From the NCBI RefSeq assembly GCF_001570605.1, contig NZ_BBXG01000007.1, positions 366,042-430,041 of the forward strand: DNA of 64,000 bases. Direction: 5' to 3'. This DNA is from Herbidospora cretacea (GTDB lineage Bacteria > Actinomycetota > Actinomycetes > Streptosporangiales > Streptosporangiaceae). Both the position numbers and the translations under genes were made by a program. Under the pieces are notes generated by a model, which worked only from the letters and a program-made list of their open reading frames with translations, was not told the DNA's origin and did no database searches. Positions 1 through 64,000 of this stretch are shown here, in pieces. Numbering within the stretch: the first letter of the stretch is position 1; every line of letters begins with the position of its first letter.

Positions 1-1901
1 GCGGTTATCGCGGAATCGGCGAGTCGGGCGGCCGCTGCCCCATCTCCGGCCTGCATCTCGACCAGAGCCGCGTAGAGAAGGGCTGGACCGTGTTCGGCCG
101 TGGTCGCGCGGACGGCGGTGATCTCCTCGCGCGCTTTGTCGATGTCGCCGGACAGGGCCAAGGCGTAGGCGTAGGCGGCCCTGACCTGTGGCTCGCGTAT
201 CGGCCGGATCCTGGCGAAGTCGCGCAATGCGTCGTCCGGCCGGCCCAGCGAGAGGAGGATCTCGGCGCGGGCGCGGAGGGCGGGCCAGGAGTTGGCGTCC
301 TCGTCGAGGACACGGTCGAGCGTCTCGCGTGCGGAATGCGCGTGGCCGCCGTACCAGTAGGTCCAGGCCAGCTCGATGGGAATCCCGGGGTCGTCGGGGA
401 CCCGCTCGATGGCGGACCTCAGGTCCTGGATCGCCCGCCGGGTCTCACCGAGGGCGCGCCGCGCCCGGCCGATGGCGGCCAGGAGGCGTCCCACGGTCTC
501 CTTCCGGCCGTGGGTCTCGAAGAGTCCGGCCGCCTCCTGAAGATGATCGATCGCTGTGCGGTACTGCCCTTCGTCGAAGGCCACATCGCCCAGGAACGAC
601 TCGATCTCGGCTTTCAGCCGGGAGGAGTCGGTCCGGTCGAGCGCGTCCCTGGCGTCACGGCGGGCACGGGCGAAGTCGCCCTCCCGACGGGCGTGCTGAG
701 CGGAGTGCAGGAGCTGCTGGGGGGTCCGGAGGTCGACGGCGAGGATGTCCTCGACGTCTGCACGGATGAGGCGGACGAGGCTTTCGTGTGAGAGTTCGTA
801 CCAGCCGGAGACGTCGGGACGTGGGCTGAGAATGTGGTGGTCGACCAGAGCGGCGACCACGTCGTTCGGCAGCCCGGCGGTCAGGGTCTCGCCCCGGTAG
901 ACGGGGGCTTTGGCGGAGTCGACGACGAAGTTGGCGCGGAGCCACGCGCGCAGCCGGGCCGTGTCGCCGTCGAGGTGATCTCGGGCGACTTCGGCGATCG
1001 TCTGGTGGACGTATCGCTCCAGGGACTCGCGCACGTTGGCGTAGCGGATGACGTGTTCGGTGGTGATGCGGGTGATGTCCGGGGGCAGTGCCTTCCACAG
1101 GGCGGTGCAGACGACCTGGAGCTGCACCGGATCGATTCCCTTCGACTCCGGCTGGGCCTCCCGGCCCCCGTTCAGGTCGTCGACCAGATGCTGGGCGGCC
1201 GCGTCGTCGAAGGAGTGGCCGGTGCCGGTCAAGGGGCCCACGACGGCCTGAGTGGCGGCGAGCGGTTCGAGGGCGCCCAACGTGAAGCGGCCGCGGGTCA
1301 TGACGTCCTGGAGGCGGTCGCTCCGCAGGATCGCGTCCGCCTGGTCGTCTCTGATCGAGATCAGCACGCGCAGGTCCAGGTCCATGTGGAGGGCGTCGAC
1401 GAGCTGGTCGACGAACCACTCGTGGTAAGGCGCGCGGCGGTTGTTCCCCAGGAAGAGCTCCTCCGCCTGGTCGATCGCCGCCAGGCGGAGCACCGGATCG
1501 CCGTAGGGATCCTGCCGCAGCGGTCGGCGGCCGAAGAACCGCTTCAAAGTGAGGCCGGCCAGCAGCGACGGGCTCTCTCCGGGCGACCACGAGGACAGCA
1601 GCGCGTAAGTGTGCGGGTTGTGCTCGGGCAGCGCCGCAGAGGGCACCGTCGAGGTGTACGAGACTCTTCCCACCGGCAGGATGTCGTTCTGCGAAGGGTC
1701 CAGCAGGGGCATGACGCCCGCATTGATCAAGGAGGTCTTGCCCACGCCCGACGGGCCGTACAGGACCGTGATCTGGTTCGATCGCCACAGGTCGCAGACC
1801 TCGTGGGCCTCGCGTTCCCGGCCGAAGAACTTGCCGCTGTCCTGGCGGAGGAAGGCGCGCGGGCCGACGTAGGGTTCGAGAGTCGGAACTGGCCCGGTCA
1901 C
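1..1901 (-). CDS. STAND-family ATPase with C-terminal TPR-like repeats, 3' end outside window
   Basis: An open frame runs without a stop from a GTG at 1901 to the left edge, giving at least 633 residues. A Walker A motif (GPSGVGKT, about residues 49-56) follows an FFGRE signature, and an AIDQAEELF stretch near residue 140 fits the Walker B of novel STAND NTPase 1 proteins. From about residue 370 the protein becomes alanine-rich helical repeats resembling TPRs. The GTG overlaps the stop of the SIR2 gene by 4 bases (GTGA), so the two are probably translationally coupled. STAND ATPases are signal-triggered oligomerising switches; the partner and effector role with SIR2 is inferred. The C terminus is not visible. 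Confidence 0.8.
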   Translation of the reverse strand, partial: MTGPVPTLEPYVGPRAFLRQDSGKFFGREREAHEVCDLWRSNQITVLYGPSGVGKTSLINAGVMPLLDPSQNDILPVGRVSYTSTVPSAALPEHNPHTYALLSSWSPGESPSLLAGLTLKRFFGRRPLRQDPYGDPVLRLAAIDQAEELFLGNNRRAPYHEWFVDQLVDALHMDLDLRVLISIRDDQADAILRSDRLQDVMTRGRFTLGALEPLAATQAVVGPLTGTGHSFDDAAAQHLVDDLNGGREAQPESKGIDPVQLQVVCTALWKALPPDITRITTEHVIRYANVRESLERYVHQTIAEVARDHLDGDTARLRAWLRANFVVDSAKAPVYRGETLTAGLPNDVVAALVDHHILSPRPDVSGWYELSHESLVRLIRADVEDILAVDLRTPQQLLHSAQHARREGDFARARRDARDALDRTDSSRLKAEIESFLGDVAFDEGQYRTAIDHLQEAAGLFETHGRKETVGRLLAAIGRARRALGETRRAIQDLRSAIERVPDDPGIPIELAWTYWYGGHAHSARETLDRVLDEDANSWPALRARAEILLSLGRPDDALRDFARIRPIREPQVRAAYAYALALSGDIDKAREEITAVRATTAEHGPALLYAALVEMQAGDGAAAARLADSAIT

Positions 1902-2794
1902 GACATGGCTCCCATCCGATCACGCAATTCGGTGCAGAAGTCCTCGATGCCGCCCCAGTAGACCGTGATCTGCCATTCGCGGTAATACCAGGACAGTTGA
2001 CGCTCCAGGTCTTCGACCGTCCAGCCCGAGGCGTCGCCGGGGGCGAGTTGCACGCTCACATGGCGGCGCCTGCTGAGGGCGGGGATCGACCGGCCGAGTT
2101 CCGCGAACATGGCCCGGGTCGTCCAGTCCTGAAGGCTGTATCCGATGAAGAGCAGCGGGCGGGTGGTCAGCGCCGCCAGGATCGACGGGGGGAACATGCG
2201 GTTGCCGCCGATCTTGCGTTCGATGGCGAGATTGCGCAGGAACATCATGTAGTCGTCCTCGGCCAGCACGAACGTGGCCGGATCGCGCATCGCGCCGTGC
2301 AGATGGTAGACGAGCGGGGTCGACGGACTCGGGTTCCAGCCTTCCGCGTCCTTGAACAGCGGGTCGGGGACGATGGCCTCGTTCCAGGGGCAGATGGCAG
2401 CTCTGGCCGCCTTCCTGCGGGTTGCCAGCGCCTGGACGATGAAGTCGTCGTAGTTGGTGGTCAGGTAGACCGGCAGGGGGAAATCGGCCAGCACCGCATG
2501 GGGCTCGTTGTGGTCGCCGAAGTCGGGGGTCCGGTCGCCTTTGGTCAGCTCGTCGCGGACCAGATATTTGACGTGGCTGAGGTCGCCGTAATCGAAGCTG
2601 GCGTATTGGGCGACTCGGGGGAGTTCGCTCGTCTCGGGGCCGGGATAGTCACACTTGGCCGCGAGCATCGTGCTGAGCTGGCGACCTGACGGGAGGACGC
2701 TCATCGAGGCGCCGGCGCCTACGAACGGGGTGCAGTGGCCGGTCCTCAATTGGTAAATGAGCCGCTCCCAATCTTTTTCGCTCATTCCGCCCAT
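1898..2794 (-). CDS. SIR2-like domain protein (putative NAD+-consuming effector)
   Basis: 298 residues. Seen are a Rossmann-type FVGAGAS loop (24-30), TTNYD (112-116), YHLHG with the candidate catalytic His166, and FIGYSLQD (216-223), the pattern of SIR2_2-type bacterial proteins. Asn114 and His166 match the NADase residues of SIR2 immune effectors. The ATG at 2794 is chosen because GAGGTGGAG lies about 6 bases upstream; a longer frame to 2914 adds 40 residues unlike the family. It lies 147 bases downstream of the fxsA peptide gene on the same strand and overlaps the following STAND ATPase gene. An NAD-depleting role is inferred; deacetylase activity is less likely from family and context. 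Confidence 0.8.
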   Translation of the reverse strand: MGGMSEKDWERLIYQLRTGHCTPFVGAGASMSVLPSGRQLSTMLAAKCDYPGPETSELPRVAQYASFDYGDLSHVKYLVRDELTKGDRTPDFGDHNEPHAVLADFPLPVYLTTNYDDFIVQALATRRKAARAAICPWNEAIVPDPLFKDAEGWNPSPSTPLVYHLHGAMRDPATFVLAEDDYMMFLRNLAIERKIGGNRMFPPSILAALTTRPLLFIGYSLQDWTTRAMFAELGRSIPALSRRRHVSVQLAPGDASGWTVEDLERQLSWYYREWQITVYWGGIEDFCTELRDRMGAMS

Positions 2795-2941
2795 GCACGG
2801 CTCCACCTCTTCGGCCCGATATCCGGTTCCGACTGTAGAGGCAGTCCTGCCGAGATGACCGGTGTCGTTTTTTCGGTTTCTCGGGCAGGTGGCCGGGAGG
2901 GCGCGGATCATCATTGGCTCACGACCCTCCCGCCGTTTCGA

Positions 2942-3082
2942 TCAGATGAAGTTCTGGAACCCCGAACTCGTCGTGGCAGGCTGTTCGACGAAGGGTTCCA
3001 GCAGTCCACGCAGGGTCGTGTAAGGAACCTCGTCGATCGAGTTCAGGAGTGGTTCGCCGGAAACCCGTTCAGCATCGATCAT
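2942..3082 (-). CDS. fxsA: FxSxx-COOH-type cyclophane RiPP precursor peptide
   Basis: A 46-residue reading frame between the SIR2 gene and the divergent TPR gene. The ATG at 3082 has a GGCGAGGA ribosome-binding site 4-5 bases upstream. The acidic leader contains LNSIDEVPYTTLRGLLEPF (residues 13-31), and the peptide ends GFQNFI. The last five residues, F-Q-N-F-I, match the FxSxx-COOH tail of FxsA precursors except for Asn in place of Ser. FxsB enzymes crosslink an aromatic residue to the residue two positions on, so Phe42-Gln43-Asn44 is the predicted cyclophane. Support comes from fxsB, the HExxH gene and fxsT nearby. Assignment by motif and context is strong; product structure is inferred. 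Confidence 0.8.
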   Translation of the reverse strand: MIDAERVSGEPLLNSIDEVPYTTLRGLLEPFVEQPATTSSGFQNFI

Positions 3083-3235
3083 GAATCCTCGCCTTCAGCG
3101 GCAGCCGATAAGAGAATTACGGTTGGCCGCCCTTCACGGCCTGGGCGCCATTGACGAACGTTGCTGTTTAGATGAGTTTTGAACAGGGTGTGGCAAGAAG
3201 CAAGCCATCTCTTCATCGAAGCAGCCGGAGGTCCG

Positions 3236-5764
3236 ATGGGCACCGAATCCTCCTCGCTCGCCGCGCATTCCCTGGGAGACAAACAACCGGAGATCTTCGA
3301 GCGGGTTCCGCCCAGAAACGGCAGCTTCACAGGGCGGGAGAGCCTGCTGCACCAGCTACGTGAGGGCACCCGGTCGGTGACCGCCGTCATCCCGCTTCCT
3401 CAGGCGCTGCAGGGTTACGGCGGCGTCGGCAAGACCCACCTGGCGATCGAGTACGCCCATCGCTATCGCTCTCACTATGACCTGGTCTGGTGGATTCCCG
3501 CGGACCAGTACTATCTGGTCCCTTCGGCGCTGGCCGCGTTGGCGCCCTATCTCCAATTGACTCCCGCCTCCGTCGTAGGTGTGGAGGAGGCGGCGGAGTC
3601 CGTGCGGGAGGCGCTGGAGAACGGGGCGCCGTACAACAACTGGCTGTTGATTTTCGACAATGCGGAAGACTCCCGCATCGAGAGGTTCATTCCGCGCGGC
3701 CCGGGCCATGTGATCATCACGTCCCGCAACCCGAATTGGGACGACCAATTCCGGTCTCTCCAGGTCGACGTGTTCACCCGGGACGAGAGCATCGAGTTCC
3801 TGACGAAAAGGCTGGGCGCGCGGATCACCAAAGACGAGGCGTTCCGGCTGGCCGACAAATTGGGCGATCTGCCGCTCGCCCTCGAACAGGTGGGTGCGTT
3901 GCAGCGGCGCGGCACGATGACGGTCGACGACTACATCGAACTGCTCGACAAACAGACGGCCCGGCTGCTGGGCGCGGAAAGAGCCAGGGATTATCCGCTG
4001 ACGATGACGGCCGCCTGGCGGGTCTCGGTGTCGCTGCTGGAAGAACGGCTGGAGATCGCGCTCAATCTGCTGCGCTGTTGCGCCTTCTTCGGGCCCGACC
4101 CCATTCCGCTCGACGTCTTCCGGCGGGGCAACAAGGCCAACGCTCCGAGTCTGGAGAAACTGCTGGCCGACCCCATCATGTTCGACAAGTCCGTGAAAGA
4201 GCTCAGCCGATACGCCCTCATCCGGAGCGACCCGGACAACCGCACCATCCAGGTGCACCGGCTGATCCAAGCCCTGCTGCGGGACGACCTCGACGAGGTC
4301 CGTCAGGACCGGCAGCGTGAGGAGGTGCACCGCCTGCTGGCCGGCAGCGCGCCGCAACTCCCGGACGACAACTCCAAGTGGCCGGACTTCGCCGACCTGG
4401 TCCCTCACGTCCGTCCGTCACGACTTCTCGAATCAAGTGAGCCCAGCGTCCGCGAGTTCGCTCTCAACGTCGTGCGTTATCTCTACTCATCAGGGAACTA
4501 CCGGTCGGCGCTGGAACTGGTCACCGCCTCCATCAAGGAGTGGGGCCGAACGCGGGAGAACCATCCCGACGTGCTCCGGGCCCGTCGGCATCAGGGGAAC
4601 ACTCTGCGCCGCATGGGCGAGTACGCCCAGGTGTACGACCTCGACCGCACCACCCTGGCGAACGTGATCGCCGAATTCGGCCCGGAACACGAGGAGACGC
4701 TGATCGCCAGGAACGGCCTCGGCGGCAGCATGCGGGCTCGGGGTGAGTTCCGGGAGGCGCTGGAACTCGACGAGGAGTCGGTCAGTCAGCATGAGCGGCT
4801 GCTCGGCGACGACAACGTCCTCACCCTGCGGGCGAAGAACAGCCTGGCCCTCGACTACGGCCTGAACAGCCAGTACGAACGGGCCAGGCGGCTGCACACC
4901 GAGGTCTATCTGGCCCAGAGCGAGGCGATCAACCCGGCCAGCTCCGAGATCGTGCTGCTCTCGCGCAACAGCATGGCCAGGGCCGTCCGGCTCACGAGCG
5001 GTTTCGAGGAGGCTTGTGACACCGGTGAGGACGCACTGGCGTTCGGCGTTCTGAAACTGGGCCGCGACCACTGGGCCACGCTGATGACCGCCAAGGACCT
5101 GTCGATCGCCCAGCGGCGGGCGGGCGCCCTTGAACAGGCCATCTCCATCGCCAGAGACACCCACGCCCGGCTGGCCCGGCTGTTCGGCCCCCGTCACCCC
5201 GACACGATCGCGGCGGCCGTGAACGTCTCCAACGCCCTGCGGGTCCGTGGCGATCTCGCCGAGGCGTACGAACTGGCGGAGGAGATGACCCGGGCCTACC
5301 CTGCGGTCTTCGGCGAGGATCATCCGTTCACGCTCGCCTGCCGGACCAACCTGGCGATCCTGCACCGCCTGCTCGGCGATCCCCGGAAGGCCCGGGAGAT
5401 CAACGAGGCCGCCCGTGAGGGGCTGACCGCCCGGCTGGGCCCGGAACACCACTACGTGTCGTCGTGCACGGTGAACATGGCCAGCGACCTGGCCGCCCTG
5501 GGCGAATCCGAGCAGGCCAGGGCGCTGGGCGAGCGCACACTCGAAGACCTCACGGAGCGGTTCGGGCGCGACCACTTCCTGACCCTGTCGTGCGCGGCCA
5601 ACCTGGTTCTCGACCGGGTCGAGACCGACGCGCCCGACGCGGACAAGCTGAGAGCCGAGGTGACGGACCTCTATCAGGAACGGTTCGAGCAGGGCCAGCC
5701 CGACGCGGTGACCGCCGCGTCGAGCATCAGGATCGACTGCGACTTCGACCCGCTACCGATCTGA
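3236..5764 (+). CDS. fxsT: FxSxx-COOH system NB-ARC/tetratricopeptide repeat protein
   Basis: 842 residues. An NB-ARC ATPase has Walker A GYGGVGKT (60-67), Walker B LLIFDNAED (137-145) and a GDLPLALEQ motif near 215. A helical region follows, and from about residue 430 to the end there are roughly nine kinesin-light-chain-like TPRs with recurring G-(P/R)-x-H-x-x-T signatures. This is the architecture of the TPR proteins encoded beside FxsA/FxsB. The ATG at 3236 is preferred because GGAGG lies 4 bases upstream; a start at 3179 is possible. It is divergent from fxsA and its end overlaps the convergent HExxH gene by 12 bases. Likely a signal-sensing switch; its ligand is unknown. Confidence 0.78.
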   Translation: MGTESSSLAAHSLGDKQPEIFERVPPRNGSFTGRESLLHQLREGTRSVTAVIPLPQALQGYGGVGKTHLAIEYAHRYRSHYDLVWWIPADQYYLVPSALAALAPYLQLTPASVVGVEEAAESVREALENGAPYNNWLLIFDNAEDSRIERFIPRGPGHVIITSRNPNWDDQFRSLQVDVFTRDESIEFLTKRLGARITKDEAFRLADKLGDLPLALEQVGALQRRGTMTVDDYIELLDKQTARLLGAERARDYPLTMTAAWRVSVSLLEERLEIALNLLRCCAFFGPDPIPLDVFRRGNKANAPSLEKLLADPIMFDKSVKELSRYALIRSDPDNRTIQVHRLIQALLRDDLDEVRQDRQREEVHRLLAGSAPQLPDDNSKWPDFADLVPHVRPSRLLESSEPSVREFALNVVRYLYSSGNYRSALELVTASIKEWGRTRENHPDVLRARRHQGNTLRRMGEYAQVYDLDRTTLANVIAEFGPEHEETLIARNGLGGSMRARGEFREALELDEESVSQHERLLGDDNVLTLRAKNSLALDYGLNSQYERARRLHTEVYLAQSEAINPASSEIVLLSRNSMARAVRLTSGFEEACDTGEDALAFGVLKLGRDHWATLMTAKDLSIAQRRAGALEQAISIARDTHARLARLFGPRHPDTIAAAVNVSNALRVRGDLAEAYELAEEMTRAYPAVFGEDHPFTLACRTNLAILHRLLGDPRKAREINEAAREGLTARLGPEHHYVSSCTVNMASDLAALGESEQARALGERTLEDLTERFGRDHFLTLSCAANLVLDRVETDAPDADKLRAEVTDLYQERFEQGQPDAVTAASSIRIDCDFDPLPI

Positions 5765-7024
5765 GGCTCCGTGCCGGGCCTCCCAGGCGGCCCGGTGGTC
5801 TGCCGCCGCCTGCCGGGCGGCGGCCAGGGCCTCCTCGTCGAGGGGTTCGGCCAGTACCGTTCCCAGCCGGGTGCGCATGCCTTCGACGAAACTCATTCCC
5901 GCGTCGTTCAGAAGGCGTTCGTCCTCCAGGGTGTCCAGGACGGCCTGGACCCCCTCCCGCCACCGGGCGAGCTCGATGCGGCCCCGGAGACCCTCGTACC
6001 GATGCTGGCGCTGCCAGAACTCGGTCACGCCCAGATAGGCGTAGGCGCCCTGGAGCAGGCCGTGGGCCGGGCGGGGGTCGGGGCGCCAGGGGGCGTAGTA
6101 GGTCTCGGTCCTCTCGTAGCGGATCAGCGGGACCAGGTGCATGAGGGCGTCGAGTTTGGCGTGCTGGATTTCGTGCGCGAACGTCTCGGCGAGCCAGACC
6201 GGTGAGCCGGTGGGCGCGGACATGGCGATCGTGCCGAACGTCTCCCGGGCCGAGGCGCTGCTCACGCCCTCCGCCGGCGCGGTCATCGGAGTGAGAGCCC
6301 GTACGATCGCGACGATCTCCTCGGTGACGCCCAGGTGGTTCGCCCGCAGGACGTGCCAGGCCTCGGGGAGCAGGGAACGCCAGGTCGCCAGCGCGCCGGG
6401 GCCGACCCGGGAGGTGACGCGGCCGGACTCGGGCCAGCGGTAGGGATCGAGGTCGTCCAGCACGACGGAGAAACCGTCGCCCACGGCGATTCGGCGCAGC
6501 GCCTCCCAGCCCGGTGCGTCGGCCGTCGGATCCACTTCGGCGCTCCAGTCCCGGGCCCGGAGAGAACGGCCCGCGACCTCGATGTCCTCCGAGGTGCCGC
6601 CGGGGCTCAGCCGCCCGAGACCGGGCAGCATCAAGCCGCCGTCATCGTCGAGCAGCACTCTCACCTCGCAGGTCGCGCCCGAGGCGACGGCCGCCGCCAC
6701 GGTGATCGCGCCGAGCCGGGCGGGGCGTTCCCCTCCGCGTCCACGGAGAGAACGGAAGGTCCGCCAGGCCCACGCGCCGACGGTGGGATGCCGGGTGATC
6801 CGGTTCACCGCGGCCGGGGCTGCGGCCTCCAGTTCCAGCAGGACCGTGTAGGCCTTCTTGGCCAGGGCGGCATCCGGATGGTCCGACGCCTTGGATTCCT
6901 CGACCACGCCCTTCAGCAGGCCGAGCCGGCGGCGGACCTGGAGGCCGTTGAGCTCCTCGGCCGCCTCCGCGTTGGCGGGTTCCTCGGCCAGCGCGCGGAA
7001 GGTCTTGCCGGAGACCGTCTTCAT
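5753..7024 (-). CDS. HExxH-motif putative peptide beta-hydroxylase of the fxs cluster
   Basis: 423 residues, with HEIQH at 284-288, the two-histidine metal motif that names the HExxH proteins paired with FxsB-type radical SAM enzymes. Family naming points to an alpha-ketoglutarate-dependent beta-hydroxylase of RiPP peptides rather than a protease. The N-terminal 120 residues are helical and charged, the middle is beta-rich, and the C terminus is again helical. Its start overlaps the fxsB stop by 4 bases, so the two are one operon. The predicted substrate is the peptide at 2942-3082, possibly after crosslinking. The hydroxylated residue cannot be told from sequence. Confidence 0.75.
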   Translation of the reverse strand: MKTVSGKTFRALAEEPANAEAAEELNGLQVRRRLGLLKGVVEESKASDHPDAALAKKAYTVLLELEAAAPAAVNRITRHPTVGAWAWRTFRSLRGRGGERPARLGAITVAAAVASGATCEVRVLLDDDGGLMLPGLGRLSPGGTSEDIEVAGRSLRARDWSAEVDPTADAPGWEALRRIAVGDGFSVVLDDLDPYRWPESGRVTSRVGPGALATWRSLLPEAWHVLRANHLGVTEEIVAIVRALTPMTAPAEGVSSASARETFGTIAMSAPTGSPVWLAETFAHEIQHAKLDALMHLVPLIRYERTETYYAPWRPDPRPAHGLLQGAYAYLGVTEFWQRQHRYEGLRGRIELARWREGVQAVLDTLEDERLLNDAGMSFVEGMRTRLGTVLAEPLDEEALAAARQAAADHRAAWEARHGASDR

Positions 7025-8286
7025 ACACGTCCCTCCAGTCGGGCGGTGTCACGAGCGTGCCGTTCCCTGATGTACGAGATCAGCCGGTACAGGTCGGGGC
7101 AGTACACCGAAGGACCGAGGAAACCGGTGGCCGGGCGGAACCGGTGGGCGTAGAGGCCGCCGCCGCAGGTGTTGACCAGATCGCACCGGCGGCATTCCGG
7201 GCCGAGCGCCCGTACGCCGAGTTGCCTGGCCGCGATGGCCGGATGGCCGAGGGCGTCGTCGAAGGCGGCGGTCAGCACGTGCAGGCCGGTGGCGGAAGCG
7301 CCCTCGAAAGCGGATTTGAGGATGTCCGACTGCTCAATGGCGCCGTTCGTCTCGACCACGACCATTGACGCCGGCGACAGCCCCACGGATTCGCTCCGCG
7401 AGTCGCCTCCCGAAAGCAGCCGAATGATCTCGTGGAAGAGCCGGATCTCGGTACGGAACCTCGGCGTCTCCCGCCACTCGTCGAAAATACGGATGAGCCA
7501 ATCGGCATAAGGTGTCGCGGTGGAATCGGCGTCGCGCCAGGGCGGTGGCGCTGCCCAGTTGCCGTGCGGGAGCAGGAAATCGACACTCGGCGGATCGAAT
7601 TCCAGCAATGCGCGATAGGTGGCTATGGGATCGTTGCGCAGGTCGATCGTGCACAGAAGCCCGGCGAACAAATGGTGAAACGGCCCTTCGAGCAGTCTCA
7701 GCGCCCGGCTGACCCGTTCGTGACTGCCCCGGCCGTTGGCGAAGACCCGGGTGCGGTCGTGGGCCACGGCGTCGCCGTCGAGACTCACCCCGACGCGTAT
7801 CTCCAGGTCGTGGAAGAGTTTGAGGTAGGTCTCGTCGAGCCGGACCGCGTTGGTCTGCATGCTCACCCGGACCCGGGTGCCCACCTCGGAGCACGCGCCG
7901 CGAATGGTCCGCACGATGTGCTCGAGCGATTCCGGCCCGGCCAGAAGCGGTTCCCCGCCGTGCAGGATGACGTCGATATCGGGCAGCCGATGGGTCCGCG
8001 CGTGTTCCGCGATGCGGAAAGCGGTGCTCGCCACGACGGCCGGTGACATTTGACGCGGCTGGGTTCGCCAGCTCTGGTCGGCCATTTCATACACGTAGCA
8101 GCCGGGGCAGGCGAGATCACATCGGCTGTGCACCTTGAGGATGAACTGCCGAAAGGCGGACGGGCGCCATCCCGAGGCCAGCAATTCCGCGACGTCGAGG
8201 TTTGCCGGAAACACGTTTTCGGGCGGCGGGATTGTGGGTTCTTGGTTGTTCGACAACCGGGACACCCTTCTTTGCGCCAACCCCAT
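7021..8286 (-). CDS. fxsB: FxsB-family radical SAM/SPASM cyclophane-forming peptide maturase
   Basis: 421 residues. The radical SAM cluster motif is C-x3-C-x2-C (CDLACPGC, Cys56, Cys60, Cys63), followed by an ILHGGEPLL segment that fits SAM binding. A SPASM-type cysteine set lies near the C terminus (CRRCDLVNTCGGG, then YCPDLY), as expected for auxiliary iron-sulfur clusters. Sequence flavour and neighbours place it in the FxsB family, which forms three-residue cyclophanes between an aromatic ring and the residue two positions later. The ATG at 8286 follows AGGGCG. It is the first gene of a two-gene minus-strand operon with the HExxH gene. The target is most likely the 46-residue peptide 4 kb away on the same strand. 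Confidence 0.85.
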   Translation of the reverse strand: MGLAQRRVSRLSNNQEPTIPPPENVFPANLDVAELLASGWRPSAFRQFILKVHSRCDLACPGCYVYEMADQSWRTQPRQMSPAVVASTAFRIAEHARTHRLPDIDVILHGGEPLLAGPESLEHIVRTIRGACSEVGTRVRVSMQTNAVRLDETYLKLFHDLEIRVGVSLDGDAVAHDRTRVFANGRGSHERVSRALRLLEGPFHHLFAGLLCTIDLRNDPIATYRALLEFDPPSVDFLLPHGNWAAPPPWRDADSTATPYADWLIRIFDEWRETPRFRTEIRLFHEIIRLLSGGDSRSESVGLSPASMVVVETNGAIEQSDILKSAFEGASATGLHVLTAAFDDALGHPAIAARQLGVRALGPECRRCDLVNTCGGGLYAHRFRPATGFLGPSVYCPDLYRLISYIRERHARDTARLEGRV

Positions 8287-8362
8287 TTCGCCCTATTTTC
8301 AACTGATAGTCAATATTCGCTTCTTTCGGTGACGGAGACGGTCTGAGCTGCCAGGCCGCCCG

Positions 8363-8716
8363 CTAGGCCACCGGGGTGATCTGGAAGACCGCCGCCCGCC
8401 ACGTCCCCGCGTCGTTCCGGACCAGCGTCGTCGTCGCGTAGACGGTCATCGTCCCGCGTGCGGAGTCGATCTCCACGCGGGACGAATGAACCACGCTGGA
8501 GTCGGTGAGGGTCACGACCCGGTGCTCCGACTGGTCCGTCCGCGTGTACGGGTTCTCGTTCTCCGCGAAGGTCCGCAATATCGCGGCACGATCCGTCTCC
8601 ACCCCCCAAGGCGAGATCGCCACCGGATCGTCGGTCAGATACGAGTCGTAGAAGGCGGCGTCCCCGTCCCGGTTGGCCTTCCAGGCACGCTCGCTGAGTT
8701 CGATGAAGAAGTCCAT
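8363..8716 (-). CDS. SnoaL-like/NTF2-fold protein
   Basis: 117 residues with the one-domain pattern of NTF2/SnoaL-like proteins: an N-terminal helix (FIELSERAW), a DSYLTDDPVAI strand-turn, and C-terminal strands ending WRAAVFQITPV. The ATG at 8716 has AGAGGA 7 bases upstream; a longer frame to 8779 has no good site. It is divergent from the sigma factor gene at 8752, whose own C terminus has the same fold, so the two may be functionally linked. No catalytic residues can be assigned with confidence; ligand binding or polyketide-cyclase-like chemistry are the usual possibilities. Confidence 0.7.
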   Translation of the reverse strand: MDFFIELSERAWKANRDGDAAFYDSYLTDDPVAISPWGVETDRAAILRTFAENENPYTRTDQSEHRVVTLTDSSVVHSSRVEIDSARGTMTVYATTTLVRNDAGTWRAAVFQITPVA

Positions 8717-8751
8717 GTCACATCCTCTTGCCCTGATTCGTTCTTGTAGAC

Positions 8752-9567
8752 GTGGAACCGTATGTGGCGATGAGGCCAAGACTTGTCCGCTTGGCCTACG
8801 GCCTGCTGGGCGATCTCCAAGAGTCCGAGGACGTCGTCCAGGACGCCTGGCTACGCCTGGCGCGGGCCGAGGAGCAGCCCGAAGACGTCGAAGGCTGGCT
8901 CGTGGTCACCGTCTCCAGACTGGCCCTGGACGTCCTCAAATCCGCCCGTAAGCGCAGAGAGGAATACGTAGGCCCCTGGCTCCCCGAGCCGATCGTCGAC
9001 GCCGATCCCGCCGACCGGGTCACCCTCGACGAGTCCCTCAGCCTCGCCATGTTCGTGGTCCTCGAAAGCCTCAGCCCGGCCGAACGCACCGCTTTCGTCC
9101 TGCACGACGTCTTCGGCGTCCCCTTCGACGAGATTGCCCGCGCGGTGGGCCGGACCCCGGCCGCCTGCCGGCAGCTCGCCAACAGGGCCCGGCGACACGT
9201 CCAGGAGAAGGCCCCCAGGTTCGATGTCGACGTGGCCGATCACAAGCGGGTGGTCGACGCATTCGCGGCCGCCTGCGAGGGGAGGGACGTCGAGGGGCTG
9301 CTCGCCGTGCTCGACCCCGATGTGGTCCTGCGCAGCGACGGGGGCGGGCTCGTCCGGGCGGCGCTGCGGCCGGTCGTAGGGGCGGACAGGGTCGCGCGGT
9401 TCCTGATCGGGATCCAGCAGGGCGGCTTCCGGGCGGTCACGGTCAACGGGCTGCCGGGGCTGGTCCGTGACCATCAGCTCGCCGTGTACGGGCTGGCGGT
9501 CAGACAGGGACGAATCGTCGAGGTCGACATCGTCCGCAATCCAGAGAAACTGAGGAGTCTGCGATGA
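8752..9567 (+). CDS. SigJ-type ECF sigma factor with C-terminal SnoaL-like domain
   Basis: 271 residues. Region 2 (LRPRLVRLAYGLLGD-type start, EDVVQDAWLRL) and region 4 (LSPAERTAFVLHDVFGVPFDEIA) occupy about residues 7-160, followed by a SnoaL-like domain (about 165-271) typical of the SigJ/ECF41 group, where it regulates the sigma factor in place of a separate anti-sigma factor. Translation starts at GTG 8752 with no clear ribosome-binding site, so the message may be nearly leaderless. It overlaps the AhpD-like gene by 4 bases (ATGA), the classical ECF41 partner. The gene is divergent from a stand-alone SnoaL-like gene. Confidence 0.85.
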   Translation: MEPYVAMRPRLVRLAYGLLGDLQESEDVVQDAWLRLARAEEQPEDVEGWLVVTVSRLALDVLKSARKRREEYVGPWLPEPIVDADPADRVTLDESLSLAMFVVLESLSPAERTAFVLHDVFGVPFDEIARAVGRTPAACRQLANRARRHVQEKAPRFDVDVADHKRVVDAFAAACEGRDVEGLLAVLDPDVVLRSDGGGLVRAALRPVVGADRVARFLIGIQQGGFRAVTVNGLPGLVRDHQLAVYGLAVRQGRIVEVDIVRNPEKLRSLR

Positions 9568-10001
9568 GAATCGATGTGGCGGCGCTGGCGCCGGAGGCGT
9601 ACAAGGCGATGCTGGGCCTGGAGCGCTATCTGCACTCCAGCGGGCTGCCCTCGCAGGTCGTCGAGCTGGTCAAGCTGCGGGCCAGCCAGATCAACGGGTG
9701 CGCCTACTGCGTGCACATGCACAGTTCGGACATGAAGAAGGCCGGCGAGCCCGACGAACGCATCTGGGGCGTGGCGGCCTGGCGGGAGACGCCGTCCTAC
9801 TCCGCGGCGGAGCGCGCGGCGCTGGCTTTGACCGAGGAGGCGACCCGCCTCGCCGACTCGACCGGGGTGAGCGACGAGGTGTGGGGCGAGGCGGCCAAGC
9901 ACTTCGACGACACCCAGCTCGCCGCGCTCGTCGTCGCCATCTCCACGATCAACGCCTGGAACCGCATCGCGGTGACGACCCACAAGGAGCCCGGGGCCTG
10001 A
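9564..10001 (+). CDS. carboxymuconolactone decarboxylase family (AhpD-like) protein
   Basis: 145 residues carrying the redox motif C-A-Y-C-V-H-M-H (about residues 51-58), the CxxC plus His pattern of AhpD-like alkylhydroperoxidases. Length and the conserved LVKLRASQINGC stretch fit the family. The start codon overlaps the sigma gene's stop, and this pair (COE protein plus ECF41 sigma) is a recognised genomic unit in actinobacteria, where the sigma factor commonly activates the COE gene. Actual peroxidase activity versus another oxidoreductase role cannot be decided here. Confidence 0.87.
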   Translation: MRIDVAALAPEAYKAMLGLERYLHSSGLPSQVVELVKLRASQINGCAYCVHMHSSDMKKAGEPDERIWGVAAWRETPSYSAAERAALALTEEATRLADSTGVSDEVWGEAAKHFDDTQLAALVVAISTINAWNRIAVTTHKEPGA

Positions 10002-10425
10002 CCTTGAAATCAGCCGGCCGCCGGGCACCTGGCACGAAACCGACACCTACCCGCAGGAATGCGCTGATCCCTGGCATGGTTCCGCGGCTGGCCGGAAGGT
10101 GTGATGACAGCGGCACGGATGCGGCGCCTGTCATGGGAGGTGATCAACCAGGAGATGCCGTCCGGGGCATTGATTGGGCGCCTGAGCCCGAAAGATCGCT
10201 TAGCCGTAGATGTGCTGACATGTGCTGCGGATCCGGTTCTGATTCCAGGCTTGCGGCCTGCCAGAGGTGTGGCCGCATGGCGGTCAGGCATGGCCACACC
10301 GGGGACCGAAAACACATGAAGTCAGGCAGTTGATCATCCGCGTGGTATGGCCCGGGACTAGACCTCGGGCCATATCGCCATGTCCGGGCCCCTGAGGTCA
10401 CTCCCTGCTCACATAATGTCCTGCG
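10002..10425 (+). other. 424-base non-coding gap with three inverted repeats
   Basis: No convincing gene is present; a 72-codon frame at 10101-10319 has no ribosome-binding site and no recognisable protein character. The gap holds three perfect-stem hairpins in a row: CAGGC/GCCTG at 10246-10260, GGTGTGGCC/GGCCACACC at 10266-10300, and a 9-base stem at 10346-10374 listed separately as a terminator. Local GC is lower than in the neighbouring genes. It may hold terminators for the SigJ operon, a small RNA, or an old gene remnant. Confidence 0.5.
10346..10374 (+). terminator. hairpin, possible rho-independent terminator without U-tract
   Basis: A perfect 9-base inverted repeat (TATGGCCCG and CGGGCCATA) with an 11-base loop lies 345 bases past the AhpD-like stop and 52 bases before the next start. 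There is no T run, as is common in actinomycete terminators, so a regulatory hairpin for the next gene is equally possible. Confidence 0.4.
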
Positions 10426-11511
10426 ATGAACGCGCAACGTCACTATCCTCTCGACGTCAGCGTCGTCGTTCCGGCCGCCGATTTCGTCCACCTGGACAGG
10501 TGGCTGACGCACGCGCTGGCTCTGCGGGCCTCCAAAGAGGTCTTCGTGGCCGACTCGTCGCTGGCGCGGCTCTACGCGAGCCTGCACCGCAACGTCCACA
10601 TCACGAAAAATCCCCTCAACGCCCTCACCCGAGGGCGCTACACCTACTTCGCCGGCGAGCACCTCTCGCCGGTCGACCTCATGATCGAGACGGCCGACCG
10701 GACCGGCGCCGACCTGGTCGCGGTCGCGCCGCGGGCCTGTGACGACGCCTCCCTCGACGACATCTACGACGACCTGTCCCTGGGGAAACTGTTCCGGACC
10801 TCCTTCCGCGACCGGATCACGTACACGGACGCGGCCGACTTCGTCGTGCACGCCTACTGTCACGCCGAGCACATCGCCACCGTCCGGGGGCGGCAGCACA
10901 AGAGCCGCCACGACCCCGACCCGCTGGTCCGGCGGGTTCAGTCGCATCTGCCCAGCGGGCGGCTGCGTGACCAGCTGATCGCGCGGCACATCACCCGTGA
11001 CGTCCTGCCCGATCTCGCCGAGCCCTTCCTCGAAGCCGACGACACGGCCAGGGACGCGATCGTGAAGAGCGTCGCCCATCGGTGCGCCGAGTGGGTCACG
11101 CCGGGCGTGCGGGCCGAGCTCGACGCCGCCGACCAGGTCAGGCTGGCCTCGCTGGAGGATCACGACCGGCTGGAGCGGCTGGCGAGGATCTCCGAGGCGC
11201 CGCTGCACCGGTCGCTGCGCAACCTCGCCTGGGAGGGCGACCAGCTTCGCATCGAGTTCACCGCCGCGCTCGAAGGGTTCCCGGAGGCGGAGATCGGGCT
11301 GATGCTGCGTGACGGCGATCCGCAGGACGTCTGGGACGTCTACGTCACCGCCGAGTGTGACGGGATCGTGCGGCAGGCGCGGCTCGAAGGAGGGCGGGAC
11401 ATCGCGCTCCCGGTGCGGTTCACCGACGAGCTGGTGGCGCTGCCCTACCTGACCAGGACCGGAACGCTCAGCCTGCGGAAAGAGCGTCGCCTGATGCACA
11501 CCTCCCCTTAA
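10426..11511 (+). CDS. uncharacterised protein with weak glycosyltransferase-2/TarS-like features
   Basis: 361 residues. The N terminus (LDVSVVVPAADF, then KEVFVADSSLA) resembles the first strand of GT-A glycosyltransferases, and the blocks HITKNPLNALTRGRYTYFA and DLVAVAPRAC loosely recall bacterial wall-teichoic glycosyltransferases. The C-terminal 110 residues (from about 250) look beta-rich, like an accessory beta-sandwich. No DxD sugar-nucleotide motif is seen, so it may be a degenerate or non-enzymatic relative. The ATG at 10426 is used; no strong ribosome-binding site is obvious. It is transcribed towards the cbi operon but is separated from it by a putative operator. Confidence 0.5.
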   Translation: MNAQRHYPLDVSVVVPAADFVHLDRWLTHALALRASKEVFVADSSLARLYASLHRNVHITKNPLNALTRGRYTYFAGEHLSPVDLMIETADRTGADLVAVAPRACDDASLDDIYDDLSLGKLFRTSFRDRITYTDAADFVVHAYCHAEHIATVRGRQHKSRHDPDPLVRRVQSHLPSGRLRDQLIARHITRDVLPDLAEPFLEADDTARDAIVKSVAHRCAEWVTPGVRAELDAADQVRLASLEDHDRLERLARISEAPLHRSLRNLAWEGDQLRIEFTAALEGFPEAEIGLMLRDGDPQDVWDVYVTAECDGIVRQARLEGGRDIALPVRFTDELVALPYLTRTGTLSLRKERRLMHTSP

Positions 11512-11526
11512 TGCGAATGACTCGCA
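11512..11526 (+). promoter_or_regulatory. Fur-family (Nur/Zur)-like operator upstream of cbiM
   Basis: The 15-mer TGCGAATGACTCGCA is a near-perfect 7-1-7 palindrome (TGCGA-N5-TCGCA exact, 6 of 7 pairs overall), the shape of Zur and Nur boxes. It lies immediately after the stop of the previous gene and 47 bases before the cbiM GTG. A TATCGT hexamer just downstream could be a -10, so bound repressor would cover the -35 region. Which metal sensor binds is an inference; nickel (Nur) is attractive because the operon imports cobalt or nickel. Confidence 0.5.
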
Positions 11527-11572
11527 ACTGCTCTATCGTTGTGGAAAATTCGTACAAAAGTGGAGGAACGCC

Positions 11573-12571
11573 GTGCACGTGCCTGATGGCTTCTTCACCG
11601 CGCCGGTCGCGATCGGCGCGGGCGTCGTGGCGGCGGCCGCGGTGGCCGTCTCCCTCAGGAAGGCCAAGACGGAGCTCGACGACCGCACCGCGCCCATGGC
11701 GGGGCTGGTCGCGGCGTTCATCTTCGCGGTGCAGATGCTCAACTTCCCCATCGCGGCCGGGACGTCCGGCCACCTGCTCGGCGGGGCGCTGGCGGCGATA
11801 CTCGTCGGGCCCTACACAGCCGTCCTGTGCGTCTCCGTGGTGCTGGCCGTGCAGGGGTTCTTCTTCGCCGACGGCGGGCTGACCGCGCTCGGGATCAACG
11901 TCGTGCTGATGGCGATCATCCCGTCGGCGCTCGGCTGGGGGGTGTTCCAGCTGGTCACCCGGGTCGCCCGGAACCGGGCCTCGGTGGTCGCCGGGTCGTT
12001 CGTCGCGGCGCTGATCTCGGTGCCGATCGCCGCGCTCACCTTCGCGGTCCTCTTCGTGCTCGGCGGCACCGCGCCGATCGAGACCGGCGCGGTCTTCGCC
12101 GCCATGGGCGGCGTCCACGTGCTGGTGGGCATCGGTGAGGGGCTGATCACCGCGGTGACCGTCAGCAGCGTGCTCGCGGTCCGGCCCGATCTCGTGTACG
12201 GCGCCCGCTTCCTCACCAAGCCCCTGGTCCTGAAGACCGCCACGGGCGAGCAGGTCGTCGAGCCCGCCAGGCCCGAGCCGGTCAAGCCGCTCCGGCCGTT
12301 CCTCGTCGGTGCCGTGGCCGTGGCCCTGGTGCTCGCGGGCGTCGTCAGCTTCTTCGCCTCCTCCTCGCCCGACGGCCTGGAGCGGGTCGCCGAGGACGAG
12401 GGCTTCATCGGCGCGGCCACCGACCACGCCTTCGGCGGCTTCGCGCTGGCCGACTACGGCGACGTCGGCGGCATCCCCGTCGGGATCGCCGGGATCATCG
12501 GCGTGGTGATCACGCTGCTGGTCGGCGGGGCCATCCTCTGGTCGGTCCGGCAGAAGACGACGGCGGCGTGA
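11573..12571 (+). CDS. cbiM: cobalt/nickel ECF transporter substrate-binding subunit, CbiM-CbiN fusion
   Basis: 332 residues. It begins M-H-V-P-D-G-F, the N-terminal metal-binding sequence of CbiM, which sets the GTG at 11573 as the true start; GGAGG lies upstream. The first 215 residues form the multi-helix CbiM membrane domain. After a proline-rich linker the C terminus carries a helix, a PDGLE motif and a last helix, the CbiN signature, so M and N are fused. It starts the cbiM-cbiQ-cbiO operon with 4-base overlaps. No cobalamin riboswitch was seen upstream; a Fur-family-like palindrome is present instead. Confidence 0.92.
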   Translation: MHVPDGFFTAPVAIGAGVVAAAAVAVSLRKAKTELDDRTAPMAGLVAAFIFAVQMLNFPIAAGTSGHLLGGALAAILVGPYTAVLCVSVVLAVQGFFFADGGLTALGINVVLMAIIPSALGWGVFQLVTRVARNRASVVAGSFVAALISVPIAALTFAVLFVLGGTAPIETGAVFAAMGGVHVLVGIGEGLITAVTVSSVLAVRPDLVYGARFLTKPLVLKTATGEQVVEPARPEPVKPLRPFLVGAVAVALVLAGVVSFFASSSPDGLERVAEDEGFIGAATDHAFGGFALADYGDVGGIPVGIAGIIGVVITLLVGGAILWSVRQKTTAA

Positions 12572-13301
12572 AGGGCCTCTACCGGCCGGGCGACTCGCCG
12601 ATCCACCGGCTCGCGCCGCAGTGCAAGCTGGTCGCCGTCGTGCTCTTCGCCGTCGTGGTGGTGGCCACTCCGCGCGAGCGTTTCTGGGCCTTCCTCCTGT
12701 ACGCCCTGAGCCTCGCGGCCGTCACCCTGATCGCCCGCGTCCCGGTCGGCTACGTGGTCAGGCGCCTGGCGGTGGAGCTCCCGTTCGTGGTCTTCGCGCT
12801 GGCCATCCCGTTCATCGGGGTGGGGGAACGGATCGAGGTGATGGGCGTGTCCCTCAGCGTGGCGGGCCTGTGGGCGGCCTGGAACATCCTCGCCAAGGCC
12901 ACGCTCGGCGTGGCGGCCTCCATCCTGCTGGCCGCCACCACCGAACCGCGCGCGCTGCTGCTCGGCGCCCAGCGGCTCAGGGTCCCCCAGCTGCTGATCC
13001 AGATCGCCACGTTCATGCTGCGCTACCTGGAGGTCATCCTCGACGAGATGCGCCGCATGAAGGTCGCCCGAGAGTCGCGCGGCTTCACCCCGCGCGACGT
13101 CCGGCAGGCGCCCGTCCTGGCCAAGTCGGCGGGCGCGCTGTTCATCCGGTCGTACGAACGCGGCGAGCGCGTCCACCTGGCCATGCTGAGCAGGGGATAC
13201 ACCGGCACCATGCCCACCCTCACCGACGACCGGGCGCCGAAGACCCAGTGGGCCATGGCCGCCGTGCTCCCCATCGTGGCCTCGGCCGTACTGTTCGTGT
13301 C

Positions 13302-13305
<4 letters not shown>
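12568..13305 (+). CDS. cbiQ: cobalt/nickel ECF transporter transmembrane T subunit CbiQ
   Basis: 245 residues with several hydrophobic helices and the two short ATPase-coupling motifs expected of T subunits (ARESRGF near residue 166 and a second SRGY near 209). The protein couples ATP hydrolysis by CbiO to movement of the CbiM substrate subunit in the membrane. GTG 12568 overlaps the cbiM stop (GTGA) and the gene's own stop overlaps cbiO (ATGA), giving one tightly coupled operon. Confidence 0.92.
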
Positions 13306-14022
<717 letters not shown>

Positions 14023-14045
<23 letters not shown>

Positions 14046-15021
14046 CGACCACGCGGTCGCTCGCCTGCAACTGGGGCACCTTGGCGTAGGGGATGACCCT
14101 GCCGTCGCGGACGACCGCGACGACCATACCCTCGGCCTGCTCGCAGGTGCCGCCGACCTCGCCGGGCTTCACGGGGCGTTCGTAGAGGTCCAGGCCGGTG
14201 CCGTACATGAGGAAGTCGTCGATGATCGTGCTGACGGCCGGGCTCTGGGTGGCCACGCCGAGCATCCGGCCGGCCGCCTCCGACGAGGTGATGACCACGT
14301 CGGCGCCGCTGCTGCGGACCAGCGGGTCGTTCTCCGACTCCCGGACCGCCGCCACGATCGTGGCCTTGGGGTTGAGGCTGCGCGCGGTCAGGACGACCAG
14401 GGCGGTCGTGTCGTCGCGCTGGGTGGAGATGATGATCTCCTTGGCGGTCTCGACCCTGGCCCGGCGCAGCACGCTGCCGCGGGTGCCGTCGCCGAGGATG
14501 CCCACGAAGCCGTCCTCGTTGGCCTCACTGACCACGCCGCCGTTGGGGTCGATCACCACGATCGACTCGCGGCTGCGGTCGTTCTCCAGGAGGGTGCGCA
14601 CGGCGGCCCGGCCCTTGGTGCCGTAGCCGACCACGACGGTGTGCCCGGTCAACTTGGACCTCCAGCGACTGGTGAGGAAATCTTCCCTGGTCCGGCGGGT
14701 GAGCACTTCGAGCGTGGTGCCGACCAGGATGACGAGGAACACGATGCGCAGCGGCGTCACCAGGACGATGTTGATGAGCCGCGCCGTGTCCGAGACCGGG
14801 GTGATGTCGCCGTAACCGGTGGTGGAGACGGTGACGGTGGAGTAGTAGAGGGCGTCGAGCAAGGACATCTTGCCGTCGTAGTTGTCCTTGTATCCGTCGA
14901 GGTCGAACGCGACCAGCAGAAACACGGCCCCGAGGGCGGCGAAGGCGTACCAGATACGGCGCAGAACCGCCCGTAGCGGGCTGACCTTCTCCTGGGGGAG
15001 CCGAATCCCGGCATCTGTCAC
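14023..15021 (-). CDS. potassium channel with RCK (TrkA-N/TrkA-C) regulatory domains
   Basis: 332 residues. Two transmembrane helices (about 22-40 and 84-107) flank a pore loop with the selectivity filter TTGYGD (67-72). A Rossmann RCK-N domain follows (VVVGYGTKGRAAV near residue 131), then an RCK-C domain to the end. This is the MthK/Kch-like layout in which cytosolic ligand or Ca2+/nucleotide binding gates K+ flow. The start is GTG 15021. The end overlaps cbiO by 23 bases on the other strand; functional linkage is not implied. Confidence 0.9.
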
Positions 15022-15097
15022 AAGGCGATCTTACGGTTCAAGCACCTCACTGACGGTGATGCACCAGTAAAGTGGGCCTCGCGGAGGAGGTTCGACA

Positions 15098-15442
15098 ATG
15101 AAACTGCGGCTTGCCCGGAGATCACTCTCCGGTGCCGTGGTGGTGGCGGTCGAGGGCGAACTCGACCTGTTCACCGCCCCCTTCCTGCGTGATGAGGTGC
15201 GAGACGCGATCAAACAGGACGGCGCCGTCCTGGTGCTCGACCTGACGTCGCTGTCGTTCATGGACTCCAGCGGGCTGAGCGTGCTGATCGAGGCGTGGCG
15301 GCTGGCCACCAGCGAGGGCGGCGGGGTGACGCTCGCCGCGCCGCAGGCTCCGGTGGCGCGAATTCTCCGTACGACCGGCCTCGACCGGCGGATCAAGGTC
15401 TACCCCGACGTCGACACCGCGATTTTGGGCCACCCCGAGTAG
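15098..15442 (+). CDS. STAS-domain anti-sigma factor antagonist
   Basis: 114 residues forming a single STAS domain. The conserved phosphorylation site lies in FMDSSGLSVLI (Ser57/Ser58). Such proteins release a sigma factor by binding its HATPase-type anti-sigma kinase when unphosphorylated. A strong GGAGGAGG site precedes the ATG. No kinase lies next to it; the SpoIIE-type phosphatase with a HATPase domain at 23688 is a candidate partner in the same region, but that is inference. Confidence 0.88.
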   Translation: MKLRLARRSLSGAVVVAVEGELDLFTAPFLRDEVRDAIKQDGAVLVLDLTSLSFMDSSGLSVLIEAWRLATSEGGGVTLAAPQAPVARILRTTGLDRRIKVYPDVDTAILGHPE

Positions 15443-15475
15443 AACTTCATTCGGTTCTTTGGTTATGGTCCGCGT

Positions 15476-16249
15476 ATGGACCTGAGGAACTGTGTAGCGA
15501 TCATCTCCGGCGGTGCGAGCGGGCTCGGCGAGGGCACCGCCCGCGAACTGGCAAAGATCGGTGCGACCGTCGTCATCGCCGACCTCAACGAGGAGCGCGG
15601 CAAGGCCCTGGCCGACGAGCTGGGCGGGATCTTCGTCCGCACGGACGTCTCCGACGAGGCCTCCGTACAGGCCGCCGTCGACGCCGCCGTGGCTCTCGGC
15701 AAGCCCCTGCGGGCCGTGGTCAACAGCGCCGGCATCGGCTGGGCCGCCCGGACCGTCGCCCGCGACGGCTCGCCCCACGATCTGGCGTCGTACCAGAAGG
15801 TGATCGCCGTCAACCTGATCGGCACCTTCAACCTCATGCGCATCGGCGCGGCCGCGATGGCCAGAACCGAGCCCGCCGACGCCGACAACGCGCGCGGCGT
15901 GGTGATCAACACCGCTTCGGTGGCGGGCATCGAGGGGCAGACCGGGCAGGTGGCCTACTCGGCGTCCAAGGGCGGCATCATCGGCATGACCCTCCCGGCG
16001 GCCCGCGACCTGGCCGCGATCGGGGTCCGGGTGCTGACGATCGCCCCCGGCATCATCGACACCCCGATCTACGGCTCCGGGCCGGAGTCCGAGGCCTTCA
16101 AGGCGCAGCTCTCCGCGCCGGTGCCGTTCCCGAAGCGCATGGGCACCGCCGCCGAGTTCGCCCACCTGGTCCGCTCGCTGATCGAGAACGACTACATGAA
16201 CGGCGAAGTCATCCGCTTCGACGGCGGCATCCGCTTCCAGCCCAAGTAG
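15476..16249 (+). CDS. short-chain dehydrogenase, 3-hydroxyacyl-CoA dehydrogenase type
   Basis: 257 residues of classical SDR fold: cofactor loop GGASGLGEG (12-20), Asp36 suggesting NAD preference, NSAG (83-86), and catalytic Ser148, Tyr161 and Lys165 (YSASK). Overall sequence resembles HSD10-type 3-hydroxyacyl-CoA dehydrogenases. The gene is followed after 9 bases by an enoyl-CoA hydratase, so the pair would perform two successive beta-oxidation steps. Substrate chain type is unknown. Confidence 0.85.
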   Translation: MDLRNCVAIISGGASGLGEGTARELAKIGATVVIADLNEERGKALADELGGIFVRTDVSDEASVQAAVDAAVALGKPLRAVVNSAGIGWAARTVARDGSPHDLASYQKVIAVNLIGTFNLMRIGAAAMARTEPADADNARGVVINTASVAGIEGQTGQVAYSASKGGIIGMTLPAARDLAAIGVRVLTIAPGIIDTPIYGSGPESEAFKAQLSAPVPFPKRMGTAAEFAHLVRSLIENDYMNGEVIRFDGGIRFQPK

Positions 16250-16258
16250 GAGACAGTC

Positions 16259-17023
16259 ATGTCCGATGAGGTTCTGGTCGAGGTCGACGGCAACGTCGCC
16301 GTCATGACGATCAACCGCCCGAAGGCGAAGAACGCGGTCAACGGCGCTGTCGCCCAGGGCATCGCGGCGGCCGTCGACGAACTCGACGCCCGCCCCGACG
16401 TGTCGGTCCTGGTCCTGGCCGGCGGGGGCGGCACGTTCTGCGCCGGCATGGACCTGAAGGGCTTCCTGACCGGCGACATGCCGTTCATCGAGGGCCGCGG
16501 CTTCGGCGGCCTTGCCGAGTCGCCGCCGAAGAAGCCGCTGATCGCCGCCGTCGAGGGCTACGCCCTGGCGGGCGGGTTCGAGCTCGCCCTGTCGTGCGAC
16601 CTGATCGTGGCCGCCGAGACGGCCAAGTTCGGGCTGCCCGAGCCCAAGCGCGGCCTGATCGCCGGCGCGGGCGGCGTCATGCGGCTGCCGCGCCGCATCC
16701 CCTACCACGTGGCCATGGAGATCGCCCTGACCGGCGACTTCTACTCCGCGCAGCGTCTCTACGAGCTCGGCCTGGTCAACCGGGTCGTGGCCGAGGGCGA
16801 GTCGCTGGCCGCAGCCAAGGAACTGGCCGGGAAGATCGCCCAGAACGCGCCGCTGTCGCTCGCGGGCACCAAGAGGATCGTCGTCGAGTCGGTCGACTGG
16901 CCGCTCGGCGAGATGTTCGCCCGCCAGTCCGAGATCATGAACCCGATCTTCGGCTCGAAGGACGCCATGGAGGGCGCCGCCGCCTTCGCCGAGAAGCGGG
17001 CGCCCGTCTGGCGGGGCGAATGA
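16259..17023 (+). CDS. enoyl-CoA hydratase/isomerase (crotonase family)
   Basis: 254 residues. The oxyanion-hole segments GGGGTFCAGMDLKGF (about 57-71) and AVEGYALAGGFELAL (about 100-114) are clear. The second acidic position falls in LPEPKRGLIAGAGG, where Glu is displaced relative to classical hydratases, so isomerase or another crotonase reaction is possible. The ATG lies 9 bases after the SDR stop, with AGGAGA as ribosome-binding site, indicating an operon with the dehydrogenase. Confidence 0.87.
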   Translation: MSDEVLVEVDGNVAVMTINRPKAKNAVNGAVAQGIAAAVDELDARPDVSVLVLAGGGGTFCAGMDLKGFLTGDMPFIEGRGFGGLAESPPKKPLIAAVEGYALAGGFELALSCDLIVAAETAKFGLPEPKRGLIAGAGGVMRLPRRIPYHVAMEIALTGDFYSAQRLYELGLVNRVVAEGESLAAAKELAGKIAQNAPLSLAGTKRIVVESVDWPLGEMFARQSEIMNPIFGSKDAMEGAAAFAEKRAPVWRGE

Positions 17024-17089
17024 TCCGGGAATGATCGGCCCGGTGGGGGGAACTGCCCGTTCATGGCGAGAACTGCGTACCGTGAGGGC

Positions 17090-17722
17090 ATGAGCGACGG
17101 CGTTTCCCCCACCACCCGGCAGAAGTTCGGCGGCCTTCTCGCCGGGGCCCTCGGAGCCGGGCTGCTGGTCCTGTTCCTCGTGTGCGTCATGTGGGCCCTG
17201 GAGGTCGTCGACTATCTCGGCGACGGCTACCTCGACCGCTACGGCATCATCGCCCACGAGCCCGACGGCCTGCCCGGCATCTTCTTCGCGCCGTTCCTGC
17301 ACGCCGGGTTCCCCCACCTGATGGCCAACTCGCTGCCCCTGCTGATCCTGGGCTTCCTGGCGGCCGTCCGGGGCATCGGCAAGTTCCTGGGGGCCAGCCT
17401 GATCATCATCGTGGTCAGCGGCATCGGGGTGTGGGTGACCAGCCCGGCCGACTCGGTCACGCTGGGTGCCAGCGGCCTGGTCTTCGGCTACTTCGGCTAC
17501 GTCGTGGCCCGCGGCCTGTTCGACCGGCGGCTGCTCGACATCGTGCTCGGGGTGATCGTCGCGGCGCTCTACTGGTCGATCCTGTGGGGCGCGCTGCCCG
17601 GCGAGACCGGCATCTCGTGGCAGGGACACCTGTTCGGATTGATCGGCGGCGTGTTGGGCGCGTGGGTGCTGCGGCGCAGGAGGCCGCCCGTGACCCGTGT
17701 CTCGCCCGCGACCATCGAATAG
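17090..17722 (+). CDS. rhomboid-family intramembrane serine protease
   Basis: 210 residues with about six hydrophobic helices. The catalytic dyad is GASG with Ser128 and His180 (SWQGHLFGLIGG); the HxxxN motif of the oxyanion region is His76-Asn80 (HLMAN). ATG 17090 is preferred: TACCGT just upstream could be a -10 element, while an in-frame ATG at 17063 would lie before it. It is separated from the crotonase gene by 66 bases and may have its own promoter. Confidence 0.82.
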   Translation: MSDGVSPTTRQKFGGLLAGALGAGLLVLFLVCVMWALEVVDYLGDGYLDRYGIIAHEPDGLPGIFFAPFLHAGFPHLMANSLPLLILGFLAAVRGIGKFLGASLIIIVVSGIGVWVTSPADSVTLGASGLVFGYFGYVVARGLFDRRLLDIVLGVIVAALYWSILWGALPGETGISWQGHLFGLIGGVLGAWVLRRRRPPVTRVSPATIE

Positions 17723-17782
17723 ACACGATCGGGTCACTGTTCGCATGGCGCGAGCTGCGAAAATCCTGACAGAATCGCTTGC

Positions 17783-20570
<2,788 letters not shown>

Positions 20571-20741
20571 TCCCGGCCGCCTCCCTCTCTTGTGAAGTCC
20601 AAAGCCTTGATGTCGAGATACCGGCGGGTCAATTTAACCCCTCGGGTTGCGGCGGGTCGCCTCCGGTCCCTCCCAAACGCCGTCGTCCCTGGTTAGGGCT
20701 GGTGCGCCAGACGTCTGTCAAGCGCGCAAGAATACCGTTCC

Positions 20742-21380
20742 GTGGACAGCGCATCGCACCTCGCCGGGCTCCGGCGCAACTACCAGGGCGAACCTCTGCT
20801 CGACGTGGCCGACGATCCGATGACGCAGTTCGCCGTCTGGTTCGACGACGCGGCGAGGGCGGAAGTTCCGGAACCCAATGCCATGGTGCTCGCGACGGCG
20901 TCCGCCGGGGGAAGACCCTCGGCCCGGACAGTTCTGCTGAAAGGCGCCGACGAGCAAGGTTTCACGTTCTTCACCAACTACGAGTCCCGCAAGGGCCGCG
21001 ATCTGGCCGAGAACCCCCGCGCCGCCCTGGTCTTCCCGTGGCACGTGATCAGCCGCCAGGTCCGGGTGGAGGGCCGCGTCTACCGGCTCTCCCGCGACGC
21101 CACCGCGGCCTATTACCGCAGCCGCCCGTACGGCTCCCGCATCGGCGCCTGGGCCTCCCGGCAGTCGGCGGTCGTGCGCAGCAGGGAGGAACTGGAGGAC
21201 CGCTACCGCGAACTCGCGGAGAGATGGCCGGAAGATCCTCCGGTGCCCGATTTCTGGGGTGGCTACCTGGTGATCCCGAGCGAGATCGAGTTCTGGCAGG
21301 GCCGGGGAGACCGCATGCACGACCGGCTGCGCTACCGCCGCGCGGGGCAGGGCTGGGTGGTCGAGCGCCTGGCGCCCTGA
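20742..21380 (+). CDS. pdxH: pyridoxamine 5'-phosphate oxidase
   Basis: 212 residues. FMN-dependent last step of PLP synthesis and salvage. Diagnostic stretches are [35 protein letters not shown] and the C-terminal [17 protein letters not shown], which bind FMN and PLP. GTG 20742 lies only 3 bases after a TACCGT hexamer, so the exact start and leader are uncertain. It is divergent from citrate synthase. Confidence 0.92.
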
Positions 21381-21385
21381 GGTTG

Positions 21386-21466
21386 TCGTCCACGAGGTTG
21401 TCGTTCACAGGGTGTTGTTGTCCACAGGGTGGGGAAGCCCGGGCCGGGATGGCCGGGTCGTCCACA
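21386..21466 (+). repeat. four DnaA-box-like repeats
   Basis: The gap after pdxH contains TCGTCCACG (21386), TCGTTCACA (21401), TTGTCCACA (21418) and TCGTCCACA (21458). The third is identical to the actinobacterial DnaA box; the others differ by one to three bases. All have the same orientation, spaced 15, 17 and 40 bases. Their function is unknown; a DnaA-titrating or regulatory site for the following MFS gene is possible, and a chromosomal origin is unlikely because no dnaA or dnaN is near. Confidence 0.5.
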
Positions 21467-21594
21467 GGTGTGCCGGCCCCTCGCGGAATCGTCGGTCGGG
21501 GGCGGGAAGATCGGTCCCACCCATGAGGGCGGGCCTCTCACCAGGGCATACCCGCAAATTGGTGATATTTCCCCCATGAGTAGGGTGTCCCCCC

Positions 21595-22833
21595 GTGAGC
21601 AAGGTGAGGGCGGCACTCGAACGGTATTTCGCGGACACCAGGCCGGTGGCCATCCCCGAATACCGCAGGCTGCTGGCCGGGCAGGCCGTCGGGTTCATCG
21701 GCTTCCAGCTCACCGGCGTCGCCGTGGCGGCCGAGATCTACTCGATCACCCAGTCGTCGTTCTGGGTCGGAATGATGGGGCCTGTCGCCCTCGTCCCGCT
21801 GGTCGTCTTCGGCCTGTGGGGCGGCGCGGTGGCCGACGCGATGGACCGGCGCAAGCTGCTGCTGATCAGCTCACTGTTCACCTGGACCGCCACGATCGCC
21901 CTGCTGGTCAACGCGCTCACCGCCAAGAACATCTGGGTGATCATGGTCGCCGTGTTCGTGCAGTCGAGCGGGTTCGCGGTCAGCTCGCCTACCCGGCAGG
22001 CGATCGTGCCGAGGCTGGTCCCGCGTGACCTGGTGCCGGCCGCCAACACCCTGAGCTTCCTGTTCTCCAGCCTCGGCTCGGTGCTCGGCCCGCTGCTCGG
22101 CGGGGTGATCCTGGCCACCACCGACTTCTCGGCCGCGTACGCCATCGACGCCGTCCTGTTCACGGCGACGCTGTACGCCTCCTACCGCCTCCCCGCCCTC
22201 GAACCCCTCGGCGAGGTGACCGCCCCGGGCCCGAAGGCCGTGGCCGACGGCCTGCGCTACATCATGACCAGCCCGGTCGTGCTGATGAGCTTCGCCGTCG
22301 ACATCGTGGCGATGGCCTTCGCGCTGCCGAGGGCGCTGTTCCCGCAGATGGCCGCCGAGCGGTTCGACGGCTCGGCGCTCGCCTTCGGCTGGCTGTCGGC
22401 CTCGATCGCCCTCGGCTCGGTCATCGGCGGCGTCTTCTCCGGCTGGGTGGGCCGTGTGCGCCGCCAGGGGGTGGCCCTCACCGTCGTGATCGCCCTGTGG
22501 GGCCTCAGCGTGGCCCTCGCGGGTCTGGCCCAGCCCCTGTGGCTGTGCGTGGCCCTGCTGGCCGTGGGCGGCTTCGCCGACCTCGTCTCGGCGGTGTGGC
22601 GGCAGACCATCCTGCAGACCTACGCCCCGGACGAGATGCGCGGCCGGCTCCAGGGCGTCTTCTTCGTCGTGGTGGCCGGCGGCCCGCGCCTGGGCGACCT
22701 CAGGGCGGGCACCACCGCCTCGGCGTTCGGGCTGGTCCCGGCCTGGGTCGGGGGCGGCCTGCTCTGCGCGGTGACCGTCTTCGCGGTGGGTCTGTCCGTC
22801 AAGTCGTTCCGCCGCTACCGGGTGGCTTCGTAG
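21595..22833 (+). CDS. MFS transporter (EntS/MFS_3-like exporter)
   Basis: 412 residues with about 12 hydrophobic helices. The loop between helices 2 and 3 reads GGAVADAMDRRKLL, the MFS motif A, and the second half repeats it weakly (SGWVGRVRRQG). Sequence resembles EntS-type enterobactin exporters and related drug-efflux proteins. It lies 113 bases upstream of the iron regulator ideR, so siderophore export is an attractive but unproven role. GTG start; four DnaA-box-like repeats lie 129-209 bases upstream. Confidence 0.82.
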   Translation: MSKVRAALERYFADTRPVAIPEYRRLLAGQAVGFIGFQLTGVAVAAEIYSITQSSFWVGMMGPVALVPLVVFGLWGGAVADAMDRRKLLLISSLFTWTATIALLVNALTAKNIWVIMVAVFVQSSGFAVSSPTRQAIVPRLVPRDLVPAANTLSFLFSSLGSVLGPLLGGVILATTDFSAAYAIDAVLFTATLYASYRLPALEPLGEVTAPGPKAVADGLRYIMTSPVVLMSFAVDIVAMAFALPRALFPQMAAERFDGSALAFGWLSASIALGSVIGGVFSGWVGRVRRQGVALTVVIALWGLSVALAGLAQPLWLCVALLAVGGFADLVSAVWRQTILQTYAPDEMRGRLQGVFFVVVAGGPRLGDLRAGTTASAFGLVPAWVGGGLLCAVTVFAVGLSVKSFRRYRVAS

Positions 22834-22946
22834 GCCGGAAGGTTTTCGGCCGTTCGACTGTTGCCCAAGGTGCTTTCCCGGACCAGTAAGGTCGGCGGGA
22901 ACGCGCTTGTGGGTCGTAGCATCGAACAGGACCGGGAGGATGACCG

Positions 22947-23645
22947 TTGACCGCACACGGCCTGATCGACACGACGGAGATGTACCTCCGCACGATCTTC
23001 GAGCTCGAAGAGGAGGGGATCGTCCCGCTGCGCGCCCGGATCGCCGAGAGACTGCAGCAGAGCGGCCCCACCGTGAGCCAGACCGTCGCCCGCATGGAGC
23101 GCGACGGGCTCGTCAAGGTGGAGGGCGACCGCCACCTCACGCTCAGCGAGGCCGGCCGCAAGCAGGCCATCCGCGTGATGCGCAAACACCGCCTCGCCGA
23201 GTGCCTGCTGACCCAGGTGATCGGCATGCCGTGGGAAGACGTCCACGTCGAGGCCTGCCGCTGGGAACACGTCATGTCGGAGCAGGTCGAGGTCCGCCTC
23301 GTGGCCCTGCTCGGCAACCCGACCGTCTGCCCTCATGGGAACCCCATCCCGGGGCTTGAGGAACTGGGCGCGTCCGGTTTGACGGAAATTGAGCCGGTCT
23401 CGCCTATGGCCGACGTCGCGGGGCCCAGAGATATACCCGTTGTCGTGCGGCGAATTAGCGAACAAGTGCAAAGCGATCCCGCTGTGATGCTTAAACTCAA
23501 GCAAGTTGGGATACAACCCGGACGCGAGGTGACGCTCGCGGCGAGCGACGACGGTGTGCGGGTGACTGGTGACGAACAGGCTGACAACAACCTCGCGGAG
23601 CTCTCGCGCGATGTCGCGTCGCACGTTTTCGTCTCCAAGCGCTGA
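22947..23645 (+). CDS. ideR: iron-dependent repressor IdeR/DtxR
   Basis: 232 residues. The DNA-binding domain (LVDTTEMYL-like start, RIAERLQQSGPTVSQTVARMERDGL) and metal ligands align with DtxR at an offset of two: Met12, His81, His100, Cys104, Glu107 and His108 (EACRWEHVM). The SH3-like third domain spans about 150-232. It represses iron uptake and activates storage when bound to Fe2+. Translation begins at TTG 22947, chosen because GGGAGG lies 8 bases upstream and the frame has no better codon. Confidence 0.93.
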   Translation: MTAHGLIDTTEMYLRTIFELEEEGIVPLRARIAERLQQSGPTVSQTVARMERDGLVKVEGDRHLTLSEAGRKQAIRVMRKHRLAECLLTQVIGMPWEDVHVEACRWEHVMSEQVEVRLVALLGNPTVCPHGNPIPGLEELGASGLTEIEPVSPMADVAGPRDIPVVVRRISEQVQSDPAVMLKLKQVGIQPGREVTLAASDDGVRVTGDEQADNNLAELSRDVASHVFVSKR

Positions 23646-23687
23646 TCCCCACGGGTCCAGCTCTGTTCTCCTAGGAGTGGTCGTCGG

Positions 23688-25961
23688 ATGAAGCGTTGGG
23701 GGGACCTGTCGCAGGACACGACCGACCACCTCTCCGCGGGCGCGGTGCTCGACCAGGCGGAGTTGGCCGTCGTCGTCACCGACAGGTTCAGCAACGTTCT
23801 TTACTGGAACCCTTTCGCCGAGCAGCTGTTCGGCCGTCCGGGCTACGCCCACGGGCGTGATGACACGATCTCCATCAGCATCATGGAGCGCGATCATCCG
23901 CTGGGCGTCGAGCTGGCGAAACACGTGCTCAAGGGCAACGTGTGGGAGGGGACGTTCGACGTCGTCCGCCACGACGGAACGCTGATCTACGTGCGCGCCC
24001 AGGCCGTCCCGATGCGACATACCTCCGGGTCGGTGACGGGCATCGTGATCACCGCGCGTGAGGCGATGAAGAGCAACGAGCGGGAGAAAGACCGCTTCGG
24101 CCTGCTGGAGCGCATCGGCGAGCGGCTGGCCGGTTCCCTCTACGTCGAGGAGACCCTCAACCGGGTCGCCGAGATGCTCGTGCCCCAGTTCGCCGACCAC
24201 TGCTTCATCGAGCTGATGGAGGGCGAGCGGCTGGTCCGCAAGGTCTCCACCCACGTCGGCGGCTGGCAGCCCCCGGCCGACTCCTGGAAGCCCGTCGGCT
24301 CCGAGGTCCGCTATCCCATCGGCCACTACGCCGACAGCGCGCTGCGCCGCCAGGAGACCATCCTGGTCGAAGACTTCTCCCAGGTCAGCTACCCGTCGAT
24401 CAGCGAGGGCGCGGCCCGGGTCGACGGCGAGATCGGGGTCACCTCCGCGATCGTCGCGCCGCTCTGCGCCCGCGGCGAGGCCCTCGGGCTGATGTACCTG
24501 TCGATGTCCAACCTGACCGACCGGCGCTCGCCCCACTACGACGCCTTCGACCGCGACTTCGTCGGGGCCATCGCCACCCGGGTCGCCATCGCCGTCGACA
24601 ACGCCCTCCTGTTCGAGGAGGAGCGCCACACCGCCGAGTCGTTCCAGAAGCACCTGCTCCCGCGCGACCTGCCCAAGCTCGACGGGCTCGAGATCGCCGT
24701 GCGCTACCTGCCGGCCGCCCCGCTCTCCAGCCACGGCCAGGGCATCCAGACCCAGGTCGGCGGCGACTGGTACGACGTGATCCCGCTCTCGGCCGGTCGT
24801 GTCGGCATCGTGATCGGCGACGTCGAGGGCCGCGGTGCCAAGGCCGCCGCCGTGATGGGGCAGCTCCGCGCCGCCCTGCGCGCCTTCGCCCAGGACGACA
24901 AGCCCCCGGCCGACATCCTGGCCCGCCTCGACGAGTGGACCCGCATCCTCGCCTCGCCCGAGGAAGACGACTTCGGCGCCGACGTCACCAGCCCGCCGAT
25001 CGTCACCTGCCAGTACATGGTCTACGACGCCTGGTCGCGCGAGCTGTCGTTCGCCAACGCCGGCCACTCGCCGCCCCTGCTGATCGTTGACGGCTCGGTC
25101 ACCGAGCTCGACATCGGCGACGTCGGCAAGCCGCTGGGCGTGCGGGCCACCGGCGTCCACGCCGACCTGGTCTACAAGGAGGAGACGCGGGTGCTGCCCC
25201 CGGGCGCGACGCTGCTCCTCTACACCGACGGCCTGGTCGACCGGCGTCCGGCGCGTGAGTCGGGGGTCCCCTCGCGGGACCTCGGCGAGGCGGTCCGGGT
25301 GCTGTGCGACGAGATCGGCAAGATCGCCGACGACCCGGTCGAGCGCATCGCCGACGCCGCGACCACCGCGGTGCCCGGCGAGATCGACGACGACATGGCG
25401 ATCCTGGTCGTCCGGTCGGGCGGGGGCGAGCTGGAGTTCGAGGAGTGCGACTACCCGGCCCAGCCGATCATGGTCGGCGAGGCCCGGCGGATGGCCCGCA
25501 ACGCCTTCGAGCGGTGGAACATCCCCGAGGAGAAGGGCGAGCTGGCCTGCCTGCTCGTCTCCGAGGTGGTCACCAACGTCGTCCTCCACGCCGCGTCCAC
25601 CAGCGCGCCGCGCCGGGAGCTCGTGCTCGACGGGCCGCCGCTGCCGTTCGACGAGTCGTGGGACTTCCCCGACCTCGAGGTCGACCTCGATCTCGACCTG
25701 GGCCGTGAGGGCATCGCCGCGCTCAACGCCGCCGCCGACCCCGAGAAGAAGTTCACGCTCCGGCTGCGCCGGGGCGGCGAGTCGATCTGGGTCGAGGTGT
25801 TCGACCAGGACCTGCGGCTGCCCCGCATCCGCAGCGCCGGGGAGAACGACGAGGGCGGCCGAGGGCTCTACCTGGTCGACCAGCTCGCCCGGCGCTGGGG
25901 TTCCCGGCCGACCCCCGACGGGAAGGCCGTCTGGTTCGAGATCCCGGTGGGCGGCCGCTGA
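23688..25961 (+). CDS. PAS-GAF-SpoIIE phosphatase with C-terminal HATPase kinase domain
   Basis: 757 residues. Domain order: PAS (about 15-130, with NVLYWNPFAEQLFG), GAF (about 145-305), PP2C/SpoIIE phosphatase (about 310-560, metal-binding GGDWYDV and DVEGRGAKAAAVM, then FANAGHSPPLL and LYTDGL), then a HATPase domain (about 600-757) with LVSEVVTNVVLHA and GGRGLYLVDQL. Such proteins set the phosphorylation of anti-sigma antagonists and so control stress sigma factors. The STAS protein at 15098 is a plausible substrate. There are 42 bases between ideR and this gene, whose ATG follows GGAGTGG. Confidence 0.9.
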   Translation: MKRWGDLSQDTTDHLSAGAVLDQAELAVVVTDRFSNVLYWNPFAEQLFGRPGYAHGRDDTISISIMERDHPLGVELAKHVLKGNVWEGTFDVVRHDGTLIYVRAQAVPMRHTSGSVTGIVITAREAMKSNEREKDRFGLLERIGERLAGSLYVEETLNRVAEMLVPQFADHCFIELMEGERLVRKVSTHVGGWQPPADSWKPVGSEVRYPIGHYADSALRRQETILVEDFSQVSYPSISEGAARVDGEIGVTSAIVAPLCARGEALGLMYLSMSNLTDRRSPHYDAFDRDFVGAIATRVAIAVDNALLFEEERHTAESFQKHLLPRDLPKLDGLEIAVRYLPAAPLSSHGQGIQTQVGGDWYDVIPLSAGRVGIVIGDVEGRGAKAAAVMGQLRAALRAFAQDDKPPADILARLDEWTRILASPEEDDFGADVTSPPIVTCQYMVYDAWSRELSFANAGHSPPLLIVDGSVTELDIGDVGKPLGVRATGVHADLVYKEETRVLPPGATLLLYTDGLVDRRPARESGVPSRDLGEAVRVLCDEIGKIADDPVERIADAATTAVPGEIDDDMAILVVRSGGGELEFEECDYPAQPIMVGEARRMARNAFERWNIPEEKGELACLLVSEVVTNVVLHAASTSAPRRELVLDGPPLPFDESWDFPDLEVDLDLDLGREGIAALNAAADPEKKFTLRLRRGGESIWVEVFDQDLRLPRIRSAGENDEGGRGLYLVDQLARRWGSRPTPDGKAVWFEIPVGGR

Positions 25962-25999
25962 ACTGGCGTTCAAGAGGCTTCGGTGTTTGACTCGGAGCC

Positions 26000-26734
26000 A
26001 TGGAGCTGGTGCACCACCGCTCGGGATCCGGCCCGCCGCTCGTGCTGATGCACGGCATCGGGCACCACTGGCAGGCCTGGCGGCCGGTCATCGACCAGCT
26101 GGCCAGGCATCATGACGTGATCGCCGTCGACCTGCCCGGCTTCGGGGCCTCGCCGCCGCTGCCGCCGGGCACGATCTCGACGGCCGAGTCACTGGCCTAC
26201 GCCGTCGAGGCCTTCTGGCACGACCTCGGCATCGACGAACCCCACGTCGCCGGCAACTCGCTGGGCGGCTACCTCGCCCTCGACATGGCCTCGCGCGGCG
26301 TCTGCCGGACGGCCACCGCGATCTCTCCGGCCGGATTCTGGTCGCGCACCGAGCTGCTCTGGCTCCGGAGCGTGCTGAAGACGATGCGGATGGGGCCGGT
26401 CACCCGGGCGGGCCTCGGCCTGGTCGTCGCCCACCCCGAACGCGTGTCCGACGAGGTCCTCCACGCCGCCTGGAAGGCGCTGAAGGAGGCGCCGGGCTTC
26501 TACGAGACGCTCGACGCGTTCTTCTGGCTGCCGCCGCCCGCGCCGCCGAAGGTGCCGGTGACGATCGCCTGGGGCGAGAAGGACCGGCTGCTGCCCAAGC
26601 GGCAGGCGGTCCGGGCCGGGCGGTGGGCGCAGAAGCGGGTCCACCTGATGCCCGGCTGCGGTCACCTCCCGATGACCGACGACCCCGAGCTGGTGGCCCG
26701 GCTGATCCTCATGGGAGCACGCGCAGCGAACTGA
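26000..26734 (+). CDS. alpha/beta hydrolase
   Basis: 244 residues. The oxyanion His-Gly (18-19), nucleophile elbow GNSLGG (Ser87), an Asp in AWGEKDRLLP and a His in PGCGHLPMTD make a full catalytic triad. The fold is that of small esterase, C-C hydrolase and haloperoxidase-like enzymes; the substrate is not predictable. It lies 38 bases after the SpoIIE-type gene and its last 26 bases overlap the convergent membrane-protein gene. Confidence 0.85.
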   Translation: MELVHHRSGSGPPLVLMHGIGHHWQAWRPVIDQLARHHDVIAVDLPGFGASPPLPPGTISTAESLAYAVEAFWHDLGIDEPHVAGNSLGGYLALDMASRGVCRTATAISPAGFWSRTELLWLRSVLKTMRMGPVTRAGLGLVVAHPERVSDEVLHAAWKALKEAPGFYETLDAFFWLPPPAPPKVPVTIAWGEKDRLLPKRQAVRAGRWAQKRVHLMPGCGHLPMTDDPELVARLILMGARAAN

Positions 26735-27551
26735 CGACCGTCGTGATGTCGGGCCACAGGCGCTTGTGGGTGTCCGGGATGGTGATCCAGACGACCGACG
26801 GGCGGTCGGCGCCGGTGGTGATCGCGACGGCGACGGCCAGCTCCAGCCTGGCCTTGCGCCCCAGTTCGCTGGGCGGCATGCGCATCTCGCGGGCCACCAG
26901 CCAGCCGTGGGGGACGCGCTGCGAGGCGACGTCCTTGCCCTTGGTGCCGCGCGGGAAGTTGTTCTCCTGCTTGTAGTCGAGCATCGCGACGGCCGCGTCG
27001 TAGGGGCTGTCGCCTCCGTCGACGTCGCTCCACAGGCGCTGGGCGTCGATGTCGGCGAACCACTCGTTGTCGAGGTCGGGGCCGAACTCCTCGGTGACGA
27101 ATGACTGGCGGGTGGAGTAGCGGCCGTCGGAGAACAGGCCCTCCGGCTGGCCCTTGGCGGGTCTCCAGGGCTTGCCCAGCTCGGCGTAGCGGAGCCGGGC
27201 CTTGCGGTCGCGGACCTCGCCGATCACCTGGGAGGGGGTGCCGGAGAACTTCTTGAGCCGGACGACGGTGCCCTCGGGGATGCGGTCGACCTCCGGCGTG
27301 GGAGAGGGCGTGGGGGTCGGCGTCGGGGTGGGCGTGGGAGTGGGGGTCGGCTCGGGGGTGGGGCTGGTCTCGGGGACCGGGGTCTCCCGCTTCGGCACGG
27401 CGACGGCGACCGGCTTCCGGTCGGATGCGGTGGCCAGGGAGATGCCGGTGACCACCTGGAAGACCAGGAAGGCGGCGCCGAGCAGGTTGGCCCACACCGG
27501 GACACGGACGTAGAGGCGACGGGCTCGGGGGGAGACCTGGGGCGGCGGCAC
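26709..27551 (-). CDS. single-pass membrane protein with Pro-Thr stalk, unknown function
   Basis: 280 residues, not recognised. A basic N terminus and one hydrophobic helix (about residues 19-42) are followed by a PTPTP-type stalk (about 65-85) and a soluble domain of about 195 residues likely outside the membrane. The stalk is encoded by an imperfect short tandem repeat. GTG 27551 lies 1 base after the stop of the upstream gene; the longer frame to 27605 would overlap that gene and is rejected. Third gene of a minus-strand trio. Confidence 0.65.
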   Translation of the reverse strand: MPPPQVSPRARRLYVRVPVWANLLGAAFLVFQVVTGISLATASDRKPVAVAVPKRETPVPETSPTPEPTPTPTPTPTPTPTPSPTPEVDRIPEGTVVRLKKFSGTPSQVIGEVRDRKARLRYAELGKPWRPAKGQPEGLFSDGRYSTRQSFVTEEFGPDLDNEWFADIDAQRLWSDVDGGDSPYDAAVAMLDYKQENNFPRGTKGKDVASQRVPHGWLVAREMRMPPSELGRKARLELAVAVAITTGADRPSVVWITIPDTHKRLWPDITTVVSSLRVLP

Positions 27552-27552
27552 G

Positions 27553-28467
27553 TCAGCCCGCCTTCGGCAGCAGGACCAGGCCCGCCTTGCGGGCGTCGCG
27601 GACACTTTGCCGCAGGGTGGCCTCGACCCTGGCGGCCCTCTCGGTGAGCTGGTTGATCTCCTCGGTGGCCAGGCGGTCGCGGACCGTCCGGGCGAGGAGT
27701 TCGGTGTAGGCGTCGCCGTCGTCGGCCAGGTCCTGGAGGGTCTGCCACTCCTGGTAGGCGTCGTCGGCGGCCATCACCCGCAGGGCGTAGTCCTCCAGGG
27801 CCTCGACGCGGCCGGTCAGCGACTCGGTGGCCAGCCGGAGCGCGCCGTCGTGGGCGTCGAGCATCTCGGCGATGCGGTCGGTGACCTTGCCCTTGCGGGC
27901 GGCGCGCTGTTCGCGGCGCAGCCGGGTCATCTCCGCCAGGGTCTCGGCGATCTCCCACTCCTGACGGGGGAGGGTGACGGTGTTGGCGATGTCGTCGAGC
28001 AGGCCGGCCCGGTTGACGCTGGAGTCGAGCACGGCGGCGACCGCCTTCTGGGTGCGCTCCAGCAGTTCGGCGTCGCGCAGGTGCAGGTCGGCGACGTAGC
28101 GGCCCTGGTGCTTGCGGGCGAGCTTGGCGACGGGGGACTCGCCCGACAGGGCCAGCAACACGAGGAATGTCACGGCTTCGACCGCGAGGCCCATGGTGAA
28201 GGCTCGGGCGAAGCCGTAAAAGAACCAGATCATGAGCTGGACGACCTGCAGGGTCGCGCCGAGCGGGAACAGCCAGCGGCCCTGGAGGCGGCCGGCCACG
28301 ACGGGCAGGAACCCCCACAGCGACGCGGACAGCAGCGCCTTCCAGGCGTCGGCGCCGACCCGGCCGCCCCAGCGGGGGCGGTCGGGGACCGGGTGGAGGA
28401 ACTCGGGGGCTTCGGCCATGAGCGCCCGCTCGGCGGGCGGCAGGGCCGGGTCGAACGCGGGCTTCAT
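27553..28467 (-). CDS. membrane protein with long helical/coiled-coil region, unknown function
   Basis: 304 residues, not recognised. An N-terminal cytoplasmic stretch is followed by two or three hydrophobic helices (about 42-112). The C-terminal 190 residues are charged, helical and coiled-coil-like (LAEMTRLRREQRAARKGKV, LAEMTRL-type heptads) and end near a LLPKAG tail. The start overlaps the upstream 54-residue gene by 4 bases and the stop lies 1 base before the next start. The architecture suggests a membrane scaffold or sensor. Confidence 0.65.
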   Translation of the reverse strand: MKPAFDPALPPAERALMAEAPEFLHPVPDRPRWGGRVGADAWKALLSASLWGFLPVVAGRLQGRWLFPLGATLQVVQLMIWFFYGFARAFTMGLAVEAVTFLVLLALSGESPVAKLARKHQGRYVADLHLRDAELLERTQKAVAAVLDSSVNRAGLLDDIANTVTLPRQEWEIAETLAEMTRLRREQRAARKGKVTDRIAEMLDAHDGALRLATESLTGRVEALEDYALRVMAADDAYQEWQTLQDLADDGDAYTELLARTVRDRLATEEINQLTERAARVEATLRQSVRDARKAGLVLLPKAG

Positions 28468-28628
28468 CTGATCGACTGTCCCCAGATCAGCAGCATGGCG
28501 ATGACGAAGACGATCATGACGCCGGCGTAGGCGACGTTGCCCAGCCGGAAGAACCGGCGGACCTTGTTCAGCAGCCAGGCGACCAGGAACGCCAGGAAGA
28601 CCAGCAGGATCAGCCCGGTGATTTCCAT
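28464..28628 (-). CDS. 54-residue small membrane protein
   Basis: A short frame starting at ATG 28628. Two hydrophobic helices (about residues 3-20 and 33-50) flank a basic loop with NKVRRFFRLG, giving a helical hairpin. Its stop overlaps the start of the next gene by ATGA, the hallmark of translational coupling, which supports it as a real gene despite its size. It is the first gene of the minus-strand trio with the two membrane proteins at 26709 and 27553. Function unknown. Confidence 0.7.
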   Translation of the reverse strand: MEITGLILLVFLAFLVAWLLNKVRRFFRLGNVAYAGVMIVFVIAMLLIWGQSIR

Positions 28629-28668
28629 GGGGACCAGTATGAAGCTTTAAGCGCGCTTTTGGATCGGT

Positions 28669-29814
28669 TCAGAACCCGAAGGATCTACCGATGATCTCTT
28701 TCATGATCTCGGTGGTGCCGCCGTAGATCGTCTGGACGCGGGCGTCGAGCCAGGCCTTGGCCACCGGATATTCGGTCATGTAGCCGTAGCCGCCGTGCAG
28801 TTGCAGGCAGCGGTCGATGACCTTGTTCTGGAGTTCGGTGGTCCACCACTTGGCCTTGGCCGCGTCGACGGCGGTGAGGGTCCCGGCGTTGAGCGCGGTC
28901 ACGCACGTGTCGACGAACAGGCGGGCGATCTCCACCTCGGTGGCGAGCTCGGCCAGCACGAAACGGGTGTTCTGGAAGCTGCCGAGGTTGCGGCCGAACG
29001 CCTGGCGGGTGCGGCAGTAGTCGATCGTGCTCGCCAGCACGGCCTCCGCCGCCGCCACGGCGACCACGGCGATCGACAGCCGCTCCTGCGGCAGGTTGGC
29101 CATGAGCTGGAAGAAGCCCTGGCCGTCTTCGGTCCCCAGGCGGTTGGCGGCCGGGACCCGGACGTTCTCGAAGAACAGCTCGGCGGTGTCCTGCGCCTTG
29201 AGACCGATCTTGTCGAGGTTGCGGCCCCTCTCGAAGCCGGGCATGCCGCGCTCGACCACGAACAGCGTGGTGCCGCGTGCCCCGGCCGCCGGGTCGGTCT
29301 TGGCCACCACGACCACCAGGTCGGAGTTGATGCCGTTGGTGATGAAGGTCTTCTGGCCGTTCAGGACGTAGTCGCCGCCGTCCTTGTCCGCGGTGGTGCG
29401 GATGCCCTGGAGGTCGCTGCCGGCGCCGGGCTCGGTCATCGCGATGGCGGTGATCAGCTCGCCGGAGACGAAGCCGGGCAGCCACCGGGCCTTCTGCTCG
29501 TCGTCGGTGAGGTCGACGAAGTAGGGGGCCATGACGTCGTTGTGCAGGCCGAAGCCCAGGCCGCTGGCGCCCGCTCGGATGATCTCCTCGATGACGACCA
29601 CGTTGAACCGGAAGTCGGTGAGCCCGATGCCGCCGTACTCCTCGGGGACCGACATGGCGAACATGCCCAGGTCGCCGGCCTTTTTCCAGATCTCGCGGGG
29701 GATGATGCCGTCTTTCTCCCACTGTGCGTGGTTCGGGACGACCTCCCGGTTCATGAAATCGCGCACGGTCTCGCGGAAGAGCTCGTGCTCCTCCTCGAAC
29801 AAGGTTCGGTCCAT
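28669..29814 (-). CDS. acyl-CoA dehydrogenase
   Basis: 381 residues. FAD enzyme of the ACAD family: the start region LFEEEHELFRETVRDFM, the AMTEPGAGSDLQGIRTTA substrate/FAD loop, and near the C terminus QLHGGYGYMTEYPV and QTIYGGTTEIMKEIIGRS. The latter carries the usual catalytic Glu position (YGGTTEI). It catalyses the first desaturation of acyl-CoA; chain specificity is unclear. A 15-base palindrome lies 7 bases upstream of the ATG and may be its operator. Confidence 0.92.
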   Translation of the reverse strand: MDRTLFEEEHELFRETVRDFMNREVVPNHAQWEKDGIIPREIWKKAGDLGMFAMSVPEEYGGIGLTDFRFNVVVIEEIIRAGASGLGFGLHNDVMAPYFVDLTDDEQKARWLPGFVSGELITAIAMTEPGAGSDLQGIRTTADKDGGDYVLNGQKTFITNGINSDLVVVVAKTDPAAGARGTTLFVVERGMPGFERGRNLDKIGLKAQDTAELFFENVRVPAANRLGTEDGQGFFQLMANLPQERLSIAVVAVAAAEAVLASTIDYCRTRQAFGRNLGSFQNTRFVLAELATEVEIARLFVDTCVTALNAGTLTAVDAAKAKWWTTELQNKVIDRCLQLHGGYGYMTEYPVAKAWLDARVQTIYGGTTEIMKEIIGRSFGF

Positions 29815-29820
29815 GACAAC

Positions 29821-29835
29821 CAGAATACGATTCTG
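29821..29835 (-). promoter_or_regulatory. palindromic operator candidate for the acyl-CoA dehydrogenase
   Basis: CAGAAT-ACG-ATTCTG is a perfect 6-3-6 inverted repeat placed 7 bases upstream of the acyl-CoA dehydrogenase ATG. TetR-family repressors of fatty-acid genes use operators of this size and position. The regulator is not in the window. Confidence 0.4.
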
Positions 29836-29955
29836 TTACCCCGGAGAACATGCCGAGGAGCGCATCACAAGTGCGCCACGTTCCCACCAATGGCCTTGCT
29901 TAACCCAATAAGATCTACCTTCGGTTTGGTATGCCGTTGTAACGGAGTGTGGGCA

Positions 29956-31395
29956 ATGCGGTGGGAACGGAGACGTCGGCGGCTGGCCGCCCTGGGAGCG
30001 GTGGGAATTGCCACTGCTGGCGTACTGATCGTCTTCCCCGGCACCAGCCAGGGTTCGGCAGAAGGTCCCTACTACTTCAAGTGCGTCGGGCCGTTGGCCA
30101 ACAACGAGACGATCGCGGCGTCGATCTCTCTGTCGTCCAAGGAACTGACGGTCGGGCAGCAGTTGGTCATCAACTGGCAGCTCGGTGACGCGCAGCGCAG
30201 CGTGAAAGTCCCCGACCCGCTGAACCCCAACCACGACAAGGGCGGCCACCTCGCGGTCACCGCCCGCGTGAAGGCTCACGGCGTGTGGACCGGCCAGGGC
30301 GCGATCGACTCGACCGGCACCCGCCTGGTCCCGGCGGACGACCTGCGGACCGGCAAGCCGCTGTCGCTGGGTCTGGTCTCGCCGGGTCTGGCGACCGCAG
30401 AGAAGGCGGGCGCCGGGTCGATCGAGGTCGGCCCGATCATCCTCGACCTCGCGGACGTCGAGTCGACCTGGAACAACGACTTCACCGCCGTCGGCGACTT
30501 CTCGCACTGGTACGGGCCCGGCTGGAATCACGTTCCCGACCCGAACGCCTACTTCGGCAAGACGCACTACGACCAGGACCTCCGCGAGGCCAAGAACGAG
30601 GGCGACGAGGCCACGTTCACCTTCGTCGGCACCGGCGTCGACCTCTTCGGCGACAAGAAGAACGACATGAGCGAGTTCACGCTCGTCACCGACCAGGGCA
30701 ACCCGCCCGACGAGGCCTCCGAGCGCTACAACGCCTACTGGCAGGTGGCCGGCGAGCGCCGGGTGCTGGAGAAGTTCACCGCGGCGACCGACCTGCCCTA
30801 CGGCAAGTACACCGTCAAGATCAAGAACCAGACCCAGGACAAGTTTGCGCGGGTCGACGCCTGGAAGGTGTACGCCGGCACAGCGGACAACCTGAACGCC
30901 TCGCCCTACCGCACGGTCTGCACCCCCGAGCCGAAGTTCCCGCTGATCCCGCTCACGGTGACCGCCGGTGGTGGCAACGGTTCGCCGTCGCCCGATCCGT
31001 CCGGTTCGCCGTCGCCCGACCCCTCGGGCTCGCCGTCGCCGAACCCGCCGGGCAGCCCGTCCGCGTCGCCGCCGGCCAGTCCGCCCGGCTCGCCGTCGCC
31101 CTCGGGCAACGTGTCCCGGCCGCCGGTGCCGCAGGAGAACTTCACGCCGCTGGTGTCGGTGATCGTGCAGGGCACCCCCACTCCCACGGCGACCACGACC
31201 GTGACGCTCACCTCGACCCCGACCGTGGCGCAGGTGGCGATCACGCCGCTGGGCGGCGCCGCGACCGGTGAGGCGCCCGGACGCTCCAACTCCGGCCTCG
31301 CGGTCCTGGCGCTCGGCGCGGTGCTGCTGCTGGGCGGCATGTTCAGCGGACTCAAGCTGCTGCGCAGGCGCGCGGCCCACGCCGGGGAGCGGTGA
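29956..31395 (+). CDS. secreted surface protein with sortase-type C terminus
   Basis: 479 residues. An Arg-rich N terminus and hydrophobic helix (about 8-30, ending near SQGSAEG) form a signal peptide. The exported part is about 300 residues with Cys residues in YFKCVG and RTVCTPE that could pair. A PSPDPSGSPSP-type stalk follows, then ITPLGGAATGEAPG, a hydrophobic helix and LLRRRAAH. That C terminus has the layout of a sortase signal though not LPxTG. The next gene, a sortase, starts at its stop codon. Ligand or structural role unknown. Confidence 0.75.
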   Translation: MRWERRRRRLAALGAVGIATAGVLIVFPGTSQGSAEGPYYFKCVGPLANNETIAASISLSSKELTVGQQLVINWQLGDAQRSVKVPDPLNPNHDKGGHLAVTARVKAHGVWTGQGAIDSTGTRLVPADDLRTGKPLSLGLVSPGLATAEKAGAGSIEVGPIILDLADVESTWNNDFTAVGDFSHWYGPGWNHVPDPNAYFGKTHYDQDLREAKNEGDEATFTFVGTGVDLFGDKKNDMSEFTLVTDQGNPPDEASERYNAYWQVAGERRVLEKFTAATDLPYGKYTVKIKNQTQDKFARVDAWKVYAGTADNLNASPYRTVCTPEPKFPLIPLTVTAGGGNGSPSPDPSGSPSPDPSGSPSPNPPGSPSASPPASPPGSPSPSGNVSRPPVPQENFTPLVSVIVQGTPTPTATTTVTLTSTPTVAQVAITPLGGAATGEAPGRSNSGLAVLALGAVLLLGGMFSGLKLLRRRAAHAGER

Positions 31396-32765
31396 TGACC
31401 GACAAGCGCAACCCCTACCCGACGCCCGACCCCGAGCCGGAGGGCGAGGAGCAGCCCAAGGCGGCGTCCTCCTCCGGCGCGGCGATCGTGCAGCACCCCT
31501 ACGACCGGCTGCTCAAGGCGACCGGCCACAAGCTCGTCAAGGGCGACAGCGGCGAGACGCCGGCCAAGCCCCTGGAGCCCGCCACCCCGGCCGAGGACTC
31601 CGCGGCGCCCGCCGCCGAAGCGCCCGGCGCGGTGCCGCCGGGCGGCGTGGTGATGGTCCCCACCGGCACGGTGCCGCCCGGCATGGTGCCGGTCATGATG
31701 GTGCCGATGAACCAGGTGCCGGGCGCGCCCGGCGGTCAGGTTCCGGGTGGTCAGGTTCCCGTCGCCGGTGTGGCCGGCGTCGGTGTCCCCGGTGCTCAGG
31801 TTCCGGGTGCTCAGGTTCCGGGTGCTCCCGGTGCCGGTGTTCCGGCGGGCGCGGTTCCTGGAACCGCCGCTGCCGGTACGCCCTCCGGCCAGCTCGTGCC
31901 CGTCGTCCAGGTCCCGGCGCAGGCCCGGCCCGCCGAGGGCATGTCCAAGCGGACCCTCACGGCCCTTCTGGTCGGTGGCTCCTTCACCGGCATCGCGGCG
32001 ATCATGACGGGGCTCCTCATGGTGCTCTCGCCGATGGCGCCGATCGAGGACCAGGCCGGCGACGAGGTCAACATCCAGGCCGCGGGCAACTCCTACGTCA
32101 TCCCGCCGACCGTGGGCCCGGGTGGGCCCGGCGTTCCGCTGACCGCGGCCGACCCGACGGCGCCCCCGCCACAGCCGGCCGCCCAGCCGGTCGCGCCGCT
32201 GATCCTGTCGCCCCAGACGGTGCCCCAGTCGAACGGCGTGGGCGTCAACGTCGAGGTCCCGCAGCCGAGCGCGACGCCGACCGCGAAGAAGGTGGCCGCG
32301 CTCAAGTCGTCGCGTCCGCTGAAGATCAGCATTCCGGCCGTCGGCGTGAACCGGGCCAAGATCGGCACCGTCGGCGTGACCAAGAAGGGCGAGATCGGGA
32401 CGCCGCCGCTGAGCAGGCCGAAGGACACCGCCTGGTACAAGAACGGCCCCGCCCCGGGCGACCAGGGCCCGGCCGTCATCCTCGGGCACGTCAACACCCG
32501 CTCGGGCGCGGCGGTCTTCAGCCGGCTGCGTGACATCAAGCGCGGCAACAAGATCAGCATCCTGCGCGCGGACGGTAAACTGGCGGTCTTCACCGTCGAC
32601 GGAGTCGAGCAGGTCAGCAAGAAGGCCTTCCCGACCAAGCGCGTCTACGGGAACACCATCACCTCCAGCCTTCGGTTGATCACCTGTGGTGGTGCCTACA
32701 ATGCGAAGACCCATCACTACACCGACAACATCGTCGTCTACGCGACCCTGACCGAGGTGCGCTGA
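31395..32765 (+). CDS. class F-type sortase with Val-Pro-Gly-rich N-terminal extension
   Basis: 456 residues. A cytoplasmic N terminus of about 190 residues contains VPG/QVPGA repeats, then one membrane helix (about 193-215), a Pro-rich linker and a C-terminal sortase domain. His365 (ILGHVNT) and Cys431 (LITCGG) are the catalytic pair. The position before the final D-N is Thr, and no Arg lies between Cys431 and the last residue, so the usual Arg is not evident. ATG 31395 is chosen (TGATG junction, GGGGAG site); a GTG at 31392 would add one residue. It presumably anchors the neighbouring TPxGGxATG proteins. Confidence 0.8.
   Translation: MTDKRNPYPTPDPEPEGEEQPKAASSSGAAIVQHPYDRLLKATGHKLVKGDSGETPAKPLEPATPAEDSAAPAAEAPGAVPPGGVVMVPTGTVPPGMVPVMMVPMNQVPGAPGGQVPGGQVPVAGVAGVGVPGAQVPGAQVPGAPGAGVPAGAVPGTAAAGTPSGQLVPVVQVPAQARPAEGMSKRTLTALLVGGSFTGIAAIMTGLLMVLSPMAPIEDQAGDEVNIQAAGNSYVIPPTVGPGGPGVPLTAADPTAPPPQPAAQPVAPLILSPQTVPQSNGVGVNVEVPQPSATPTAKKVAALKSSRPLKISIPAVGVNRAKIGTVGVTKKGEIGTPPLSRPKDTAWYKNGPAPGDQGPAVILGHVNTRSGAAVFSRLRDIKRGNKISILRADGKLAVFTVDGVEQVSKKAFPTKRVYGNTITSSLRLITCGGAYNAKTHHYTDNIVVYATLTEVR
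31734..31850 (+). repeat. imperfect tandem repeat encoding Val-Pro-Gly-Ala-Gln units
   Basis: The sortase N-terminal extension contains near-identical copies of GGTGCTCAGGTTCCG and variants, encoding QVPGG, GVPGA and QVPGA units. Unlike the surrounding gene it uses many T-ending codons (GGT, GTT), which suggests recent local expansion or replication slippage. Confidence 0.6.
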
Positions 32766-32791
32766 TAGACGGGCGCTACCGGGGGCAAGCG

Positions 32792-33907
32792 ATGAGGATG
32801 CTGAAGACCCGTGCCCGCTTCGCCGCGCGCGGAGCGGGTGTCGGGGCCACCGCCGCCCTGCTGTTACTCGGCCTCCCCGCACTGGCCGGGAACACCGACG
32901 GCACGGCCACCTACGAGTGCCTGAAGGGCACCGAGACCTCGGCGACCCCCTATCAGGTCCGGGTGCTCCTGGGGGCGCCCGACCAGCCGACCCCGAGCGC
33001 GGCCGTCTCGGTCGTGTGGAGCCTGGCTCCCGGCACGCCCACGGCGAGCGGCGGCCCCGTCCTGACGGTGCCGACGCCGCTGGCGGTGGGCGACCAGGTC
33101 GGCGTCAGCGGCGTGCTGAGCGCCACCGGCCCGGCCCTGTCGACCGAGACCCCCACCCCCACGCCGAGCACGACCCCCAGCGCCACACCCAGCGCCACAC
33201 CCAGCATCACCCCGAGCGCGACGCCCACCCCGACGCCCACTCCCACACCGACCCCCACGCCGACCCCGACGCCCAGCGGGAGCGAGAGCCCGAGCGGGTC
33301 GCCGAGCGCGTCGCCCAGTGGGTCCCCCAGTGAGCCCCCGGCCGCCGTGGCCGTGACGCCGACCGCTACGGTGACCGTGAACGCCGCGGTCACCCAGAGC
33401 GCCAGCGTCTACCCGATCCCGCCGCTCGTGGGGGTCTTCACCCCCGAGGCGACCGGCGTGTTCGAGGTGGCCGCAGGAAACTTCGCCGTCCGGGTCAGGC
33501 CGTCGGGCGGCAGTTCCGACATCGCGCTCTACACCTGCACCCTCCCGAGCACCGCGACCCCGGTGGCGCTGAAGATCACTGTGGTCGCGTCGCCGACGCC
33601 CACGGCGTCCACGACCCCCAGTCCCTCACCGACCCCGACCCCCACCCCGACCGGCAGCGGCACACCCACCCCCAGGGGCACGGTGACCGCGACCGCCACG
33701 GTGACCGCTCCCACGCCGGTCGACCGCTCCACCCGTACCGCAACAGCGACCGTCACCGCTCAGGTCGAGACCCCCGACGGGGGTGTCGCCACCGGTGGAG
33801 GAGGCTCGCTGGGGCCGGACGGGCGGGTGTTCGTGCTGGCCGGAGGCACGGTCACGCTCGCCGCGATGATCGGCGGGCTGTTACTCAGGAGACGCGTGGT
33901 TTCTTGA
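32792..33907 (+). CDS. secreted surface protein with long Pro-Thr-Ser stalks and sortase-type C terminus
   Basis: 371 residues. A signal peptide (about 1-32, cut near LPALAG) precedes a small domain with one Cys (TYECLKG), a first stalk of TPTP/PSGSP repeats (about 120-190), a second small domain with one Cys (LYTCTLP), and a second stalk. The C terminus reads VETPDGGVATGGGGSLGPDG, a hydrophobic helix and LLLRRR. The stalk pattern suggests an extended wall-spanning protein. It lies 26 bases after the first sortase and is related to the protein at 34026. Confidence 0.72.
   Translation: MRMLKTRARFAARGAGVGATAALLLLGLPALAGNTDGTATYECLKGTETSATPYQVRVLLGAPDQPTPSAAVSVVWSLAPGTPTASGGPVLTVPTPLAVGDQVGVSGVLSATGPALSTETPTPTPSTTPSATPSATPSITPSATPTPTPTPTPTPTPTPTPSGSESPSGSPSASPSGSPSEPPAAVAVTPTATVTVNAAVTQSASVYPIPPLVGVFTPEATGVFEVAAGNFAVRVRPSGGSSDIALYTCTLPSTATPVALKITVVASPTPTASTTPSPSPTPTPTPTGSGTPTPRGTVTATATVTAPTPVDRSTRTATATVTAQVETPDGGVATGGGGSLGPDGRVFVLAGGTVTLAAMIGGLLLRRRVVS
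33161..33290 (+). repeat. low-complexity tandem repeat coding a Pro-Thr/Ser stalk
   Basis: Short direct repeats based on ACCCCGACGCCC and CCCAGCGCCACA run through the first stalk of the surface protein. Such tracts vary in length between strains and are prone to assembly error. Confidence 0.7.
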
Positions 33908-33931
33908 CGAAATCTTGACTGATTCTCGTCA
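33905..33931 (+). terminator. possible weak terminator hairpin
   Basis: TGACGAAATC pairs with GATTCTCGTCA (one bulge) and begins within the stop codon of the upstream surface-protein gene. No T run follows, so it may only reduce read-through to the next gene. Confidence 0.35.
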
Positions 33932-34025
33932 GAGTTGGGGTTAACTCTGCCTTCTCCCAGGCTTTGTCCCTAGGATCTCCACATCCGCCATGAAACGGTC
34001 ATCGAATCTGAAACGGAGAGAGTCA

Positions 34026-34925
34026 GTGCTGAAAGACAAGGCACGGCGACGCATCGCAACGAAGGCCGCCGCAGCCGGTGTGGTCAGCGCTGGTTTCCTT
34101 CTCGGCCTCGGTCCCATGCTCACAAGCGCCACGGCCGACGTCCGGACGGTGGCCTACGCCTGTACCCCCACGCTGGCCAGCCAGCCGGGCACCGCGACCG
34201 ACTATGACGTGTCCGTCACCCTGAACTCGACCGTGACGAGCGCGGTCGTCGGCACCGGGTTCACCGCCACGGTGGTGCTGGGCGGCGCCGACATGCCCGT
34301 CTCCCCGGTCGAGATCCCCACCACGATGTCGATCCAGGTCCTCACCGAGGTCGAGGTCAAGAGCAACGGCGCCACCGCGACGACGACGGCGACGGTCACG
34401 CCGTCGGCCGCGGTTACCCCGGCGGCGCCCATCGGCTCAGGCGCCACGTTCCCGGCGCTGCCGACCCCCACGGCGACCATCACCCCGCTGACCGGCGCGA
34501 CCCAGCTCATCCTGACGGCCAAGAACTTCACGATCAGGGTGATGAACGGCACCACCGAGGTCGGCAAGTTCGCCTGCGTCCCGTCGACGAGCGCCCCTTC
34601 CCAGACGCTCGCCGCTGCGACCGTGCCGGTGACGACCAGCAGCGGCAGCCCGTCGCCCTCGCCCTCGCCTTCCCCCTCGGCGACCCCGTCGCCGTCTCCC
34701 ACCACGTCGTCGCCGAAGCCGACCAAGACGGTCACCGAGACCGCCACGGCCGAGGTGCCGGTCGACGACCAGGTCGAGACGCCCGACGGCGGTGTGGCGA
34801 CCGGCGGCGGCGGTGTGCTCGGGCCCGACGGGCGGCTGTTCGTGCTGACCGGCACGGCGATCGTGCTCGCGGCCGGCGTCGGCGGACTGGTCCTGCGTTC
34901 CCGGCGACGCCCGCACCAGGGATGA
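34026..34925 (+). CDS. secreted surface protein with sortase-type C terminus
   Basis: 299 residues. Basic N terminus and signal helix (about 8-36, ending LTSATAD), a domain with Cys in VAYACTP and FACVPS, a PSPSPSPS/TTSSPKP stalk, then VETPDGGVATGGGGVLGPDG, a hydrophobic helix and RSRRRPHQG. The last 50 residues closely match those of the protein at 32792, pointing to duplication. GTG 34026 is chosen for the GGAGAG site just upstream; an ATG at 33990 is possible. The second sortase follows after 7 bases. Confidence 0.72.
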   Translation: MLKDKARRRIATKAAAAGVVSAGFLLGLGPMLTSATADVRTVAYACTPTLASQPGTATDYDVSVTLNSTVTSAVVGTGFTATVVLGGADMPVSPVEIPTTMSIQVLTEVEVKSNGATATTTATVTPSAAVTPAAPIGSGATFPALPTPTATITPLTGATQLILTAKNFTIRVMNGTTEVGKFACVPSTSAPSQTLAAATVPVTTSSGSPSPSPSPSPSATPSPSPTTSSPKPTKTVTETATAEVPVDDQVETPDGGVATGGGGVLGPDGRLFVLTGTAIVLAAGVGGLVLRSRRRPHQG

Positions 34926-34932
34926 GGCGCCG

Positions 34933-35748
34933 GTGACCGGCTACTACCCGCAGCAGGATCCGAACCAGCAGCCGCAGGGCTACGTCTACTACCAGCAGGT
35001 CCCGGCCGCCCCGCAGCCGGAGCCGGAGCGGCAGAACGGCGCTCAGCTCATCCGGTTGGTGCTGATCATCGCGGCGGTGGCCGGTCTCCTGACCGTCGGC
35101 CTGGGGCTGGTGTTCATCCTGAGCAATCCGGAGGAATACGGCGAGCCCCAGGACCGGGTCACGCTCAACGCCATGCCCGCCGCGGTGGGCCCCGGCGGGC
35201 CCGGCGTGCCGCTCACCCAGGCCGACCCCACGGCGGAGGCGCCGCTGCCGCCGCTCCAGCCGGTCGCGCCGATGAGCCAGCCGTCGTCGCCCAAGCGCCT
35301 GATCGTCAAGCGCCTCAACATCGACGCGCCGATCCGTTCGGTCGGGCTCGACAGGACCGGCGCGATCGAGCCGCCGCCGCTGGCCAACACGAACCTGGCC
35401 GGTTGGTACCGGAAGGGTCCCACCCCCGGTTCGGCCGGTCCGGCCACCATCGTCGGGCACCGCGACACCACGAACGCCCCGGCGGTGTTCAACCGGCTAG
35501 CGGAGCTCAAATACGGCGACACCGTGGAAGTGGTCCGGCAGGACGGGACCGTGGCGGTCTTCACCGTCGGCGGGATCGAGCAGGCCGACAAGACGACCTT
35601 CCCGACCGAGCGGGTTTACGGCAACAGTGACTTGGCCGAGCTCAGATTGATCACATGTGGTGGAACTTACAACCGCTCCACCCGCCACTACGTAGACAAT
35701 GTCATCGTTTACGCGACGATGACAGGGACGCGCCTAGCCTCGTCCTGA
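34933..35748 (+). CDS. class F-type sortase
   Basis: 271 residues. A short Gln/Pro/Tyr-rich cytoplasmic segment, one membrane helix (about 38-62), a linker with GPGGPGVPLT shared with the first sortase, and a sortase domain with His176 (IVGHRDT) and Cys242 (LITCGG). Arg248 and Arg251 follow the Cys, but the residue before D-N is Val. The shared linker shows the two sortases are paralogues. GTG 34933 lies 7 bases after the stop of its presumed substrate. Confidence 0.82.
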   Translation: MTGYYPQQDPNQQPQGYVYYQQVPAAPQPEPERQNGAQLIRLVLIIAAVAGLLTVGLGLVFILSNPEEYGEPQDRVTLNAMPAAVGPGGPGVPLTQADPTAEAPLPPLQPVAPMSQPSSPKRLIVKRLNIDAPIRSVGLDRTGAIEPPPLANTNLAGWYRKGPTPGSAGPATIVGHRDTTNAPAVFNRLAELKYGDTVEVVRQDGTVAVFTVGGIEQADKTTFPTERVYGNSDLAELRLITCGGTYNRSTRHYVDNVIVYATMTGTRLASS

Positions 35749-35769
35749 CTTCTACGTAAGGAGGGGCAC

Positions 35770-36801
35770 ATGGGTCTTCTCTCCAATCTGCTGCTGCCCG
35801 GCCGTCTTCGCACCGGACCCACGGTCCTGCTGCCGGCCAAGACCAAGCCCGAGGCGATCCTGGAGCTGGTCCGGCTGGCCGACCCGAAGGCGGAGCTCGA
35901 CGGCGGCGACGTGCTGGCCGCGGCCACCCGGATCCACGAGGGCATCGAGCTGACCGGCGACCTGGCGAAGAAGCTGGGCCTCGACGGCGAGGAGAAGCTC
36001 TGGGCCCACCGCGTGGTGGCCGAGCGCCCCCTGCCGATCGACTACTACGACAAGCTGCTGGCGGCCGGTCTCGCCTACCGCCTCGACGGTTACTGCCTGT
36101 GCGAGGGCTCGGCCGACGACCCGGCCGAGGACCCCGAGCTCGTGTACGCGGTCTACCTCCCGGCCGTCGAGGAGTCGGAACTGACCCCCGCCCTCGTCAA
36201 GATCCTCGGCACCGACGACGGCCTCGCCGAGGACGCCCCAGAAGCCTCCCCCGACGCATCCGCCACAGAAGTGCCGGAATCAGCTGAAACCGGGGCAGAG
36301 GCCGCCGTGAGCGCCCCGGAAGACACCACTGAGGCCCCCACGACCACCGAAGCCGACTCTGCGGCCTCCACCGCCGGCAAGACCGACGTGGCCACCGAGG
36401 CCGAGACCCCCGGCGCCGCGCCGGATGACGCCAACGCCAAAGCCGACGCCGACGCTGTGGCGGAGGTCGAGGACGAGGCCGCGTCTGACGCTGAGGCGGA
36501 GGCCGCCACCGCGCGTAGGTCCCGTTGGTCGGCCGACGGTGTCTACGAGGCCGCCGGGTTCCGGGTTTCGGTGACCCCTGTGCACCGTTTCCCGGCCGCC
36601 GTGGCGGGGCTGATGCCGTACGCGACCGAGGTGGTGAAGATCTCGGTCAGTGCCACCGAGGAGCTTGAGGGTGACGCGCGGATGCTCGAACCGGGCAAGG
36701 TCGCGCTCGCGCTCGGGACGGCCCTCGACGGTCCCGTGGTCGACCATTGGGGATTCCAGGTCTTCGAACCCGCCGATCTGCTGCCGCCGAGGAGCGTCTG
36801 A
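35770..36801 (+). CDS. unknown protein with acidic Ala/Glu/Asp-rich central linker
   Basis: 343 residues, not recognised. An N-terminal domain of about 135 residues (LVRLADPKAEL, IDYYDKLLAAGLAYRLDGYCLCEG) and a C-terminal domain of about 90 (YEAAGFRVSVTPVHRFPAAVAGLMPYA, then VALALGTALDG) are joined by an acidic low-complexity linker (about 140-255). No signal peptide or membrane helix is seen, so it is likely cytoplasmic. It starts 22 bases after the sortase with GGAGGGGCAC upstream, so it may be cotranscribed. Confidence 0.6.
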   Translation: MGLLSNLLLPGRLRTGPTVLLPAKTKPEAILELVRLADPKAELDGGDVLAAATRIHEGIELTGDLAKKLGLDGEEKLWAHRVVAERPLPIDYYDKLLAAGLAYRLDGYCLCEGSADDPAEDPELVYAVYLPAVEESELTPALVKILGTDDGLAEDAPEASPDASATEVPESAETGAEAAVSAPEDTTEAPTTTEADSAASTAGKTDVATEAETPGAAPDDANAKADADAVAEVEDEAASDAEAEAATARRSRWSADGVYEAAGFRVSVTPVHRFPAAVAGLMPYATEVVKISVSATEELEGDARMLEPGKVALALGTALDGPVVDHWGFQVFEPADLLPPRSV

Positions 36802-36871
36802 CAAGCGTCTGAGGTAGCCTCCGAAGTAACGACCGAATGTTGCTCGGTTTCGTGAACAGGTGGAGGCCATC

Positions 36872-38017
36872 GTGGCAGAGGCGTACATCGTCGGTGCGGT
36901 TCGCACTCCCGTCGGCAGGAAGAAGGGCGGGCTGTCGGCCGTCCATCCCGTCGATCTGGCCGCGTATCCGCTGAAGGAGCTCATCGAGCGGACCGGGGTC
37001 GACCCGGCCGCCGTCGATGACGTGATCATGGGCTGCGTCATGCAGTTCGGGCCGCAGTCCATGGACATCGCGCGGAACGCCTGGCTGAGCGCGGGCCTGC
37101 CCGAGAGCGTGGCGGGCGTCACGATCGACCGGCAGTGCGGGTCGTCGCAGCAGTCGATCCACTTCGCCGCGCAGGGCGTCATGTCCGGCACGCAGGACCT
37201 GGTCGTGGCGGCCGGCGTCGAGTCGATGTCGATCGTCCCGATGGGCTCCAGCATCACGGCGGCCCTGGAGAAGGGCATGCCGTTCCCGTTCGGCGAGAAG
37301 TGGGTCGAGCGCTACGGGATGCAGGAGATCTCCCAGTTCCGGGGCGCCGAGCTGATGGCCGAGAAGTGGGGCTTCAGCCGCGAGGACCTGGACCGCTACG
37401 CCTACGAGAGCCACCAGCGCGCCGCCAAGGCCGTCGCCAACGGATACTTCAAGGAGCAGATCCTCCCGGTCAACGGCGTCGAGGACGACGAGGGCCCCCG
37501 CCCCGACACCACGTTGGAGAAGATGGCCTCGCTCAAGCTGCTGCGGGAGGGCGGCCGGATCACCGCCGCCACCTCCTCGCAGATCTCCGACGGGTCGGGC
37601 GCGGTGCTGGTGGCCTCGGAGCAGGCCGTACACGATCATGGTCTGACGCCCAGGGCGCGCATCGTGACCCTGGCGCTCACCGGCGACGACCCGGTCTACA
37701 TGCTGACCGCGCCGATCCCGGCGACGAAGAAGGCGCTGAAGAGGGCCGGGCTGACCATCGACGACATCGACGTCGTCGAGATCAACGAGGCGTTCGCGCC
37801 GGTCCCGATGGCGTGGCTCAAGGAGCTCGGCGCCGACCCCGACAAGACCAACCCGAACGGCGGCGCGATCGCCCTCGGCCACCCGCTGGGCGGCACCGGC
37901 GCGATCCTGATGACCAAGCTCCTCCACGAGCTGGAGCGCACCGGCGGGCGCTACGGCCTGCAGACGATGTGCGAGGGCGGCGGCCAGGCCAACGTGACGA
38001 TCATCGAAAGGCTCTAG
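36872..38017 (+). CDS. acetyl-CoA C-acyltransferase (thiolase)
   Basis: 381 residues. The nucleophilic Cys lies in DRQCGSSQQSI (near residue 89), with NEAFAPVPMAW, the catalytic His in GHPLGGTGAI and the second Cys in MCEGGGQANV. It cleaves 3-ketoacyl-CoA or condenses acetyl-CoA; the sequence resembles thiolases of steroid and fatty-acid breakdown. GTG 36872 is chosen over 36860 because GGTGGAGG ends 6 bases upstream. Its stop shares CTAG with the convergent histidine kinase. Confidence 0.9.
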   Translation: MAEAYIVGAVRTPVGRKKGGLSAVHPVDLAAYPLKELIERTGVDPAAVDDVIMGCVMQFGPQSMDIARNAWLSAGLPESVAGVTIDRQCGSSQQSIHFAAQGVMSGTQDLVVAAGVESMSIVPMGSSITAALEKGMPFPFGEKWVERYGMQEISQFRGAELMAEKWGFSREDLDRYAYESHQRAAKAVANGYFKEQILPVNGVEDDEGPRPDTTLEKMASLKLLREGGRITAATSSQISDGSGAVLVASEQAVHDHGLTPRARIVTLALTGDDPVYMLTAPIPATKKALKRAGLTIDDIDVVEINEAFAPVPMAWLKELGADPDKTNPNGGAIALGHPLGGTGAILMTKLLHELERTGGRYGLQTMCEGGGQANVTIIERL

Positions 38018-39411
38018 ACCTCGCTCATGACGGCCGTGCGCGCGGTGGGCAACGCCACGTGCACGGTCGTTCCGCGTCCGGGGGCCGAGGTGATCCAGCA
38101 GCGCCCGCCGTGCGCGTCGGTGATCGCCTTCACGATGGCCAGGCCGAGCCCGGCGCCGCCGCCGGTGGCGCGCTCCGAGGAGCCCTGGGTGAACCGGTCG
38201 AAGGCGTGCGCGACCTGCTCGGGAGGCATCCCGGGGCCCTGGTCGGTGATCTCCAGGAGCACCCGGGCGTCGTCCTGGTCGAGGTGGATCAGCGCGGGGG
38301 TTCCTTCGGGGGTGTGCGCCCGTACGTTGGCCAGCAGGTTCACCATGATCTGCCGGATCCTGGCCTCGTCGACCACGGCGACCAGCGAGTCGGGGGCGTT
38401 GACGACGATGGGGGAGCCGGGGTTCAGCGCGCCCGCGTCGGCGGCGGCCTCCCTGACGACCTCGGCCAGGTCGGTGGCGGCCAGGGTGAGGGTGGCGCCC
38501 TTGTCGAGGCGGGCCAGCTCCAGCATCTCGGTGACCAGGTTGCCCATGCGGGTGGCCTCGTCCTCGATGCGGCCCATGATCTTGGGCAGTTCCTCGGGCG
38601 GGATCGCGCCGGCGCGGTAGAGCTCGGCGTAGCCGCGTACCGTCGACAGCGGGGTTCTCAGCTCGTGGGAGGCGTCGGCGGCGAAGCGCCGCACCCGCTC
38701 CTCGGAGGCCCAGCGGTCGCGGAAGGCGCCGGAGATGCGGTCGAGCATCAGGTTGATGGCGCTGCCCAGCCGGCCGACCTCGGTCGCGCCCTCGGGCATC
38801 CGGGCCGACAGGTCGCCGCCCTGCGCTATCCGCAGCGCCGTGCGCGACATCCGGTCGAGCGGCGACAGGCCCGAGACGATCAGCAGCCGCCCGCCGAGCG
38901 CCAGCAGCGCGATGAGCAGACCGCCGGTGACCAGCTCGGCCAGCAGCAGGCTGCGGACCGGGTCGCCGACCGCGTCCAGCGGCACCGCCACGACCACGAT
39001 GCTGGTCCCGTTGCGGTCCTTGGCCGCCGAGGCCAGCAGATGCTCGCCCAGGTGGAAGGTGCGCCCGGCGGCGGCGTGCCCGCCGAGCCGGTCGACGCCG
39101 AGGTCGGTGAGCATGCCCGGCACCCGCGCCGACTGCGGGAAGTCGCCGTTGACGAGCTTGGGCTCGCCGCTTTCCAGGTTGACCGACGCGACCGCGAACG
39201 GCGACCCGGCGAGCGCCTGGGTGACCGTCTCCACGGCGTCGACCCGCCGGGTGGCGGTCGCCGTGGCGGCCAGCAGCTGGCTCTCCAGCCGGCTCGTGAG
39301 GTGCTGGTTGAGCACCACCGCGCTCGTGACCGACAGCACGACCAGCAGGATCGTGCTCACGACGAGCAGCCCGGCCAGCAGCCGGGAGCGGAGCGACATC
39401 GTCAACGCCAT
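38014..39411 (-). CDS. sensor histidine kinase (HAMP, HisKA, HATPase)
   Basis: 465 residues. Two membrane helices (about 8-33 and 158-180) frame an extracytoplasmic sensor of about 120 residues. A HAMP domain follows, then HisKA with His249 in DASHELRTPLS and a HATPase with N-box NLLANVRAH and DQGPGMPP and GGGAGLGLAIV glycine boxes. It pairs with the response regulator encoded 18 bases upstream. The signal is unknown; the architecture is MprB/TrcS-like. Confidence 0.9.
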   Translation of the reverse strand: MALTMSLRSRLLAGLLVVSTILLVVLSVTSAVVLNQHLTSRLESQLLAATATATRRVDAVETVTQALAGSPFAVASVNLESGEPKLVNGDFPQSARVPGMLTDLGVDRLGGHAAAGRTFHLGEHLLASAAKDRNGTSIVVVAVPLDAVGDPVRSLLLAELVTGGLLIALLALGGRLLIVSGLSPLDRMSRTALRIAQGGDLSARMPEGATEVGRLGSAINLMLDRISGAFRDRWASEERVRRFAADASHELRTPLSTVRGYAELYRAGAIPPEELPKIMGRIEDEATRMGNLVTEMLELARLDKGATLTLAATDLAEVVREAAADAGALNPGSPIVVNAPDSLVAVVDEARIRQIMVNLLANVRAHTPEGTPALIHLDQDDARVLLEITDQGPGMPPEQVAHAFDRFTQGSSERATGGGAGLGLAIVKAITDAHGGRCWITSAPGRGTTVHVALPTARTAVMSEV

Positions 39412-39429
39412 TTCGTCTGGCCCCGATCG

Positions 39430-40116
39430 TCAGGGCCGCAGAGCGTATCCCACACCGCGTTGTGTGTGGATCAGGGGTGGTCCGAGCGGGTCCAGCTTCC
39501 GCCGCAGATAGGAGATGTACGTCTCCAGCACCTGCGACGAACCGCCGTACCCCCAGACCTGGTCGAGCAACTGCCGTTTGGTCAGCACCAGCCCGGGATG
39601 TTCCATCAGGAAGGCGAGCAGCCGGAACTCGGTCGGCGACAGCTCCACCCTGACCCCGCCGCGGCGCACCTCCCACCGGGCCTCGTCGAGTTCGAGATCG
39701 GCGACCCGCAGCACGTCGCGGCTGGGGCGCTCCGCCTCGTCGGGCACGGTCGTCCGGCGCAGCACCGCGCGGACCCGCGCGACCAGCGCCTCCACGGAGA
39801 AGGGTTTGGTGACGTAGTCGTCGCCTCCCATGGTGAGCCCGCGCACGGTGTCGGAGACGGTGTCGCGCGCGGTCAGGAAGATGACGGGCGTGGTCGCGCC
39901 CTCGGCCCTGACCCGGCGGCAGATCTCGAACCCGTCGATGTCGGGGAGCATCACGTCGAGCACGACGAGGTCGGGCCGGCGCTCGGCGAACTCGCGCAGC
40001 GCGTCGCGTCCGGTCGCCGCCGCTCTGACGGTGAACCCGTGGAAGCGGAGGGCCACCTCGATGATGTCGCGGATGTTCGGGTCGTCTTCGACGACGAGGA
40101 TCCTGGTCTCACTCAT
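39430..40116 (-). CDS. OmpR/PhoB-family response regulator
   Basis: 228 residues. Receiver domain with acidic pocket Glu10-Asp11-Asp12, phosphoacceptor Asp54 (VVLDVMLPD) and Lys in TKPFSVEALVARV; a winged-helix DNA-binding domain follows (ELSPTEFRLLAFLM, YISYLRRKLD). It precedes the kinase in the same operon. The order regulator-kinase and sequence flavour resemble actinobacterial TrcR/MprA-type systems. Confidence 0.92.
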   Translation of the reverse strand: MSETRILVVEDDPNIRDIIEVALRFHGFTVRAAATGRDALREFAERRPDLVVLDVMLPDIDGFEICRRVRAEGATTPVIFLTARDTVSDTVRGLTMGGDDYVTKPFSVEALVARVRAVLRRTTVPDEAERPSRDVLRVADLELDEARWEVRRGGVRVELSPTEFRLLAFLMEHPGLVLTKRQLLDQVWGYGGSSQVLETYISYLRRKLDPLGPPLIHTQRGVGYALRP

Positions 40117-40191
40117 GGCGAGCTCAAGTATGGTGCTTTTCTCCCACGAAAAGCCCCATATCGGTCACATCGCGTCGTCTCATGCGCCACA

Positions 40192-40228
40192 CCTTCTCCT
40201 CCGCGGCTGTGGTGGCCGGAGGAGAAGG
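40192..40228 (-). terminator. strong terminator hairpin after the methyltransferase
   Basis: A perfect 12-base inverted repeat (CCTTCTCCTCCG and CGGAGGAGAAGG) with a 13-base loop lies 17 bases beyond the stop of the methyltransferase on the minus strand and 76 bases before the response regulator start. No U-tract follows. Confidence 0.7.
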
Positions 40229-40244
40229 GTGGGAAAAGCCTGAG

Positions 40245-40973
40245 TTACTTCACCGTCGCGACACAGAAGACGGTCTGGCCGAACGGCGGCGTGACGAACC
40301 GCTCGATGAAGCGCGTGGCCGGCACGACCGTCCGGTCGTAGATCTTGACCAGGCGCGGGTCGGGGTAGCCGACGCCGCCCCGGCGCACCGCCGCCCACCA
40401 GGCGATGCCGCCCAGGAAGTTGATCGGCTTCAGGGTGTGGATCCCCAGCCCGGCCTCGCGGACCGTCGCGCCGAGCGTCTTGGGGGTGTAGCGGGTGACG
40501 TGGCCGACCTTCTTGTCGAAGTCGCCGTAGAGCTGCATGTAGCCGGGCACCCAGATGATGATCTTGCCGCCGGGCTGGGTGACGCGGGCCAGCGAACGCA
40601 GCGCCTCGACGTCCTCCTCGATGTGCTCCAGCACGTTCATCAGCACGACCGTGTCGACCTTGTCCTCAAGCGGGATGTCGGTCGGCAGCCCGAACTGGAG
40701 CACGCCCACGTCGGGGTTGTCGGCGAAGCGCTTCTCCAGCTGCTCGACGCAGTAGGGGTCGAAGTCGCTCGTCACGAGACGGTCGAGGCGGGGCAGGAAC
40801 TGCTCGGCGAAGTGGCCGAGGCCCGACCCGATCTCCAGCATCGACCGGCCGACGTGCGGTGCCACCATGTCGAACTCGTATTGCCGGTAGTTGCGCGCCT
40901 CGTCGCCGCCCAGATGGTTTTCCAGGGCTTCGTCTCCGGCCGCGGGCTGTACTACACGGTCGTACCCAGACAT
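40245..40973 (-). CDS. class I SAM-dependent methyltransferase
   Basis: 242 residues. SAM-binding motif I is MLEIGSGLGHFAEQF (about 45-59), with SDFDPYCVEQL and VVLMNVLEHIEED as motifs II and post-II, the Methyltransf_11/12 pattern. A C-terminal part with GGIAWWAAVRRGGVGYP may bind a membrane-associated or lipid-linked acceptor, as in enzymes encoded near glycan or undecaprenyl-linked pathways; the acceptor is unknown. It is divergent from the NB-ARC gene at 41079. Confidence 0.85.
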   Translation of the reverse strand: MSGYDRVVQPAAGDEALENHLGGDEARNYRQYEFDMVAPHVGRSMLEIGSGLGHFAEQFLPRLDRLVTSDFDPYCVEQLEKRFADNPDVGVLQFGLPTDIPLEDKVDTVVLMNVLEHIEEDVEALRSLARVTQPGGKIIIWVPGYMQLYGDFDKKVGHVTRYTPKTLGATVREAGLGIHTLKPINFLGGIAWWAAVRRGGVGYPDPRLVKIYDRTVVPATRFIERFVTPPFGQTVFCVATVK

Positions 40974-41078
40974 GGCTCCTCATTCACAGCTGCTGACGGT
41001 CCGAGCGAGTCTAGTGCCCCGGAGAATGGCGCCGATTCTTATCTGCGGCATCTCCCCCGACAGAGTTACGATTCGTTA

Positions 41079-43046
41079 ATGCGTGCCGAGGTGACCAGTT
41101 TCATCGGCCGGGAACCGGAGATCACCGAGATCGCGCGCCTTCTCGACGTCTCCCGCCTGGTGACGCTGACCGGCGTGGGCGGGGTCGGCAAGTCCCGGCT
41201 GGCCGGTCGCGTCGCCGCCGTGGCGCAGGCCGGTTTCCCCGACGGGGTGTTCGTGGCCGACCTGGCCAAGGTCGGCGACGCCGAACTGCTCAGCCATGCC
41301 GTCGCCGACGCGATCCGGCTGACCGACCGGACCACCCGCCCGCCCGACGAGGTGCTGACCGCCCATCTGTCCGGCCGCCGGGCGCTGCTGGTGCTCGACG
41401 GGGCCGACCGGCTGGTCGACGCGTGCGCCCGGCTGGCCGAGCGGCTGCTGCGGGGCGCTCCGGGGCTGCGGGTGCTGGTGACCAGCAGGCAGCCGCTCGA
41501 CGTGGCGGGGGAGCACCTGTTCTCGGTGGCGCCGATGAACCGTACGGAGGCGCTGGAACTGCTGTCCGACCGGGCCGGGCGGCCGGTGGCCGACGACGCC
41601 GGGCTGTGCGACCGGCTCGACGGGATCCCGCTGGCGATCGAGCTGGCCGCGGTGCGGCTCGCCGAGTACCCGGTCGAGGAGCTGGTGCGGCGGCTCGACG
41701 ACCGCTTCCGGCTGCTCGACGGGCTGCGCGCGGCGATCGGGCTGAGCCACGAGCTGTGCTCGCCGGCCGAGCGCCTGCTGTGGGCGCGGCTGTCGGTCTT
41801 CGCCGGGTCGTTCGGGCTGGCCGCGGCCGAGGAGGTGTGCGCCGACCGGACCCTGCCGGCCCACGCGCTGCTCGGGCTGATGAGCAGTCTGGTCGACCGG
41901 TCGATCGTGGTGCGGGCGGGCGGGCAATACCGGCTGCTCGACACCGTGCGCGACTACGGCGAGGAGTGGCTGCGCCGGCTCGGGCCCGACGAGAACGACC
42001 GGCTGCGCCGCAAGCACAAGAACCACTATCTGCGGCTGGCCCGGCGCGGCGAGTCCCAGTGGTTCGGCCCCGGCCAGCAGGCGATCTACGCCCGCACCCA
42101 CGCCGAACACGGCAACTTCCGGGCCGCGCTGGAGTTCTGCGTCTCCACGCCGGGGGAGGAGCGCGACGGGCTCGACCTGGCCGCGACGCTCTGGTTCTAC
42201 TGGATCTGCTGCGGCCACCTGGGTGAGGGCCGCCACTGGCTGGGCCAGGTGCTCGACTCCGACCCCTCGCCGACGCCCGAGCGGGGCAAGGCCCTGTGGG
42301 TGGCGGGCTACATCGCGATCATGCTGGGCGACGCGTCCAGCGCCGTGACGCTGCTGGCCGAGTGCCGCGAGCGCGGCGACGACCGGTCGCGGGCCCGCGC
42401 GGTGCAGCGGCTGGGGGCCCTGGCCATGCTGGGCGACGAGCTCGACCGGGCCATCCCGCTGCTGCTCCACGCCCTGGCCGAATACGAGGACATGGGCCTG
42501 CTCGACACCCACGTGCTGATGGGCAAGATCGAGCTGGCCATGGCCCAGGCGTTCACCGGCCGGCCCGGTCCGGCCGGGGTGATCTGCCGCGACGTCCGGC
42601 GGCTGTGCGAAGACCACGGCGACAAGTGGGTGCTGTCCTACGTCTGCTACCTGGAGGCCTTCCTCGCCTGGGGGTCCGGCGACCACGCCGGGGCCGAGCG
42701 GCTGGCGCGCGAGTCTCTGGCGTACAGCAGGGTCTTCAACGATCTGATCGGCACGGTGCTCGACGCCGAGCTGCTCGCGCTGGTGCTCGTCGGGACCGGC
42801 GACGCCGCCGGCGGCGCGCTCCTGCAAGGGGCGGCGGCGGTCGTGTGGGAGTCGATCGGCACTCCTCTGTACGGCTCCCGCCACTTCACCGCCGCCCACG
42901 ACGAATGCGCCCGCCGGGCGGCGGCCGAGCTCGGTGAAGACGGTTACCGTGCGGAGCTTGCGCGCGGCCGGAGGCTGGGACTCGACCGGGCGTTAGAAAT
43001 TTCCACCCGAGGTAGAGAATTATCCACCGCTGCCCCACAAACGTGA
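41079..43046 (+). CDS. NB-ARC/TPR ATP-binding regulator-like protein (first of tandem pair)
   Basis: 655 residues. The ATPase begins TSFIGRE with Walker A GVGGVGKS (32-39), Walker B ALLVLDGAD, RVLVTSRQPL and DGIPLAIELA, then a winged-helix-like region and TPR-like helices. It resembles the ATPase half of AfsR/LuxR-type regulators but has no visible DNA-binding domain at either end. ATG 41079 is placed by family homology in TSFIGRE; TACGAT 6 bases upstream could be a -10, implying a leaderless message. The next gene is a paralogue. Confidence 0.8.
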   Translation: MRAEVTSFIGREPEITEIARLLDVSRLVTLTGVGGVGKSRLAGRVAAVAQAGFPDGVFVADLAKVGDAELLSHAVADAIRLTDRTTRPPDEVLTAHLSGRRALLVLDGADRLVDACARLAERLLRGAPGLRVLVTSRQPLDVAGEHLFSVAPMNRTEALELLSDRAGRPVADDAGLCDRLDGIPLAIELAAVRLAEYPVEELVRRLDDRFRLLDGLRAAIGLSHELCSPAERLLWARLSVFAGSFGLAAAEEVCADRTLPAHALLGLMSSLVDRSIVVRAGGQYRLLDTVRDYGEEWLRRLGPDENDRLRRKHKNHYLRLARRGESQWFGPGQQAIYARTHAEHGNFRAALEFCVSTPGEERDGLDLAATLWFYWICCGHLGEGRHWLGQVLDSDPSPTPERGKALWVAGYIAIMLGDASSAVTLLAECRERGDDRSRARAVQRLGALAMLGDELDRAIPLLLHALAEYEDMGLLDTHVLMGKIELAMAQAFTGRPGPAGVICRDVRRLCEDHGDKWVLSYVCYLEAFLAWGSGDHAGAERLARESLAYSRVFNDLIGTVLDAELLALVLVGTGDAAGGALLQGAAAVVWESIGTPLYGSRHFTAAHDECARRAAAELGEDGYRAELARGRRLGLDRALEISTRGRELSTAAPQT

Positions 43047-43070
43047 TTGCGTCGTGAAAGCCTGACGGCC

Positions 43071-45101
43071 GTGAACCTTCCGGCGGAAACCAGTACCTTC
43101 GTCGGGCGAGACGCGGAGTTGTCCGAGGTCGGCCGACTGCTCACCGAATCCTCCCTGGTGACGCTCACCGGTCCGGGCGGCGTGGGGAAGACGCGTCTGG
43201 CGTTCCGTGCGGCGGAACAGTACGCCGGGGTTCACCTGGAGCCGGTCCGGGTGGCCGAGTTGGCCGCCGAGCGCAACGGCGATCTGCTCGCCCACGCGGT
43301 CTCCGCTGCGCTCGGCCTTCCCGAGCAGTCGGTCCGGCCTCAGGGCGAGGTGCTGGCCGCGCACCTCGCCGACAGCCGCCTGCTGATCGTCCTCGACACC
43401 GTCGAACACCTCGTCGGGCCCGCCCGCACCCTCGTCGGCCAGGTGCTGACGGCGGCGCCCGGGGTCCGTTTCCTGGTCACCAGCCGCCAGCCGCTCGGCC
43501 ATCCGTCCGAGCGCGTCTTCCGGGTGTGCCCACTGGCCGAGCCCGACGCGCTGCTGCTGTTCGCCGAACGCGCCACCGCCGTGGTCCCCGGCTTCGCCTC
43601 CACCGACGAGGTCGCCCGGCTCTGCCGCCGGATGGAGGGCCTGCCGCTGGCCATCGAACTGGCCGCCCGGCGGCTGCGCTCGATGACCCCCGAGGAGCTC
43701 GCCGACCGGCTCGACGACCGGTTCGCGCTGCTGTCGGGCCACCCGGGCCGCACCGGCCGCCACGCCGCGCTGCGCACCTCCGTCGGCTGGAGCCACGAAC
43801 TCTGCACGCCCGACGAGCGGCTGCTGTGGGCCCGGCTGTCGGTGTTCGCCGGGTCGTTCGAGGCCGAGGCCGCCGCCTACGTCTGCGGCGACGAGCGGGT
43901 GCCCAACGTGCCCGCCACACTGGCCCGGCTGGCCGACAAGTCGGTCGTCTGCTCCATCGGCGACCGCTTCCACATGCTCGACACCTTCCGCGACTACGGC
44001 CGCGAGTGGCTGCGCGAACTCGGCGAGGAGGAGCACATGATGCTCCGCCACCGCGACCACTACGTCGCGGCGGCCCGCCGCGCCGAAGCCGACTGGTGCG
44101 GCCCCAACCAGGAGACCTGGGCCGACTGGGCCCGGGGCGAGATGTCCAACCTGCGGCTGGCCCTCGACCGGAGCGTCGCCAGCCCGCCCGGCCTCGACCT
44201 GGCCGGCCGCCTCTGGTTCGTCTGGTACTGCCTCGGGCACGCCCGCGAGGGCCGCTACTACCTTGATCGCGCGTTGGAACGTAACACCTCCGACAGCTCC
44301 CAGCGCACCCGCGCCCTGTGGGCCGCCGCCTACGTCGCCTTCGCCCAGGGCGACCACGACCAGATGTCCATCCGCCTCACCCAGGCCCGCGAGGCCGCCC
44401 TCGCCCAGGACGACCCGGCCGCCATCGGCCACGCCTGCACCGGCGCGGCCAGCCTGGCGCTGTTCCAGGGCGACTTCGACGCCGTCCGCCTGCTCGCCGA
44501 GGAGGCCATCGACCACCTCGACCGCGTCGGCGGCCGCTACGTCGCCCGCCTGTCGGCGATGTCGCTGCTCGCGCTGGCGCTGATCGGCCGGGGCGACCCC
44601 GACGAGGCGGTGGCCGTGCTGGAGGGCCAGCGGTCGGCCTGCGAGGCGCTCGGCGAGGAGTGGGCCCGCTCGATGGGAGACCAGATCCGCGCCGCGGCCG
44701 AACTCGGCCGGGGCGACGCCGTCACCGCCGACCGCTACGCCCGCACCTCGCTGCGCACGATCTGGCGGCTGGGCGACGTGATGGGCAGCGCGATGGCCGT
44801 CGAACGCCTCGCCGCCTGCGCGGTGGCCATGGGCGACGCCGTGCGCGCGGCCCGCCTGCTGGGCGTGGGGGAGCGGCTGTGGGCCGAGTTCGGGCCGACC
44901 CACTTCGCCCCGCCCGGCTTCGTCGAGTCCCGGGCCCGCACCGACCGGCGCACCCGCCGGGTGCTGGGGGAGCCCGCCTACCTGGAGGCCTACGGCGAGG
45001 GCCGGCAGATGGAGCTCGACGCGGGCGTGACCTACGCGCTCGGCGGTCTTCCCAATTCGGGAGCGATGCGGTGGAATCAACCCGCCGATGAATGCCGATG
45101 A
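43071..45101 (+). CDS. NB-ARC/TPR ATP-binding regulator-like protein (second of tandem pair)
   Basis: 676 residues, clearly paralogous to the preceding protein: STFVGRD, Walker A GPGGVGKT (34-41), LLIVLDTVEHL, RFLVTSRQPLG, EGLPLAIELAARRL, then helical repeats to the C terminus. No HTH or other output domain is visible. GTG 43071 is preferred by comparison with the paralogue; a TTG at 43047 directly after the previous stop would add eight residues. The last 14 bases overlap the ECF sigma factor gene, suggesting coupled expression. Confidence 0.8.
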   Translation: MNLPAETSTFVGRDAELSEVGRLLTESSLVTLTGPGGVGKTRLAFRAAEQYAGVHLEPVRVAELAAERNGDLLAHAVSAALGLPEQSVRPQGEVLAAHLADSRLLIVLDTVEHLVGPARTLVGQVLTAAPGVRFLVTSRQPLGHPSERVFRVCPLAEPDALLLFAERATAVVPGFASTDEVARLCRRMEGLPLAIELAARRLRSMTPEELADRLDDRFALLSGHPGRTGRHAALRTSVGWSHELCTPDERLLWARLSVFAGSFEAEAAAYVCGDERVPNVPATLARLADKSVVCSIGDRFHMLDTFRDYGREWLRELGEEEHMMLRHRDHYVAAARRAEADWCGPNQETWADWARGEMSNLRLALDRSVASPPGLDLAGRLWFVWYCLGHAREGRYYLDRALERNTSDSSQRTRALWAAAYVAFAQGDHDQMSIRLTQAREAALAQDDPAAIGHACTGAASLALFQGDFDAVRLLAEEAIDHLDRVGGRYVARLSAMSLLALALIGRGDPDEAVAVLEGQRSACEALGEEWARSMGDQIRAAAELGRGDAVTADRYARTSLRTIWRLGDVMGSAMAVERLAACAVAMGDAVRAARLLGVGERLWAEFGPTHFAPPGFVESRARTDRRTRRVLGEPAYLEAYGEGRQMELDAGVTYALGGLPNSGAMRWNQPADECR

Positions 45102-45645
45102 TCCACTGACCGACGACGACGCGGTCGGCCGCGCGCTCTCCGGTGACCTGGGCGCCTACGAGACCCTGGTCAGCCGGTACACCGCGATCGCCCACCGCAC
45201 CGCGTTCCTGCTCGGAGCCGGGAACGAGGCCGAGGACGTGGTCCAGGAGGCGTTCGTCAAGGCCTATCGTCATCTGAGGTCGTTCCGGCGCGACTCGGCG
45301 TTCCGGCCGTGGCTGCTGCGCATCGTCGCCAACGAGACCCACAACGCCACCCGGTCCAGGGGACGGCGGGCCGACCTGTCCGTCCGGCTGGAGGGGGTGC
45401 GGGAGCCGTCCGGCCCCGAAGACCCGCAGGACACGGCGGTGGCGGGCGACCGGTCGGCGCGGCTGCTCGCGGCGGTCCGGGCGCTGCCTGATCGGGAACG
45501 TGAAGCGGTGGTCTGCCGGTATTTCTTGCAGTTGTCCGAAGCGGAGACGGCGGAGGTCCTCGGCTGCCCGGTCGGTTCGGTGAAGAGCCGCACCCACCGG
45601 GGGCTGCGACGACTGCGGGAGGAGGTGGACCGTGAACTCCTCTGA
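45088..45645 (+). CDS. ECF RNA polymerase sigma factor
   Basis: 185 residues. Region 2 (YTAIAHRTAFLLGAGNEAEDVVQEAFVKAY, RPWLLRIVANETHN) and region 4 (LPDREREAVVCRYFLQLSEAETAEVLGCPVGSVKSRTHRGL) are complete. The start lies inside the end of the NB-ARC gene and its stop overlaps the start of the next gene by 14 bases, so all three are one transcript. The next gene is the likely anti-sigma factor. Confidence 0.9.
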   Translation: MNADDPLTDDDAVGRALSGDLGAYETLVSRYTAIAHRTAFLLGAGNEAEDVVQEAFVKAYRHLRSFRRDSAFRPWLLRIVANETHNATRSRGRRADLSVRLEGVREPSGPEDPQDTAVAGDRSARLLAAVRALPDREREAVVCRYFLQLSEAETAEVLGCPVGSVKSRTHRGLRRLREEVDRELL

Positions 45646-46333
45646 CGATGATTTCGAGGCCGAACTCCGGGCCCTGGGCGAGTCCCTGCACGTGCCGCCG
45701 CCGCCCGGCGACATGTCCGCCCGGGTGCTCGCCGCGCTGGAGGAGCCGAAACCGCGCTTCACCACCAAGCGCCTGGTGGCCGTGGTGGCCGCCTTCCTCG
45801 TGGTGCTCGTCGCCGCCACCCCGCAGGGCCGCGCGGCCGTGGCGGAGGTGCTGCGGTTCGCCGGGGTCGAGATCGAGGTCGGCACGTCCGGGCCGCTCCC
45901 GTCGGGCTCACCCTCGCCGCTGCCGTCGGAGACGAGCGCCGCGCTGGCCGAGGCGCGCCGGATGGTGGCCTTCCCGCTGGTCGTCCCGGCCGCGCTCGGC
46001 GAACCCGGCCAGGTCAGGGTGGCCGACGGCGGCCAGGTGGTCAGCATGTACTGGGACGGCGTCCGCCTCGACCAGTACGACGGCACCCTGCGCGACGTCT
46101 GGAACAAGCAGCTCGGCGAGCCGTTCCCCCAGCCGGCCCGGGTCGGCGACCTGGCGGCGATGTGGATCCCGCAGAAGCACGGCATCGAATATCTGCCGAA
46201 GGGCGGGGGACGGCCCGTCTCCCTCCGTCTCGCCGGGCCCACCCTGATCTGGCAGTCAGGCGGGGTCGGCCTTCGGCTGGAGGGCGTGGCGACCCTCGAC
46301 GAGGCGACCAGGATCGCGGCGTCAGTTCGCTAG
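45632..46333 (+). CDS. putative membrane-anchored anti-sigma factor
   Basis: 233 residues. A cytoplasmic N terminus of about 45 residues is followed by one membrane helix (about 47-63) and an extracytoplasmic domain with a short SGSPSPLPS linker. No zinc-binding HxxxCxxC motif is seen, so assignment as the regulator of the sigma factor rests on overlap and topology. GTG 45632. Its end overlaps the convergent adenosine deaminase gene by 12 bases. Confidence 0.65.
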   Translation: MNSSDDDFEAELRALGESLHVPPPPGDMSARVLAALEEPKPRFTTKRLVAVVAAFLVVLVAATPQGRAAVAEVLRFAGVEIEVGTSGPLPSGSPSPLPSETSAALAEARRMVAFPLVVPAALGEPGQVRVADGGQVVSMYWDGVRLDQYDGTLRDVWNKQLGEPFPQPARVGDLAAMWIPQKHGIEYLPKGGGRPVSLRLAGPTLIWQSGGVGLRLEGVATLDEATRIAASVR

Positions 46334-47335
46334 CCAGGCGTCGACGTCGGCGAGGATCTCCTTCTTGACCGGTTCGGGCGCCGCCGACGAGCGGATCGAC
46401 TGACGGGCCAGCTCGGCCAGCTCGGCGTCGGAGAAGTCGTAGACGTCCCTGGCCAGCTCGTACTGCGGCAGCAGCCGGGCGCCGAACAGCAGCGGGTCGT
46501 CGGCGCCGAGCGCGATCGGCACCCCGGCCTCGAACAGCCTTCTCAGCGGCACGTCCTCCGGCCCCCGCGCCACCCCCAGACCCACGTTCGAGAGCGGGCA
46601 GACCTCGCAGGTGACCCGCCGGTCGGCCAGCCGCTCCATCAGGCGGGGGCTCTCGGCGGCGCGGACACCGTGGCCGACGCGGTCGGCCCCCAGGTCGTCG
46701 ACGCACTCGGCGACGCTCGGGGCGCCCAGCAGCTCGCCGCCGTGGGGGACGGCCAGCAGCCCGGCCCGCTTCGCGATCCGGAACGCCGCGTCGAAGTCGC
46801 GGGCCCGGCCCCGGCGCTCGTCGTTGGACAGCCCGAAGCCGATCACCCCCTGGTCGGCGTACTGGCCGGCCAGCCGGGCGAGGGTCCGCGCGTCGAGCGG
46901 ATGACGGGTCCGGTTGGCCGCGACGATGACCGCCAGCCCCACTCCGGTCGACTGCGACGCCTGCCGGGCCGCGTCGAGCGCCAGCTCTAGCGTCTGGGTC
47001 AGCCCGCCGAACCGCGAGGCGTATCCCGACGGGTCGACCTGGATCTCCAGCCACCGCGACCCTTCGCGGGCCTCGTCCTCGGCCGCCTCGCGGACCAGCC
47101 GGTAGACGTCTTCGGGCCGCCGCAGCACCGAGCGGGCGATGTCGTAGAGCCGCTGGAACCGGAACCAGCCGCGTTCGTCGGTGGCGTGCAGTTGCGGCGG
47201 CCAGTCCTGCACCAGCGCGTCGGGCAGGTGCACCCCCTGCTCCTGGGCGAGCTCGATCAGCGTCGAATGGCGCATCGAACCGGTGAAGTGCAGGTGGAGG
47301 TGGGCTTTGGGGAGTTTGTCGAGTGGACGCCGCAT
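46322..47335 (-). CDS. add: adenosine deaminase
   Basis: 337 residues. Zinc ligands are in KAHLHLHFTG (His12, His14), the catalytic region in VPHGGELLG and GHGVRAAESP, and the late metal Asp in LGADDPLLFG. It converts adenosine or deoxyadenosine to inosine in purine salvage; some relatives act on other aminopurines. ATG 47335 is chosen because AGGA lies 8 bases upstream; ATG 47341 adds two residues. Confidence 0.9.
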   Translation of the reverse strand: MRRPLDKLPKAHLHLHFTGSMRHSTLIELAQEQGVHLPDALVQDWPPQLHATDERGWFRFQRLYDIARSVLRRPEDVYRLVREAAEDEAREGSRWLEIQVDPSGYASRFGGLTQTLELALDAARQASQSTGVGLAVIVAANRTRHPLDARTLARLAGQYADQGVIGFGLSNDERRGRARDFDAAFRIAKRAGLLAVPHGGELLGAPSVAECVDDLGADRVGHGVRAAESPRLMERLADRRVTCEVCPLSNVGLGVARGPEDVPLRRLFEAGVPIALGADDPLLFGARLLPQYELARDVYDFSDAELAELARQSIRSSAAPEPVKKEILADVDAWLAN

Positions 47336-47407
47336 CTCCATATCCTGACGCACGGCACTCAACCTCGGACCCGGTTCGCGCGTTGTGGACGAGCGAAAGG
47401 GGAGCCC

Positions 47408-47902
47408 ATGACCGATGAAGACGAAGCGGCCTTCGACGAGTTCGTGGCCGCGCGCAGCACCGCGCTGCTCCGGACCGCGATCCTCGTCTGCGGCGCCAGC
47501 GCCCACGACGCCGAGGACCTGGTCCAGGGCGCGCTGGAGAAGGTCTACCGCCACTGGTCCCGCATCCGGGCCGACAACCCGGAGGCCTACGCCAGGAAGG
47601 TGGTGGTCAACAGCGCCATCACCCGCTCGCGACGGCGGAAGGTCATTCAGGAGATCACGTTCGCCGCCCCGCCCGACACCCCCGTCGAGGGCCCGGACCT
47701 CGGCCTGCGCGAGGCGATGCTCGCCGAGCTGCGCAAACTGCCCGCCCGCATGCGGGCGGTGCTGGTGCTGCGCTACTGGGAGGACCAGTCGGAGATCGAG
47801 ACGGCCGCCCTGCTCGGCTGCTCGGTCGGCACCGTCAAGAGCCAGGCGGCGCGGGGGCTCGCCAGGATCAGAGAAGCGATGGTTGAAGGAGTGCCCGCAT
47901 GA
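47408..47902 (+). CDS. SigE-family ECF sigma factor
   Basis: 164 residues. Begins with FDEFVAARSTALLRTAILVCG, the typical SigE-family (ECF50-like) start, with region 4 VLVLRYWEDQSEIETAALLGCSVGTVKSQAARGL. GGGGAG precedes the ATG. The stop overlaps the PASTA-domain gene by 4 bases (ATGA). Divergent from adenosine deaminase. Confidence 0.9.
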   Translation: MTDEDEAAFDEFVAARSTALLRTAILVCGASAHDAEDLVQGALEKVYRHWSRIRADNPEAYARKVVVNSAITRSRRRKVIQEITFAAPPDTPVEGPDLGLREAMLAELRKLPARMRAVLVLRYWEDQSEIETAALLGCSVGTVKSQAARGLARIREAMVEGVPA

Positions 47903-48825
47903 ACGTCGAGGAAGAACTGAAAGAGGCGATGCGCGTCCAGGTGGGCGACGTCTACGCCCCGCCGTCGATGGGCAGCGCCGTCCGGCGTCGCCGTCGCCGC
48001 TCGCTCGTCCGTTTCCGTACGGCCGGAGCCGTGCTGGTGACCGCGGCCGTCGCCGTCACCGTCCCCGTGGTCCTGACCAACACCGAGCCGGTCGCCGGAC
48101 CCGCGAGCGGCGCGTCGGCGCCCGCCATCGCGGTGCCCGGGATCGTCGTGCCCGACGTGATCGGCATGAACGCCAAGCAGGCCTACCATCTCCTGGAGCA
48201 GGCCGGCCTGACCCCGATGCTCATGACGCCAGGAGAGGGCGCCGACGAGGCCGGCCTGGTCGCGGGCGAGAAGGTCATCCAGACCAGCCCCGCCGCCGGA
48301 ACCGTGGCCGACCCGAAGGCGCTCGTCCAGATCAAGGTCCCGTGGGTCCCCGCCCCGACCGCCTCCCCCGAGGCCGAGACCGGCAAGCCGGTCGACTCGG
48401 GGCTGGGCGACCTCGGCGACGGCCTGACCTGGATGGGCATCCACGTCGGCTACCTCCCCGAGGGCGTGAAGTGGAGCGGCCGCTCCTACGTGGGCGGCTT
48501 CGGCCCGAAGTCGGCCACCGTGCCCTACGTCGTCGGCGGACTGGAGGAGGGCATGTACTCCGTCCAGGTGATCGTCACCGCCGACCAGAAGCTGATGCGC
48601 CGCGACGGCGAGCAGGTCGCCCCCGGCACCTGGGTCTCCAACTACGGCGAGGGCGGCGAGAAGCTCGACTTCGGCTCCGGCTCGACCCTCACCGCCAGCC
48701 GGGAACTCTCCGATGACCAGGTCGTCCAGGTCCTGTTCAGCCCCGACTTCAGCAAGTCCCTCGGCGAGGCCAAGGCCAAGGAGGAGATCGCCAGGGTGAT
48801 CGCCGGCATCCGCCCGGAGAAGTAG
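47899..48825 (+). CDS. PASTA-domain membrane protein, putative anti-sigma partner
   Basis: 308 residues. A cytoplasmic basic N terminus (RRRRRRS near 29-35), one membrane helix (about 41-60), one PASTA domain (about 82-150, VPDVIGMNAKQAYHLLEQAGL-type), a TASPEAE linker and a C-terminal domain of about 150 residues with no assignment. PASTA modules bind peptidoglycan fragments or beta-lactams in Ser/Thr kinases and PBPs. Coupling to a sigma factor suggests wall-sensing sigma control; this is inference. Confidence 0.7.
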   Translation: MNVEEELKEAMRVQVGDVYAPPSMGSAVRRRRRRSLVRFRTAGAVLVTAAVAVTVPVVLTNTEPVAGPASGASAPAIAVPGIVVPDVIGMNAKQAYHLLEQAGLTPMLMTPGEGADEAGLVAGEKVIQTSPAAGTVADPKALVQIKVPWVPAPTASPEAETGKPVDSGLGDLGDGLTWMGIHVGYLPEGVKWSGRSYVGGFGPKSATVPYVVGGLEEGMYSVQVIVTADQKLMRRDGEQVAPGTWVSNYGEGGEKLDFGSGSTLTASRELSDDQVVQVLFSPDFSKSLGEAKAKEEIARVIAGIRPEK

Positions 48826-48861
48826 GGCAACCTCCTCGCGGGCTCAGGCGTATGTGAGGGC

Positions 48862-49344
48862 ATGACGGGATTCGCCGAGTTCGTCGCCGCCCGGGGCACC
48901 GCCCTGCTCCGGACGGCGTACCTCACCTGCGGGTCCGTCCACGAGGCCGAAGACGTGCTGCAGACCGCCCTGGAGAAGGCCTGCCGCAACTGGTCCCGGA
49001 TCGACGACCGCGACCCGGAACCCTATGTACGGCGCATCATCGTCAACACCGTCATCAGCCGGGCCAGACGACGGGCGATCCTGCGGATCATCCCCACGGG
49101 ATCGCCCCCCGACCGCCCCGCGCCCTCCGACGACCCGGTGCTGCGCCACGTGCTCATGGACGGCCTGCGGGCCCTGCCGCCCCGCCAGCGCGCGGTGATC
49201 GTGCTGCGCTACTGGGAGGACCTGACCGTGAGCCAGACCGCCGAGATCCTCGGCTGTTCCGTCGGCACGGTGAAGAGCCAGGCAGCCAAGGCCACAGCCC
49301 GCCTGCGCGCCCTGCTGGCCGAGGAGGCGACCAATGCTGGATGA
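48862..49344 (+). CDS. SigE-family ECF sigma factor
   Basis: 160 residues, paralogous to the sigma factor at 47408 (FAEFVAARGTALLRTAYLTCG; VLRYWEDLTVSQTAEILGCSVGTVKSQAAKATARL). It lies 36 bases after the PASTA gene and overlaps the following membrane-protein gene by 11 bases. The two sigma/partner pairs probably arose by duplication and then diverged in the partner's sensor part. Confidence 0.9.
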   Translation: MTGFAEFVAARGTALLRTAYLTCGSVHEAEDVLQTALEKACRNWSRIDDRDPEPYVRRIIVNTVISRARRRAILRIIPTGSPPDRPAPSDDPVLRHVLMDGLRALPPRQRAVIVLRYWEDLTVSQTAEILGCSVGTVKSQAAKATARLRALLAEEATNAG

Positions 49345-49906
49345 CCTCAAGGCGGCCATGGCCGCCGAGACCGCCCACCTGGCCGTCGCCCCCGACCTGG
49401 CCGAACGCGTCGAACGCCGGGCCGCCCGGAAGAGGTGGCGCACCCTCCTCGCCTCGCTCCTCGTCCCCCTTCTCGCCGCCGTCGGCTGGTGGCTCGTCCC
49501 TCAGGTCGCCGGTATGAGCGCCGTACCGGCCGACCAGGTCATCGACGGCGTGGAGGTCGGTTACCTCCCGCCCGGGCTGACCAGGGTCCCGGTGGAACGC
49601 GAGACCGAGGACGGCTACACGTCCATCACCGGGCTCTGGACCACCGGCGGGGGCAAGCCCTTCGTCGACGGAGGTGACGGGGTCGCCGTCTCCGTCTACC
49701 GGGGTCCCCGGATCGAGAACACCCGTGCCTGGCTGGAGTCGTTCGGCAACGGGGAGACCCGCGAGATCGCGGGGCACGAAGGCGTCTACAGCACGGGGAT
49801 GGGCGTCGATACCTTCTTCTGGGTTCCCAAGCCCGGTATGAATGTCATGATCAACACCGTCGGCGTGGACCTGGAACGGGTCGTCGCGGGGATCACCGTC
49901 CGCTAG
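49334..49906 (+). CDS. small membrane protein, putative anti-sigma partner
   Basis: 190 residues. A cytoplasmic N terminus (LKAAMAAETAHLAVAPDLAERVERRAARKR), one membrane helix (about 37-55) and an extracytoplasmic domain of about 130 residues. No zinc or PASTA motif is seen. Position directly after a SigE-family factor supports an anti-sigma role. Its TAG stop abuts the convergent aminotransferase stop inside the palindrome CCGCTAGCTAGCGG. Confidence 0.65.
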   Translation: MLDDLKAAMAAETAHLAVAPDLAERVERRAARKRWRTLLASLLVPLLAAVGWWLVPQVAGMSAVPADQVIDGVEVGYLPPGLTRVPVERETEDGYTSITGLWTTGGGKPFVDGGDGVAVSVYRGPRIENTRAWLESFGNGETREIAGHEGVYSTGMGVDTFFWVPKPGMNVMINTVGVDLERVVAGITVR

Positions 49907-51106
49907 CTAGCGGGCCTCGCCGAAGAGCTTGCCCAGGCGGGCGATCCCCTCGGCGAGGTCGTCGTCGCCCAGGGCGTAGGAGAGCCGGAAGTACCCCGGC
50001 GTGCCGAACGCCTCGCCCGGGACCACGGCCACCTCGGCCTCCTCCAGGACCAGTTCGGCCAGCTCGACCGACGACTGGGGCCGCTTGCCCCGGATCTCCT
50101 TGCCGATCAGCTCCTTGACCGACGGGTAGGCGTAGAACGCCCCCAGAGGCTCGGGGCAGACCACGCCCGGGATCTCGTTCAGCGTCCGGACGATGGCCTG
50201 CCGCCGCCGGTCGAAGGCGGTCCGCATCTCCGCCACCGCCGACAGGTCGCCCGAGACCGCCGCCAGGGCCGCCGCCTGGGCCACGTTGGACACGTTCGAC
50301 GTCGAGTGGGACTGCAGGTTGGTGGCCGCCTTCACCACGTCGGAGGGGCCGATCAGCCAGCCCACCCGCCAGCCGGTCATCGCGTAGGTCTTGGCCACGC
50401 CGTTGAGCACCACGACCTTGCCGGCCAGCTCGGGGACGGCGGTCGCGATGCTGGTGAACTTCGCGTCGCCGTACACGAGATGCTCGTAGATCTCGTCGGT
50501 CACGACCCACAGGTCGTGTTCGACCGCCCAGCGGCCGATCGCCTCGACCTGCTCGGGCGGGTAGACCGCGCCGGTCGGGTTGGACGGCGACACGAACAGC
50601 AGCGCCTTGGTCCGCTCGGTGCGGGCCGCCTCCAGCTGCTCCACCGACGCCAGGTAACCGCTGGTCTCGTCGGTCAGCACGTCGACCTGGACGCCCCCGG
50701 CCAGCTTGATCGCCTCGGGGTAGGTGGTCCAGTAGGGCGCCACCACCAAGACCTCGTCGCCCGGGTCGAGCAGGGTCGCGAAGATCGCGTAGACGGCGTG
50801 CTTGCCGCCGTTGGTGACCAGCACCTGGCCCGGGTCGGCCTCGTACCCGGAGTCGCGCAGCGTCTTGGCCGCGATGGCCTGCTTCAGCTCGGGCAGCCCG
50901 CCCGGCGGCGTGTACTTGTGGAACCGGTTCTCCGCGCAGGCGGCCACGGCGGCCTCGACGATGTAGCCGGGCGTCGGGAAGTCGGGCTCCCCGGCCCCGA
51001 ACCCGATCACGGGCCGCCCGGCGGCCTTCATGGCCTTGGCACGGGCATCGACGGCGAGGGTGGCCGACTCGGAAATGGCGGCGACACGCGCGGAGATTCG
51101 GTTCAT
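49907..51106 (-). CDS. aspC: aspartate-type aminotransferase (class I)
   Basis: 399 residues. Class I PLP enzyme: [31 protein letters not shown], the PLP lysine in [16 protein letters not shown], and the C-terminal [11 protein letters not shown] with the substrate-carboxylate Arg. It transfers the amino group of aspartate to 2-oxoglutarate; prephenate activity occurs in relatives of this subgroup. ATG 51106. Located beside tRNA-Trp and secE as in many actinomycetes. Confidence 0.9.
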
Positions 51107-51247
51107 GCGGACATGTTTTCAGAACGGTATGCCGCCACCCCGCCATATCCACGATGCGGACGGTACCGTTGACCTGCGCGGCCGTACTGGTTCGACGAAG
51201 TGACCGATCATGCGTACACTTCAGCGTCTAGTGGACCACAACGGCGG

Positions 51248-51276
51248 TGAACAGCTCGCCTGTTCTCCTGTAGTGT
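51248..51276 (+). promoter_or_regulatory. promoter of tRNA-Trp
   Basis: A TGAACA -35 and a TAGTGT -10 are separated by exactly 17 bases. The -10 ends 12 bases before the first tRNA base, the expected distance for a stable-RNA promoter with a short 5' leader. Confidence 0.6.
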
Positions 51277-51288
51277 GGTGCACGGCTT

Positions 51289-51361
51289 AGGGCACTAGCG
51301 CAATTGGTAGCGCACCGGTCTCCAAAACCGGCGGTTGGGGGTTCGAGTCCCTCGTGCCCTG
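51289..51361 (+). tRNA. trnW: tRNA-Trp (anticodon CCA)
   Basis: A 73-base cloverleaf. Acceptor stem AGGGCAC pairs with GTGCCCT, with discriminator G at 51361. The anticodon stem CCGGT/ACCGG encloses loop CTCCAAA with anticodon CCA at 51322-51324, and the T arm contains GGTTCGAGTCC. The 3' CCA is not encoded. Its position just before secE-nusG is conserved in actinobacteria. Confidence 0.97.
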
Positions 51362-51406
51362 CGGAGTGCGGTCCGCGCACTAAGGGCGTATGAGCCGCCA
51401 GATGCG

Positions 51407-51688
51407 ATGGACACGACGGATCAGGTGAGGACTGTGGCGATCGACACGCGCGGCGAGGCCGCGGCTCAGCCGGAAAAGCCGAGTGGCGAGAAGAAGGCCA
51501 AGCGCACCACCCCTGCCCTTTTCTACCGGCAGGCTGTAGCGGAGCTCCGCAAGGTCATCTGGCCTACGCGCAAGGAGCTGATCAACTACACCATCATCGT
51601 CCTCGTCTTCTGCCTGATCATGGTCGGAATCGTTTCCGCACTGGACTTCCTTTTGACGCAGGGTGTGCTGGCGGTCTTCGGTTCCTGA
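51407..51688 (+). CDS. secE: preprotein translocase subunit SecE
   Basis: 93 residues. The conserved amphipathic segment FYRQAVAELRKVIWPTRKELINY precedes the single membrane helix (about 64-85), the SecE hallmark that clamps SecY. The N terminus is charged and variable. The start is uncertain: ATG 51407 is given, but GTG 51425 and GTG 51434 lie downstream, and GTGAGG between them could serve as a ribosome-binding site. It is followed after 45 bases by nusG. Confidence 0.9.
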   Translation: MDTTDQVRTVAIDTRGEAAAQPEKPSGEKKAKRTTPALFYRQAVAELRKVIWPTRKELINYTIIVLVFCLIMVGIVSALDFLLTQGVLAVFGS

Positions 51689-51733
51689 ACCAGCCCGGCA
51701 CAGTAGAACCCGACGGAAAGAGGAATAGCCATC

Positions 51734-52522
51734 GTGTCCGAGTCACCGCTGCATGCCGACGACTCCCGCGACAAGTGGGACGACGAGGCCGTTGAAGAGG
51801 TCGACGAGGCCGCTGACGACGCTGCGGAAGCCGACGAGGCCACCGAGGCTGAGGCTTCCGACGCCGACACCGACTCCGGCACAGACGCCCCCGCAGGCGC
51901 CGGAGTCGACGAAGACGGCGACATCCTCCCCGACGTCGACCCCGTCGAGGAGTTCAAGCGCCAGCTCCGCGGCCAGCTCGGCGAGTGGTATGTGATCCAC
52001 TCCTACGCCGGCTACGAGAACCGCGTGAAGCAGAACATCGAGAGCCGCACCGGCAGCCTCAACATGGAGGACTACATCTTCCAGGTCGAGGTGCCGACCC
52101 ACACGGTGACCGAGTTCAAGGGCGGCAAGAAGACCCCGATCAAGGAGCGCGTGCTGCCGGGATACGTCCTGGTCCGCATGGAGCTCACCGACGAGTCGTG
52201 GGCCGCGGTCCGCAACACCCCGGGTGTCACCGGCTTCGTCGGACTGTCCAACAAGCCCAGCCCCCTGAACCTCGACGAGGTCGCCAAGCTGCTGGCGCCC
52301 GAGCCGACCGAAGAGGTCAAGAAGGCCGCCAGCAAGTCGGCCGCCTCGACCGTCGAGTTCGAGATCGGCGAGTCGGTCACCGTCATGGACGGCCCGTTCG
52401 CCACGCTCCCGGCCTCGGTCAGCGAGATCAGCCCCGAGTCGCAGAAGCTCAAGGTGCTGGTTTCGATCTTCGGCCGGGAGACGCCGGTGGAGCTGTCGTT
52501 CAACCAGGTCTCGAAGATCTGA
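51734..52522 (+). CDS. nusG: transcription termination/antitermination factor NusG
   Basis: 262 residues. An acidic extension of about 80 residues, common in actinobacterial NusG, precedes the NGN domain ([19 protein letters not shown], then [14 protein letters not shown] and [10 protein letters not shown]) and the C-terminal KOW domain ([22 protein letters not shown]). It binds RNA polymerase and links it to Rho or the ribosome. GTG 51734. Confidence 0.96.
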
Positions 52523-52532
52523 GGCTGTCGCC

Positions 52533-52612
52533 TACAATTAGACGTTCGGTCGAGCCGCTCCTTCGCGAAGGGCGGCTCGCCGACATGTTCCCCCTCCGTT
52601 TCGCGGGGGGGA
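52533..52612 (+). promoter_or_regulatory. rplK leader: -10 element and two hairpins
   Basis: A TACAAT hexamer at 52533-52538 is a good -10; no clear -35 is seen. Downstream, GAGCCGC/GCGGCTC plus CCTT/AAGG form a hairpin with a single bulged T at 52552-52578, and CCCCC/GGGGG forms another at 52589-52612. They lie in the 5' untranslated region of rplK and may mediate feedback or termination. Binding by L1 is a hypothesis from E. coli L11-operon control. Confidence 0.5.
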
Positions 52613-52643
52613 CGCATCACCCAAACAGGACCCGGAGAGAGTC

Positions 52644-53075
52644 ATGCCTCCCAAGAAGAAGATCGCGGCGTTGGTGAAGGTCCAGCTTCCCGCTGGCCAG
52701 GCCACCCCCGCCCCGCCGGTCGGTACCGCCCTCGGTCCCCACGGCGTCAACATCATGGAGTTCGTCAAGCAGTACAACGCTGCGACGGAGTCCCAGCGGG
52801 GCAACATCATCCCCGTTGAGATCACCATCTTCGAAGACCGCACCTTCCAGTTCGTCACCAAGACGCCCCCGGCGCCTGAGCTGATCAAGAAGGCCCTCGG
52901 TCTGAAGAGCGGTTCGAACAACCCGCTGAAGACGAAGGTCGGCCAGCTCTCCAAGGAGCAGCTGCGCGCCATCGCCGAGCAGAAGATGCCCGACCTGAAC
53001 GCCAACGACATCGAGATGGCCGAGCGCATCATCGCCGGCACCGCCCGCTCCATGGGCATCACGATCGCCGAGTAG
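52644..53075 (+). CDS. rplK: 50S ribosomal protein L11
   Basis: 143 residues, full length. Conserved N terminus ([26 protein letters not shown]) and the C-terminal RNA-binding domain ([43 protein letters not shown]) are present. It binds the GTPase-associated centre of 23S rRNA and the thiopeptide site. GGAGAG precedes the ATG. It is followed by an unusually long 205-base gap before rplA. Confidence 0.97.
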
Positions 53076-53082
53076 TACCCCG

Positions 53083-53215
53083 GTCTTCCCCCCGCGCCGT
53101 AGTGCGAGGGAGCGCCGGCGTCTGGACTGAGGAGCGCAGGGGAGCGTAGCGACCCGGAGCGACGAGGGAAGACGCCGGATCGAAAGCGACCGAGCCGCCG
53201 TGCCGAAGGCACGGC
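53083..53215 (+). promoter_or_regulatory. rplK-rplA intergenic RNA with alternative hairpins
   Basis: GTCTTCCC (53083-53090) can pair with GGGAAGAC (53166-53173), and CCGGCGTCT (53115-53123) can pair with AGACGCCGG (53170-53178); the right arms overlap, so the two pairings exclude each other. A third, independent hairpin GCCGTGCC-GAA-GGCACGGC lies at 53197-53215. Between them are several GGAGCG-type repeats. This looks like a switchable RNA structure ahead of rplA; ligand binding is not shown. Confidence 0.45.
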
Positions 53216-53280
53216 AAATCATCCACAGTGGAAGGGCCTCGCGCGGCCCGTACCACGAACTCCCTTCAGGAGATGTAGCT

Positions 53281-53994
53281 GTGAAGCGCAGCAAGAGCTG
53301 GAAGAACGCGGCGGCGCAGATCGACCGCGACGCCCTGCTGAGCCCCGTCGACGGGGTTCGCCTGGCGAAGAAGACCGCGAGCACCAAGTTCGACGCCACC
53401 GTCGAGGTCGCCCTGCGTCTGGGCGTCGACCCGCGCAAGGCCGACCAGATGGTCCGCGGCACCGTCAACCTCCCGCACGGCACCGGTAAGACCGCCCGGG
53501 TCCTGGTCTTCGCGACCGGTGACCGTGCCGAGGAGGCGCGCGCCGCCGGGGCCGACATCGTCGGCGCCGACGAGCTGATCGACGAGGTCGCCAAGGGCCG
53601 CCTCGACTTCGACGCGGTCGTGGCCACCCCCGACCTCATGGGCAAGGTCGGCCGCCTGGGCCGCGTGCTCGGTCCCCGTGGCCTCATGCCCAACCCGAAG
53701 ACCGGCACCGTCACGCCGGCCGTCGGCAAGGCCGTCACCGACATCAAGGGCGGCAAGATCGAGTTCCGTGTCGACCGTCACGCGAACCTGCACTTCATCA
53801 TCGGCAAGGCGTCCTTCGACGAGCGTCAGCTCCTGGAGAACTACGCCGCCGCCCTCGACGAGGTGCTCCGTCTCAAGCCGTCGGCCGCCAAGGGCCGCTA
53901 CCTGAAGAAGGTCACCTTCGCGACGTCGATGGGCCCCGGCATCCCGGTCGACCCCAACGTCACCCGCGGCATGACCGCCGAGGCCGACGCCTGA
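53281..53994 (+). CDS. rplA: 50S ribosomal protein L1
   Basis: 237 residues. Family blocks include [49 protein letters not shown] and [16 protein letters not shown]. It builds the L1 stalk and in other bacteria represses its own operon. GTG 53281 with AGGAG upstream is the start; an in-frame ATG at 53200 would add residues that do not fit L1. Followed by a strong terminator. Confidence 0.96.
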
Positions 53995-54021
53995 TCGTCG
54001 CGATCAAGCACGCCTGAACAG

Positions 54022-54058
54022 CCCCCGTCCGGGTAACGGACGGGGGTTGTGTCTTTTC
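54022..54058 (+). terminator. rho-independent terminator after rplA
   Basis: Perfect stem CCCCCGTCCG/CGGACGGGGG with a 5-base loop, followed by TTGTGTCTTTTCT. It begins 27 bases after the rplA stop and ends the secE/nusG/rplK/rplA transcription unit. Confidence 0.9.
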
Positions 54059-54134
54059 TGTGCGAATCCTGAGGACAGGAACGCGGGCCAGAACGGCCCA
54101 ACGTAGGCTCGGGCCGACGAAGGGATTGACAAAG

Positions 54135-54956
54135 ATGCGCAGATTCTTAGTGGCCGCCGGGGTCGTCACCGCCCTCGCGGTCGCGGGTTGCGGGACCACG
54201 ACTGCCCAGCCGCTGGGGGACGTCAAGCTCTCCGCCGCCGAGGCCATCCAGCAGACGGCCCAGAAGGCCGACTCGATCGACTCCTACAGCGCCGACATCG
54301 TGCTCGACTTCGCCGACCCGAAGGGCCAGAAGGGGAGCGTCCAGGGCAGCATGCTGTTCCAGCAGAAGCCCACCCTCGCCTCCGACGTGACCCTGAGCCA
54401 GGTGTCGTTCGGCGGGCAGAACCTCCCGGGCGGGCTGCGGGTGATCCTGGCCGACGAGATCGCCTACGTGAAGATGGACATGCTGAAGACCCTCCTCGGC
54501 ACCGACAAGCCGTGGGTGAAGGTCGACCTGAAGCAGGCCGGGGGCGCCGAGGCCGCCAGTCAGTTCCTCGACCAGGCCCAGCAGATCGACCTGAAGACGA
54601 GCGTCACGCTGCTGACCGCGTCCAAGGACGTCAAGGCCGTCGGCACCGAGCCGGTCAACGGGGTGGACACCACCCACTACTCGGGCACCTTCCCCGTCGA
54701 GGCGGCGGTCCTGCTGCTCCCGCAGAAGACGCAGGAGCAGGTCAAGGGCCAGCTCTCCCAGCTCAAGAACGTGAAGTTCGACGCCTGGATCGACGCCGAC
54801 GGGCTGCCGCGCAAGATCGGCCTCAACGGCTCCGAGCAGGGCGCCAGCTTCGACGCCACGCTGCTGTTCAAGTCGTTCAACGAGAAGCTCGAGATCGCCG
54901 CGCCGGCCGCCGACCAGGTGGGCGACCTGCCCAAGAACATGCCCGTGGGCGGCTGA
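54135..54956 (+). CDS. lipoprotein of the LppX/LprAFG family
   Basis: 273 residues. Signal peptide with lipobox LAVAGC (lipidated Cys19). The mature protein shows the LppX_LprAFG pattern: alternating strands forming a half-barrel that in mycobacteria carries lipids or lipoglycans across the periplasm. Cargo is unknown. It is inserted between rplA and rplJ, bounded by the rplA terminator and the rplJ promoter, so it is its own unit. ATG 54135 fits the signal peptide. Confidence 0.82.
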   Translation: MRRFLVAAGVVTALAVAGCGTTTAQPLGDVKLSAAEAIQQTAQKADSIDSYSADIVLDFADPKGQKGSVQGSMLFQQKPTLASDVTLSQVSFGGQNLPGGLRVILADEIAYVKMDMLKTLLGTDKPWVKVDLKQAGGAEAASQFLDQAQQIDLKTSVTLLTASKDVKAVGTEPVNGVDTTHYSGTFPVEAAVLLLPQKTQEQVKGQLSQLKNVKFDAWIDADGLPRKIGLNGSEQGASFDATLLFKSFNEKLEIAAPAADQVGDLPKNMPVGG

Positions 54957-54957
54957 T

Positions 54958-54986
54958 TTGGCGTTGCGGCCTTGACACCGTACTCT
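54958..54986 (+). promoter_or_regulatory. promoter of rplJ-rplL
   Basis: TTGGCG and TACTCT are spaced by 17 bases just after the lipoprotein stop. A TTGACA also occurs within the spacer (54972) but has no -10 at the right distance. Confidence 0.5.
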
Positions 54987-55147
54987 TAGTCCTGCCAAAG
55001 ACCGCCGGTTGTCTCCGGGTGTGTATCCCGGTGACCGAAGGTCCCACGTTGTGGGCGACCCGCGCAGGTGTGACTGAGAGCCTCTTCAAGCCGTTCCGTG
55101 CTTGCTGAGAGCCCCGTGCGCCCTGCGCCCGGGGCTCGTTTGTTTTG
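54987..55147 (+). ncRNA. ribosomal protein L10 leader with internal terminator
   Basis: The 5' untranslated region of rplJ holds several hairpin-forming segments (CTCCGGGTGTGTATCCCGGTGACC and others) consistent with the L10(L12)4-binding leader of Rfam type. It ends in a clear intrinsic terminator, GAGCCCCG/CGGGGCTC followed by GTTTGTTTTG (55109-55147), 46 bases before rplJ. Binding of surplus L10-L12 would favour termination; that mechanism is from known leaders, not shown here. Confidence 0.65.
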
Positions 55148-55192
55148 TGGGGCGCTTCGATCCCTTCCGGCGGCACATCTGGAAGGAGGCCC

Positions 55193-55744
55193 ATGGCGAA
55201 GGCGGAAAAGACCGGCGCGGTCGACGAGCTCAAGGCAGAGTTCGACGGCAGCAGCGCCGCCGTTCTGACCGAATACCGCGGGCTCACCGTCGCCCAGCTC
55301 AAGCAGCTGCGCACTTCTCTCGGTGGGCATGCGAAGTTCGCCGTGGCGAAGAACACGCTGGCCAAGATCGCGGCGAACAACGCCGGGATCACGGTCCTCG
55401 ACGACCTGCTCTACGGCCCGACCGCCATCGCCTTCGTCAAGGGCGACGTGGTGGAGGCCGCCAAGGGTCTGCGTGAGTTCGCCAAGGCCAACCCCCTTCT
55501 GGTGATCAAGGGTGGGGTCGTCGACGGCAAGGCGATGAACCCCGCTGAGATCTCCAAGCTCGCTGACCTCGAGTCCCGTGAGGTTCTCCTCGCGAAGCTG
55601 GCCGGCGCCATGAAGGCCAAGCAGTCTCACGCTGCCGCCACCTTCGCCGCGCTGCCCACGCAGATGGCTCGTCTGGCCGAGGCCCTGCGCGCGAAGCGCG
55701 AAGAGTCCGCGGCCCCTGCGGCCCCGGCGGAGTCCGCCGAATAA
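55193..55744 (+). CDS. rplJ: 50S ribosomal protein L10
   Basis: 183 residues. The N-terminal rRNA-binding domain ([38 protein letters not shown]) is followed by the helical L12-binding tail rich in Ala and Glu. It anchors the L7/L12 stalk. The ATG has GGAGG upstream. It is in one operon with rplL, 81 bases downstream. Confidence 0.96.
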
Positions 55745-55825
55745 GCAGGTCCGCGCGAGCGGGGGGCAACGCACACCGCGGTCCCTTTTCCACGTTTTCA
55801 GCACGATCCTTATGGAGGAACCATC

Positions 55826-56221
55826 ATGGCGAAGCTCAGCACCGACGAGCTGCTCGACGCTTTCAAGGAGATGACCCTCCTTGAGCTGTCCGACTTCGTG
55901 AAGCTGTTCGAGGAGACCTTCGACGTCAAGGCCGCCGCGCCCGTCGCGGCCGTGGCCGTGGCCGGCCCGGCCGGTGGCGGCGCCGCTGCCGAAGAGGCCG
56001 AGGAGCAGGACGAGTTCGACGTCATCCTCGAGGCTGCCGGCGACAAGAAGATCCAGGTCATCAAGGAGATCCGGGCCCTCACGAGCCTGGGCCTCAAGGA
56101 GGCCAAGGACCTCGTCGACGGCGCGCCGAAGTCGGTCTTCGACGGCAAGGTCAACAAGGAGCAGGCGGAGAAGGCCAAGGCTGCCCTCGAGGGCGCCGGC
56201 GCCAAGGTGACCGTCAAGTAG
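55826..56221 (+). CDS. rplL: 50S ribosomal protein L7/L12
   Basis: 131 residues. The N-terminal dimerisation helices ([27 protein letters not shown]) and Ala-rich hinge precede the C-terminal domain with [27 protein letters not shown], which recruits translational GTPases. TGGAGGAACC lies before the ATG. A terminator follows. Confidence 0.97.
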
Positions 56222-56235
56222 TTCGCACGACCCGC

Positions 56236-56272
56236 GAAGCGGTCCGCTCCAGGTGCCTGGGCGGGCCGCTTC
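56236..56272 (+). terminator. terminator after rplL
   Basis: GAAGCGGTCCGC pairs with GCGGGCCGCTTC over 12 positions with one G-T pair. The hairpin begins 15 bases after the rplL stop. Only short T runs follow, as in many actinomycete terminators. Confidence 0.75.
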
Positions 56273-56373
56273 CGGCATTTCCGGGGTCTTTTCGGTCATT
56301 GGTCAGCGGGCTTTCCAGATCGGTTCGGTGTGTTTGATCCGGCGCCCGATGTGCCCCGATTACAATCCCGCCC

Positions 56374-56883
56374 GTGGCCAGGATCCGCCGTGAGGCCCCC
56401 CGCCGTCTCAACCTGGCCCTGCTGGCCGCCGTCGTCCTGCTCGGCGCCGCCGCCGGATGGATGTGGATGCTCAGAGCTAGCGCCCTGGCCCGGCAGGCCG
56501 ACGAGGCCGCCGCCGTGGCCGCCGCCTCCACCCACGCCGTCAGCCTGATCTCGCTCGACCACCGCACTTTCGACACCGCCTTCCGCCGGGTGCTGTCGAC
56601 CTCGACGGGGGAGACCCGGGCCCGCTACGAACGCGACCAGGCCGAGGCGCGGGCGACCGTGATGAAGGACAAGGTGCTGCAGACGGGGGTGCTGCGGGGC
56701 GCCGGGCTCGCGTCGATGAATCCCGAGGGGACCAGCGCCCAGGTGCTCGTGGTCGCCGACGTCATGATCGAGTTCACCGGGCGCGAGGGCGACAAGCCGG
56801 CGGAGCGGTTCTACCGCTGGCGCATGGACATGGCCAAACAGGGCGGTCAGTGGCTGGTCGCGACGGCCGAGCTGGTGCCGTGA
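56374..56883 (+). CDS. Mce-associated-like single-pass membrane protein
   Basis: 169 residues. A basic N terminus and one helix (about 12-33) precede an extracytoplasmic domain with SLDHRTFDTAFRRVLSTSTGETRARY, a pattern of Mce-associated (VirB8-fold) proteins, and a final GGQWLVATAELVP strand. GTG 56374 lies 7 bases after TACAAT, so the message may have a very short leader. It overlaps the next gene by 1 base (TGATG). No mce genes are nearby. Confidence 0.72.
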   Translation: MARIRREAPRRLNLALLAAVVLLGAAAGWMWMLRASALARQADEAAAVAAASTHAVSLISLDHRTFDTAFRRVLSTSTGETRARYERDQAEARATVMKDKVLQTGVLRGAGLASMNPEGTSAQVLVVADVMIEFTGREGDKPAERFYRWRMDMAKQGGQWLVATAELVP

Positions 56884-57389
56884 TGGCCGTCGTCCAGCGC
56901 GCGCTGCGGCTGACCTCGCTGCTCGCCGTCCTGGCCGTGGTGGCGCTGGGCGCGCTCGGCTGGCTGTATCTGGACCTCAGACGAGCTCAGGAGACCTCGG
57001 TCGCGGCCGCGGAGGCCGCTCAGGCGGCCAGGGCCTACGCGGCCGACATGCTCTCCTACGACCACCGGACGATCGAGGCCGACCTGGCCAGGGCCCGCAG
57101 CCACGCCACCGGCCCGCTGGCCGACCACTACGCCAACCTGGCGAGCACGTTCGTCCCTCAGGTGGTCAGCCAGCGGAAGGTCCAGCAGGCGACCGTGGCC
57201 GCCGTGGCGGTGGAGGAGGCCAGCCCCGAAAGGGTCAAAGTGCTGGTTTTCCTGAACACGACCACAAGCCGGACAGAGCAGCCGGCGGAGGTCGTACAGA
57301 ACAGAGCGCGCCTGGTCATGGTGGTTACGGACGGTCGCTGGCTGGTGTCCGGGCTGTCGACGCTGATCGGCAACACGCCCATCCGGTGA
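56883..57389 (+). CDS. Mce-associated-like single-pass membrane protein
   Basis: 168 residues, paralogous to the preceding one: one N-terminal helix (about 9-29), then MLSYDHRTIEADLARARSHATGPLADHY and a final DGRWLVSGLSTL. The fold class suggests a stabilising partner of a membrane complex. It is translationally coupled to the upstream gene. Between it and rpoB lies a 444-base non-coding region. Confidence 0.72.
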   Translation: MAVVQRALRLTSLLAVLAVVALGALGWLYLDLRRAQETSVAAAEAAQAARAYAADMLSYDHRTIEADLARARSHATGPLADHYANLASTFVPQVVSQRKVQQATVAAVAVEEASPERVKVLVFLNTTTSRTEQPAEVVQNRARLVMVVTDGRWLVSGLSTLIGNTPIR

Positions 57390-57833
57390 GCCGCGCGACC
57401 CAATTGTTAGTCACGGTTGTGTTTTGGTTTGGGCGTCGCAGGGAAAGTCCAGGGCGTCGGAAGGTCGATCAACGGTCATCGTTGGGCCTTCCGTGTGACA
57501 GAGCGTTAGCGGACTCAGGTCGAGGGTATCGACTGGGCTCGGCGGGTTGTCGTCAGGGCTACGCAACCGGCGGTCGTCTCACGGAAGGGAAAAACCCAGC
57601 GTGCTGGCCATTGGTTAGCCGAAATGTCGTCTCTCGGGCTTGACGTTTGAGCCCAGACGGGTGATGCTGCCAGCAACGTGGAGCGCAGAGCGAGAGCGGA
57701 GTGGACAGGTGTATGCCCATCGGCTACACTGCCCCTTTGCGCTGCCCTTTGACGACCGTTTCTCTGAGTAACCTCGCTTTCTGGTCGTCTGGCGTGCGTG
57801 TAGTCAGTCCGCGAGCCCTCGGAAGGACATCTG
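57390..57833 (+). other. 444-base non-coding region upstream of rpoB
   Basis: No gene is supported. It holds a hairpin at 57458-57493 (CGGAAGG/CCTTCCG plus CAACG/CGTTG) that may end the membrane-protein operon, a short inverted repeat GGGCT/AGCCC at about 57638-57656, and the rpoB promoter at 57702-57730 listed separately. The first 60 bases are unusually T-rich for this genome. Confidence 0.6.
57702..57730 (+). promoter_or_regulatory. promoter of rpoB-rpoC
   Basis: TGGACA and TACACT are separated by exactly 17 bases, the best sigma-70-type match in the region. The -10 ends 103 bases before the rpoB start, leaving a leader of about 97 bases that contains the GGAAGGA ribosome-binding site. 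Confidence 0.7.
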
Positions 57834-61298
<3,465 letters not shown>

Positions 61299-61313
61299 GG
61301 GGGAATTTAGTAC

Positions 61314-64000
<2,687 letters not shown>

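Follow-up and report, generated by a model that had tools for sequence, protein, structure and literature searches.

The question raised by this locus is whether a frame of 46 residues ending in F-Q-N-F-I encodes a genuine RiPP precursor of the FxsA type, with Asn in place of the motif Ser, and on what its product might act. In the window, by which we mean the whole stretch of 64,000 nucleotides of Herbidospora cretacea DNA that was analysed, the frame lies among the following features:

3 to 1901, minus strand: nSTAND1 NTPase with TPRs; it runs off the window, and its GTG start and the SIR2 stop share 4 bases
1898 to 2914, minus strand: SIR2-like, ThsA-like protein, the next gene 3' of the precursor; its conserved part begins at the ATG at 2794
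2942 to 3082, minus strand: FxsA-type RiPP precursor of 46 aa, tail GFQNFI-COOH, assigned from ORF translation, conservation and position
2945 to 2959, minus strand: tail codons F42-Q43-N44-F45-I46, with a cross-link predicted from Phe42 to the beta carbon of Asn44
3087 to 3095, minus strand: Shine-Dalgarno-like sequence AAGGCGAGG, 5' of the precursor start
3236 to 5764, plus strand: FxsT, NB-ARC/TPR protein of the FxSxx-COOH system; the frame is open from 3179 and the likely start is the ATG at 3236
5753 to 7024, minus strand: alpha-KG HExxH-type peptide beta-hydroxylase, with an intact HEIQH
7021 to 8286, minus strand: FxsB, radical SAM/SPASM cyclophane-forming maturase, overlapping the HExxH gene by 4 bases

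Translation of the minus strand over 2942-3082 gives MIDAERVSGEPLLNSIDEVPYTTLRGLLEPFVEQPATTSSGFQNFI; the plus-strand reading of the same positions yields a different product, which is not the precursor peptide. A Shine-Dalgarno-like stretch, GGCGAGG, ends 4 bases 5' of the ATG, and the leader is acidic (seven D/E vs two R, counted from the translation). The preliminary description had read a 46-residue precursor here, with a ribosome-binding site, an acidic leader and an Asn-for-Ser C terminus, and each of these readings holds: the ORF by conservation, position and shuffles that all exceed chance (see below), and the tail by an Asn fixed in close relatives. That description gave no strand for the precursor and overlooked the conserved SIR2-nSTAND1 context.

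The neighbouring products were scored against curated models. FxsT reaches 949 bits against NF040586 (cut-off 300), the HExxH protein 143.8 bits against TIGR04267 (cut-off 40) and the SIR2-like protein 91.5 bits against PF13289 (SIR2_2, cut-off 24.5). FxsB, already placed at 7021-8286 in the preliminary description, is intact and scores 475.2 bits against TIGR04269 (cut-off 370); other maturase models gave 330 bits for YhhB, below its cut-off of 445, 105 for XyeB and 74 for GrrM/OscB. Its six cluster-type cysteines (CxxxCxxC plus three near the C-terminus) are kept, and are invariant in 59 of 59 proteins, as are the H, E and H of HExxH in 61 of 61. In the SIR2 protein, two residues are kept in 70 of 70, the Asn in TTNYD and the second His in HLHG; these we take, by comparison with ThsA, to be the catalytic residues. 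Among the solved relatives of FxsB, ChlB is nearest in sequence (E 3e-69); a paper title within the reference list of PMC12636437 calls it a multiple cyclophane synthase. A peptidase reading of the HExxH protein, which follows PMC7159879, where the available text calls the zincin-like protein a metallopeptidase, was set aside; NCBIfam makes it a beta-hydroxylase, and the accessible part of the preprint PMC12636437 agrees, while also reporting backbone cleavage by two such HExxH enzymes.

At the left edge, the nSTAND1-TPR gene is missing from the list of closed ORFs because the window edge cuts it. Three frames there that might have been conserved upstream genes (90-791 and 834-1961 on the plus strand, 655-1923 on the minus strand) have their high-GC codon position in the wrong place and were dropped, since the overlapping minus-strand nSTAND1 frame explains them. 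At the other end, an ORF at 8363-8779 (minus strand) adjoins a SigJ-like sigma factor gene at 8752-9567 (plus strand) with a weak SnoaL-like C-terminal match, and this pair also stands beside FxsB in loci L030, L031, L032 and L034.

The peptide is conserved within the genus. It was found in six of seven genomes, that of the window included, with seven copies in total, and all six carry a linked FxsB. The seven-copy alignment keeps LN, E, PY, LRG and SSGFQNF invariant; the C terminus GF-x-N-F-[I/M] does not vary, and GF-x-NF is identical across eight aligned copies. Over the last 35 codons dN/dS lies between 0.08 and 0.59 (25 of 28 pairs gave a value, three none), individual pair values being rough on so short a stretch. 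Such precursors occur in Herbidospora yilanensis, sakaeratensis, solisilvae, galbida and daliensis, while the three H. mongoliensis loci returned have Ser or Ala tails. A profile of the precursor matches 8 of 297 family genomes, again counting the window's own, and the same eight with none further among 345 genomes of the order; these are undercounts, as the profile does not report the Asn-tailed precursors of L137 and L159, which were found by position. Two profile-matched relatives lie outside the genus, with tails GFTNFI and GFQNSIEVAP; in both, the contig stops within FxsT and FxsB was not seen. Acrocarpospora macrocephala has the tail FTNFI, A. corrugata FQNSIEVAP and Streptosporangiaceae bacterium NEAU-GS5 FSNFI. 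All nine precursor copies examined sit between SIR2 and FxsT. Loss of the FxN/FxS pattern at orthologous positions had been named as what would count against the precursor; the pattern proved to be conserved, and the precursor reading stands.

The peptide takes its place in a conserved cassette. At E 1e-40, 56 of the 297 family genomes have the SIR2 protein, and we assembled 60 regions from the SIR2 list, nine others and the window (70 sequences). In 62 of these sequences SIR2 and FxsT stand divergently with less than 1.2 kb between them, 70 such pairs in all; the pairs are not independent, some coming from one genome or from near-identical relatives. Among the sequences that have no pair, L028 has no SIR2, FxsT was not found beside the SIR2 of L143 and L161, and L151, L162, L171, L172 and L177 show another arrangement. 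The order is FxsA, SIR2 and nSTAND1-TPR in one direction and FxsT in the other, with HExxH and FxsB beyond. The nSTAND1 gene follows SIR2 in 69 of 70 pairs, the sole exception being a contig end; a search out to 9 kb from each pair found FxsB at 59 and HExxH at 61, some contigs being too short. Two variations on this layout were seen: L033 (7806-17386) and L032 (7911-17293) carry tandem SIR2-(FxsA)-FxsT modules before a single HExxH-FxsB pair, and in L159 (9687-15989), a genus member with the tail FQNFL, FxsB is on the strand opposite to HExxH, against the usual order. The window's genome itself holds two more FXS sets, one with an FQASI tail (L028, 8496-8780) beside a 760-aa FxsB frame and one with an FQSSY tail (L029, 2143-2286) within a SIR2 cassette, so that its FQNFI, FQSSY and FQASI precursors each lie within about 5 kb of a different FxsB.

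On the SIR2 strand, 67 of the 70 divergent gaps hold a short ORF laid out like FxsA. One of the three gaps that lack such an ORF, 169 bp long, is in L032, in the module copy whose SIR2 is closest to that of the window. The third tail residue of the 67 positional homologs is Ser in 39, Ala in 12, Asn in 11 and Gln in 5, and only Q, D, S, T and N occur as the second. Thus the serine of FxSxx is not strict at the third tail position. At the third place the scan behind these counts permitted eight residues (S, N, A, Q, T, G, D and H); any other would have gone unnoticed, though just three gaps are left unexplained; no T, G, D or H remained after curation, and the tail labels of L139 and L159 were corrected by hand for trees and counts, the automatic call having fallen on an earlier Phe. 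The residue after Asn is Phe in 10 of 11 tails, whereas Phe follows the other third residues in 1 of 56, a pairing that rests on about three lineages, so that the small Fisher p-value overstates it. The Gln class, FxQS[IV]D, comprises L139, L142, L144, L147 and L174, with 12 to 17 residues from the Phe to the end, and its four loci with FxsB form a single clade on the FxsB tree.

The relationship to ordinary FxsA precursors required a closer look at sequence. A search of the peptide with FxsA models, which the preliminary description had suggested, did not recover it: hmmscan gave no match to TIGR04268, the curated FxSxx-COOH model (cut-off 28 bits), at E 1, and the precursor is absent from the 31 places listed for this model in the genome at E 10 (150 of 544 first-look candidates scored). 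The tail, FQNFI, departs from a strict C-terminal F-x-S-x-x. A profile trained on 56 non-Asn precursors, one of whose rows (L139) was off-register, puts the window peptide at the head of 929 window frames, but at E 0.15, and gives E 0.08 to 10 for the seven others in its close group. The same profile finds three other Asn-tailed precursors clearly (L036, E 2.7e-10; L159, 4.1e-8; L137, 5.3e-7). Since L036 (tail FQNSIEVAP) is also matched by A1, the profile of the window's clade, at E 3.8e-6, it bridges that clade and ordinary FxsA. The precursor thus appears to share homology as well as position with the FxSxx precursors, the sequence link being indirect, through L036. It resembles the FxsA/FxsB systems (TIGR04268/TIGR04269) in its short leader, its C-terminal Phe-x-(small or polar)-x-x and its linked FxsB, FxsT and HExxH; it differs in the Asn, followed by Phe, at the third position and in leaving TIGR04268 unmatched. 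As far as sequence can tell, the assignment of 2942-3082 as a true FxsA-type precursor with Asn replacing the motif Ser is well supported.

We built quick trees of FxsB and SIR2, with SH-aLRT as the sole support measure, on which the origin of the Asn tail can be followed. On the FxsB tree (eight Asn rows) Asn needs three changes, of which the starred branches force only one, so that tree is compatible with a single origin. On the SIR2 tree, nine of the 11 Asn rows and one precursor-less copy form one clade with 100% support, and the starred branches force four changes when the precursor-less copy is counted. L137 and L159 fall apart from the main Asn clade, and their placement is unsure because of long branches, on the SIR2 tree for both and on the FxsB tree for L159. 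Asn marks one well-supported clade, the window's, and besides it two lineages that stand apart without a secure place. When FxsB was searched for residues tracking the Asn tail, three weak columns emerged, none common to both outlying lineages.

What could the maturase do with such a tail? We take MscB to be an FXS enzyme, and MscB-type triceptides to be tied to the FxsA/FxsB family. In the available text of PMC11002830, MscB joins Phe C4 to the beta carbon of Ser, and for XncB and OscB the partner of Phe C4 is the beta carbon of an Asn two residues on, the very pair predicted here, although XyeB/XncB and GrrM/OscB belong to maturase families other than that of the window's FxsB. None of the four residues found at the third position (S, A, N and Q) is branched at the beta carbon, and a link there is compatible with them all. 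For the window peptide a Phe42-Asn44 cross-link, with the aromatic ring tied to the beta carbon of residue i+2 as in triceptides, is plausible. The preliminary description had proposed that an Asn tail extends the substrate motif; a fixed Asn variant does exist, but as one of four third residues, and with Phe-x-Asn cyclophanes already described in PMC11002830, as far as its accessible text goes, the extension is chemically modest. As a set, the natural S/A/N/Q tails also offer a substrate series suited to coupling at a beta carbon.

The reading that we favour, to which we assign a probability of about 0.68, is that of an Asn-tailed FxsA which acquires an FxsB cyclophane, possibly a hydroxylation, and regulates a suicide-type defence switch. 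FxsB (7021-8286) would bind the leader through LN..E.PY..LRG and couple the Phe42 ring with the Asn44 beta carbon; the product would be a C-terminal three-residue cyclophane, 2 Da lighter than the linear peptide. The HExxH enzyme may then beta-hydroxylate a ring residue, perhaps Gln43. The finished peptide would act on the neighbouring putative SIR2 NADase, the nSTAND1-TPR protein or FxsT, as regulator of a suicide-type, defence-like SIR2-STAND switch. A more specific version, that the cyclophane peptide is a licensing or inhibitory ligand of this NAD-depleting switch and that the Asn-Phe tail is a private 'key' preventing cross-reaction with the Ser and Ala copies of the same genome, is tentative and on balance doubtful.

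Other explanations were weighed against this reading. The frame could be fortuitous, as the GC-rich window is rich in short frames (125 of at least 35 aa overlap its first 16 kb); we consider this highly improbable given its conservation, codon pattern, ribosome site and position, and because shuffles reject it as well: of the 70 SIR2/FxsT gaps, 57 have a strict F-x-[SNAQ]-x-x-stop tail on the expected strand and 3 on the other, and the mean in Markov shuffles is 1.45 of 70. Less remote, though unlikely, is that the Asn tail makes the peptide a decoy or dead substrate which FxsB no longer cross-links and which acts unmodified, for instance as a small inhibitor of SIR2 or FxsT. Asn for the motif Ser, together with the Asn-Phe pairing, would mean that the whole tail has changed character, and some modules do without a precursor; against this, no peptide-bearing genome of the genus has lost its linked FxsB or the cluster cysteines of that enzyme, related enzyme families make Phe-Asn cyclophanes (PMC11002830, in its available text), and the pairing comes down to the few lineages mentioned above.

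We hold it equally unlikely that the peptide is an exported signal or an antibiotic-like triceptide, with the SIR2 and STAND genes as immunity or unrelated neighbours. Darobactin and dynobactin, which carry similar radical-made C-C cross-links, are antibiotics according to the accessible portions of PMC11002830 and PMC9055067. Export fits poorly, however, with the constancy of the FxsA-like ORF 5' of SIR2 on the same strand and of nSTAND1 after it, or with FxsT being an NB-ARC/TPR protein, and none of the window genes run against Pfam and NCBIfam was recognised as a transporter.

The regulatory reading gains context from SIR2-nSTAND1 pairs elsewhere. Pairs with no match to FxsB, FxsT or HExxH, on contigs that are partly short, extend into other phyla: they occur in MAGs titled Udaeobacter (L238), Chthoniobacterales (L248), Planctomycetota (L243), Planctomycetales (L252), Bryobacterales (L251), Xanthobacteraceae (L254) and Acidimicrobiia (L239) and in Actinophytocola xanthii (L253), so the peptide is not essential to the pair in general. 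An Acidobacteriaceae MAG (L249, 814-8740) has SIR2, nSTAND1, HExxH and FxsT, and FxsB was not found in its 8.8 kb. From this distribution we infer a defence-like, NAD-depleting SIR2-nSTAND1 core to which actinobacteria may have added control by a modified peptide. In PADLOC, the window's SIR2 matches the ThsA, PDC-S25 and LmuA models, and the nSTAND1 ortholog in L034 gave weak matches only. Like Thoeris ThsA and other SIR2 NADases (KomC), the window protein has a SIR2 domain, and its TTNYD and HG motifs align with ThsA; unlike them, it is a short separate protein followed by nSTAND1-TPR beside a RiPP system.

The nearest described arrangement is the peptide add-on to conflict systems of Kaur et al. 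2020 (PMC7159879), in whose available text an FxSxx peptide accompanies a radical SAM enzyme, a zincin-like protein and an AP-ATPase with TPRs. There, the FxSxx type with ternary systems has an AP-ATPase with an N-terminal TIR domain, unlike the SIR2 of the window, and the main text, as available, does not mention SIR2 or sirtuin. PMC8195603, the one paper found on both nSTAND1 and SIR2, mentions them, in its accessible part, in separate contexts. Our search, from whose scope preprints and most subscription papers fell out, found no literature on SIR2 and nSTAND1 combined with an FxSxx or radical SAM peptide system. At the level of sequence, the peptide is a well-supported variant of a known family of precursors; its cassette had no description in the literature searched. 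Kaur et al. proposed that such peptides are toxins or signals in conflict systems, the role of FxSxx peptides being only predicted in the papers that our search reached, and the precursor-SIR2-nSTAND1 order in 62 family sequences makes it concrete: a test would ask whether the modified peptide turns an NAD-depleting immune protein on or off.
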